DNA of 35,568 nucleotides from a virus: positions 1 through 35,568 of IMG/VR virus record IMGVR_UViG_3300011252_000299, one strand, 5' to 3'. The notes under the pieces were generated by a model, which saw only the letters and a program-made list of their open reading frames with translations, searched no databases and was not told the origin of the DNA. The position numbers and the translations under genes are program-made. Shown piece by piece: positions 1 to 35,568 of this stretch. How positions within the stretch are numbered: position 1 is the stretch's first letter; the number at the start of each line of letters is the position of its first letter.

Positions 1-65
1 CAAGCAGAAGACGGCATACGAGATCGGGACGGGTGACTGGAGTTCAGACGTGTGCTCTTTCATCT
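1..65. other. Illumina P7/TruSeq adapter remnant (artefact)
   Basis: Bases 1-24 equal the Illumina P7 flow-cell sequence. Bases 25-32 have the place and length of an 8-nt index. Bases 33-59 equal the TruSeq read-2 adapter. The last adapter bases appear at 60-65 with one substitution and one missing base. This is library sequence, not phage DNA, so the contig edge here is technical. Bases 66-119 are richer in C and T than anything nearby, hold no gene I can support, and may also be library tail or chimeric sequence. Confidence 0.97.
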
Positions 66-119
66 TCTTTTTTTGCATCGAACTTTTGCACCCTCCCCAG
101 ACCTTACTACCATTGACTT

Positions 120-236
120 ATGAAAACAGATAAAATATATTACACTATTACACATGGAAACTATGATGTAATTAACTACGGAACTTATGAAATTTTAATG
201 AGTGGAGTTAATCAAATAACAATATTTTTAAACTAA
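120..236 (+). CDS. Small hypothetical protein (38 aa)
   Basis: A 38-codon frame starting MKTDKIYYTITHGNYD, ending TAA six bases before the next ATG. It has no recognisable domain, signal or membrane segment. Composition and tight packing fit a real small phage gene, but it is the first gene after the adapter and suspect sequence, so its promoter and even its start cannot be trusted. Confidence 0.4.
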   Translation: MKTDKIYYTITHGNYDVINYGTYEILMSGVNQITIFLN

Positions 237-242
237 ATAACT

Positions 243-413
243 ATGAATATTTTAATAGGAATATATTCAGTAATAAGTATTATTTACTGTGTAACAACAT
301 TACAAAAGTTAGCTAAAATTACTTTGGTAGAAAAAAAATCTGTAGATATTACAGCATTATCTTTACTATTGTTTTTATCAGTATTTGAATTAATTAGATT
401 AAGTTTAAACTAA
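243..413 (+). CDS. Small two-helix membrane protein (56 aa)
   Basis: The protein has two hydrophobic stretches, residues about 2-20 and 37-54, separated by a short charged segment (about 22-35, with KLAKITLVEKK). This is a typical layout for a two-TM phage membrane peptide. Its stop overlaps the start of the small terminase gene by one base (TAATG), which implies translational coupling. Function is unknown; a small holin or accessory lysis role is possible only from the topology. Confidence 0.6.
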   Translation: MNILIGIYSVISIIYCVTTLQKLAKITLVEKKSVDITALSLLLFLSVFELIRLSLN

Positions 414-859
414 TGAGAGGTAAAAAAAATCCAACTAAGATTAAAAAACTACAGGGAACATTTAGACCTTCTGAAAGTTTAGATAATGAAATGACTCCAG
501 AAGTTGTTAATGAATTATCGCATGAGGGATTAATAAATACATTTGCAGATAATATATGGCTAAAGTTAAATAAAAATTTAGCAGCTATAGGAATGTTAAA
601 TGAGATAGACCAAGAATTATTAATGGCTTATTGCAATGAGATGGGTATTTATTTTCATGCTATGGATGTAGTAAAACGTACAGGATATGAGCAGGAATCT
701 AATGCAAATGGAATGATAATTTCTAACTTTATGAAGATAGGAAATACAGCTTTAAATAATGCTATAAAATTATCTGATAAATTTGGTTTTAATCCTGCTG
801 CTAGAACTAAAATAGAAATGCCTACAAAAAAGAAAGGGGATATATTTGATGACTTATAA
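413..859 (+). CDS. terS: Terminase small subunit, P27-like
   Basis: A 148-aa DNA-recognition subunit of the packaging motor, expected to bind the pac or cos site and recruit the large subunit. The N-terminus (RGKKNPTKIKKLQGTFRPSE) resembles the basic K-x-LQG-x-x-R/P start of the P27 small-terminase family. A helical body with a buried LNEIDQELLMAYCNEMG segment follows, then a C-terminal part ending in basic and acidic residues. Length fits the family. It lies two genes before the large subunit, with one small gene between them. I infer the family from these motifs and the neighbour, without an alignment. Confidence 0.85.
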   Translation: MRGKKNPTKIKKLQGTFRPSESLDNEMTPEVVNELSHEGLINTFADNIWLKLNKNLAAIGMLNEIDQELLMAYCNEMGIYFHAMDVVKRTGYEQESNANGMIISNFMKIGNTALNNAIKLSDKFGFNPAARTKIEMPTKKKGDIFDDL

Positions 860-892
860 AATTAATTGTATATTGCAATAAAATTAAATTAT

Positions 893-1261
893 ATGAAAGC
901 AAACGAATTAAGGACAGGGAATTATTTAGACTATAGGCTAAAGGATAATAAAATAGTTGTTAGTTGGGAAGATTTAAGGGAGTTTGATAGAAAGGAGCAA
1001 TACGTTTTAGACTCTATTTATTTACCTATACCACTAACAGAAGAATGGTTAATAAAGTTTGGGTTTGGAAAAAGTGAATTTGATAATGAAATGATTGACA
1101 ATGTATCATTAAAAGATATTGTAATTAATTGTAATTATGAACGTGGGGGGGTAGAGCTTGAAGGTGAAACTGAATCTCAATACTTAAATCACATTAAACA
1201 CGTACATCAGTTGCAAAACCTTTACTTTGCTTTAACTAATGAAGAATTAACAATTAAATGA
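893..1261 (+). CDS. Conserved phage hypothetical protein between terminase genes
   Basis: A 122-aa soluble protein. I take the ATG at 893 (MKANELRTGNYLDY) rather than an in-frame ATG at 866, because similar small Bacteroidota phage proteins begin with MKA-x-ELR-x-GN-x-V/L. The sequence is acidic with alternating hydrophobic residues and ends in a segment resembling HVHQLQNLYFALTNEEL, also a recurrent C-terminal pattern in this group. Function unknown. Its stop overlaps the large terminase start by four bases (ATGA), so the two are translationally coupled, a possible insertion into the terminase pair. Confidence 0.75.
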   Translation: MKANELRTGNYLDYRLKDNKIVVSWEDLREFDRKEQYVLDSIYLPIPLTEEWLIKFGFGKSEFDNEMIDNVSLKDIVINCNYERGGVELEGETESQYLNHIKHVHQLQNLYFALTNEELTIK

Positions 1262-2934
1262 ACTATAAAGAAATAGTAAATAATTATATTAATGCTGCTT
1301 TAAGTGGAGAGCTAGTAGTTTGCCAATGGGTAAAGTTAGCTATTGATAGACATTTAAACGACCTTAAAAGAGAGGATATTTATTTTGATGAGGCAGCAGC
1401 TATTAAGTTTTTAAAATTCTCTGCTCTATGTAAATACACTAAAGGAGAGTTAGCTAGTCAAGGTAAAAACATAGAATTAACACCACAGCAAGTATTTAGA
1501 TACTGGTGTTTAATGGGATGGCATAACTCAAATGGTAAAAGGAGATTTAGAAAAGTTTATTTTGAGGTTGCTAGAAAAAATGGAAAGAGTGAGGAAGCAG
1601 CTATTTTATGTGCTTATTTATTATTAGTAGATAAAGAATTTGGAGCAGAAATTTATACTGCTGCTACTTCATATAAACAAGCTAGATTAGTTTTTGATGC
1701 TGCAAGAGTTATGTTAAAAACTTTATGTAGTGATAGTGATAAAATTAAAGCATTAACTACTATAGGAAAATTTAATGTATCTGTAGTAGATACTAATAGT
1801 AAATTAGAGCCTATAAGTGCTAATGATGATAAACAAGATGGATTAAATCCTCATGCTGCTATAGTAGATGAGTACCACGCACATCAAACATCTGATTTAT
1901 TAGAGGTTATTCAAACAGGTATGGGATCAAGGTCGCAACCTTTATTATTTATTATTACTACAGCAGGAGTAGAAAAACAATATCCATGCTATTCAGAGGA
2001 GAGAAAAATAGCTACAGAAGTATTATTAGGAGTTAAAATAGATGATTCTCTATTTTGTTGTATCTATACTTTAGATGAAGAGGATGACTGGAAGGATGAA
2101 ACGACATGGATAAAAGCAAATCCTAATATTGGCATAACTCCTACATGGGAATACATGAGGCAACAATGCACACAGGCAATTAATCAAGGAATACATAAGG
2201 AGGTACAATTTAAAACTAAGAATTTAAACATTTGGACTAATAGCTCTATGAGTTGGATTAGTGATGAGAAATGGATGCTTTGTGATTCAGAATTACCAGA
2301 TTTGACAGGCAGAGAATGTTATGGAGGTTTAGATTTGGCAGCAGTTAGTGATATGAATGCTTATGTATTAATATTTCCTCCTAGTTATGAAGGAGAGCCA
2401 ACATGGATTAAGCCTTATTTTTGGATTCCAAAGGCTACTATTGAGAGAAAGAGCGAAATAGGTAACTTTATGCAATGGGAAAGAGAAGGATATATTAGAA
2501 GTTGTGGAGATGAGGTTATAAATCAAAAGGAAATATTAAGAGATATATTAGAAATTAATAAACAATATCAAGTAAAAGCTACAGCATTTGATAGATTCCT
2601 AGCTTATAATGGAATAATACAAGGTTTACAGGAGGAAGGGATAGAAAGTTTTGAGTTTGGGCAGGGGTTTTTATCTATGTCTAATCCTACAAAGGAATTA
2701 TCTATTATGACATTAGGAGGTAAGATAGCTCATGGAGGGAATCCTGTTTTAAGGTGGCACATGGGGAATATAGAAATTAAAATGGATGAAGCCGATAACA
2801 TTAAAATAGATAAGAGAAAGAGTAGAGAGAAAGTGGATGGAGCAGTAGCATTAGTCATGGCTTTAGGAGTTTGGAAAGCATTTGATGAGGGGAGCGATTC
2901 TGTTTATGAGGACAGAGGTCTAATAGTTTTGTAA
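1258..2934 (+). CDS. terL: Terminase large subunit (ATPase-nuclease)
   Basis: The 558-aa packaging motor pumps DNA into the prohead and cuts concatemers. The ATPase half shows a Walker A variant at residues 105-111 (ARKNGKS), a Walker B IVDE at 202-205 and a TTAG coupling motif at 234-237. The C-terminal RNase-H-like nuclease has candidate metal ligands D359 (GGLDLA), D445 (ATAFDR) and D527 (KVDGAVA). All motifs are present and length is normal for the family, so it looks intact. The next genes are virion components, not the portal, which lies 17 kb downstream. Confidence 0.96.
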   Translation: MNYKEIVNNYINAALSGELVVCQWVKLAIDRHLNDLKREDIYFDEAAAIKFLKFSALCKYTKGELASQGKNIELTPQQVFRYWCLMGWHNSNGKRRFRKVYFEVARKNGKSEEAAILCAYLLLVDKEFGAEIYTAATSYKQARLVFDAARVMLKTLCSDSDKIKALTTIGKFNVSVVDTNSKLEPISANDDKQDGLNPHAAIVDEYHAHQTSDLLEVIQTGMGSRSQPLLFIITTAGVEKQYPCYSEERKIATEVLLGVKIDDSLFCCIYTLDEEDDWKDETTWIKANPNIGITPTWEYMRQQCTQAINQGIHKEVQFKTKNLNIWTNSSMSWISDEKWMLCDSELPDLTGRECYGGLDLAAVSDMNAYVLIFPPSYEGEPTWIKPYFWIPKATIERKSEIGNFMQWEREGYIRSCGDEVINQKEILRDILEINKQYQVKATAFDRFLAYNGIIQGLQEEGIESFEFGQGFLSMSNPTKELSIMTLGGKIAHGGNPVLRWHMGNIEIKMDEADNIKIDKRKSREKVDGAVALVMALGVWKAFDEGSDSVYEDRGLIVL

Positions 2935-2955
2935 AATTTAAGCCTTTATATTAAT

Positions 2956-2963
2956 TATCTTTG
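2956..2963 (+). promoter_or_regulatory. Candidate Bacteroidota-type promoter (-7 TATCTTTG)
   Basis: The octamer fits TAnnTTTG exactly and lies 29 bp upstream of the spike-base gene, in the 58-bp gap after the large terminase. A TTTG at 2928-2931 is 24 bp upstream, slightly wide for the -33 element. Confidence 0.55.
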
Positions 2964-2992
2964 TCTTAATATAAATTAAAAGATAAAAGAAA

Positions 2993-3229
2993 ATGGCAGT
3001 TTTAGTAGGTTTGCGACATGCAGAGGTAACAAAATCAGATGTTACAGTATTTGATGCACCACAGGCAATATATGTAGGAACAGGAGGAGATATAGCATTA
3101 AGATTAATAGGAGATAGTACAGTAGTTACATATACTAATGTTCCTTCTGGATCATGGTTGCCTGTATTAGCCGATAAAGTGATGAGTACTAACACTACTG
3201 CATCTGATATAGTAAGAATGGAAAACTAG
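2993..3229 (+). CDS. Head-spike-base-like virion protein (Rcc01079-like)
   Basis: A 78-aa protein with the run AIYVGTGGDIALRL (residues about 25-38), then NVPSGSWLPV and STNTTASDIV. This matches what I know of the small spike-base family typified by Rcc01079 of the Rhodobacter gene transfer agent (a YVGTGGD core followed by FTNVPAG and ATGTTA-DI segments). In RcGTA this protein seats a capsid spike. Here it sits directly after the large terminase and 5 bp before a LamG-like gene, which could be the spike tip. The family call is from memory of motifs and the virion role is inferred. Confidence 0.72.
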   Translation: MAVLVGLRHAEVTKSDVTVFDAPQAIYVGTGGDIALRLIGDSTVVTYTNVPSGSWLPVLADKVMSTNTTASDIVRMEN

Positions 3230-3234
3230 GAGAT

Positions 3235-3927
3235 ATGTTAAATATATCTAATAGAATAGCAATTAATTCACAAAGAGCAGTAGGTGTATCTACTCCTCCT
3301 GTACTAAGTGATGGCTCAACAGTTTTATGGGTAGATAGTCAAGAAAACATTACTAAAAATGGAAGTGATTTAGTTTCTCTATGGGGAGATAAATCTGGTA
3401 ATGGAAATGATTTAGTACAAGCTACAGAAACTAATAAACCTACTTGGAATGCAAACGGTATTTTATTTGATGGAGTTGATAACTTTATGAAAGCTGCTGC
3501 ATTTACTTTAGTACAACCAGAATTTATATACATAGTGTTTAAGCAAATTACTTGGACTGGTGGAGAATATATTTTTGATGGAAATACTGCCTCTAGCGGA
3601 TTATTGTTTCAATCTGGCGGTACACCAAACTTAATAGCAAGTGGTGGAACAAACTCTTCAAAAGATGATTTAACTTTAGATACTTACGGTATTGCAAGAG
3701 TTAAATTTAATGGTGCTTCGTCTACTTTTCAAATAAATGAAGAAACTCAAATAACTGGTAATTTTGGTGCAAATAATATGGGTGGATTTACTCTAGGAGC
3801 TAGAGGGGACGGAGCTGTTGGTTATGGAAACATAGAAGTAAAAGAAGTTATCATAAGAAATGTTGCAGACTCAGCACAAGATGAGGGAACTATTTATAAT
3901 TATTTAGCTGATAAATATAGTATTTAA
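3235..3927 (+). CDS. LamG/concanavalin-like glycan-binding protein
   Basis: A 230-aa protein. After about 25 N-terminal residues comes a jelly-roll type domain: TVLWVDSQ, LVSLWGDKSGNGNDLVQ and GILFDGVDNFMKA are typical of LamG-3/ConA-like domains, and the end (VIIRNVADSAQDEGTIYNYLADKY) matches the usual closing helix of that fold. No signal peptide is seen, so it is probably virion-borne rather than secreted. Its coupling to the spike-base-like gene suggests a capsid-attached carbohydrate-binding spike. That pairing is an inference; it could instead be a tail decoration. Confidence 0.7.
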   Translation: MLNISNRIAINSQRAVGVSTPPVLSDGSTVLWVDSQENITKNGSDLVSLWGDKSGNGNDLVQATETNKPTWNANGILFDGVDNFMKAAAFTLVQPEFIYIVFKQITWTGGEYIFDGNTASSGLLFQSGGTPNLIASGGTNSSKDDLTLDTYGIARVKFNGASSTFQINEETQITGNFGANNMGGFTLGARGDGAVGYGNIEVKEVIIRNVADSAQDEGTIYNYLADKYSI

Positions 3928-3939
3928 AATAAATAATAT

Positions 3940-3947
3940 TATATTTG
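3940..3947 (+). promoter_or_regulatory. Promoter of lysis-like group (-7 TATATTTG)
   Basis: A perfect TAnnTTTG, 21 bp upstream of the start at 3969. The 20 bases at 3939-3958 recur exactly at 28984-29003, upstream of another gene start. Confidence 0.75.
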
Positions 3948-3968
3948 CCTAAACTAAATAAATAAACT

Positions 3969-4322
3969 ATGAAAAAATTAATTATTATTATCGCTTTAAT
4001 TCCTGTAATGGCTAAAGCACAATTTATTAAAGATGACAAACTAAAACATAAATTAGCTAGTCATGCTATTGTTCAAGTTGGTGGGTATGCAATGTATAAA
4101 ACAACTAATAGAGCAGGATTATCTATATTAACAAGTATGGTTACTTCATTAGCTATTGGATACAGTAAAGAGAAGTTTTACGATAAAGAGTTTAGTAGAG
4201 AAGATATGGAAGCTAACATTAATGGTATCGTAATTGGTGCTATATGTTTAGCAGTACAAATAAATTTGAATAAAATTAAAATAGATAAAAGAGAACAATT
4301 AAAGAAAATAAAATTTAAATGA
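3969..4322 (+). CDS. Secreted or membrane-associated small protein, YfiM-like
   Basis: A 117-aa protein. Residues 1-18 form a classic Sec signal peptide (KK, then a hydrophobic IIIIALIPV core, then MAKAQF with likely cleavage after AKA). The mature part opens with DDKLKHKLASH, a D/K-x-K-H motif shared with small periplasmic YfiM/DUF2279-type proteins, followed by a glycine-rich hydrophobic segment, GYSKEKFYD, and a second hydrophobic helix near 88-103. It heads the three-gene group ending in a holin, so an envelope or lysis role is plausible but not shown. No peptidoglycan hydrolase motif is visible. Confidence 0.65.
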   Translation: MKKLIIIIALIPVMAKAQFIKDDKLKHKLASHAIVQVGGYAMYKTTNRAGLSILTSMVTSLAIGYSKEKFYDKEFSREDMEANINGIVIGAICLAVQINLNKIKIDKREQLKKIKFK

Positions 4323-4323
4323 G

Positions 4324-4671
4324 ATGAGTGCAATTGAAATTATATCTATTATAAAAATAGGAGGTGCAATAGTAGGCTCTAGTGTAGCAACTATATTACT
4401 TTCTAAATGGCTGGGTAGAACAAAGGAAGAAGCAGAATTAGTTTTGAATTGGGAACAGATACATGAAAAGAGAGATAAAAAACTACTCTCAGAAATTAGA
4501 AGGCTAGAGGATAAACTTGATGAGTTTATGAATCAAATGGAAACAGAAAGAGCCACACACAAAAGAGAAATTTTATTGTGGGAGGAAAGCGATAGAAAAA
4601 AAGATATTATTATAGCCAATAGAGAAGCAACAATATCAAGCCTAATAAAAGAGATAGAGATAAACCAGTAA
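4324..4671 (+). CDS. Membrane-anchored coiled-coil protein, possible spanin-like
   Basis: A 115-aa protein with one N-terminal membrane segment (about residues 6-28, IIKIGGAIVGSSVATILLSKW) and a long charged helical region from about 45 to the end (KKLLSEIRRLEDKLDEFMNQ), a strong coiled-coil candidate. This N-in anchor plus coiled coil resembles Rz-type inner-membrane spanins or holin-associated proteins. It sits one base after the secreted protein gene and two bases before the holin gene. Function is inferred from topology and neighbours only. Confidence 0.6.
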   Translation: MSAIEIISIIKIGGAIVGSSVATILLSKWLGRTKEEAELVLNWEQIHEKRDKKLLSEIRRLEDKLDEFMNQMETERATHKREILLWEESDRKKDIIIANREATISSLIKEIEINQ

Positions 4672-4673
4672 GC

Positions 4674-5138
4674 ATGGGAGAATATAAAGATAAAAACGGA
4701 GCTACAAAAGTTGGAAATTTTTTAAGGAAATTAAAAGGTGTAGCCCCAGATGTTTTAGATTTTGCTGCTGATGTTACAGGATTAAGCCAATTAAAACTTT
4801 TAAGTGATGCAATAGAGGGAACTGATACAATTACCCCAAAAGATAAAGATATTGCTTTGGCGTTGCTTGAAATGGATAAACAGGAAGCAATCGAGGTAAC
4901 TAAAAGATGGGAGTCTGATATGGTTAGTGATTCTTTTTTAAGTAAGAATGTCAGACCAATGGCATTAATATTCTTAACTCTTTTTATGGTTTTTGTAATA
5001 TTTACTGATTCCAAAACAGAATGGAATTTTGATGTAAAAGAGAGTTATATAACTTTATTAGAAACTTTACTTTTAGCAGTTTATTTAGCATATTTTGGAA
5101 GTAGAGGTATAGAAAAATACACAAAAATGAAGAATTGA
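4674..5138 (+). CDS. Holin of the 3-TM (GTA holin) family
   Basis: A 154-aa protein whose second half carries the family signature: WESDM-x-SDSFLSKNVRPM (about residues 82-99), then two hydrophobic helices (about 99-112 LIFLTLFMVFVIFT and 128-142 LLETLLLAVYLAYF) and a short basic tail. The soluble N-terminal half contains VAPDVLDFAADVTGL. The W-x-x-D-x-x-S-D-x-x-x-x-K-x-x-RP pattern is the mark of holins used for gene-transfer-agent and phage release. Expected role: timed permeabilisation of the inner membrane. No endolysin is visible next to it. Confidence 0.8.
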   Translation: MGEYKDKNGATKVGNFLRKLKGVAPDVLDFAADVTGLSQLKLLSDAIEGTDTITPKDKDIALALLEMDKQEAIEVTKRWESDMVSDSFLSKNVRPMALIFLTLFMVFVIFTDSKTEWNFDVKESYITLLETLLLAVYLAYFGSRGIEKYTKMKN

Positions 5139-5140
5139 TT

Positions 5141-5148
5141 TATTTTTG
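5141..5148 (+). promoter_or_regulatory. Candidate promoter (-7 TATTTTTG)
   Basis: An exact TAnnTTTG in the 39-bp gap after the holin gene, 29 bp upstream of the exonuclease start. The leader then holds an ACTAAA motif, as in other promoters of this genome. No clear -33 element. Confidence 0.55.
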
Positions 5149-5177
5149 TTATATTTACAAAAACTAAATTTAATTTT

Positions 5178-6143
5178 ATGGGAAGGTATCCAAGTAAAAA
5201 ACTATCAAAAGCACAAAAACAAAGGTTAATAGACCTTTATAGTAGTTCAAAACCAAAAGCAGAAATTCAAGAAACTTTAGCGGAGGAGTTTGGGGTAAAG
5301 CCTCGAATGATTAGAACACTAGCAAAAGAGCTAGGATTAAATGTTATGCACAAAAATACCAAAGATGATAAGGTAATGGTGTACGATATTGAAACTAGCA
5401 GAGTAAAAGTAGATGTTTGGTGGACTGGTAAACAATACATAAACCATAAACAGTTAAGAAGTGAGCCGACTATTATTAGTATTGCATGGAAATGGGTGGG
5501 AGAGGATAAGGTGCATTATGTAACATGGGATAAAGACCATTGTGATAAGGAGCTAATGGTTAAATTTCTAAAAGAATATAATAAAGCGTCTATGGTTATA
5601 GGTCAAAATAATAATTCTTTTGACAATAAATGGGTTTATACTAGAGCAGCTAAACATGGTTTACATATTGATAGATTTGTAAAAAGTTTTGATATTTACA
5701 GAATGGCTAAAAGATATTTTAGACTTCCTTCTTACTCTATGGCTTATATGGCTAAATATTTTGGATTAACTTTAAAGCAATCACATGAAGGTATGCACAT
5801 GTGGGATATGATAGAGTATGGAACACCAAAAGAGCAAAAAGAATACTTGCATAAAATGGTAACTTATAATAAAGGAGATATTGTTACTACAGAGGAGTTA
5901 TATTTAACATTAAAAACTTATTTTGCAGCAGTTACTAATAAGGCAGTTTCGGATGGTTTACCTAAGTGGGCATGTCCTGTATCTGGATCATTAAATGTAA
6001 GATTATTAAAAACTATATTTACAGAGCAGGGAACAGTACAAAGGATTTTATTTTGTGATGATTCAAGGCACCAATATAAAGTTAATAATAAAACTTACAT
6101 GGATTATTTACAAAGAGCAATGTCTAAAAATTGGGAGATATGA
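5178..6143 (+). CDS. DEDD-type 3'-5' exonuclease / RNase H-like protein
   Basis: A 321-aa protein with an N-terminal helix-turn-helix-like region (about 8-55, KAQKQRLIDLYSSSKPKAEI then GVKPRMIRTLAKELG) and a DnaQ/RNase_H_2-type nuclease domain. Visible acidic motifs: D70 and E72 (VYDIET), D149 (GQNNNSFDNKW), a helix with D172, and D234 (YNKGDIVTTEELY). This is consistent with a two-metal DEDD exonuclease acting on DNA ends or RNA. Residues 250-321 have no recognised domain. It has its own candidate promoter and overlaps the next gene by four bases (ATGA). Confidence 0.8.
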   Translation: MGRYPSKKLSKAQKQRLIDLYSSSKPKAEIQETLAEEFGVKPRMIRTLAKELGLNVMHKNTKDDKVMVYDIETSRVKVDVWWTGKQYINHKQLRSEPTIISIAWKWVGEDKVHYVTWDKDHCDKELMVKFLKEYNKASMVIGQNNNSFDNKWVYTRAAKHGLHIDRFVKSFDIYRMAKRYFRLPSYSMAYMAKYFGLTLKQSHEGMHMWDMIEYGTPKEQKEYLHKMVTYNKGDIVTTEELYLTLKTYFAAVTNKAVSDGLPKWACPVSGSLNVRLLKTIFTEQGTVQRILFCDDSRHQYKVNNKTYMDYLQRAMSKNWEI

Positions 6144-6652
6144 CTACAAAGAAAAAAATAATATTAGTAGGTAAGGCAGCAAGTGGTAAAGATTACTTTA
6201 GAAGCTATTTAATTTCTAAAGGCTATAAAACATCTATTTCACATACAACTAGACCTATGAGAAAAGGGGAGGTTAATGGCTTAGATTATCACTATATTAG
6301 TAAGTATAATTTTATCTTTAAAAAACTAACATTTTTCTTTTTTGAAAATAAAAAATTTAACGGTTGGTATTATGGTACATCTAAAGCAGAGGTAAAAAGA
6401 AGTGAAGTATTTATTTTAACTCCATCTGGTATTAATAGTCTATCTGATAAGTTTTTAAAAGATTGTTTTATAATTTATTTTGATATACCTAAAGATTTAA
6501 GGGTTAAAAGATTAAATAAAAGGAGTGATAGTGATACAATAGATAGAAGGATTAAAGCAGACGAAATAGACTTTAAACATTTTGTAAAATATAATGTAAA
6601 AGTTACTAATCCTAATTTTAATTGTGAAAAACTAATGTTATCAGATTCTTAG
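6140..6652 (+). CDS. Guanylate-kinase-like nucleotide kinase
   Basis: A 170-aa P-loop enzyme expected to phosphorylate (d)GMP or a modified nucleotide. Residues 11-18 (GKAASGKD) form the P-loop. SHTTRPMRKGEVNGLDYHY (about 35-53) is the guanylate-kinase nucleotide-binding signature. RRIKADEIDF (about 134-143) matches the family's lid region. Start chosen at 6140, where ATGA overlaps the upstream stop. The usual C-terminal helix appears short, and coding-like sequence continues downstream in the -1 frame (6628-6846), so the end may be affected by a frameshift. Confidence 0.8.
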   Translation: MTTKKKIILVGKAASGKDYFRSYLISKGYKTSISHTTRPMRKGEVNGLDYHYISKYNFIFKKLTFFFFENKKFNGWYYGTSKAEVKRSEVFILTPSGINSLSDKFLKDCFIIYFDIPKDLRVKRLNKRSDSDTIDRRIKADEIDFKHFVKYNVKVTNPNFNCEKLMLSDS

Positions 6653-6846
6653 CTTATATTCCATTATCTGAAATAGATATACAGGTAGCTAATGCTAATG
6701 GTACAGAGATAGAATGGTACGCCTCAAAATCAGAGATTTATGCAGAATATGGTACAGATTGCCCTATTACCTCTATAATTATCTCTGATTTAGTGATAGA
6801 ATTAGATAATTTCGACATGGAATTTAACACAATAGGAGAAAATTAA
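6628..6846 (+). CDS. Open frame without canonical start; possible frameshifted extension
   Basis: 72 sense codons with coding-like composition (for example FLAYIPLSEIDIQVANANG and EYGTDCPITSIIISD), ending TAA at 6844-6846. There is no ATG, GTG or TTG before the last few codons. The frame is -1 relative to the nucleotide kinase and overlaps its last 25 bases. Adding one A to the run at 6627-6631 would fuse the two into a protein of about 235 aa. Alternatives are an ATT/ATC start or a degraded gene. The product is not recognised. Confidence 0.4.
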   Translation, partial: KTNVIRFLAYIPLSEIDIQVANANGTEIEWYASKSEIYAEYGTDCPITSIIISDLVIELDNFDMEFNTIGEN

Positions 6847-6901
6847 CACCTCTCTACCTCCTATAAACACTCAAAAATCAAAAGTTTTTTAAAATAATTA
6901 C

Positions 6902-6923
6902 TATTATAATAGCTATTGTAATA
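6902..6923. promoter_or_regulatory. Operator-like 22-bp dyad upstream of early promoter
   Basis: TATTA-T-AATAGCTATT-G-TAATA is palindromic at 20 of 22 positions around 6912.5. A second perfect palindrome, CTATTATAATAG, overlaps at 6901-6912. The site ends 8 bp before the -7 element at 6932, where a repressor or activator would act. Confidence 0.45.
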
Positions 6924-6931
6924 AATAGTCG

Positions 6932-6939
6932 TATATTTG
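6932..6939 (+). promoter_or_regulatory. Early promoter (-7 TATATTTG)
   Basis: A perfect TAnnTTTG, 28 bp upstream of the 6968 start and downstream of the operator-like dyad. It opens the early gene run after a 121-bp gap. No TTG at the ideal -33 spacing. Confidence 0.7.
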
Positions 6940-6967
6940 TAGGGTATTAACAACTAAACAAAACGAC

Positions 6968-7201
6968 ATGAAAAATTTAACAATAGAAGAGAGAAACAAC
7001 AAAAACAACAAAATTGATAATTTAACTCATTTATGTAATTTAAACATAAATAAAAAAGTAAGTTATTCAACTTCTGAAATAAACAAAGTGATAGATTTTT
7101 GTTTAAAAGGTTTTGAAATAGCTAGTAATAAAATTGAATTAACTATTAATGAGCGTTTAATGTTGTTTATTGATGTTAGAAAATACACTTTAGAAAACTA
7201 A
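6968..7201 (+). CDS. Early hypothetical protein (77 aa)
   Basis: A small, lysine- and asparagine-rich, helical protein. Its N-terminus is very polar (NNKNNKIDN) and the rest alternates leucine and isoleucine as a short helical bundle might. No domain is recognised. It is the first gene behind the operator-flanked early promoter and is followed at once by a GC-rich hairpin, so it could be expressed as a nearly separate unit. First-position early phage genes often act on the host, but nothing in this sequence tests that. Confidence 0.6.
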   Translation: MKNLTIEERNNKNNKIDNLTHLCNLNINKKVSYSTSEINKVIDFCLKGFEIASNKIELTINERLMLFIDVRKYTLEN

Positions 7202-7203
7202 CT

Positions 7204-7228
7204 AAAAAGGGGAGTGTAAAACCTCCCC
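7204..7228 (-). terminator. GC-rich hairpin with T-tract on the minus strand
   Basis: GGGGAG (7209-7214) pairs with CTCCCC (7223-7228) across an 8-nt loop. On the + strand the hairpin is followed by ATTAAAA, not a T-run. On the minus strand it is followed by five Ts (the A-run at 7204-7208), the form of an intrinsic terminator for leftward transcripts. On the + strand it may still act as an attenuator, 15 bp before the next ATG. Confidence 0.45.
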
Positions 7229-7243
7229 ATTAAAACCTAAAAA

Positions 7244-7519
7244 ATGGAAGTACAAAAAGAATGGGAAAACGAGCAGGAGTATAAAGAGAGAATATGTTAT
7301 TTTGTAACAGTCTTTAGAAATGGCTTTTGTATCTCTCCACCTCTAGCAGATAATACAGATTTTCATCCTAGACTATTTACAGGAACACATGAGGAGTACG
7401 ATAATATTTTAAACAAGTATTATTTTAAAGGAGAGCATAATGGCAAATATGAAACTTACCATAAATATTATACACTTTGCGAATATAACAAAGCAGTTAA
7501 ACTAAATAGAAACAGATGA
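7244..7519 (+). CDS. Early hypothetical protein (91 aa)
   Basis: A soluble, aromatic-rich protein (CYFVTVFRNGFCISPPLADN and repeated Tyr-rich stretches such as KYETYHKYYTLCEYN). No domain recognised and too few cysteines for a zinc site. Its stop overlaps the next small gene by four bases (ATGA), so it is part of the same early operon leading to the ERF gene. Confidence 0.65.
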   Translation: MEVQKEWENEQEYKERICYFVTVFRNGFCISPPLADNTDFHPRLFTGTHEEYDNILNKYYFKGEHNGKYETYHKYYTLCEYNKAVKLNRNR

Positions 7520-7692
7520 CTAAAGAGGAAATTAAAGATAGTGTTTTTACAGCACTTAGAAAAGAGTTTGATAGCTCACAAAATAATACAAGATTAGTAG
7601 AGATTTGGATCACTACAAAACAGCTAGGATATTTTGAGGAAGCGCATGAAATGGAGGAAGATTTAAGAATAGAAAACGTAATTAAAAAATAA
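7516..7692 (+). CDS. Small hypothetical helical protein (58 aa)
   Basis: A 58-aa frame beginning MTKEEIKDSVFTALRKEF, strongly charged and predicted all-helical, with an acidic C-terminal half (FEEAHEMEEDLRIENV). The ATGA overlap with the upstream stop and the 4-bp gap to the ERF gene support it as real. No domain is recognised. Confidence 0.6.
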   Translation: MTKEEIKDSVFTALRKEFDSSQNNTRLVEIWITTKQLGYFEEAHEMEEDLRIENVIKK

Positions 7693-7696
7693 AGAT

Positions 7697-8224
7697 ATGA
7701 AAATTTACAAAAAACTACACGTAATACAAAAAGCAGTAAGCGGATTAAAAAAAGATAAATCTACCTACAATTATGATTATGTTACAGGAGCTAAAATATT
7801 AAGTTTTATTAAGCCTTTAATGGATAGTGAGGGTTTAATTTTAAAGCAGGAGATTTTAGATATTGAGAATATTAGACAAGATTATGTAACGTCTAAAGCT
7901 AAAGATGTAAACGAGATTTTAAGTAAAGTAATGATGCGTTTTACATGGGTAGATATAGAAACAGGAGATGTAGATATTAATTTATTTGGTGCTAATGGGC
8001 AAAATGGATGGGATAAAGGAGTAGGAAGTGCTTTAACTTATGCAGAAAGATATTTTTTATTAAAGTATTTTCATATTGCTACAGATGAGGATGATATAGA
8101 CCAACCAAAGCCTTTATTATCAGATGATAAGTTAAAAGGTTGTGAGAAATGGGATGCAAAACAAAAAGAAGCAGTAAAAAAACAATTTGACTTAACACCA
8201 GAACAAATAACAAAACTAAAATAA
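7697..8224 (+). CDS. erf: ERF-family single-strand annealing protein
   Basis: A 175-aa recombinase-type annealing protein that would pair complementary single strands during phage recombination. The ERF core is clear: YNYDYVTGAKILSFIKPLM (about residues 24-42), then GVGSALTYAERYFLLKYF (108-125), directly followed by the acidic DEDDID (130-135) that closes the conserved core. The C-terminal tail (about 140-175) is variable, as usual. Partners in this window are the SSB-like protein, the PD-(D/E)XK nuclease and NinG. Confidence 0.92.
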   Translation: MKIYKKLHVIQKAVSGLKKDKSTYNYDYVTGAKILSFIKPLMDSEGLILKQEILDIENIRQDYVTSKAKDVNEILSKVMMRFTWVDIETGDVDINLFGANGQNGWDKGVGSALTYAERYFLLKYFHIATDEDDIDQPKPLLSDDKLKGCEKWDAKQKEAVKKQFDLTPEQITKLK

Positions 8225-8225
8225 G

Positions 8226-8444
8226 ATGGCAAAGCAAAACAGATTTAAAAAAGATATACCATTTAGAGAGGGATGGGATAATGTAAATGAGGAATTATTA
8301 CAGGCTGTAAAAGAATCGCGAATAAGGAGCGAAAGAATAACATTTGTATTAACACCTAAAGAGAAAGAGAAGATGCAGGAGGACGCATTAAAAGCAGGTT
8401 ATATTAATAATAGTGATTACATTAGAAAAAAATTAAAATTATGA
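8226..8444 (+). CDS. Ribbon-helix-helix-like small DNA-binding protein
   Basis: A 72-aa protein. Residues about 36-72 (RITFVLTPKEKEKMQEDALK, then AGYINNSDYIRKKL) form a short beta strand followed by two helices, the pattern of RHH/MobC-like proteins that bind DNA as dimers. It begins one base after the ERF stop and overlaps the next gene by four bases. A transcription-factor role for the early region is plausible but inferred. Confidence 0.6.
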   Translation: MAKQNRFKKDIPFREGWDNVNEELLQAVKESRIRSERITFVLTPKEKEKMQEDALKAGYINNSDYIRKKLKL

Positions 8445-8581
8445 AAACAGAAATAGACAAAGTAAATAAAACTATTAATGAAATTGATAATGAGATTATA
8501 AAACTATTAAATGTGGTAATATCTATTCAAGATAAAATAATAATTAATTTAAAGAAACAAATTAAAACCCTAGAAAAATGA
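8441..8581 (+). CDS. Small coiled-coil peptide (46 aa)
   Basis: A frame of 46 residues with heptad-like spacing of Ile, Leu and Val and many charged residues (MKTEIDKVNKTINEIDNEII, later KIIINLKKQIKTLEK), so probably one long helix. It overlaps the upstream and downstream genes by four bases each, which is good evidence for translation. Function unknown. Confidence 0.55.
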   Translation: MKTEIDKVNKTINEIDNEIIKLLNVVISIQDKIIINLKKQIKTLEK

Positions 8582-8661
8582 AAAAAATAATAGCAGCAGG
8601 AGTACTAGGAATAATAACATTTAATGGATTAGCCATGATTATTTACTTAATATTAAAATAA
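8578..8661 (+). CDS. Single-span membrane peptide (27 aa)
   Basis: A 27-residue frame, MKKIIAAGVLGIITFNGLAM then a hydrophobic end: two lysines followed by one membrane segment. It starts inside the previous stop (ATGA) and ends one base before the next ATG, so its position in the operon supports expression. Such micro-proteins are common in phages, but the call rests on layout and topology only. Confidence 0.45.
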   Translation: MKKIIAAGVLGIITFNGLAMIIYLILK

Positions 8662-8662
8662 A

Positions 8663-8974
8663 ATGGAGAAATTTTTTAGTGAAAATCAAATAATTTGTAG
8701 AACTTGCAAACATAACTACAAAACATACGAGGGTAATTTTTCAAGGCAAAAGCTAACAAAGAGTGGTTTTAAATATATCTGCAAAGTATGTTGTTCTGCA
8801 GAACAGAAAAAAAGAAGGGATAAAAGAAGTATTGAAAAAGTAGAGAAAGAGATGCAATGGTATAGAGGTGCATGGATGGGAAGTAAAGAAAGAGAGCAGA
8901 TGCAAATTTATAACAGTCAAACTATTAAGAATAAAGAGTATGAGCAATTAGTAGCAACAATATTGAATCAATAA
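8663..8974 (+). CDS. Zinc-ribbon protein (103 aa)
   Basis: The N-terminal half holds C12-x2-C15 (ICRTCKHNY) and C40-x2-C43 (YICKVCC), spaced like a treble-clef zinc site, followed by a long basic helix (QKKRRDKRSIEKVEKE) that could contact nucleic acid. No HNH histidines follow, so it is not an obvious nuclease. It lies in the early operon between a membrane micro-protein and a coiled-coil peptide. Function unknown beyond probable zinc and nucleic-acid binding. Confidence 0.6.
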   Translation: MEKFFSENQIICRTCKHNYKTYEGNFSRQKLTKSGFKYICKVCCSAEQKKRRDKRSIEKVEKEMQWYRGAWMGSKEREQMQIYNSQTIKNKEYEQLVATILNQ

Positions 8975-8986
8975 ACAATTAAAACT

Positions 8987-9169
8987 ATGGACGCAAAAAT
9001 AAAAACAATAACAGAGTTACAAACAGAAGCTAATCAACTAATTGATAAGCTAGATTTAATGAAAAGGCAAAGAACAGAATTAAGCCAAAATATTAACCAA
9101 ACTAAAAAACAAATTAAGATATTAGAAGAAAGGATTCTGAATAATACACAGTACGAATTATATAATTAA
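8987..9169 (+). CDS. Small coiled-coil protein (60 aa)
   Basis: A 60-aa, nearly all-helical protein with heptad spacing (ELQTEANQLIDKLDLMKRQR, then LSQNINQTKKQIKILEE). Probably a dimeric coiled coil. It closes the first early operon: after it a 76-bp gap holds the promoter of the PAPS-reductase cassette. Confidence 0.6.
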   Translation: MDAKIKTITELQTEANQLIDKLDLMKRQRTELSQNINQTKKQIKILEERILNNTQYELYN

Positions 9170-9192
9170 ACCAATAAATAAATAAAAAAACA

Positions 9193-9221
9193 TTGTAGTA
9201 ATATATTTTTTACTATATTTG
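9193..9221 (+). promoter_or_regulatory. Promoter of PAPS-reductase cassette with internal dyad
   Basis: TTG at 9193-9195, an 18-bp spacer and TATATTTG at 9214-9221: one of the best promoter matches in the window. A dyad TAGTAA-N8-TTACTA (9196-9215) fills the spacer and touches the -7 box, so a bound protein would block or remodel the promoter. Confidence 0.75.
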
Positions 9222-9245
9222 TTGAAACTTTAAAACTATAAACAA

Positions 9246-9653
9246 ATGGAAATTAAAAGAATTTACCACTCATGGGAAAAATGGGAAGATTACAAAGCAG
9301 GATTTTATGACAATATATCTGGTAAAGATAAAAGCATAATGATTGACAAGGTCGTAGAAATGTTTTCTAGTAAAGATCTTACAGAAAAATACATGGATAA
9401 AGTGATTCATAACTGGTTTTATAGCTGTGAGCAAAATTTAACTAATAACGGTATGAATAAAATTGCTTATATAGGTCAAGCAGCTTGTTGTTTATACTTT
9501 GGTATTCCTGCAACCGTAACTATGGAGGCTTGGAGTGAAGTTGATGAAGAACATCAAATGGAAGCTAACGAGATAGCAACAAAAAAATTAAATGAGTGGG
9601 AAAGGATTTATTCTAAAGCTCTAATACAAATGTCTAGCGACAATAAATGTTAA
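9246..9653 (+). CDS. Conserved partner of PAPS-reductase/ParB phage cassettes
   Basis: A 135-aa protein with the pattern R-I-Y-H-x-W-E-x-W-E-D-Y-K-A-G near the N-terminus, then SCEQNLTNNGMNKIAYIGQA and CCLYFGIPATVTMEAW. From memory, phage proteins with this IYH...WEDYK...SCEHNLTN...GQAA signature occur next to IbrA/IbrB-like genes, as here. No catalytic motif is known to me. The conserved Cys, His and Asn residues could form an active or metal site. It shares the promoter at 9214 with the next two genes (4-bp gap). Confidence 0.7.
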   Translation: MEIKRIYHSWEKWEDYKAGFYDNISGKDKSIMIDKVVEMFSSKDLTEKYMDKVIHNWFYSCEQNLTNNGMNKIAYIGQAACCLYFGIPATVTMEAWSEVDEEHQMEANEIATKKLNEWERIYSKALIQMSSDNKC

Positions 9654-9657
9654 AATT

Positions 9658-10893
9658 ATGGCAAAGATAGATTTAGGAATGAATGTTTTAGATGCTGCTA
9701 TTGATAGAATAGAGTTTGCGTTTGATAACTTTGAGAAAATTTATGTTTCTTTTAGTGCAGGAAAAGATTCAACTGTTATGCTTCATTTAGCAATGGATGA
9801 GGCTAGAAAAAGAAAGCGTAAGATAGGTGTTTTAATTGTGGATTTAGAAGGTCAGTATAAATTTACAATCGATCACATAAACGAAATGATAAAGGAATAT
9901 GAGGAGTTTATAGATTTGTATTGGGTTTGTTTACCTTTACATTTAAGAAATGCAGTTTCTGTTTATGAGCCATTTTGGAAATGTTGGGATATAGAACGAA
10001 AAGAAGATTGGATAAGAGAAGCTCCAGAGCAAGCAATTACAGATTATAACTACTTTCCTTTCTTTAGAGATGGAATGGAGTTTGAGGAGTTTGTTCCAGA
10101 ATTTGGAGAGTGGTATTCAAAAGGAGAATTAACAGCCTGCATGGTAGGTATTAGAACAGACGAAAGTCTAAATAGATATAGAACAATTGCAAGCACTACA
10201 AAAACAAGATTTAAAGATAAGCAATTTACTACATTGGTAACTCCAAATGTTTTTAACTTTTATCCTGTTTACGATTGGCGAACAGAGGATGTTTGGATAT
10301 ATCATTCAAAATTCCCAAACAAGAGGTTAAACGAACTTTATGAGTTAATGAATAAAGCAGGATTATCAATACATCAACAAAGAATTTGTCAACCTTATGG
10401 AGATGACCAAAGAAGGGGTTTGTGGTTGTTTCATTTGATTGAGCCAGAAACATGGGCAAAAGTAGTGGCAAGGGTAAACGGTGCTAATTCTGGAGCTTTA
10501 TATGTAAATGAAAGCGGATCAATTACAGGTTATAATAAAATAACTAAACCAGACCACCACACATGGAAAAGTTTTGCAGAGTTGTTTTTAAACTCAGTAC
10601 CAGAAGTAACAAAAGAGCATTATTTAAATAAAATATTTACATTTACAGAGTGGTGGGAAAAAAGAGGTTATGAGGATGGTATTCCAGATGAAACACCTTA
10701 TTTATTAGAAGCTAAAAAACTAACACCTTCATGGAGGAGAGTATGTAAAGCATTATTAAGAAATGATTACTGGTGTAAAGGATTAGGGTTTACACAACAC
10801 AAAACAGCAGCATACCAAAATTACTTAGACTTAAAAAAGAAAAAAAGAGCAGAAGCTAAATTATTACAAACAAATAAATCAATTGAACTATGA
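9658..10893 (+). CDS. PAPS-reductase-like protein, IbrA/DUF3440-like
   Basis: A 411-aa member of the adenine-nucleotide alpha-hydrolase (PP-loop) superfamily. Residues 33-39 (SAGKDST) form the ATP pyrophosphate loop, GIRTDES at 164-170 is the second conserved motif, and the long C-terminal half is typical of the IbrA/DUF3440 branch rather than of assimilatory CysH. Relatives include DndC, which works in DNA phosphorothioation. In phages the substrate of this branch is not established to my knowledge. It overlaps the ParB-like gene by four bases, as expected for a functional pair. Confidence 0.88.
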   Translation: MAKIDLGMNVLDAAIDRIEFAFDNFEKIYVSFSAGKDSTVMLHLAMDEARKRKRKIGVLIVDLEGQYKFTIDHINEMIKEYEEFIDLYWVCLPLHLRNAVSVYEPFWKCWDIERKEDWIREAPEQAITDYNYFPFFRDGMEFEEFVPEFGEWYSKGELTACMVGIRTDESLNRYRTIASTTKTRFKDKQFTTLVTPNVFNFYPVYDWRTEDVWIYHSKFPNKRLNELYELMNKAGLSIHQQRICQPYGDDQRRGLWLFHLIEPETWAKVVARVNGANSGALYVNESGSITGYNKITKPDHHTWKSFAELFLNSVPEVTKEHYLNKIFTFTEWWEKRGYEDGIPDETPYLLEAKKLTPSWRRVCKALLRNDYWCKGLGFTQHKTAAYQNYLDLKKKKRAEAKLLQTNKSIEL

Positions 10894-11555
10894 AAAAATT
10901 AACATTACAACAAGAGGATATTATCGGAAGTTTCAAAAACATAATATCAAGAATGGAAAACTTTACAAATGATGAAGTAATAGAAACATGGAATGAAATT
11001 AAATTAATGATGCATGAAAACAGTCCATTAAAAACAGAGCCTGTGGATTGTGTTCTATGGGTAAAAAACGAAACTGTTTATGCTAATGATTACAACCCTA
11101 ATGCGGTAGCTCCTCCAGAAATGGAACTATTAAGGTTAAGTATTTCTAATGATGGGTATACACAACCAATAGTTTCTATGTTAGATGAAGCAGGAGATAA
11201 AAGAGAGGTTATAGATGGTTTTCACAGAAATAGAGTAGGAAAAGAATGTGAAGAAATTCAAAGTAGAGTTCATGGATATTTACCTGTAGTAACTATTAGA
11301 GAAAGTCAAGAGGGTAAATGCGATAGAATTGCATCTACAATAAGACACAACAGAGCTAGAGGTAAGCATCAAGTTGAAAGTATGTCAGAGATAGTAGTTG
11401 ATTTAAAAAAACGTAATTGGTCTCCGAAGAAGATAGGTAAAGAATTAGGAATGGATGCGGATGAGGTTTTAAGATTAACTCAAATATCTGGATTAACAGA
11501 AATGTTTAAGGATGGAGAATTTTCTAACGCTTGGGAAGCTAAAGCAAATTATTAA
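10890..11555 (+). CDS. ParB-like protein, IbrB type
   Basis: A 221-aa protein with a ParB/sulfiredoxin-type domain: LLRLSISNDGYTQPIVSML (about 80-98), IDGFHRNRVG (108-117) and STIRHNRARGKH (149-160). A helix-turn-helix-like segment follows (WSPKKIGKELGMDADEVLRL, 177-196). ParB-fold domains bind DNA, and some hydrolyse CTP or act as nucleases. The D-G-F-H-R motif sits where the ParB CTP-binding GERR motif lies. It is coupled to the PAPS-reductase-like gene and ends at a TAATTATG junction with the nuclease gene. Confidence 0.85.
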   Translation: MKKLTLQQEDIIGSFKNIISRMENFTNDEVIETWNEIKLMMHENSPLKTEPVDCVLWVKNETVYANDYNPNAVAPPEMELLRLSISNDGYTQPIVSMLDEAGDKREVIDGFHRNRVGKECEEIQSRVHGYLPVVTIRESQEGKCDRIASTIRHNRARGKHQVESMSEIVVDLKKRNWSPKKIGKELGMDADEVLRLTQISGLTEMFKDGEFSNAWEAKANY

Positions 11556-11557
11556 TT

Positions 11558-12175
11558 ATGATACTACCTAAAAAAGATAAAAATGGGAATGGCTACTTGA
11601 GCTATTCCCAAATAGCTTTATTTAAAAGAGATAGAGCCGAATATCTAGAACAGTATATTATTGGTAAAAAGTTTGAAGGGAATGCTTATACAGATTTTGG
11701 ATCTAATGTAGGAAATGCTTTAGAAACAAATAACTTTGAAAAGTTTACTAAAAATGAAGCAGGAATTTTACAGAAAGTTACCAGATTAGATGAGTTTGAA
11801 AGAAGGACTATTTTAAAATATGATGGATTTTATATTGTTGGTTATATTGATACTAACACAAAAGATTATTCAAAAATAATTGACTATAAAACTGGAGGTT
11901 TAAAAAAAGAAAGTCAATACAAAGATAAAGACTATACTCAACTACATTTATATGCTTTAAGTTTAAGGCAGGAAACAGGAATAACACCAAAAGAGGCAAG
12001 CGTTGAATTTATAAGGAGAGGAGGAAATGCTTTTAGAGGAGAAAAATTAACTGTAGCAAATGAAGATCCAATAAAAATAGATATAGATATTAGTTATAAT
12101 AGACTAAAAAGCGTATATTGGGAGACTTTAGAAGTTGCAAAAGAAATAGAAACTTTTTATAAACTAAGTAAATGA
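11558..12175 (+). CDS. PD-(D/E)XK nuclease, RecB/Cas4-like
   Basis: A 205-aa nuclease-fold protein. It opens with LSYSQIALFKRDRAEYLEQY, the entry helix of the RecB/Cas4-type family. E56 lies in an early helix, D98 in VGYIDT, and IIDYKTG (107-113) supplies D109 and K111. The QLHLYALSL helix (128-136) completes the family's Q-x3-Y motif. It would degrade or process DNA ends, giving single strands to the ERF and SSB-like proteins. The stop overlaps the next gene (ATGA). Confidence 0.85.
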   Translation: MILPKKDKNGNGYLSYSQIALFKRDRAEYLEQYIIGKKFEGNAYTDFGSNVGNALETNNFEKFTKNEAGILQKVTRLDEFERRTILKYDGFYIVGYIDTNTKDYSKIIDYKTGGLKKESQYKDKDYTQLHLYALSLRQETGITPKEASVEFIRRGGNAFRGEKLTVANEDPIKIDIDISYNRLKSVYWETLEVAKEIETFYKLSK

Positions 12176-12309
12176 AAAATCTAGTAAAAATAAGTACTTA
12201 TGCAAAGCAAATAGACAAATCAGTAACATGGGTTTATGAGTTAGCAAAGAGTGGTAAAATAAAAATAGTAGAAATAGATAAGGTAAAATTTGTAAAAACA
12301 ATTAAATAA
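12172..12309 (+). CDS. Excisionase/MerR-like small HTH protein (45 aa)
   Basis: A 45-residue frame, MKNLVKISTYAKQIDKSVTW then VYELAKSGKIKIVEIDKVKFV. The order (Y-A-K in the first helix, S-x-x-W-V-Y in the second, a GKIK turn, an IDK-x-KFV strand) matches miniature winged-helix proteins of the excisionase/MerR type. It overlaps the nuclease stop by four bases and precedes the SSB gene by 11 bp. No integrase is visible, so a regulatory role is more likely than excision. Confidence 0.6.
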   Translation: MKNLVKISTYAKQIDKSVTWVYELAKSGKIKIVEIDKVKFVKTIK

Positions 12310-12320
12310 ATAAATAAACT

Positions 12321-12659
12321 ATGGAGTTAAAAGGAAGAATTGAAAGTAAGCTAAAAGCTGAAACAGGAACAAGTAAAGCAGGTAAAGAGTGGACTAAACA
12401 AACTGTAATTATTAATAATGGGGATCAATACAATCCAAACACAGCTATATCATTTTTTGGAGATGATAAGGTAAAGATGTTAGAAAACTTTAAAGAAGGT
12501 GTAGAGGTTGTAATAGGTGTTAATATCTCATCTAAAGAGTTTAATGGTAAATGGTACAATCAGATAGATGGATGGAAAATTAGTGCAGGAGATAAAGCAC
12601 CTAATCCAGAGTTAAATAAAAGTGATGCAGAGGATGGGAGCGGAGATCTTCCATTTTAG
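12321..12659 (+). CDS. ssb: Single-stranded DNA-binding OB-fold protein (DUF3127-like)
   Basis: A 112-aa protein. The body (ELKGRIESKLKAETGTSKAG, later AISFFGDDKVKMLENFKEG) fits the DUF3127 OB-fold family common in Bacteroidota. The C-terminus is disordered and acidic and ends in DGSGDLPF, like the D-D-x-P-F tip by which SSB proteins recruit partners. It would coat ssDNA during replication and ERF-driven annealing. It is the last gene before the structured RNA element. Confidence 0.82.
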   Translation: MELKGRIESKLKAETGTSKAGKEWTKQTVIINNGDQYNPNTAISFFGDDKVKMLENFKEGVEVVIGVNISSKEFNGKWYNQIDGWKISAGDKAPNPELNKSDAEDGSGDLPF

Positions 12660-12662
12660 TAT

Positions 12663-12682
12663 TAATTATTAAATAATAATTA
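12663..12682. promoter_or_regulatory. Perfect 9+9 bp operator-like dyad at the RNA promoter
   Basis: TAATTATTA (12663-12671) and TAATAATTA (12674-12682) are perfect inverted repeats two bases apart, ending one base before the TATATTTG at 12684. A dimeric regulator bound here would cover the region upstream of the -7 box, where RNA polymerase must bind. The sequence is very AT-rich, so chance dyads are more likely than usual. Confidence 0.5.
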
Positions 12683-12683
12683 G

Positions 12684-12691
12684 TATATTTG
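12684..12691 (+). promoter_or_regulatory. Promoter of the structured RNA (-7 TATATTTG)
   Basis: A perfect TAnnTTTG. The start of transcription expected a few bases after it (about 12695-12699) coincides with the first base of the 5' hairpin at 12698. There is no TTG at normal -33 spacing; the operator-like dyad occupies that region. Confidence 0.7.
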
Positions 12692-12697
12692 TAAAAG

Positions 12698-12803
12698 TTT
12701 GTTATTGTAAGATGTCGAGAAACTAATAACAAAACAAGGAATTAATACAATTACCCTTATAGAATGAAGCCCTCGACAGGTGGATTTTTATAAGGGTTTT
12801 TTA
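12698..12803 (+). ncRNA. Candidate small RNA with two hairpins and kissing loop
   Basis: The 5' hairpin pairs 12698-12706 (TTTGTTATT) with 12725-12733 (AATAACAAA), nine perfect pairs around an 18-nt loop. The 3' hairpin pairs 12753-12764 with 12786-12797 (ACCCTTATA/TATAAGGGT plus three more pairs). Loop 1 carries TGTCGAG (12713-12719) and loop 2 carries CTCGACA (12772-12778), perfect complements, so a 7-bp loop-loop helix is predicted. Six Ts follow the second hairpin. No frame of note lies inside. It may be a free RNA or the attenuating leader of the gene at 12827. Family not recognised. Confidence 0.7.
12753..12803 (+). terminator. Intrinsic terminator forming the RNA's 3' hairpin
   Basis: A 12-bp stem (12753-12764 with 12786-12797, one G-U pair) followed by TTTTTT and then ATTT. 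The 21-nt loop is unusually large for a terminator and contains the 7-mer that can pair with the upstream loop. Confidence 0.75.
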
Positions 12804-12826
12804 TTTAACTTAAATTAATTTATATT

Positions 12827-13048
12827 ATGGAACACTCAATGTATCACGAAGGATTAAACACAGAATTAGTAATTGATGAAACGCTATGCGAAAATACAAG
12901 TATAGAGATAAACGACTTAACCAATGGAACTTCTACACATCATTTTTTAACACCTAAAGAGCTTAGAAGTTTTATAGGTATATTGCTTCATATACAGGCA
13001 AAGAAGAAAAAAGATAGTGAGTTTGAACGTTTGTCTAAATCTTTTTAA
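12827..13048 (+). CDS. Small hypothetical protein (73 aa) after the RNA element
   Basis: A 73-aa protein, acidic N-terminal half (NTELVIDETLCENTSIEIND) and a helical basic C-terminal half (LTPKELRSFIGILLHIQAKK). The middle, HHFLTPKELRSFIG, suggests a beta hairpin plus helix. No family recognised. It begins 24 bp after the intrinsic terminator, so its expression would depend on read-through or an unseen promoter. It joins the replisome organiser gene through a TAATTATG junction. Confidence 0.65.
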   Translation: MEHSMYHEGLNTELVIDETLCENTSIEINDLTNGTSTHHFLTPKELRSFIGILLHIQAKKKKDSEFERLSKSF

Positions 13049-13050
13049 TT

Positions 13051-13725
13051 ATGGATAGTGGTTATATTTTATTATCTAGAGGAGTACTAGATAGTGATGT
13101 TTTTGCATCTCAGAAACTACTCAAAATATGGGTTTGGTGTTTATGTAAAGCAAACTTTAAAGATCGTTTTGTTCCTTTAAAAATTGGAAAAGGAGAAACA
13201 GTTGTTAGTGTTAAAAGAGGCTCTTTTATATTTGGCAGACATAAAGCAGAGGAGGAATTATTTATTGATGGCTCAACTATCTATAAATCAATCAAAAAGC
13301 TAGAAAAAATGGATATGATAAAAATTGAAAGTAACAACCAATATTCAATCGTAACTATCTGTAAATACAATACTTATCAAGATGCTAATATTTACAAGGT
13401 AACAACCAAAGAACAAGTAAGTCTCAACCAAGTAACAAGTAAGTCTCAACCAAGTAACACAACTAAAGCATTACCTAATGTTAATAATGATAAGAAAGAA
13501 TTATTAAAGGATTGGCTAGATTATAGGATTGAAATTAAAAAAGAAATTAAATCTAACGCAACAATGAAAACATTAATTAACAGGTTTAACAAAGAGCCTT
13601 TAAGTGTTGTTAAAAATGTAGTTAATCAATCAATAGAAAATAATTATCAAGGTTTATTTTGGGATAAAGCAGTTAAAGAAAAAAAGAAATCCTCAAAATC
13701 AGCAACATCTAATTTATCTTTTTAA
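13051..13725 (+). CDS. Replisome organiser / replication initiator
   Basis: A 224-aa protein. The N-terminal winged-helix part matches phage replisome-organiser N-domains: ILLSRGVLDSDVFASQKLLK, IWVWCLCKANFKDR, KRGSFIFGRHKAEEEL and a helix pair with STIYKSIKKLEKMDMIKIES. A linker (about 115-150) contains the repeat-encoded segment. The C-terminal part (KDWLDYRIEIKKEIKSNATM, then QGLFWDKA) resembles DnaD/DnaT-type ssDNA- or helicase-binding tails. Expected role: open the origin and load the helicase encoded next door. Confidence 0.75.
   Translation: MDSGYILLSRGVLDSDVFASQKLLKIWVWCLCKANFKDRFVPLKIGKGETVVSVKRGSFIFGRHKAEEELFIDGSTIYKSIKKLEKMDMIKIESNNQYSIVTICKYNTYQDANIYKVTTKEQVSLNQVTSKSQPSNTTKALPNVNNDKKELLKDWLDYRIEIKKEIKSNATMKTLINRFNKEPLSVVKNVVNQSIENNYQGLFWDKAVKEKKKSSKSATSNLSF
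13413..13456. repeat. Two perfect 22-bp tandem repeats; candidate origin iterons
   Basis: The 22-bp unit at 13413-13434 (it contains GTAAGTCTCAACC) is repeated exactly at 13435-13456, plus two bases of a third copy. 22 is not a multiple of three, so the two copies are read in different frames, giving unrelated residues (QVSLNQ and KSQPSN). This favours selection on DNA. A related sequence (GGTAACAACCAA) precedes them at about 13398. Phage origins often lie inside the initiator gene. Confidence 0.6.
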
Positions 13726-13727
13726 TT

Positions 13728-15521
13728 ATGTATAATTTTATAGAGTGGAAAAGTTTGGAGTTTAAAAAAGCTCAAGGAACAGAAAAAGTAAAATGTCCTG
13801 TTTGTGATAAATCAAAACAAAGAGCAGGAGATACACCAATACAAATTAATCATGCAGATGGTTATGGTAAATGCTTTAGATGTGAGAGTTTAACATTTAA
13901 AGAATCTAAAAAGAATGATTATACAGAAAAGGTTTATATAGTTCCAAGTCAAGAATGGAAAAATTATACTAATATATCTGATAAATTAATTAAATTTATT
14001 GAGAGTGAAAGAGGTATAAAACAATCTACATTATTAAATTTAGGTGTAACTGAGGAAAAATATTATCAACCTGCAAAACAAAAAGAAGTTAATAATATTG
14101 TGTTTAATTATTTTGAAGGAGAAACAATAGTTAATAAAAAATATAGGACATCTGACAAAAAATTTACTCAATCAAAAGGAGGTAAGCCAATATTTTATAA
14201 TATCAATTCTGTAATAGATTCTGAGGAAGTTTATATTGTAGAGGGAGAATTTGATGTTTTAGCATTACATGATTATGGAATTAAAAATTGTATATCTGTT
14301 CCCAATGGTGCTAATGATAATGATGATTATTGGAAAAACTCAGAAAAATATTTAAAAAATGTTAAAAAGTTTATTATAGCTTTAGATAATGATGAGAAAG
14401 GGAATGATTTAAAAGAAAAAGTAGCTCAAAGATTAGGTAGGTACAGATGTGAATTTATAGAATGGAAAAATAAAGATGCTAATGGAGATTTAATTAGTGG
14501 AGATATTGAGAGCAGTTTAAATAGCAGACGTAAATTTCCTGTAAGTGGTACTTTTCAAGTTGAGGATATGTATAATGATATTTTAGGCTTATATGATAAT
14601 GGTTTACCAGATACTTTAAGTCCTCAACATCCTTGTTTTGGTAATCTTAAAAAAGTTTTTAGTGTTATGAGAGGACAGCTTTCTGTTATTACAGGTATTC
14701 CATCTCATGGTAAAAGTAATTATTCAGAGTGGCACGTTTTAAACATGGTAAAAGATTACAATATGAAAACTTCATTTTTTAGTCCAGAACATACACCAAT
14801 GCATTTACACCAAACAAACTTTATACAAAAGGCAATAGGTAAAAACTTTTGGAAAGAATCAGAAGGAGTACCAAGAATAACAAAAGAAGATATTGCAAGA
14901 TATAAAGATTGGGCAAATGAGAGAATATATTTAACAGCTCCAGAAAGTGGAGAGTATCCAACATGGGATTGGTTATTTGAAAAGTTCAAAGAGCAGGTTT
15001 ATTCTTTTGGTATTGATATATTTGTAATAGATGCTTTTAATAAATTAGAATTACCTACAGGAGAATCTAGGGATCAAATAAACAAAGTATTAACTAAATT
15101 GACTATGTTTGCACAAATGAATAATGTTGTTGTTTTTTTAGTTGCACATCCTACTAAAATGAAGAAACAAGAAAATGGTACTTATGAATGTCCAACCTTG
15201 TATGATGTTTCTGGTAGTTCAGATTTTAGAAACCAAACACATAATGGATTTGGTATTTATAGACATTTTGAAAATGAAGAAATTAACGAAAGTGGATATA
15301 CTGAATTTGTTAATCTAAAAACTAAAATGAGTTTTCAAGGGGAAATAGGGCAAAAGGTAGAATTTGATTATCATATTCCTACAGGTAGATATTATGCTAA
15401 AGGAACTGCAATACCATGTTTTGATATGACAAAGAATGAAAATGAACAAGAAAAAATAGAAGCCATACAACCTAACACAGATTTTGATTTATCAGAAGAT
15501 GAGCAAGCACTACCATTTTAA
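13728..15521 (+). CDS. Primase-helicase (TOPRIM plus DnaB-type)
   Basis: A 597-aa bifunctional replication enzyme like T7 gp4. Zinc site: C23/C26 and C49/C52. TOPRIM: VEGEFD (170-175) with E171, and LDNDEKG (218-224). RecA-like helicase: Walker A GIPSHGKS (322-329), Walker B FVIDAFN (431-437) and VAHPTK (471-476), then SSDFRNQTHN arginine/glutamine motifs. It would unwind the fork and prime the lagging strand. The acidic C-terminus ends in EDEQALPF, like the SSB tail. It follows the replisome organiser at a TAATTATG junction. Confidence 0.93.
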   Translation: MYNFIEWKSLEFKKAQGTEKVKCPVCDKSKQRAGDTPIQINHADGYGKCFRCESLTFKESKKNDYTEKVYIVPSQEWKNYTNISDKLIKFIESERGIKQSTLLNLGVTEEKYYQPAKQKEVNNIVFNYFEGETIVNKKYRTSDKKFTQSKGGKPIFYNINSVIDSEEVYIVEGEFDVLALHDYGIKNCISVPNGANDNDDYWKNSEKYLKNVKKFIIALDNDEKGNDLKEKVAQRLGRYRCEFIEWKNKDANGDLISGDIESSLNSRRKFPVSGTFQVEDMYNDILGLYDNGLPDTLSPQHPCFGNLKKVFSVMRGQLSVITGIPSHGKSNYSEWHVLNMVKDYNMKTSFFSPEHTPMHLHQTNFIQKAIGKNFWKESEGVPRITKEDIARYKDWANERIYLTAPESGEYPTWDWLFEKFKEQVYSFGIDIFVIDAFNKLELPTGESRDQINKVLTKLTMFAQMNNVVVFLVAHPTKMKKQENGTYECPTLYDVSGSSDFRNQTHNGFGIYRHFENEEINESGYTEFVNLKTKMSFQGEIGQKVEFDYHIPTGRYYAKGTAIPCFDMTKNENEQEKIEAIQPNTDFDLSEDEQALPF

Positions 15522-15523
15522 TT

Positions 15524-15697
15524 ATGAATGATTCACACTTATATTTTACTGTAAAAGGAGTACAGTTTATGCTAACAGGCACTAGAAAATGCTCTAATGG
15601 TACATGGCAGGTATCAATAAAAAATGTTAAGAGTGGAAAGTTTACAGATATGGGATATGATAAGTATATGAGAATATTAAAAAATAGTAAATTATGA
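15524..15697 (+). CDS. Small hypothetical protein (57 aa)
   Basis: A frame of 57 residues starting MNDSHLYFTVKGVQFMLTGT, with a beta-rich pattern (VKGVQFML, GTWQVSIKNVKSGKF) and a short C-terminal helix. The start lies in a TAATTATG junction after the helicase, and the stop overlaps the ninG start by four bases. Both are strong signs of a real gene. Function unknown. Confidence 0.6.
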   Translation: MNDSHLYFTVKGVQFMLTGTRKCSNGTWQVSIKNVKSGKFTDMGYDKYMRILKNSKL

Positions 15698-16230
15698 AAT
15701 GTAAATCCTGTAAATCAAAGTTTGAGCAAAAGTATTTTTTACAAAAGTACTGTGATGCTGAACAATGCCAAAATTTAATGATTAAAGAGGCTTTAAAGAA
15801 GTCTAAAGCCAAAAAGGTAAAAGAGTGGAACAAAGAAAAGAAAGTTCGTAAGGAGGCTTTAAAAACATTAAGCGAGTATAAAAAAGAATTACAAGTAATA
15901 TTTAATAAGTTTATTAGATTAAGAGATAAGGGTTTAAATTGCATTAGCTGTAATAAACCTGCAAAGAAAGAGAACGCAGGCCACTATAGAAGTGTAGGAG
16001 GAAATCCAGAGTTAAGATTTGAGGAGTTAAATAATAATCTGCAATGTGAATATTGCAATACTTATCTACATGGAAATTTAATAGACTATAGAATTAATTT
16101 AATTAAGAAAATAGGAATTGAGAAAGTGGAATGGCTAGAAGGCAAACACGATCCAAAACATTATACAATAGAACAAATAAAAGGATTAAAAGTTATGTAT
16201 AGATTAAAAATTAAACAACTAGAAAAATGA
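15694..16230 (+). CDS. ninG: NinG-like recombination protein
   Basis: A 178-aa member of the lambda NinG (Rap) family of recombination endonucleases. An N-terminal zinc site has C3/C6 and C20/C25. A basic helical linker follows. The HNH-like C-terminal part has CISCNKPAK, then the family signature AGHYRSVGGNPELRF and CEYCNTYLHGN. Rap resolves branched recombination intermediates, which suits the ERF, SSB-like and nuclease genes upstream. It overlaps the next gene by four bases. Confidence 0.9.
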   Translation: MKCKSCKSKFEQKYFLQKYCDAEQCQNLMIKEALKKSKAKKVKEWNKEKKVRKEALKTLSEYKKELQVIFNKFIRLRDKGLNCISCNKPAKKENAGHYRSVGGNPELRFEELNNNLQCEYCNTYLHGNLIDYRINLIKKIGIEKVEWLEGKHDPKHYTIEQIKGLKVMYRLKIKQLEK

Positions 16231-16583
16231 AAGAGTTTAAAAAACTAGATAAATTAATAAATAAACAGCAAGTTGAATCTATTGTTAAAAAACAAAAAGA
16301 GGATGAATTTAAATTTGATGGAACTTTAAAACCAAAAAAAGGACATACAGTTTATGAAATAAATAATAAAACATTAGAAGTTAATATTGCTTCATATGTT
16401 AAAACTAAATCTATAAGTTGGAAAGATGCTTTAATTGGTTTTAATACTGGTAATTATAAAAAAGAAATAGTTATTAAAAAAGGTTTTTCTTATATTTCTG
16501 CATTAAGTAAAAAGTCAGCTTTAGAAAGATTTAAAAAAAATAAAGGAAGCTCAGTAATACCTAAAGGATTATTAAAATTATGA
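16227..16583 (+). CDS. Conserved phage hypothetical protein (118 aa)
   Basis: A basic, lysine-rich protein. The centre holds KPKKGHTVYEINNKTLEVN, a pattern (KKGH-x-L/V-Y/F-E-I-N) I associate with small proteins in the replication region of Bacteroidota phages. The C-terminal part (FSYISALSKKSALERFKK) is helical and basic and may touch nucleic acid. It is sandwiched, with ATGA overlaps on both sides, between ninG and the NinB-like gene. No function known. Confidence 0.65.
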   Translation: MKEFKKLDKLINKQQVESIVKKQKEDEFKFDGTLKPKKGHTVYEINNKTLEVNIASYVKTKSISWKDALIGFNTGNYKKEIVIKKGFSYISALSKKSALERFKKNKGSSVIPKGLLKL

Positions 16584-16993
16584 AATACGACTTATCAAAT
16601 AACAGCGATTTAAACGCCTTTAATTTTAAAATAAAGTATTTAATAGATAAACAATCTAAAGTATCTCTAACAAGTGTTAAAATGTCTAGGAGTATAAAAC
16701 ATAATGCGTATCTTCATGTATGTATAACATTATTTGCTATAGAGTTTGGATATACATTAAATGAGGCAAAAACATTATTAAAAAGAAGTTGTGATTTTAT
16801 GCTTTATGAAAAGAATGATATTAAGTTTTTAAAGCAGACTAGCAAAATGGATAGTAAAGAGTTAGCGGATTTTATAGATTGGATTAGAAATTATGCAGGA
16901 GAGCAGGGTTTATACATACCTACAGCAGAGGAATATTTAGATAATAAATTTAATATTGATAGAGAAATTGCAAATAACAAAACTTTTTTGTAA
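16580..16993 (+). CDS. NinB-like (Orf family) recombination protein
   Basis: A 137-aa protein with RSIKHNAYLHVCITLFA (about 37-53), a helix resembling the R-S-x-x-Q-N-R-x-L/Y-x start of NinB, and TSKMDSKELADFIDWIRNYA then EQGLYIP (about 87-113), resembling the M-S-x-x-E-x-x-x-x-I-x-x-I-x-x-x-G-A-E-x-G-V end of the family. NinB/Orf binds ssDNA and helps load recombinases. The neighbouring ninG supports the call, but overall similarity by eye is moderate. Confidence 0.6.
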   Translation: MKYDLSNNSDLNAFNFKIKYLIDKQSKVSLTSVKMSRSIKHNAYLHVCITLFAIEFGYTLNEAKTLLKRSCDFMLYEKNDIKFLKQTSKMDSKELADFIDWIRNYAGEQGLYIPTAEEYLDNKFNIDREIANNKTFL

Positions 16994-16998
16994 TATTG
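16991..16998 (+). promoter_or_regulatory. Weak promoter-like box (TAATATTG)
   Basis: Seven of eight matches to TAnnTTTG counting the free positions, preceded by TTTTTTG and followed by TAGAAACTA, as in the late promoter at 19636. It starts the 84-bp gap before the 17078 gene, which otherwise holds only a 7-codon ATG frame at 17044-17067. Confidence 0.3.
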
Positions 16999-17077
16999 TA
17001 GAAACTAATGAGTGAGTGTATGTTGCGGAATTTTGAAAAAATTATGAAATATAAACCTTGTTATTAAACGATAAATT

Positions 17078-17290
17078 ATGGAATGGATTAAGAGAAGCCA
17101 ACAAGAGCCACCAACACCTAAATTTAAAAACGCTATACTTGTTTTTATTAAAAGTGATGACGGTATAAAAGCAGACCAAACAGATATAGCTTACTATAGA
17201 GAAAATGAAAAGAGTTGGTTTGATTATTACTACAATAAAAAAGTAGAGTTTACACATTGGATGCCATTGCCGAAAGCACCAAAGGAATAA
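17078..17290 (+). CDS. DUF551-like phage protein
   Basis: A 70-aa protein: W near the N-terminus, NAILVFIKSDDG, then a G/S-W segment and the end THWMPLPKAPKE. The terminal T-H-W-M-P-L-P-x-P-P/K is the hallmark of DUF551 proteins, common in phages with no known function. It opens the variable region between the replication and head modules. Length matches the family, so it looks complete. Confidence 0.75.
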   Translation: MEWIKRSQQEPPTPKFKNAILVFIKSDDGIKADQTDIAYYRENEKSWFDYYYNKKVEFTHWMPLPKAPKE

Positions 17291-17330
17291 TTTAATGTTT
17301 TATAACGCTAAGTATAAAAACAGTACGACA

Positions 17331-17618
17331 ATGACAGAAATAGATAAAATAAAAGACCAACACCAAAACCTAGAAATAGGTAGTGAAGAAGCACTAGAGC
17401 GAGTATTGTATTTATACAATGTTGGGCGTAGTTTTATTCACGAACTTATTAAAAAGGAAGAAACTCTTAAAGCTAAATTGAGTGAAAACCTAGACTTGTA
17501 TAAGAGCAAGAACCTTATGAATGATTACGACAAAACATTTAGCCAATGGAACAAATGCAATTTAGTTTTATGGGACTTAAAAGATATACTTTGTAGAATG
17601 GGCGAAGACTTAGGTTAA
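17331..17618 (+). CDS. Helical hypothetical protein (95 aa)
   Basis: A 95-aa, mostly helical protein (MTEIDKIKDQHQNLEIGSEE, VGRSFIHELIKKEETLKAKL) with a C-terminal WNKCNLVLWDLKDILCRMG segment. I prefer the ATG at 17331 to an in-frame ATG at 17295: the upstream residues (MFYNAKYKNSTT) are unlike coding sequence, and that stretch resembles part of the intergenic repeat found at 17634. The gene contains GTTGGGCGTA at 17421-17430, whose exact inverse follows its stop. Confidence 0.55.
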   Translation: MTEIDKIKDQHQNLEIGSEEALERVLYLYNVGRSFIHELIKKEETLKAKLSENLDLYKSKNLMNDYDKTFSQWNKCNLVLWDLKDILCRMGEDLG

Positions 17619-17633
17619 ATTACGCCCAACTAA

Positions 17634-17689
17634 GAGCTAATGTTTTGTGAGGAACGAATAAAATATAGCGTAATGTTAGAAACTTAAAA
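17634..17689 (+). repeat. 56-bp direct repeat, copy 1
   Basis: 55 of 56 bases equal copy 2 at 19347-19402 (A versus C at the 20th base). It contains AGCTAATGTT and AGCGTAATGTT as internal subrepeats. The copy ends 8 bp before the first glycosyltransferase start, so it also acts as that gene's leader. Confidence 0.9.
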
Positions 17690-17697
17690 ATAAAAAT

Positions 17698-18360
17698 ATG
17701 AAGGATAAAAAAATACTATTTATAATTACAAGCTATAAACGTTTAGACATGCTAAAAAATCTGCTCCTACAAATTAAAGGATATGATGTATTAGTGTTTG
17801 ATGATGGGAGTGACTTTTCAATAGAAGGAAATGGTGTAAAATTCCATAAATTTAAACAGAATTATGGTAAAAAATTAGCATGGCTAAAGTTTCAAAAGAT
17901 ATTTAAAAAAGTAAAGAGATTAAAAAAATATGATTACTATTATTTATTGCCAGATGATATAAAACTATGTGAGGACTTTACAAATAAATCTATTGAGCTA
18001 TGGGAAGGAATAGAGGATAGTAAAAAAATAACTTTATCTTTTAGTAATCCTGCTAGATGTACTGCTCCACAATTTACTTTCATACAGCCACAAATTAAAG
18101 GAAATGTAATTTTAACAGGATGGATGGATTTAATGTGTCTATTTACTAGAGAGTTTATTAATAAAGTAGATATTACAGAGATTCCATTAAGTAGATGGGA
18201 GGATAATGAATTATTAGGAAGTGGTGTAGGTAGTCAAATCTCCAACAAATTTGTAGATGCAGGTTTTAATCTTTACAATACTAAAGATAAATTAGTAGAG
18301 CATTTAGGTAATAATGATAGTAAAATGAATCCAAACGAAAGAGTAAATAATCCCTTATAA
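17698..18360 (+). CDS. Glycosyltransferase, GT-A fold (first of pair)
   Basis: A 220-aa protein with a GT2-like layout: ILFIITSYKRLDMLKNLL (5-22), VLVFDDGSDFS (31-41) for the nucleotide-sugar base, then YYLLPDDIK near residue 83 supplying the acidic DD pair that binds metal and sugar diphosphate, and a C-terminal SRWEDNELLGSG. It could decorate phage DNA, virion or host surface; acceptor unknown. It lies 8 bp after repeat copy 1 and 3 bp before a second glycosyltransferase. Confidence 0.78.
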   Translation: MKDKKILFIITSYKRLDMLKNLLLQIKGYDVLVFDDGSDFSIEGNGVKFHKFKQNYGKKLAWLKFQKIFKKVKRLKKYDYYYLLPDDIKLCEDFTNKSIELWEGIEDSKKITLSFSNPARCTAPQFTFIQPQIKGNVILTGWMDLMCLFTREFINKVDITEIPLSRWEDNELLGSGVGSQISNKFVDAGFNLYNTKDKLVEHLGNNDSKMNPNERVNNPL

Positions 18361-18363
18361 ATT

Positions 18364-19041
18364 ATGGTTAATGTATTAGTGGCATCTTTGCCAGAAAGAG
18401 AAAAAGAATTGTATCATACTGTATTCTCATTGCTAGATCAAGTAGATTGTATTCATGTAGTTTTAAATAATTACAAACACAATCCTTTTGATTTTGTTGA
18501 TAGAAATAAACATAAGATAAAAGTGTATTTTTCTGATAATTCTCTTGGAGATGCAGCGAGATATATCCCTTTATCTGATATAGAGGATTCGTGGATATTC
18601 ACAGTAGATGATGATTTAATATTTGATAAATACTACATAGAAGATACTATCCAAAGAATGATAGAGAATGATTATAAGATAGCTAGTTATCATGGAAGGA
18701 GTTTTATAAAATATCCTATAGAGAATTATCACAAATCACAAGCTGACAAATATAGATGTTTAGGAGATGTAGAGAATGATACAAAAATAGATGTAGCAGG
18801 AACAGGAGTTTGTTGTTTTCATACTTCCAACTTTAAACCATCTATAGATATATTTACAGATAAAAATATGTCGGACGTTTTGTTTAGTTGTTACGCAAAA
18901 GAGCAGGGAATAGATATGTATTGTTTATCTCATAAAAGCGATTATTTTAGGTATCAAGAAGTACCTAATACTATTTATGAGCAAAGAGTAAATAATTGTG
19001 AAAGAGAAACAGAGATAATAAATAACTATTTTAATAAGTGA
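18364..19041 (+). CDS. Glycosyltransferase, GT-A fold (second of pair)
   Basis: A 225-aa protein: VNVLVASLPEREKELYHTVF at the N-terminus (a S-L/Y-P-x-R opening typical of sugar transferases), a middle segment KVYFSDNSLGDAARY, then WIFTVDDDLIFDKYY with the DDD metal motif near 77-79, and VAGTGVCCFH in the acceptor half. It is coupled to the previous transferase and probably acts in the same pathway. A cluster of cysteines near 150 is unusual. No membrane anchor, so cytoplasmic. Confidence 0.78.
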   Translation: MVNVLVASLPEREKELYHTVFSLLDQVDCIHVVLNNYKHNPFDFVDRNKHKIKVYFSDNSLGDAARYIPLSDIEDSWIFTVDDDLIFDKYYIEDTIQRMIENDYKIASYHGRSFIKYPIENYHKSQADKYRCLGDVENDTKIDVAGTGVCCFHTSNFKPSIDIFTDKNMSDVLFSCYAKEQGIDMYCLSHKSDYFRYQEVPNTIYEQRVNNCERETEIINNYFNK

Positions 19042-19076
19042 TTTTTAACGTTTAGTCTATGTTTAGATTTTTAACG
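19040..19076 (+). repeat. Short direct repeats in intergenic gap
   Basis: GATTTTTAACG occurs at 19040-19050 and again at 19066-19076, with TTTAG also doubled between them. The first copy begins on the last bases of the glycosyltransferase gene. Possibly a recombination scar. Confidence 0.45.
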
Positions 19077-19096
19077 AATAAATAGATACAAAGATT

Positions 19097-19342
19097 ATGA
19101 CAGAAGAGCAAGAGTACCTCGAAACTAAGAAATTAATATTAAGCAAAAATATGAATGGTTATGAAATACCACACTCCTATTTATGTAATATGCTTGAAGA
19201 ATTTACACAACAGCAAGTTAAAAAATTAAATATAGACGATGTTAGCAAACGTGTTATATTAGATAAAATGATTAACGAAATGCAAGAGGTTGATGACGAA
19301 CATCATCTTAGCATTGCTTGTAAATACCTTAATGATTGCTAA
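19097..19342 (+). CDS. Small acidic hypothetical protein (81 aa)
   Basis: An acidic, helical protein (MTEEQEYLETKKLILSKNMN, then LCNMLEEFTQQQVKKLNI) with a histidine-rich turn VDDEHHLSIACKYL near the end. No domain recognised. It lies between the transferase pair and repeat copy 2, in a stretch that looks inserted, so it may belong to the same accessory segment. Confidence 0.55.
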   Translation: MTEEQEYLETKKLILSKNMNGYEIPHSYLCNMLEEFTQQQVKKLNIDDVSKRVILDKMINEMQEVDDEHHLSIACKYLNDC

Positions 19343-19346
19343 CACT

Positions 19347-19402
19347 GAGCTAATGTTTTGTGAGGCACGAATAAAATATAGCGTAATGTTAGAAACTTAA
19401 AA
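19347..19402 (+). repeat. 56-bp direct repeat, copy 2
   Basis: Second copy of the repeat at 17634-17689, 1,713 bp apart. It starts 4 bp after the 19097 gene stops and ends 8 bp before the start at 19411, the same geometry as copy 1. Recombination between copies would delete the transferase pair and the 19097 gene precisely, leaving one leader. Confidence 0.9.
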
Positions 19403-19410
19403 TTTAACAA

Positions 19411-19614
19411 ATGACAAATAGAACACCATATTTAGAAATCGACTACAAAGGAGAGTTTAATTTATTGTTAGCAGAAAAGGAGCTGTTATTAAAAGTAGAT
19501 AAGTTAGCAAGGTATAAAACAAGTGCTACAGCATTAATACTAGGTATCTCTCCTGCTGCTGTATGTTACAAAAGAAAACGACATAATATTGATGGTAGTA
19601 AATATGTTTTGTAA
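19411..19614 (+). CDS. Small HTH-like protein before late operon (67 aa)
   Basis: A 67-aa protein whose second half, KVDKLARYKTSATALILGIS then PAAVCYKRKRHNI, has the look of a helix-turn-helix (helix, G-I-S turn, recognition helix, basic tail). It lies directly upstream of the late promoter at 19636, so it could regulate structural genes. No family recognised, and the leader is repeat copy 2, shared with a glycosyltransferase gene. Confidence 0.5.
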   Translation: MTNRTPYLEIDYKGEFNLLLAEKELLLKVDKLARYKTSATALILGISPAAVCYKRKRHNIDGSKYVL

Positions 19615-19635
19615 ATTTTGAGTAAAAAAATACTT

Positions 19636-19643
19636 TATTTTTG
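19636..19643 (+). promoter_or_regulatory. Late (structural) promoter (-7 TATTTTTG)
   Basis: An exact TAnnTTTG, 18 bp upstream of the portal start, followed by TAGAAACTA. A TTTTG at 19616-19620 lies 15 bp upstream and another at 19607-19611 lies 24 bp upstream, neither at ideal -33 spacing. It would drive the structural operon up to the terminator after the capsid gene. Confidence 0.65.
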
Positions 19644-19661
19644 TAGAAACTATTTTTTATA

Positions 19662-20894
19662 ATGAGTTTCGGAACAAGATTAAAAAATGTATTTTTCCCT
19701 ACAGAGCAGAGAACTATCTCAGCAGATGCATGGGAAAATATGAGTACATCCTCTAGTAGTGGTGTAACAATCAATAAAAACAATGCAATGACTTTAAGTG
19801 GAGTTTATTCTGCTGTAAGAGTTTATGCAGATGCTCTAGCTAGTTTACCTATTCATGTAATAAAAGAAAGTGGTAGAAATAAAGAGAAGGATAGGCAACA
19901 TCCTGTTTATAAATTACTAGCTTATAAGCCTAATAATATAATGACTTCATTCGACTGGAGGCAAATTGCAATACCTCAATTATTACTATGGGGAAATTCT
20001 TATAATCTTATTGAGTTTGCAGGAGGAGGAAGCAGACGTCCTATCTCTATTTTACCTATTCATCCTAGTATGGTAGAGGTTAATTTATTAGATGGTAAAT
20101 TAGCTTATAAAATTAAACTAGAGGGAGCAAATGATGTAGTAGTGGATCAAACACAAATGATACACTTTAGAGGATTAGGAGATAATATAGAAGGTAAAAG
20201 TGTTATTGATTATGCAGCAGATAATTTAGGATTAGGTAAAGCATCTGAGGAGTTTGGTAGTGCATTTTTTAAAAATGGAGCTAGTACAAGTGGAGTTTTG
20301 GAGCATCCGCAAACATTAAGTGATAAGGCACAAGCAAATTTAAGAAAAAGTTTTAATGATACTTACACAGGAGTAAACAACTCTAATAAGGCAATGATTT
20401 TAGAGGAGGGTATGAAATGGAATCAAATTTCTGTAGCTCCAGATTCGGCACAATTTTTAGAAACTAGACAATTTAGTATTAGTGATATTGCAAGATGGTT
20501 TAAATTACCTCCTCATATGATAGGAGATTTAGAGAATGCTACTTTTAGTAATATAGAGCAGCAGGATTTAAATTTTGTTAAGTATTCAATTTTACCTTAT
20601 GTAGAGAATATGGAGCAGGAGTTAAATTGTAAACTATTCAGAGAAAATGAGCAGGGTACTGTTTATGTTAATATGAATTTAGAAGGATTATTAAGAGGAG
20701 ATATAACGACTAGAGTAGAGGCATATCAAAAACTAATACAAAATGGGGTAATGACTCCTAATGAAGCAAGAAGCAAAGAGGGAATGAATCCTATAGATGG
20801 ATTAGATAATACGTGGATGCAAATTAACACAGCACCTATAGTAGATGGAACAAATCAACAAACAGAAAACAATGGAACAGAAGATAATAAATAA
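19662..20894 (+). CDS. Portal protein, HK97 family
   Basis: A 410-aa vertex protein through which DNA enters and leaves the head. Family features in order: AVRVYADALASLPIHVIKES (about 46-65), PVYKLLAYKPNN, WGNSYNLIEF, MIHFRGLGDNIEGKSVIDYA (about 167-186) and FKNGASTSGVLEHP, then RWFKLPPHMIGDLENATFSN. The C-terminus is Gln/Asn-rich. Length is normal for HK97-type portals. The protease gene starts 23 bp before this gene stops. Confidence 0.95.
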   Translation: MSFGTRLKNVFFPTEQRTISADAWENMSTSSSSGVTINKNNAMTLSGVYSAVRVYADALASLPIHVIKESGRNKEKDRQHPVYKLLAYKPNNIMTSFDWRQIAIPQLLLWGNSYNLIEFAGGGSRRPISILPIHPSMVEVNLLDGKLAYKIKLEGANDVVVDQTQMIHFRGLGDNIEGKSVIDYAADNLGLGKASEEFGSAFFKNGASTSGVLEHPQTLSDKAQANLRKSFNDTYTGVNNSNKAMILEEGMKWNQISVAPDSAQFLETRQFSISDIARWFKLPPHMIGDLENATFSNIEQQDLNFVKYSILPYVENMEQELNCKLFRENEQGTVYVNMNLEGLLRGDITTRVEAYQKLIQNGVMTPNEARSKEGMNPIDGLDNTWMQINTAPIVDGTNQQTENNGTEDNK

Positions 20895-21507
20895 TTTAGA
20901 AGGTCAATTAAGAGGTTTAGAGGATAACGTAGAAGAAACTAGAAAAGTAACTTTTATTGCATCTACTAGCTCTGTAGATAGACATGGTACAGTAGTAAAT
21001 CAAAAGAATTGGAACATAGAGAAATTTAATGCTAATCCAATAGTAGGCTACCAACATAATGTATATGGAGGAGAGGAAGCAAATCCAGACGACCAATTAG
21101 GAAGTGCTAGAGCATACTTTGAAACGGTTAAACGTGGAGAGAAAGAGGAGCAGCAGTTAATGGTAGATATTACATTTGAGCCTAGAGAGATAAATGAGAA
21201 AGCAGATAAGATATTTAGAAAAATTCAACATGGAAGTTTAAGAGCTGTATCTGTAGGATTTATTCCTGTAGCAGATGATAATGGAAGTATGGGAGAAAAT
21301 AGAGAGGGTGCTTTTCATTATTTCGGACAGGAACTTTTAGAGATTAGCGTAGTAAATATTCCATCTAATCCAGATGCTTTAAAAAGAAGTCTATTAGATT
21401 TAGTAAAAGAGCCTAAAAAAGAAGTTAAAGAAGTAGAGGAAGTAACAAAAAAAGAAAACGTAAAAAGTCAAAGAGAATTGTTATTACTTTTGAAAGGTAA
21501 AAAATAA
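20872..21507 (+). CDS. Prohead protease, HK97 U35-like
   Basis: A 211-aa maturation protease. Family marks: FIASTSSVDRHGTVVNQKNW at the start, VGYQHN with the catalytic histidine, GSLRAVSVGFIP with the catalytic serine, and ELLEISVVNIPSNPDAL. The C-terminal third is a Lys/Glu-rich tail, perhaps a scaffold-like segment. I chose ATG 20872 because the family's start is near here; an in-frame ATG at 20845 would add nine polar residues. It would remove the capsid delta domain during prohead maturation. Confidence 0.92.
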   Translation: MEQKIINNLEGQLRGLEDNVEETRKVTFIASTSSVDRHGTVVNQKNWNIEKFNANPIVGYQHNVYGGEEANPDDQLGSARAYFETVKRGEKEEQQLMVDITFEPREINEKADKIFRKIQHGSLRAVSVGFIPVADDNGSMGENREGAFHYFGQELLEISVVNIPSNPDALKRSLLDLVKEPKKEVKEVEEVTKKENVKSQRELLLLLKGKK

Positions 21508-21537
21508 ACAAATAAATAAATAATAAAAACAAATCAA

Positions 21538-22755
21538 ATGAACGAAGATATTAAAAAATTATCTGACGAGTTAGGATCTATTTTTGATAAGCAAAGCAGA
21601 ATTTACAGCGATGCTAAATCAGAAGGTAGAGAAGTAACGAAGGAAGAGGAAAACAGATTTGATGCTTTAGAAGTAGAGCATTCTAAAAAATCTAAATCTA
21701 TTGAGCAATTAAAAGCATTAGCAAATAAAAACTTTTCTAATAAAGAAGAGATTGAAAAAATTGCTGAGAAATCTCAAAAATCAGTAAGCAAAGTAGAAGA
21801 TGAAAAAGAAATGTCTAAAAGATGTTTAAAGTCTTTTTTATTGAAAGGATTTGCAGGGATGAACAATGAGGAGAAAGAGTTTGTAACTAGAGCACAATCT
21901 ACTACTACTAATTCAGAAGGTGGATATACAGTTGATACAATGTTATCAAATGCTATTGTTCAATCTATGTTGGAAACTGGTGGAATGAGAGAAGTTGCAA
22001 GTGTAATTACAACTGCACAAGGTGGGCAAATGAATTTTCCAACTAACAATGATACTGCAAATGTAGGACGTTGGTTAGCTGAGAAATCTGCTGCAACTAA
22101 TACAGATACAGTATTTGGTACTGCTGCTTTAAATTCTTGGACTGCATCTAGTGATTATATCCCAGTATCAGCACAATTAATTCAAGATTCTGCTTATGAT
22201 ATTGAGGCTTATATAGTTGATATTTTAGGAATGAGATTAGGGCGTTTATCTAATGCAGGTTATACAGTTGGAACAGGAAGTTCACAACCTACAGGAGTAG
22301 CATTGACATCTACTTTAGGAAAAGCAGCAGCAGCAGTTACAGCTACTACTTTTTCTGAATTGTTAGATTTAAAGCACTCAGTAGATAGAGCATATAGAGC
22401 TAATGGTACATGGATGTTTAATGATAACACTTTAGTAAGTTTAAAGAAAATTGCTTTAGCATCTGCTAATCAGTCTTTATGGCAGCCCGGAGTTGTTGGT
22501 GGAGCACCTGCAACTATAGACGGTCAAGCATATACAGTTAATAATGATTGTGTAGATATGGCAGCAGGAGGACACGCAATTATGTATGGAGATTTTTCTA
22601 AGTATCAGATTAGAGATACAGCAGGAATTAACATCAGACGTTCAGAGCATGTAGCATTTTTAAATAACGAAATCACTTTCTTAGGAGAATTAAGAACAGA
22701 TGGTAAGTTATTAGATACTGCTGCTGTTAAGCACATGAGAATGTCTAATACCTAA
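21538..22755 (+). CDS. Major capsid protein, HK97 fold
   Basis: A 405-aa shell protein. Residues 1 to about 110 are a charged coiled-coil delta domain (KKLSDELGSIFDKQSRIY, then SKKSKSIEQLKAL) that acts as internal scaffold. The mature part begins around AQSTTTNSEGGYTVD, followed by the family's E-loop and A-domain features such as MNFPTNNDTA, WLAEKSAATNTDTVFG and IPVSAQLIQDSAYDIEAYI, and ends with the P-domain strand FLGELRTDGKLLDTAAVKHM. Cleavage by the upstream protease near 110-115 is expected. Confidence 0.95.
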   Translation: MNEDIKKLSDELGSIFDKQSRIYSDAKSEGREVTKEEENRFDALEVEHSKKSKSIEQLKALANKNFSNKEEIEKIAEKSQKSVSKVEDEKEMSKRCLKSFLLKGFAGMNNEEKEFVTRAQSTTTNSEGGYTVDTMLSNAIVQSMLETGGMREVASVITTAQGGQMNFPTNNDTANVGRWLAEKSAATNTDTVFGTAALNSWTASSDYIPVSAQLIQDSAYDIEAYIVDILGMRLGRLSNAGYTVGTGSSQPTGVALTSTLGKAAAAVTATTFSELLDLKHSVDRAYRANGTWMFNDNTLVSLKKIALASANQSLWQPGVVGGAPATIDGQAYTVNNDCVDMAAGGHAIMYGDFSKYQIRDTAGINIRRSEHVAFLNNEITFLGELRTDGKLLDTAAVKHMRMSNT

Positions 22756-22787
22756 TTAAGAGTTAGTTTAGTAAGTTTAGTTAATAG

Positions 22788-22819
22788 AAAGGCTGCTGCA
22801 ATATGTAGCAGCCTTTTTT
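22788..22819 (+). terminator. Intrinsic terminator after the capsid gene
   Basis: AAAGGCTGCT (22788-22797) pairs fully with AGCAGCCTTT (22807-22816) across a 9-nt loop, and six Ts begin at 22814. It is the clearest terminator in the window. Partial termination here would lower connector and tail expression relative to capsid. Confidence 0.88.
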
Positions 22820-22840
22820 ATTTATATTAAAAGTAAGATT

Positions 22841-23041
22841 ATGAAAGTAACATTTATAGCACCAATGGCAGGAAGGGATGTATTGTATCTAACAGATGTA
22901 GTATATGATTTATCAAAGGAGCAAGCAAAAAAGTTTATTGCTCATGGAATTTGCGAATTAGCAGAGGAAGTAAAAGAAATTGAAGTTAAAAAAGCTGTAG
23001 TAAATAACAACTTTAAAGCTAAAAAGAATAAGAAAAAATGA
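22841..23041 (+). CDS. Small virion-module protein, paralog-like to 25534
   Basis: A 66-aa protein: beta-rich first half (KVTFIAPMAGRDVLYLTDVV), then DLSKEQAKKFIAHGICELAE and a lysine-rich tail. The layout V-x-F/L-x-K...V-Y-D-L-S-x-E-x-A-K-K-F/L-I-x-x-G-I-x-E/A matches small proteins found beside capsid genes in many phages. It overlaps the next gene's start by four bases. Possibly a head decoration or connector helper; function unproven. Confidence 0.6.
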   Translation: MKVTFIAPMAGRDVLYLTDVVYDLSKEQAKKFIAHGICELAEEVKEIEVKKAVVNNNFKAKKNKKK

Positions 23042-23628
23042 GTTGGCAAATAACAGTAGAGCCTGCAACAGAGCCTATAACATTAGTAGAGGCTAAAGCA
23101 CATCTAAGAGTTGATTTTTCAGATGAGGATGACTACATAGATACATTAATAGTTTCTGCACGTAGATATTGTGAGGCTTATTGCAATAGAGTATTTATTA
23201 CTCAAACATGGAGGCAAAATTTAAGCGAGTGGGTTAATCCTATTCAATTAAAAGTTAATCCTGTTATTAGTGTAACAAGTTTAAAATACTATGATACAGA
23301 TGAAACTCAGCAAACTATCACAGATAATGCTAATAACTATCAAAAGGACTTAAATAGTGATGTAGCAAAGATATATGAGGGATTAGTAAATACTTTTCCT
23401 GCTATTGGCTCTACAATTAATCCTATTGAGATAATTACAGTTTGTGGATATGGAGCAGCAGCAGATGTGCCAGATGATATAAAGCATGCTATTAAATTGA
23501 TGGTAAGTTGGATGTATGAAAATAGAGAGGGTGTTAATGTACCTTTAAATAATCAAGCATCAGACATTCCATTACCTACAGCAGTAAAATATTTATTAAC
23601 TAGATACAGAATTAATGTCTTTGGATAG
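23038..23628 (+). CDS. Head-tail connector, gp6-like
   Basis: A 196-aa adaptor that binds the portal ring. Signature at the N-terminus: ITLVEAKAHLRVDFSDEDDY (about 14-33), then IDTLIVSARRYCEAYCNRVF (about 34-53), the four-helix start of the HK97 gp6/SPP1 gp15 family. A beta insertion follows, and the C-terminal helix is IKHAIKLMVSWMYENREG. Its stop overlaps the following transferase-like gene by 14 bp. Confidence 0.9.
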   Translation: MSWQITVEPATEPITLVEAKAHLRVDFSDEDDYIDTLIVSARRYCEAYCNRVFITQTWRQNLSEWVNPIQLKVNPVISVTSLKYYDTDETQQTITDNANNYQKDLNSDVAKIYEGLVNTFPAIGSTINPIEIITVCGYGAAADVPDDIKHAIKLMVSWMYENREGVNVPLNNQASDIPLPTAVKYLLTRYRINVFG

Positions 23629-24307
23629 AACTATAATTTTATTACCAATTTGGGGAAGAAAAGCAATAACTTTACTTTGTCTTAAAAACTTGAAAGAGTT
23701 AAAAGAAAAATATAATTTTGAGGTAATGTGCGTAGTATCTGAATCATGGGCAAAATTAGAGGCATTTAATCATGGTTTTAAATGGGTAGAGGTTTCTAAT
23801 GATGATTTAGGGCATAAAATGAATGTAGGAGTAGAGGCTGTAATGAGAATGGATTTTGATTATATGATGAACTTAGGAAGTGATGATATAATAAATGAGA
23901 AATTATTTGATTTATATGATCCATACATTAAAAAAGAAATAGGAATGTTTGGAATTACAGAAGTAACTTTTGTAGATTCTCAAAGCAAAGAATGTAAAGT
24001 TTGTGATTATCAGATAATGATTGGAGCAGGTAGAATGATTAGTAAGGATTATTTAAAGCAGTTTATAATGGTAGATGGAAAATCTATTATGTATGATAAA
24101 GGAATAAGCAAAGGGTTAGATATGAATAGTATGCAGAAATTTAATGCTACTCATACAGAGATTAAAAGCGAAGGTAATTTAATTTGGGATATAAAGAGTG
24201 ATAGTAATATTTGGGTTTATGATAACATTGGTGGTACTAGTGTTGATTTTGAAACAGGAACAAAGGGCATGAGTACAGAGCAATTAGATGATATTTTTGA
24301 GTTATGA
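23615..24307 (+). CDS. Glycosyltransferase-like protein inside connector operon
   Basis: A 230-aa protein with GT-A features: IILLPIWGRKAITLLCLKNL (7-26), NDDLGHKMNVGVEAVM (about 62-77) and DYMMNLGSDDIIN (about 81-93), whose SDD is the expected metal motif. It starts 14 bp before the connector gene ends and overlaps the head-closure gene by four bases (ATGA), so it is fully embedded in the connector operon. Not a normal part of this module. It could glycosylate a virion protein as it assembles. Fold call by motif only. Confidence 0.72.
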   Translation: MSLDRTIILLPIWGRKAITLLCLKNLKELKEKYNFEVMCVVSESWAKLEAFNHGFKWVEVSNDDLGHKMNVGVEAVMRMDFDYMMNLGSDDIINEKLFDLYDPYIKKEIGMFGITEVTFVDSQSKECKVCDYQIMIGAGRMISKDYLKQFIMVDGKSIMYDKGISKGLDMNSMQKFNATHTEIKSEGNLIWDIKSDSNIWVYDNIGGTSVDFETGTKGMSTEQLDDIFEL

Positions 24308-24624
24308 GAGCAGGAAAACTAGATAGACGAATTACTATACAATCTAAAGCGGTTGTAATAGATTCTTATGGAGAGCGTACAAACACATGGAGTACTTTTT
24401 TATCTACATGGAGCAGACCTGTACAAAAGGATGGTAGAGAACAAACAGCAGACAATAATAGGAGTACAGATAGAGTAGTACATTTTAGAGTAAGATATAA
24501 CAGTACAATTACTAGAGAAATGAGAGTAATTTGGGAGGGTTTATATTATAAGATAGAGGATTTAAAAGAGTTAGGTAGAGAGGATGGATTAATAATACAA
24601 TGTAGCTTATTATCACAGACATAA
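24304..24624 (+). CDS. Head closure / head-tail adaptor protein
   Basis: A 106-aa small beta-barrel adaptor. It opens with RAGKLDRRITIQSKAVVID, the M-x-x-G-x-L-x-x-R-I-x-I-Q start of the phage head-tail adaptor family (SPP1 gp16-like), and continues with a T/S-W segment, RVRYNSTITREMRVIWEG and YYKIEDLKELGREDGLIIQC. It would seal the neck and join to the tail. Length fits the family. Confidence 0.88.
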   Translation: MRAGKLDRRITIQSKAVVIDSYGERTNTWSTFLSTWSRPVQKDGREQTADNNRSTDRVVHFRVRYNSTITREMRVIWEGLYYKIEDLKELGREDGLIIQCSLLSQT

Positions 24625-25134
24625 ATGGCAAAAAGTAACACTATATCATTAAGAAATTTTCATGAATTGGATGCAATTTTAGCCTCTGCTTTTCGTAAAA
24701 GAGATGCAGGAAAGGTATTATTTGGTGCAGTAAATGATGGTGCGAAAGTAGTTAGAAAATCAATTAGAAGTGAGGTAAAACCATCTAAAGGTAAAAAAAC
24801 AGCAGGAGGAGGCAGAAAAGTACAGCCTAATGGAACTTTAAGGCGTTCAGTTAAAAGTGGTTTAAGACGTAAAGGGTATGCAAAAGATCCTAATTTATTT
24901 GCAGCAGCAGTTTTTACAGATAGAGATTTTAGCTATGGCAAAACAGATGGATGGTACGCTCATTTTATAAACTTTGGAACAAGAGGAAAAGCAGGCTCTA
25001 ATGGAGCTATTAATGCAGTACCTTTTATGGAAAAAGGATTTAACAATGCTAAAAAAGCAGCAGAATTAAAAATTAAATTTGGTATCTATACAAGGACTAA
25101 ACAATTACAACAAAAAATAAATATGTTAAGATGA
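24625..25134 (+). CDS. HK97 gp10-like neck/tail protein
   Basis: A 169-aa basic protein. Features: ILASAFRKRDAGKVLFGAVN, a Lys/Gly-rich loop (GKKTAGGGRKVQPNGTLRRS) and DGWYAHFINFGTRGKAG (about 112-128), whose Y/W-x-H-F/W-I/V-N/E-F/Y-G-T-R is the hallmark of the gp10-like family. It follows head closure without gap and precedes the tail terminator, the standard order. Confidence 0.85.
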   Translation: MAKSNTISLRNFHELDAILASAFRKRDAGKVLFGAVNDGAKVVRKSIRSEVKPSKGKKTAGGGRKVQPNGTLRRSVKSGLRRKGYAKDPNLFAAAVFTDRDFSYGKTDGWYAHFINFGTRGKAGSNGAINAVPFMEKGFNNAKKAAELKIKFGIYTRTKQLQQKINMLR

Positions 25135-25526
25135 TAGGAGATGTAGTTTATAGTTTATTGAGTAATGATGCTACAGTATCGGCTTTAGTTAGCACTAGAA
25201 TTTATCCTAGTTTAGCTATAGAGGATGTAGTTTATCCATATATTGTATATGAACAAACAGGAAATAATCCTACAGATGATAAGGATGGAGTATCTAGTTT
25301 AGATACATTAGCTTATGATATAGAAATTTATACAGAAACTTTAGCAGATTCTAATACTTTAGGAATAGCAGTAAGAAATGTATTAGATAGATATGCAGGA
25401 ACAGTAAACACAAAAGTAATACAGTCGGTAAAATATAATAATGAAAATTCTGGATATAGTGATGAGGATAGAGTACATCTAAAAATGCAAAGCTATGATT
25501 TCAGATATTTAAACCCATTAACATAG
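25131..25526 (+). CDS. Tail completion/terminator protein (DUF3168-like)
   Basis: A 131-aa protein: IGDVVYSLLSNDATVSALVS, RIYPSLAIEDVVYPYIVYEQ and DTLAYDIEIYTETLAD with the helix-sheet order of DUF3168/tail terminator proteins that cap the growing tail tube. It overlaps the gp10-like gene by four bases. Place in the operon (before the tube gene) supports the call. Confidence 0.82.
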   Translation: MIGDVVYSLLSNDATVSALVSTRIYPSLAIEDVVYPYIVYEQTGNNPTDDKDGVSSLDTLAYDIEIYTETLADSNTLGIAVRNVLDRYAGTVNTKVIQSVKYNNENSGYSDEDRVHLKMQSYDFRYLNPLT

Positions 25527-25533
25527 TAAAGAT

Positions 25534-25758
25534 ATGAAAGTAAGATTAATAAAAAGATATAAATTACAATATTTATACAAAGAGAAAGGAACAATTTTAG
25601 AGGTTACTACTTCTTTTGGAGAGCAATTAATTAAAAAAGGTATTGCAGAAGATTTAGAGATTAAAGAGGTCGTAAAAAAAGAGCCTAAAAAGGTTGTAAA
25701 TTTACAAAAAGATAATATAATTATAAACGACTCTAAAGAGTCAAACAAAAATAAATAA
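25534..25758 (+). CDS. Small virion-module protein, paralog-like to 22841
   Basis: A 74-aa protein: VRLIKRYKLQYLYKEKGTIL, then FGEQLIKKGIAEDLEIKEV and a charged tail. Same layout as the 66-aa protein at 22841 (beta pair, then an x-L/F-I-K/A-x-G-I-A/C helix, then a basic/acidic tail). It lies between the tail terminator and the tail tube genes. Function unknown. Confidence 0.6.
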   Translation: MKVRLIKRYKLQYLYKEKGTILEVTTSFGEQLIKKGIAEDLEIKEVVKKEPKKVVNLQKDNIIINDSKESNKNK

Positions 25759-25760
25759 AA

Positions 25761-26171
25761 ATGGCAACAGCAGGAATAGCAAATGGTACACTTTTCGGAC
25801 TTTACGTAGGTGGAACTTTAGTAGCACATGGAACATCTCACTCTTTTAGTACATCTATGGAAACAAGAGATGCAACATCAAAAGATTCAGCAGGATGGAG
25901 TGATTCATTAGAAGGATTAAGAGCATGGGAAGTATCTGGAGATTTTCTTTTTGCACAGGATGCAGCGTATGGAGTAGATGATTTAAATGCAGCTATAGTA
26001 GCAAGATCAGTAGTAGTTTTAAGATTTGCAAGTACAGTTACAGGAGATAAGTACTGGAATGGTAATGCTTATATGACTGAATTATCAGTAGAGGCAGGAA
26101 CAGAGGAGAGCATGAGTTTCTCAGCATCTTTTACAGGAACAGGAGCAGTAAACTACACAACTTTAACATAA
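25761..26171 (+). CDS. Major tail tube protein
   Basis: A 136-aa beta-sandwich protein: NGTLFGLYVGGTLVAHGTSH, then METRDATSKDSAGWSDSLEG and a C-terminal MSFSASFTGTGAVNYTTL. The K-D-S-x-G-W-x-E/D-x-L-x-G core is typical of TP901-type tube proteins in Bacteroidota phages. Position just before the tail chaperone and tape measure is exactly where the tube gene is expected. A hexamer-ring tube is a family property, not seen here. Confidence 0.86.
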   Translation: MATAGIANGTLFGLYVGGTLVAHGTSHSFSTSMETRDATSKDSAGWSDSLEGLRAWEVSGDFLFAQDAAYGVDDLNAAIVARSVVVLRFASTVTGDKYWNGNAYMTELSVEAGTEESMSFSASFTGTGAVNYTTLT

Positions 26172-26181
26172 TAAACAATAC

Positions 26182-26475
26182 ATGAAATTTACTTTCGGAG
26201 GTACAGAATACGAATTAGAGTATAATAATTTAACTCTATTAAATATAGAGAAGCAATTAGACAAACCTATTTTAGTGGTAATCAGTAATGCTGAGGAGCT
26301 TAACAAGTTGGAAACTATGATAGCTATTGTTTATTGTGGGATAGTATCTAATAAGCCATCTTTTAATGATTTTGTAAACTCAATTAAATTAAATGAGATT
26401 ATAGATGTACAGGATGAGCTAGGTAAATTAATTACAGATTCTTTTAATACAGGAGAGAAAGTAAAAAAAAAGTAG
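26182..26475 (+). CDS. Tail assembly chaperone, short form (gpG-like)
   Basis: A 97-aa protein: FTFGGTEYELEYNNLTLLNI with alternating helices after it, ending GEKVKKK and TAG. It lies between tube and tape-measure genes, where tail chaperones that coat the tape measure are found. The last sense codons form A-AAA-AAG (26466-26472), the dnaX-type slippery heptamer, directly before the stop. A -1 slip gives the long form. Confidence 0.85.
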   Translation: MKFTFGGTEYELEYNNLTLLNIEKQLDKPILVVISNAEELNKLETMIAIVYCGIVSNKPSFNDFVNSIKLNEIIDVQDELGKLITDSFNTGEKVKKK

Positions 26476-26861
26476 GGAGTGAGGAAGAAAATGAATGGGA
26501 CTGGGTAGAAATTCAGAAATATTCATACGGTTTTTTAGGATTAAAACCTAAAGAATTTTGGGAGTTACAACCTAAAGACATATTATTAATGATTAGAGGC
26601 TTTGAGCAAAAGAGGGATTATGAATTTGACCTCCATGTTCAGAGCCTTCGTAGTTTAAGGATGGTTGCTTTTTATAGTGGTAACTTTAAGAAAGGAACAA
26701 AGCCAGAAAAACTCTTTGAATTACCTCTAGATAAAGTAGACAGAGTAAAGGTAAAGATTAGTAAAAAAGATATAGAAATGTTTAACTATAAATTTAGAAA
26801 AGCTGTGCCAAAGGAAGAAATAAAAACAAAACAAGAAGTATTAGGTTACGATAAAATATAA
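26182..26861 (+). CDS. Tail assembly chaperone, frameshifted long form (gpGT-like)
   Basis: A -1 frameshift at A-AAA-AAG (26466-26472) joins residues 1-97 to 129 more (26472-26861), a 226-aa product. The second part begins VGSEEENEWDWVEIQKYSY and continues through GFLGLKPKEFWELQPKDILL. This region is fully open in the -1 frame and has no other gene start until an internal ATG at 26589. The G/GT frameshift is a conserved feature of long-tailed phages; the long form binds tape measure and tube proteins. Confidence 0.85.
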
Positions 26862-26867
26862 AAAATC

Positions 26868-28958
26868 ATGGGAAAAGCAGGAGGCTTATTTGTCAATTTA
26901 GGGATAAATACAGGACAATTTACAAAAGGAATAAGAGGAGCAAGAAAAGAGCTAACAGGATTCCAAAAGATAGGAGCAGGATTAAAAAGTACTTTCTCTC
27001 CTGCTAATTTAGGATTTGGTGCAATGGCAGCAGGTACAGCTTTGATAGGTGCAGCTATAGGAGATGCTGTAACAACTTTTAGAGATTTTGAGAAAGCAGG
27101 AAGTGATTTAAAAGCAGTATTAGGAAAAAATGCTTTGCCTGCCGACCTTGAAAATATGGCTGTACAAGCTAAAGCATTAGGAGCATCTACTGCATTTACA
27201 GCTACAGAAGTAAGAGAATTACAAAAAGAATTTGCTAAATTAGGATTTGATCCTAGCCAGATTCAAAATATGACAGAGGCAACTTTAAACTTAGCAGCAG
27301 CAGCAGGTAGTGAGTTATCAGAGGCAGCAGCATTAGCAGGAGCTACAATTAATGCTTTTGGTTTAAATAGTCAAGATGCAAGCCATGTTACAGATGTAAT
27401 GGCATCTAGTTTTTCTAAATCTGCATTAGACATGGAGAAATTCAGCGAAACAATGAAAAACGCTGCACCTATTGCGAGAGCTACAGGAGTAAGTTTAGAA
27501 GTAGCTACAGCAGCAGCAGGAAAGTTAGCGGATGCAAATATAAGCGGAAGTAAAGCAGGTACAGATTTAAAGAAAATATTTAGCGAGTTAGTTAAGGATG
27601 GTAAACCGTTTGCAGAATCTTTAAATGATGTAGCAAAGCAAATGGCAGGAGCTAGTACTAAAGCTGAAAAATTAGGAATAGCTGAAAAATTAGTAGGAGA
27701 TAGAGCAAAGGGTGCTTTATTAATATTAGCAGACCAAAAAGATGAATTAGGACTATTAGCAGGAGAGCTAGAGGGAGCAGATGGTGCAGCTAAAGCAATG
27801 GCAGATACTATGCTTGATAATTTAGCAGGAGATGTTACTAAAGCAGGCTCAGCATGGGAAGGTTTTATATTATCTTTAGAAGATGGAAGTGGAGCAATAT
27901 CTAAAGCTATGCGTAGTGTAGTTTCTGGAGGTACTGCTGTTTTGGGATGGCTAACAGATGTTAATAGTGGAGGTATAAAAGCAGAAAGTGCTTTAAAAAG
28001 TTTAGCAAATAGTTTCCTTAAAATGTCTGCTTTTGCTAATTTTCAATTTGACATACCTAGTGATAAGATAGAAGCATTTGAAAGGAATATTAAATCTAAT
28101 GGAAAGGCATTATTAAATACAAAAGAGGGATTAAATAAAGTAATTGCAGGATATAAGACTTTAGGTTTATCTAGTTTAGAGGCTGTAAAAGCAACTAAGA
28201 AATTAAGGGATGAATTTGTAACCACTAAAGAGGTAATGCCAGAAGTGGCAGATGAGATAGATAAGGTTGTTAAATCTACTAGAAAATTTCAAGCATCTGT
28301 AGATAAGATAGAAATAAAACCAATAGAGGATTTGGTAGGCTCTATGAAACCAAAAAATCCTATTCCTGTAATGATACCTATTAAACCAATACTAGAAATA
28401 GATGGAGGTATAGAGGATCCTATGATTGAATTAGGAAATCAAGCAGGAACAGCATTAAGTGAGAGTTTAAAAATGGCTGCATCTGGAGCATTAGTAGGAT
28501 TAGGAGAGGCTATAGGAACAGGTGCTATAGAAGATATGGGAGGAGAGTTAATAGGTGCTTTTAGTAATTTATTGGATACTTTCGGACAGCAGTTAATACA
28601 GTTAGGAATGGCACAGGTAGCTATGCAGATAGCATTAGGCTCATTAAATCCTGCTGTAGCAATAGGAGCAGGTGTAGCAGTAATAGCAGCAGCAGCAGCA
28701 TTAAGAAATACAATGGCAGGAGGAGCTACAGGCTTTGCACAAGGTGGATTAGTTACAGGCTCAGTATTCGCAAACGTAGGAGAGGGTAGAGGTACTACTA
28801 AATCTAATCCAGAAGTAATAGCACCTTTAGACAAACTACAAAATATGATTGCAGGAAGTGGTGGAGGTATGGGTGGAGGCGAAGTAGTTTTCAGAATACA
28901 AGGGCAGGAGTTAGTAGGAATACTAAACAGAATGCAAAAAGTGAATAAATTTTCATAA
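26868..28958 (+). CDS. Tail tape measure protein
   Basis: A 696-aa helical protein that sets tail length. N-terminal part with hydrophobic FGAMAAGTALIGAAIGDAV, then the TP901-type core ALGASTAFTATEVRELQKEF, AAAAGSELSEAAALAGATI and MKNAAPIARATGVSLEVATA. A hydrophobic stretch (VAIGAGVAVIAAAAALRN) and a Gly-rich end (GFAQGGLVTGSVFANVGEGR, then PEVIAPLDKL) are typical of tape-measure C-termini. Known scaling of about 0.15 nm per residue suggests a tail of roughly 100 nm. It is the longest gene but one. Confidence 0.93.
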   Translation: MGKAGGLFVNLGINTGQFTKGIRGARKELTGFQKIGAGLKSTFSPANLGFGAMAAGTALIGAAIGDAVTTFRDFEKAGSDLKAVLGKNALPADLENMAVQAKALGASTAFTATEVRELQKEFAKLGFDPSQIQNMTEATLNLAAAAGSELSEAAALAGATINAFGLNSQDASHVTDVMASSFSKSALDMEKFSETMKNAAPIARATGVSLEVATAAAGKLADANISGSKAGTDLKKIFSELVKDGKPFAESLNDVAKQMAGASTKAEKLGIAEKLVGDRAKGALLILADQKDELGLLAGELEGADGAAKAMADTMLDNLAGDVTKAGSAWEGFILSLEDGSGAISKAMRSVVSGGTAVLGWLTDVNSGGIKAESALKSLANSFLKMSAFANFQFDIPSDKIEAFERNIKSNGKALLNTKEGLNKVIAGYKTLGLSSLEAVKATKKLRDEFVTTKEVMPEVADEIDKVVKSTRKFQASVDKIEIKPIEDLVGSMKPKNPIPVMIPIKPILEIDGGIEDPMIELGNQAGTALSESLKMAASGALVGLGEAIGTGAIEDMGGELIGAFSNLLDTFGQQLIQLGMAQVAMQIALGSLNPAVAIGAGVAVIAAAAALRNTMAGGATGFAQGGLVTGSVFANVGEGRGTTKSNPEVIAPLDKLQNMIAGSGGGMGGGEVVFRIQGQELVGILNRMQKVNKFS

Positions 28959-28963
28959 AAGTT

Positions 28964-28992
28964 TTGTAGTTTAAAATATAGTGTTATATTTG
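28964..28992 (+). promoter_or_regulatory. Moron promoter (TTG-N18-TATATTTG)
   Basis: TTG at 28964-28966, an 18-bp spacer and TATATTTG at 28985-28992. This is an ideal Bacteroidota promoter. It starts the two-gene unit at 29010. Bases 28984-29003 equal 3939-3958 exactly. Confidence 0.82.
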
Positions 28993-29009
28993 CCTAAACT
29001 AAACTAATT

Positions 29010-29321
29010 ATGGCTAGAATTTATATTACAAAAGAAATAGAGGAAAATAAGTATTGTGTTATTAAAACTATAAGGACTACAAGAGGATTTATAGAGCATT
29101 TTTTTGAGGATAGTTGGCACTATATGCAGTATTATCCTAATGCTAAAGTTAAAGACCTTATTAAATCTATAGAATCATCTTTAAAACAAACACCTAAAAG
29201 TGATATGAAGTTTAAACAAGAGCCTATAGATATAGCTAATAATAAAATTTTACCAATACTAAATCAATTAGATAAGGATATGCCTGTTCATATTGATGAG
29301 GATGGGGATGCTAGATTTTAA
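29010..29321 (+). CDS. Moron gene 1, hypothetical (103 aa)
   Basis: A 103-aa soluble protein (KEIEENKYCVIKTIRTTRGF, HFFEDSWHYMQYYPNAKVKD, then a Lys-rich helix and DMPVHIDEDGDARF). No domain is recognised. It has its own promoter and lies between the tape measure and tail-tip genes, where a structural gene is expected but this one shows no structural features. Likely an accessory (moron) gene, with function towards host or competing phages possible but unproven. Confidence 0.65.
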   Translation: MARIYITKEIEENKYCVIKTIRTTRGFIEHFFEDSWHYMQYYPNAKVKDLIKSIESSLKQTPKSDMKFKQEPIDIANNKILPILNQLDKDMPVHIDEDGDARF

Positions 29322-29345
29322 AAAAAACTAAATAAAACTAAAATT

Positions 29346-29660
29346 ATGAATTGTAAAGATGTTAAAAAAATATTAGACATACCTAATATAGAAGATTATT
29401 TAAGAACTAAATTTGAGTTGGATTTATACGAGGTTGGAGATAAAACAATACTATATAAATACGCACTACCAAATAAACATACAATATGGTTAGAATTACA
29501 TTCAAATGAAACTCTAATATTTGGAAAGTTAGATTTAGCAGGTATTATTGCACATTATGATATAGGATTTTTTGAATGGTCAGAGGTTAATGATTTAGAT
29601 GACTGTATTAGTGCTTTTTGGTATAGACCTCTTATTAAAGAATCAGAAAAGAATTATTAA
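29346..29660 (+). CDS. Moron gene 2, hypothetical (104 aa)
   Basis: A 104-aa acidic protein (MNCKDVKKILDIPNIEDYLR, YKYALPNKHTIWLELHSNET, DIGFFEWSEVNDLDDCISAF). It has a mixed alpha/beta pattern with several aromatics; no family recognised. It is 24 bp after moron gene 1, with an ACTAAA leader, and ahead of the terminator at 29710, so both genes form one unit. Confidence 0.65.
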   Translation: MNCKDVKKILDIPNIEDYLRTKFELDLYEVGDKTILYKYALPNKHTIWLELHSNETLIFGKLDLAGIIAHYDIGFFEWSEVNDLDDCISAFWYRPLIKESEKNY

Positions 29661-29679
29661 TAGTAAAATAAACAATCTA

Positions 29680-29700
29680 TAAGTAACCATCTATTACTTA
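29680..29700. other. AT-rich hairpin in leader of terminator
   Basis: TAAGTAA (29680-29686) pairs perfectly with TTACTTA (29694-29700) over a 7-nt loop. No T-run follows. It sits just before the terminator of the moron unit. Confidence 0.4.
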
Positions 29701-29709
29701 GACTTAAAA

Positions 29710-29737
29710 TCCTGCTATTAATTTAGTGGGGTTTTTT
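29710..29737 (+). terminator. Intrinsic terminator closing the moron unit
   Basis: TCCTGCTA (29710-29717) pairs with TAGTGGGG (29724-29731), five Watson-Crick and three G-U pairs around a TTAATT loop, followed by TTTTTT (29732-29737). Together with the promoter at 28985 it isolates the two moron genes from the tail operon. Confidence 0.75.
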
Positions 29738-29765
29738 GTTGTAAATAACAATACTCTATTTTAAG

Positions 29766-29773
29766 TAAATTTG
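29766..29773 (+). promoter_or_regulatory. Promoter-like box at tail-tip gene start (TAAATTTG)
   Basis: An exact TAnnTTTG only 4 bp before the ATG at 29778. Transcription starting at the usual distance would begin at or inside the start codon, so it implies a leaderless message or a chance match. The only TTG upstream is 24 bp away. Confidence 0.4.
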
Positions 29774-29777
29774 TCGT

Positions 29778-32024
29778 ATGGCATTTGGGAAAAAATACTC
29801 TACTACATTCTATCAATTAAAAAGTTATGCTACTTCTGGAGAGTGGCAAATTAATATTTATTTAGAAGGTTATGGTGGAGCAGTTACAGAAATTGATACA
29901 GTAAAAGATTCTATTAAACTAGATAGAGGAGGAGATTTTGCAGATGTTATTAGAGCTACTACTTTAGAATTTAGTGTTTATAATAAAACAGAAGGACAGT
30001 TTTTAGAGTTTGCAGATGCTAACTGGGGAGATTATAAAGCAGAGCTAATTTTTGATCCTAATGGCACACCTATTACAAAATACATAGGCTATAATCAGAC
30101 AGAAATTTATACAGAGCCATTAGAACAAACACCATATCCTTCATCTTTAAAATTTACAGATGGTTTAAAGCATTTAGATTATGTAAGATGGGATGCAAGC
30201 GGAACACTTTACACAGGGCAAAAAGCATTAATAGAAACACTTAGATTAGCTTTAAATAAATTACCATCTCCTATAGCAGTTCGTGAGGCTGTTAATGTAT
30301 ATGAGGACAGCATAAATACTACTACTACAGATAGTATGTTAAATCAAATTTATACAGATGCTACAATGTATAAAACATTAGAGGAGGAAGTAGGAACAGA
30401 TGTAGAGAAAGCGTTTATGTGTAGTGAGGTACTAGAGGAGATTCTAAAACCTTTATATTGTCAAATATATCAAAGTAATGGTAAATGGTTAATAGTTCGT
30501 AAAAACGAGTACAAAGATGCTACAATTTACTATAGAGATTTTAATGCAAATGTAGGAACAGAGAGTACATTAACTATTAATGCTACAGGAAGCATAGCAC
30601 CATTAGTAACTATAACAAATAATAACTCTTTAGCTACAGATATAATAGTACCTAGTGCAAGTGCTGAAAAGGAAATCACACCCCCTATTAATAGATTAAA
30701 ATTAACTTATAATCAATTTAATTTAGATTTAGAGGATGCTAATTTAATAGTTAATGGAGATTTTCAAAGTTTTTCACAAGATGCAAATTATGGAGTTACT
30801 AACAATGGTACACCTAATTTTTGGAGCTATACAAGTTTAGATACTTCTACTTATTCTGCTTATAATTTCTTATTTAATGGAGAGGTGGGAGTTTATGGTT
30901 TTCAATTTAATCCTGCTACATACAAAACAGCAGTACCTCCTTTATTATCTATTACTACTCCTAGTGATTACATTAGCCAAAGTAAAGTAAGTGTACCTAC
31001 AGCTACTACAGATACAATTAGATTAACATTTGACATAGAAACAAAGATTAATAGTACAGGATGGGCAACAGGTACAGCACCTAGCTCTAACTTTAATAAT
31101 TTTTGGGATAATGATTTAGAAGTAATAAACGAAATATATTTTAAATTAGGAACTTACTATTTAGCAGGAGATAATATTAATGGTTATTCATGGAGTACAT
31201 TAGCTCAGACTGCTAAATGTATAGTAAAAGGTGGTGATGGATATACTCATAATATTGGTACAAGCTATCTAAATTACTATGTTAAGACATTTGATGAAAT
31301 ACTACCTAATTTACCTCAGACAGGGAGTTATACATGGGATTTTAGATTCTATGAAACTTATACTAATGTACCTGCTTATAATGCACAATCTACAGAAACA
31401 GTAACTATTACTAGTATTTATTATACTAATATGCGTGCTACTTACCAACCAGATGAAATTGATCCAAGTACAGAGCAGATTTTATATGCGGATATTAACG
31501 AAGATGAAAATATAGAGGAAATAGAGGTAATTCATGGAGATGGTACCACCTCAATTAGTCAAGGCTCATTTAGATTATCTACAGGCTCTATTACAGATTT
31601 ATGGAATCGTAGAGGAGTAGTAGAAAACTTACCAATATTAACTATTTTAATTAATAGCATTAGAGATGATAATGGAGATTTTAAAGACCAATTAAACGCA
31701 ACTTTAATAGGGGAGTTTGAAAACTATAATACTTTTAGAATGACTATAGGAGCAATTACTAAAGATTATATTTTAGATGCTCATACACAAAATTTAGAAA
31801 CAAACGAGTGGCAATGTACATTAATAGAAATTAAGACTTTTACTAATACGATAACATTAACAGATACACTAATACCTTTATCTTTTCCTTTAGTTAATCC
31901 TATTAGTAATAATCCTACTATTTTAACTACTACTCCTAGTGAAACTACATCTAGTGGAAGCTTTATAGTTAGTGGAGGGAGTACAAGTACAGGAAGCACA
32001 ACAAACTTAACAAACTATAATTAA
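29778..32024 (+). CDS. Tail-tip / hub-like structural protein (748 aa)
   Basis: The first 180 residues look like the distal tail/hub proteins of Bacteroidota phages: YQLKSYATSGEWQINIYLEG, FSVYNKTEGQFLEFADANWG (about 76-95) and LEQTPYPSSLKFTDGLKHLD (about 121-140), the last a recurring P-Y-x-x-x-x-x-D-G-L motif. A middle part with IYQSNGKWLIVRKNEY is followed by a beta-rich section (about 340-570) that may be a carbohydrate-binding module, and a Ser/Thr-rich C-terminus. Likely forms the tail tip that connects to the receptor-binding protein encoded next. Confidence 0.68.
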   Translation: MAFGKKYSTTFYQLKSYATSGEWQINIYLEGYGGAVTEIDTVKDSIKLDRGGDFADVIRATTLEFSVYNKTEGQFLEFADANWGDYKAELIFDPNGTPITKYIGYNQTEIYTEPLEQTPYPSSLKFTDGLKHLDYVRWDASGTLYTGQKALIETLRLALNKLPSPIAVREAVNVYEDSINTTTTDSMLNQIYTDATMYKTLEEEVGTDVEKAFMCSEVLEEILKPLYCQIYQSNGKWLIVRKNEYKDATIYYRDFNANVGTESTLTINATGSIAPLVTITNNNSLATDIIVPSASAEKEITPPINRLKLTYNQFNLDLEDANLIVNGDFQSFSQDANYGVTNNGTPNFWSYTSLDTSTYSAYNFLFNGEVGVYGFQFNPATYKTAVPPLLSITTPSDYISQSKVSVPTATTDTIRLTFDIETKINSTGWATGTAPSSNFNNFWDNDLEVINEIYFKLGTYYLAGDNINGYSWSTLAQTAKCIVKGGDGYTHNIGTSYLNYYVKTFDEILPNLPQTGSYTWDFRFYETYTNVPAYNAQSTETVTITSIYYTNMRATYQPDEIDPSTEQILYADINEDENIEEIEVIHGDGTTSISQGSFRLSTGSITDLWNRRGVVENLPILTILINSIRDDNGDFKDQLNATLIGEFENYNTFRMTIGAITKDYILDAHTQNLETNEWQCTLIEIKTFTNTITLTDTLIPLSFPLVNPISNNPTILTTTPSETTSSGSFIVSGGSTSTGSTTNLTNYN

Positions 32025-33236
32025 ATGGCAGCTAAGAATCCTACAATACTATACAATTTTAATGAGGGCAATGCAGCAACTATTAGGGATTATTCTCAGA
32101 CAGGATATGATGGTACAGGAACTAATTTAACTGTATCTGCATCTACTAGGGTAGGTTTTAACGCTGTTTTTAATGGCACTACAAGCGAATTAACTACTAA
32201 TAGTGTAGCAAATGTAGTAGATGATACATTAGGTTATTTTTTTGCTATTAACTTAACATCTAACACAGGTACAGATTATGTTTTTAATCATAATGGAGTA
32301 TGTTATGCTACATGGGATGGTACTACTCTATCAGTTACAGTAACAACATCAGTAGCTACATACACAGTAACTAATGATATTACAGCATTAAGTACAGGTA
32401 CATGGTATGATATTACAATAGCTAGAGCAGCTAATCTAAACTTAGTTATAGATGGAGTAGCACAATCAGCAGTAGCTACAAGTGGAACAGTAACAAAAAC
32501 TGCTAATAATCTATACATAGGACATAATGCTAGTGCTAATCACTCTGCAATAAAATTAAATGAGTTTAAGGTTTTTGATGAGAATATAACCTTATTAAAT
32601 GATTCAGCTTTTAGAAATGAGCAGAATGGGGTTTTAATGAATACTGCATTAACTCACGATTTTAACATAGGAGATATAATAGCAGCAGACATAATACAAG
32701 GGAGTGCAAAAGCAGCTATAGTAACTTATGTAGAAGCATCTACAGTCTTTAGAATACAGCCTATAAGTGATAATATCACAGGAGGTATGGTATTTAATAG
32801 AGTAGGGCATTTATGGGATACTGATAGGCAATGGAGATTTGTTATTAATGATACTCCAGAGATATGTTTTTATGATGGAATAAGCCTAACAAGTGAGGTA
32901 TTTAGCGAAAGTAAAAAGACTTATTGTATAGGTAAAGATGGAGTAGCACCTGTAGCAGGAGGCTCTACTACAGTAACTACTACATATCAAGTATTAAGTA
33001 CAGACAAAATAATATACGTAGATTCTACAGCAGGAGCATTTACAATAACTTTAGAAGCATCTCCTGCAACTAATAGAGTATTAGAGATAATAGATAGTGT
33101 AGGTAATTGTGGAACAGATACAGTTACAATAGCAGGAAACGGTAATAATATAATAGGAGAAACAACTGCCTTAATGAATAGTAATTATATTGCTTTTGTA
33201 TTAATTTACAATGGCACTCAATGGAATTTAAAATAA
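32025..33236 (+). CDS. LamG-domain receptor-binding tail protein
   Basis: A 403-aa protein. The N-terminal half (about 5-190) is a LamG/ConA-like domain: PTILYNFNEGNAATIRDYSQ, AVFNGTTSELTTNSV, GTWYDITIARAANLNLVIDG and NLYIGHNASANHSAIKLNEF. The C-terminal 85 residues (STDKIIYVDSTAGAFTITLE, then NRVLEIIDSVGNCGTDTVTI and FVLIYNGTQWNLK) match a trimeric fibre-tip motif frequent at phage fibre ends. It starts one base after the tail-tip gene. Probable host glycan binding. Confidence 0.78.
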   Translation: MAAKNPTILYNFNEGNAATIRDYSQTGYDGTGTNLTVSASTRVGFNAVFNGTTSELTTNSVANVVDDTLGYFFAINLTSNTGTDYVFNHNGVCYATWDGTTLSVTVTTSVATYTVTNDITALSTGTWYDITIARAANLNLVIDGVAQSAVATSGTVTKTANNLYIGHNASANHSAIKLNEFKVFDENITLLNDSAFRNEQNGVLMNTALTHDFNIGDIIAADIIQGSAKAAIVTYVEASTVFRIQPISDNITGGMVFNRVGHLWDTDRQWRFVINDTPEICFYDGISLTSEVFSESKKTYCIGKDGVAPVAGGSTTVTTTYQVLSTDKIIYVDSTAGAFTITLEASPATNRVLEIIDSVGNCGTDTVTIAGNGNNIIGETTALMNSNYIAFVLIYNGTQWNLK

Positions 33237-33242
33237 AATAAT

Positions 33243-34022
33243 ATGAGCTTTATACCAAACAGCGATTTTTACGCAAAAGTGGCACAAGGAAGTGTTAGCG
33301 GTCAATCAATAGTACATAAATTCGGACAATATAATAGTATAGGTACTTCATTTACACCTGTAGCTAGATTAGGAGTTTATCAAACACCACAACCAGCAGC
33401 AGCAACTACATTAAGAATAAAAGCAGGTGGTAATGCAAATGATACAGCAGCAGGTAGTGGAGCGAGAGAGATAACACTTGTAGGATTAAATCAATTAGGA
33501 GTAGAAACAACAGAAGTATTAGCAACAAATGGAACTTCTGCTAGTACAGCAACTACTACGACTTTTATGAGGTTGTATCGTGCTTATGTTTCAAAGAGTG
33601 GAACGTATGCAACAGCTTTAGCAGGTAGTCACTCTGCTGCGATATGTATAGAAAATGGAGCAGGTGGTACAGATTGGGCAGATATTGACGCAACAGATTT
33701 CCCTAAATCACAAACAGAAATAGGAGCTTATACAATACCAGAAGGGTATACAGGTTATTTAATATCTGCTTTCGGCTTTAGTGATTCTAGTAAAACTACT
33801 GAGTTAATGTTTTTTAAACGTGAAGGGATTTTAGATGCTGCTGCACCTTATGAAGCAATGAGAGTAGTTTTTGAGGAAAGGATGGAGGGAGGAGAATTTA
33901 CAGTTGACCCTAAAGCACCTATTCTAATTGGTACTGCTTGTGATTGTGGATTTCTTGCTAAAGTAGATACAGGAACATCAGAGGTAGAGGTAGATTTTGA
34001 GATACTATTAATACAAAATTGA
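33243..34022 (+). CDS. Structural virion protein, likely fibre/appendage
   Basis: A 259-aa protein: TTLRIKAGGNANDTAAGSGA, EITLVGLNQLGVETTEVLAT, TTTTFMRLYRAYVSKSGTYA, a set of beta-rich segments I recognise from virion proteins of many marine phages (A-G-G-N-A-N-D...G-A-R-E-I-T-L-x-G-L). Role in those phages is uncertain (tail or neck appendage). It follows the receptor-binding gene in the same operon by six bases and overlaps the HNH gene at TTGA. Confidence 0.7.
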   Translation: MSFIPNSDFYAKVAQGSVSGQSIVHKFGQYNSIGTSFTPVARLGVYQTPQPAAATTLRIKAGGNANDTAAGSGAREITLVGLNQLGVETTEVLATNGTSASTATTTTFMRLYRAYVSKSGTYATALAGSHSAAICIENGAGGTDWADIDATDFPKSQTEIGAYTIPEGYTGYLISAFGFSDSSKTTELMFFKREGILDAAAPYEAMRVVFEERMEGGEFTVDPKAPILIGTACDCGFLAKVDTGTSEVEVDFEILLIQN

Positions 34023-34357
34023 AAAAATCTATTAAAATTTGTAATAGTTGTGGTCGACCCAAAATGGAGGGATATTGCAAATGTGTTAAGGTAAAGAGCC
34101 ATAACATAGACCAATCTAACTATAAACTCTATTCCTCTTATAAGTGGAGAAAGTTTGCTCATAAACTAAGAAATGAGCGTGTACTATGCGAGATATGTAT
34201 ATCAGAAGGAAGAACTACAGAATGTGAGATGGTGGATCATATAACACCAATCAATAGAGGAGGCTCTGTATGGAGCTTATCTAATCTCATGGTACTTTGT
34301 AACCATTGTCATGCGGTTAAATCAGCTAAAGACAGATGGGGAAAGAATAAAAAATAA
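34019..34357 (+). CDS. HNH endonuclease (TTG start)
   Basis: A 112-aa packaging-type HNH nuclease. N-terminal zinc ligands CNSCGRPKMEGYC (8-20), then CEICISEGR (C57, C60), the DHI motif in EMVDHITPINRGG and LSNLMVLCNHCHAVKS (CNHC). The start is TTG at 34019, overlapping the upstream stop by four bases (TTGA); there is no ATG before residue 16. Such HNH genes commonly lie next to small terminase genes in HK97-type phages and assist cos cleavage. Here TerS is at the other window edge. Confidence 0.88.
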   Translation: MKKSIKICNSCGRPKMEGYCKCVKVKSHNIDQSNYKLYSSYKWRKFAHKLRNERVLCEICISEGRTTECEMVDHITPINRGGSVWSLSNLMVLCNHCHAVKSAKDRWGKNKK

Positions 34358-34386
34358 TCAAAATTAGGTATTTAAGTTTTTTATTG

Positions 34387-34394
34387 TATATTTG
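34387..34394 (+). promoter_or_regulatory. Promoter (-7 TATATTTG)
   Basis: An exact TAnnTTTG, 18 bp before the 34413 start, with AAACTAAA in the leader. No TTG at ideal -33 spacing. It drives the small genes at the right edge and possibly the terminase genes if the genome is circular. Confidence 0.65.
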
Positions 34395-34412
34395 TATCAT
34401 AAACTAAATGAT

Positions 34413-34601
34413 ATGACAATATTTAACTACTGGTGTTTAAACACTAAATGCTTTCTTACTAGCAAAATTCAAAGAGCTAAAGAGGAGAAAGACAAAGATA
34501 AGGAGGAACTATGCAAAGAGTGTAAAGAGCCTTTAAAACTAATCGGAATAGCTACTAATATAGCACATCAAGGTACGAGGGAATCAAACTTAAAAAGATA
34601 A
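34413..34601 (+). CDS. Small zinc-ribbon-like protein (62 aa)
   Basis: A 62-aa protein: FNYWCLNTKCFLT (C9, C14) and ELCKECKEPL (C34, C37) give four possible zinc ligands separated by a charged helix (QRAKEEKDKDKEEL). The tail (HQGTRESNLKR) is basic. I take the ATG at 34413 after the AAACTAAA leader; an upstream TTG at 34392 lies inside the promoter box. Function unknown. Confidence 0.55.
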   Translation: MTIFNYWCLNTKCFLTSKIQRAKEEKDKDKEELCKECKEPLKLIGIATNIAHQGTRESNLKR

Positions 34602-34605
34602 CATT

Positions 34606-35160
34606 ATGAAAGTATTAACAAGTGAACAATTAGAAGCTGTATTAAATGAGTGGGATATTAACCATTCTTACAATAGTTTTAGAGACGGGCTAAAAGAAAA
34701 AGGATTAATCAAAGAAGAGTTTGAGGCTGGTAAATGGTATAAAGCTGATTATGATGATAATATAATTATAAACTTTCAAGGTAAAGGAGAACATAGTTAT
34801 GGTATTAATACGGAGGGGGAATGGACTAACTTTTTTTGGGGTTGTCAGTTATGGAGTGAAATACCTCTATTAGCCACCGACAAAGAAGTTGAAACAGCTT
34901 TAATTAAAGAAGGCGATAAGTACATTGGAAAGACTTTAACTAGCTTGTATTGTAGTAATAAAGATAAAGTTGTAGTTGGTAAGTTTCATTCTTACGATAG
35001 TGAAGGGCTTTGGTATAGTTCTAAAGATGTTGATTGGGGTAATATCCTTTTGATGCAAAACGGAAAATGGGCTACAATAATAGAAGAGCCTAAAGTTAAA
35101 GAAATGACTATGGCAGAAGTAAACAAGGCTTTAGGATATGAAATTAAAATAAAAGAATAA
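34606..35160 (+). CDS. Conserved phage hypothetical protein (184 aa)
   Basis: A soluble acidic protein: FEAGKWYKADYDDNIIINFQ and GINTEGEWTNFFWGCQLWSE suggest repeated small beta segments with a W-Y-K-x-x and W-x-x-x-W pattern; the C-terminal KEMTMAEVNKALGYEIKI resembles a short motif (M-T-x-A-E-I/V-x-x-A-L-G-Y) seen at the end of many small phage proteins. No role known. It lies 4 bp after the zinc-ribbon gene. Confidence 0.7.
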   Translation: MKVLTSEQLEAVLNEWDINHSYNSFRDGLKEKGLIKEEFEAGKWYKADYDDNIIINFQGKGEHSYGINTEGEWTNFFWGCQLWSEIPLLATDKEVETALIKEGDKYIGKTLTSLYCSNKDKVVVGKFHSYDSEGLWYSSKDVDWGNILLMQNGKWATIIEEPKVKEMTMAEVNKALGYEIKIKE

Positions 35161-35163
35161 ATT

Positions 35164-35349
35164 ATGAAAGTATTAATAACAACAATAGTAGTATTAGTAG
35201 TAGTAGCTCTAATATTAATAATCTCTATAATAGGAGAGTGGATAGCAGCATATAAGGAAAACAAATCTTTTAAGCAGCAGTACAAAAAGTATAAGGAGTG
35301 TAAGAAGCAAATGGAGAGAGCCAGAGATAGAGAGAATAATAGATTTTAA
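35164..35349 (+). CDS. Single-span membrane protein with charged tail (61 aa)
   Basis: Residues 4-30 (ITTIVVLVVVALILIISIIG) form one membrane helix, followed by a basic, helical cytoplasmic or periplasmic tail rich in Lys, Glu and Arg (YKKYKECKKQMERARDREN). The topology resembles small lysis or accessory proteins. It begins 3 bp after the previous stop (TAAATTATG). Confidence 0.65.
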   Translation: MKVLITTIVVLVVVALILIISIIGEWIAAYKENKSFKQQYKKYKECKKQMERARDRENNRF

Positions 35350-35364
35350 CTAAAAACTAAACAG

Positions 35365-35568
35365 ATGAAAGGAATTAGCTTAACAAAGGGATCAACGTTA
35401 AATATTGAGGAAGCGGATTTAATTAAAGAAGCTGTACAATGGTTAATAACAGAAAACAAAAGATTAGTTATTGAGAATAAGAAATTAACTAAAGGATTAA
35501 ACAATATTAAAAGCCAATTATTTGATGTTAATAGATGCGATACTATTTTAACTAAATCAATAGAACAA
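35365..35568 (+). CDS. Hypothetical coiled-coil protein, cut by window edge
   Basis: A frame of 68 codons from ATG 35365, still open at the last base: MKGISLTKGSTLNIEEADLI, later ENKRLVIENKKLTKGLNNIK. Helical and rich in Lys, Asn and Ile, with heptad-like spacing in the second half. The true stop lies outside the window, so the contig was cut inside this gene. Function unknown. Confidence 0.6.
   Translation, partial: MKGISLTKGSTLNIEEADLIKEAVQWLITENKRLVIENKKLTKGLNNIKSQLFDVNRCDTILTKSIEQ

Follow-up and report, generated by a model that had tools for sequence, protein, structure and literature searches.

The replication operon of a phage recovered as a 35.6-kb virus record is preceded by two hairpins with complementary loops, set between a promoter and a T-run, and the locus raises the question of whether these form a genuine RNA element and how it might act on the genes that follow. 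The whole record (35,568 nt) was analysed and is called the window below.

Anatomy of the Element

On the plus strand, positions 12684–12802 were read as a TAnnTTTG promoter, hairpin 1, a linker, a terminator hairpin and a T-run. The promoter is a Bacteroidota-type −7 box, TATATTTG (12684–12691), and this copy lacks a TTG −33 box. Hairpin 1 (12698–12733) has the stem 12698–12707/12724–12733, composed of 9 bp between TTTGTTATT (12698–12706) and AATAACAAA (12725–12733) plus a G-U pair (12707/12724), and its 16-nt loop contains the first kissing strand, TGTCGAG (12713–12719), which is the exact reverse complement of 12772–12778 and covaries with it in the relatives. After an A/T-rich linker of 19 nt (12734–12752) follows hairpin 2, the terminator (12753–12797), recognised by its fold and by helix covariation in the type A alignment described below. 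Its outer stem of 12 bp, one of them G-U, is formed by ACCCTTATAGAA (12753–12764) and TTTTATAAGGGT (12786–12797), and an internal loop (TGAA, 12765–12768; GGAT, 12782–12785) leads to an inner stem (12769–12771/12779–12781), the apical loop of which is entirely the second kissing strand, CTCGACA (12772–12778). The T-run of the intrinsic terminator occupies 12797–12802. The parts listed by an earlier sequence-only reading (two hairpins, a perfect 7-nt loop match, a promoter and a terminator T-run) were all read directly in the window; the loop 7-mers that it had called G/C-rich are so moderately, with only 4/7 G+C.

Both hairpins were predicted by RNAfold, in a compact fold with the 5′ and 3′ ends within helices; the stability was only modestly above that of shuffled sequences (z −1.66), because the pseudoknot is unscored. 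By our own arithmetic, a perfect 7-mer match between a 16-nt and a 7-nt loop is expected by chance at about 6e-4.

Occurrence in Related Phages

In agreement with the earlier statement that the family was unrecognised, a search of the window and nine related loci against Rfam 15 gave no match at the gathering threshold, and a permissive search gave nothing convincing (best sub-threshold match 24.4 bits, cut-off 63). No tRNA or tmRNA was found, and blastn of the element against INPHARED returned nothing beyond short A/T-rich matches. Since the sequence diverges too fast, homologues were sought through gene neighbourhood and one-hairpin patterns. Loci sharing the primase/helicase or the small protein were taken from IMG/VR, bacterial assemblies and INPHARED and read without a sequence model. 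The relatives have an element of like build in the corresponding position, ahead of the small-protein/DnaD-loader/primase operon, and their kissing sequences mostly differ. Within the first set of loci, six phages shared position and anatomy while their loops were unrelated: GTGGAACA/TGTTCCAC, GTGAGAGC/GCTCTCAC, CTCTCAC/GTGAGAG, CATCCACT/AGTGGATG, CTTCTCAC/GTGAGAAG and CTCACGAC/GTCGTGAG.

A descriptor requiring TAnnTTTG, two stems, a 7-nt Watson-Crick loop match and a T-run was matched 54 times across 125 non-redundant loci totalling 1.83 Mb; dinucleotide shuffles gave 4, 2 and 6 matches, so that a few of the 54 are expected to be false. Doubtful matches, mostly within long ORFs, were removed by hand. 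Among the 101 loci with enough upstream sequence, the strict descriptor placed an element at most 1.8 kb upstream of the primase in 28, one further listed match falling within an ORF, and inspection recovered it in loci missed by the strict rule (L022, L043, L048, L049, L071, L083, L086, L088 and L146). Next to distant primases (~30% identity) it was mostly absent. Up to about five copies occur on one contig and at least two on several contigs, with mostly different loops.

Cultured carriers are hattifnatt9-1 (three copies, near 9372, 13304 and 14346), elemoA, phi19:1, phi10:1, 11b and FCL-2, and probably Nekkels_2; in 11b and FCL-2 the descriptor scan found one element each, filling an annotated gap. 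The same scan showed nothing convincing in phi38:1, phi14:2, phiST, 6H, B124-14, RAP44, P2559S and P12024L. In Nekkels_2 (L150:39386–39515) the terminator hairpin carries two apical hairpins, and each apical loop seems to have a complement towards the 5′ end (GTCTAAC/GTTAGAC and ATTGGAA/TTCCAAT); this may be a double-kissing variant. In the elemoA record (L147:9667–9786, minus strand) a hypothetical CDS, probably spurious, is annotated over the start of the RNA element.

For host genomes, the type A hairpin pattern gave 2 matches in 397 Flavobacteriaceae genomes, against 3 for the reversed control, that is, no enrichment of type A. The type A covariance model R1 did not recover the window copy, and its lack of matches in 299 Flavobacteriaceae genomes came from an uninformative search under strict filters.

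Conservation of the Kissing Helix

Two scans of IMG/VR, each defined by one hairpin, are the unbiased tests of the loop-loop pairing, since the 27 members aligned below were partly picked by loop match. In the first, only hairpin 1 of one subfamily, TAATGARGTGRRANNCATTA, was specified and the partner was left free; 46 distinct places were obtained, a few of them from earlier loci. A 7–8-nt loop complement lay downstream in 27/27 copies with a TAnnTTTG box upstream and in 3/19 copies without it, near-consensus-box copies among these, whereas swapping loops between loci gave a 7–8-nt match in 18/812 combinations. In the second, only hairpin 2 of another subfamily was specified, with a free loop (TTAGTAGAG-N7-CTCGAA); among copies with promoter and T-run, 7/7 positions paired upstream in 14/14 (12 by Watson-Crick pairs, two with one G-U), as compared with 0/144 Watson-Crick 7/7 matches after loop swapping. 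Within near-identical flanks four kissing pairs were seen: AATGCAA/TTGCATT, ACCGCAA/TTGCGGT, GGTACAA/TTGTACC and GGTGCGG/CTGCACC, the last with one G-U.

In the 27-sequence type A alignment the kissing helix was paired in 216/216 cells, and double-sided changes were found at 4 of its 8 pairs, at two pairs of hairpin 1, six of the outer stem and three of the inner stem; the overall covariation score was reached by 0/500 shuffles. The covariation between loops that the sequence-only reading had asked for among homologs is therefore present, and its judgement that the match was unlikely to be chance, right for the window itself, is borne out far more strongly by the comparisons (54 against 4, 2 and 6; 27/27; 14/14). 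As judged from its sequences, the kissing-loop leader is a real RNA element of flavobacterial phages, because dozens of relatives keep the clasp with different letters.

The kissing positions showed 0.218 differences per site and the outer stem 0.243, and diversifying selection on the kissing loop was thus unsupported. The same figures bear on RNA self-recognition for copy-number or superinfection control, whereby a terminated leader would pair through its loops with a nascent leader of the same allele and enforce termination. Self-complementary loop pairs in many alleles and a site at the replication operon are in its favour, but kissing positions that do not evolve faster, the failure to recognise an integrase in the window genes examined, the lack of enrichment of the type A pattern in the 397 host genomes and the presence of the element at homing-endonuclease genes make it very improbable.

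Geometry and Subtypes

The kissing helices mostly have 7–8 bp, with a maximum of 10. In type A, the hairpin-1 loop consists of 2 nt followed by an 8-nt kiss and the hairpin-2 loop of the kiss followed by about 5 nt; type B is the reverse (kiss plus 6 nt, then 2 nt plus kiss). In other arrangements the kiss uses the whole of one or both loops, as in the window with its 16-nt loop 1 and 7-nt loop 2. In L158 and L159 a type A hairpin occupies the terminator position with its partner upstream, which indicates that the modules can change places. In many members the internal loop of hairpin 2 is rich in purines (UGAA/GGAU in the window), and sheared G-A pairs could form there. Many type A copies contain a small ORF (ATG AAG TGA) in hairpin 1, which was rejected as a constituent, being absent from GTGGAA alleles and from the other types.

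Hairpin 1 typically starts 4–6 nt past the promoter box. A TTG −33 box lies 21–22 nt upstream of the TA box in 29/73 descriptor matches, so by its motifs the promoter is of the host type (−33/−7) in many copies, and a T-run of at least four was present in 72/73. The predicted RNA is 78–112 nt long (median 101), which supports, with predicted ends, the earlier proposals of a ~105-nt phage RNA and of a leader of the replication operon, here combined in one molecule.

Two other readings were weighed. A stable sRNA acting in trans on a host or phage RNA or protein, with the kissing as nuclease protection and the downstream genes expressed by leaky read-through, would account for a discrete, compactly folded RNA with its own promoter and terminator and with both ends in helices, and prophage IsrK is a precedent of a terminated leader acting as an sRNA (PMC4825925). 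It is rather unlikely: the kissing sequence varies freely so long as it is internally paired, so the loops are untied to an outside target, and copies stand immediately upstream of genes, at several operons in one phage. A put-like leader, which like HK022 putRNA would bind RNA polymerase and carry it through the leader's own terminator and those further on, is suggested by two hairpins at the extreme 5′ end of the predicted transcripts and by putL, which has ~70 nt and two stem-loops just downstream of PL and needs no dedicated protein (PMC9378689). No terminator is described in putRNA, however, while hairpin 2 here is one, and sequence and geometry vary widely. We consider a put-like action quite unlikely.

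Genes around the Element

The upstream neighbour in the window is an SSB-like protein (DUF3127/phrog_4932). Downstream, on the plus strand, the first operon gene (12827–13048; phrog_7002) starts 24 nt after the T-run and encodes a 73-aa protein, and it is followed by the DnaD-like helicase loader and primase/helicase (13051–15521), assigned from PHROGs and Pfam matches. The 73-aa protein was predicted, with modest confidence (pLDDT 72), as beta-beta-beta-beta-alpha; since the closest structures (Pur-alpha, COMMD domains, Whirly and PC4) were matched with Z of only ~4–6, a role in RNA or ssDNA binding is only a lead from the modelled fold. Diverse small proteins of the same predicted topology, phrog_7002 included, follow the element in many phages. 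Elsewhere in the window, the early region has a PAPS-reductase-like gene (9658–10893; PF01507 and DUF3440) with a ParB-like gene as its neighbour, and three ORFs at 17698–19041 and 23615–24307 look, from reading the sequences, like glycosyltransferases in this phage of ~36 kb.

Genes found downstream of the element in the relatives encode DnaD/primosomal/O-like initiators, DEAD/SNF2 and PIF1/UvrD-like helicases, a Prim-Pol/DUF3987 protein, an AAA ATPase, N6 and N4 methyltransferases, and NUMOD4-HNH and GIY-YIG homing endonucleases; of the genes checked, none was recognised as structural. The earlier description as leader of the replication operon holds in that the position is conserved, but it was too narrow, other operons and homing-endonuclease genes being served too. 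Elements of the GTCGTCG type precede homing-endonuclease genes in different phages (L058:9709, L146:13304, L196, L190:5338 and L100:2842), as if, going by these arrangements, each endonuclease carried its own promoter-leader cassette. A replication-origin or primer role was rejected on account of the copies at several operons and at homing-endonuclease genes.

In all 70 ATG-led cases the next ATG was no more than 60 nt from the terminator stem, to which it should be added that phages with few strand changes are partly expected to have a downstream gene on the same strand. A further TAnnTTTG in the gap between terminator and gene was found in 0/72. The layout is therefore that of an attenuator at the sequence level: the promoter is followed in turn by the leader, the intrinsic terminator and the gene, and no second promoter lies beyond the terminator. 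A 5′ stabiliser or insulator, in which the fold would protect the read-through mRNA or block upstream transcription, is consistent with a 5′ end predicted within a helix and with the occupation of intergenic gaps; but a terminator after the promoter would stop the new transcript too, and a stabiliser has no need of a T-run, so that the probability of this role is smallest of all.

Proposed Mechanism

Because the terminator separates promoter and gene and no second promoter follows, the downstream genes need read-through, and an attenuator-like operon leader is therefore the best explanation; this argument from position, itself drawn from sequence, is the strongest one. The chance is about even, in our estimate, that the element is a promoter-proximal leader of the phage replication operon acting as a conditional terminator.

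Building on the anatomy, conservation, covariation and position read above, we infer the following course. Transcription would start at hairpin 1 from the host-type promoter, hairpin 1 would fold first, and the loop of the emerging terminator hairpin would kiss loop 1 over 7–8 bp in vivo. The kissing would clamp both hairpins as a compact unit and presumably favour a stable RNA of ~100 nt released at the T-run, so that the downstream genes would be expressed only upon read-through by the polymerase, presumably later in infection. The switch would be a putative trans-acting phage or host factor that breaks the kissing unit or modifies the polymerase; that geometry varies from subfamily to subfamily speaks against recognition of one fixed shape by a single protein. 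Leaders at several operons of one phage could time those operons together, and the mostly different loops within one genome would limit cross-pairing.

The direction of the effect may be judged from the fold. Competition of the loop-loop pairing with terminator folding, as first suggested, was not borne out: the kissing helix can coexist with the two hairpins, and the consensus fold that RNAalifold derived from the type A alignment consisted of just these hairpins, with no conserved antiterminator or competing helix. Switching through a protein or the polymerase would be compatible with that fold. Loop-loop pairing is for these reasons more likely to strengthen or gate the terminator than to replace it. 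Hairpin 2 alone resembles a good terminator, and the kissing may thus be dispensable for termination.

Comparison with Known Systems

The open-access literature searched held no description of the element, so its novelty is provisional, and nothing on gene timing in these Bacteroidota phages. The natural, conserved linkage of a 5′ hairpin to a terminator loop through a kissing helix appears undescribed, and, provisionally, no described family found joins the two by a covarying kissing helix. A wider reading, which we hold tentatively, is a new mode of RNA control in Bacteroidota phages: the loop of a promoter-proximal hairpin would latch the terminator hairpin through a kissing helix, the whole would form a modular cassette that serves several operons in each phage and is also borne by homing-endonuclease genes, and regulated antitermination would time replication-stage expression. 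The element probably decides when the replication genes switch on; its recurrence in cultured phages makes it a concrete and testable control point, a possible tuning of intrinsic termination by tertiary contacts becomes testable through simple compensatory mutants, and the diverse loop pairs offer a ready-made set of parts that may be orthogonal.

The late leader of lambda, pR′-tR′ (6S RNA), has a promoter, a short terminated RNA and an operon expressed only on read-through, a layout shared by the element. Antitermination by lambda Q acts through promoter-proximal DNA and serves the late operon, with no conserved kissing fold, whereas the present element has such a fold and precedes the replication operon. 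In the RNA immunity of P4 (CI RNA) and P1/P7 (C4 RNA), complementary leader segments are linked to premature termination or repression near replication genes; these RNAs of temperate phages pair in trans with separate target sites, unlike the present partners, which are two loops of one RNA of ~100 nt. HK022 putL and putR are two-hairpin leaders that affect termination and lie close to the 5′ end of early transcripts, and their copies are similar in sequence, with no built-in terminator or loop-loop helix described (PMC9378689). Only the two-hairpin, promoter-proximal layout is in common with put, and a contact with the zinc-binding domain of polymerase beta′ would be carried over here by analogy. 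IsrK of prophage Gifsy-1 is a terminated leader sRNA whose read-through makes phage mRNA, and in its short form it binds this longer transcript in trans, activating its translation; its published summary describes no kissing with the terminator loop, by which the element differs (PMC4825925). The phi29 pRNA, GOLLD and ROOL are likewise phage-associated and have kissing loops (PMC12286853 for GOLLD and ROOL), but they act in packaging or form homo-oligomers, the latter being large RNAs, while the element described here is small, leads an operon and ends in a terminator.
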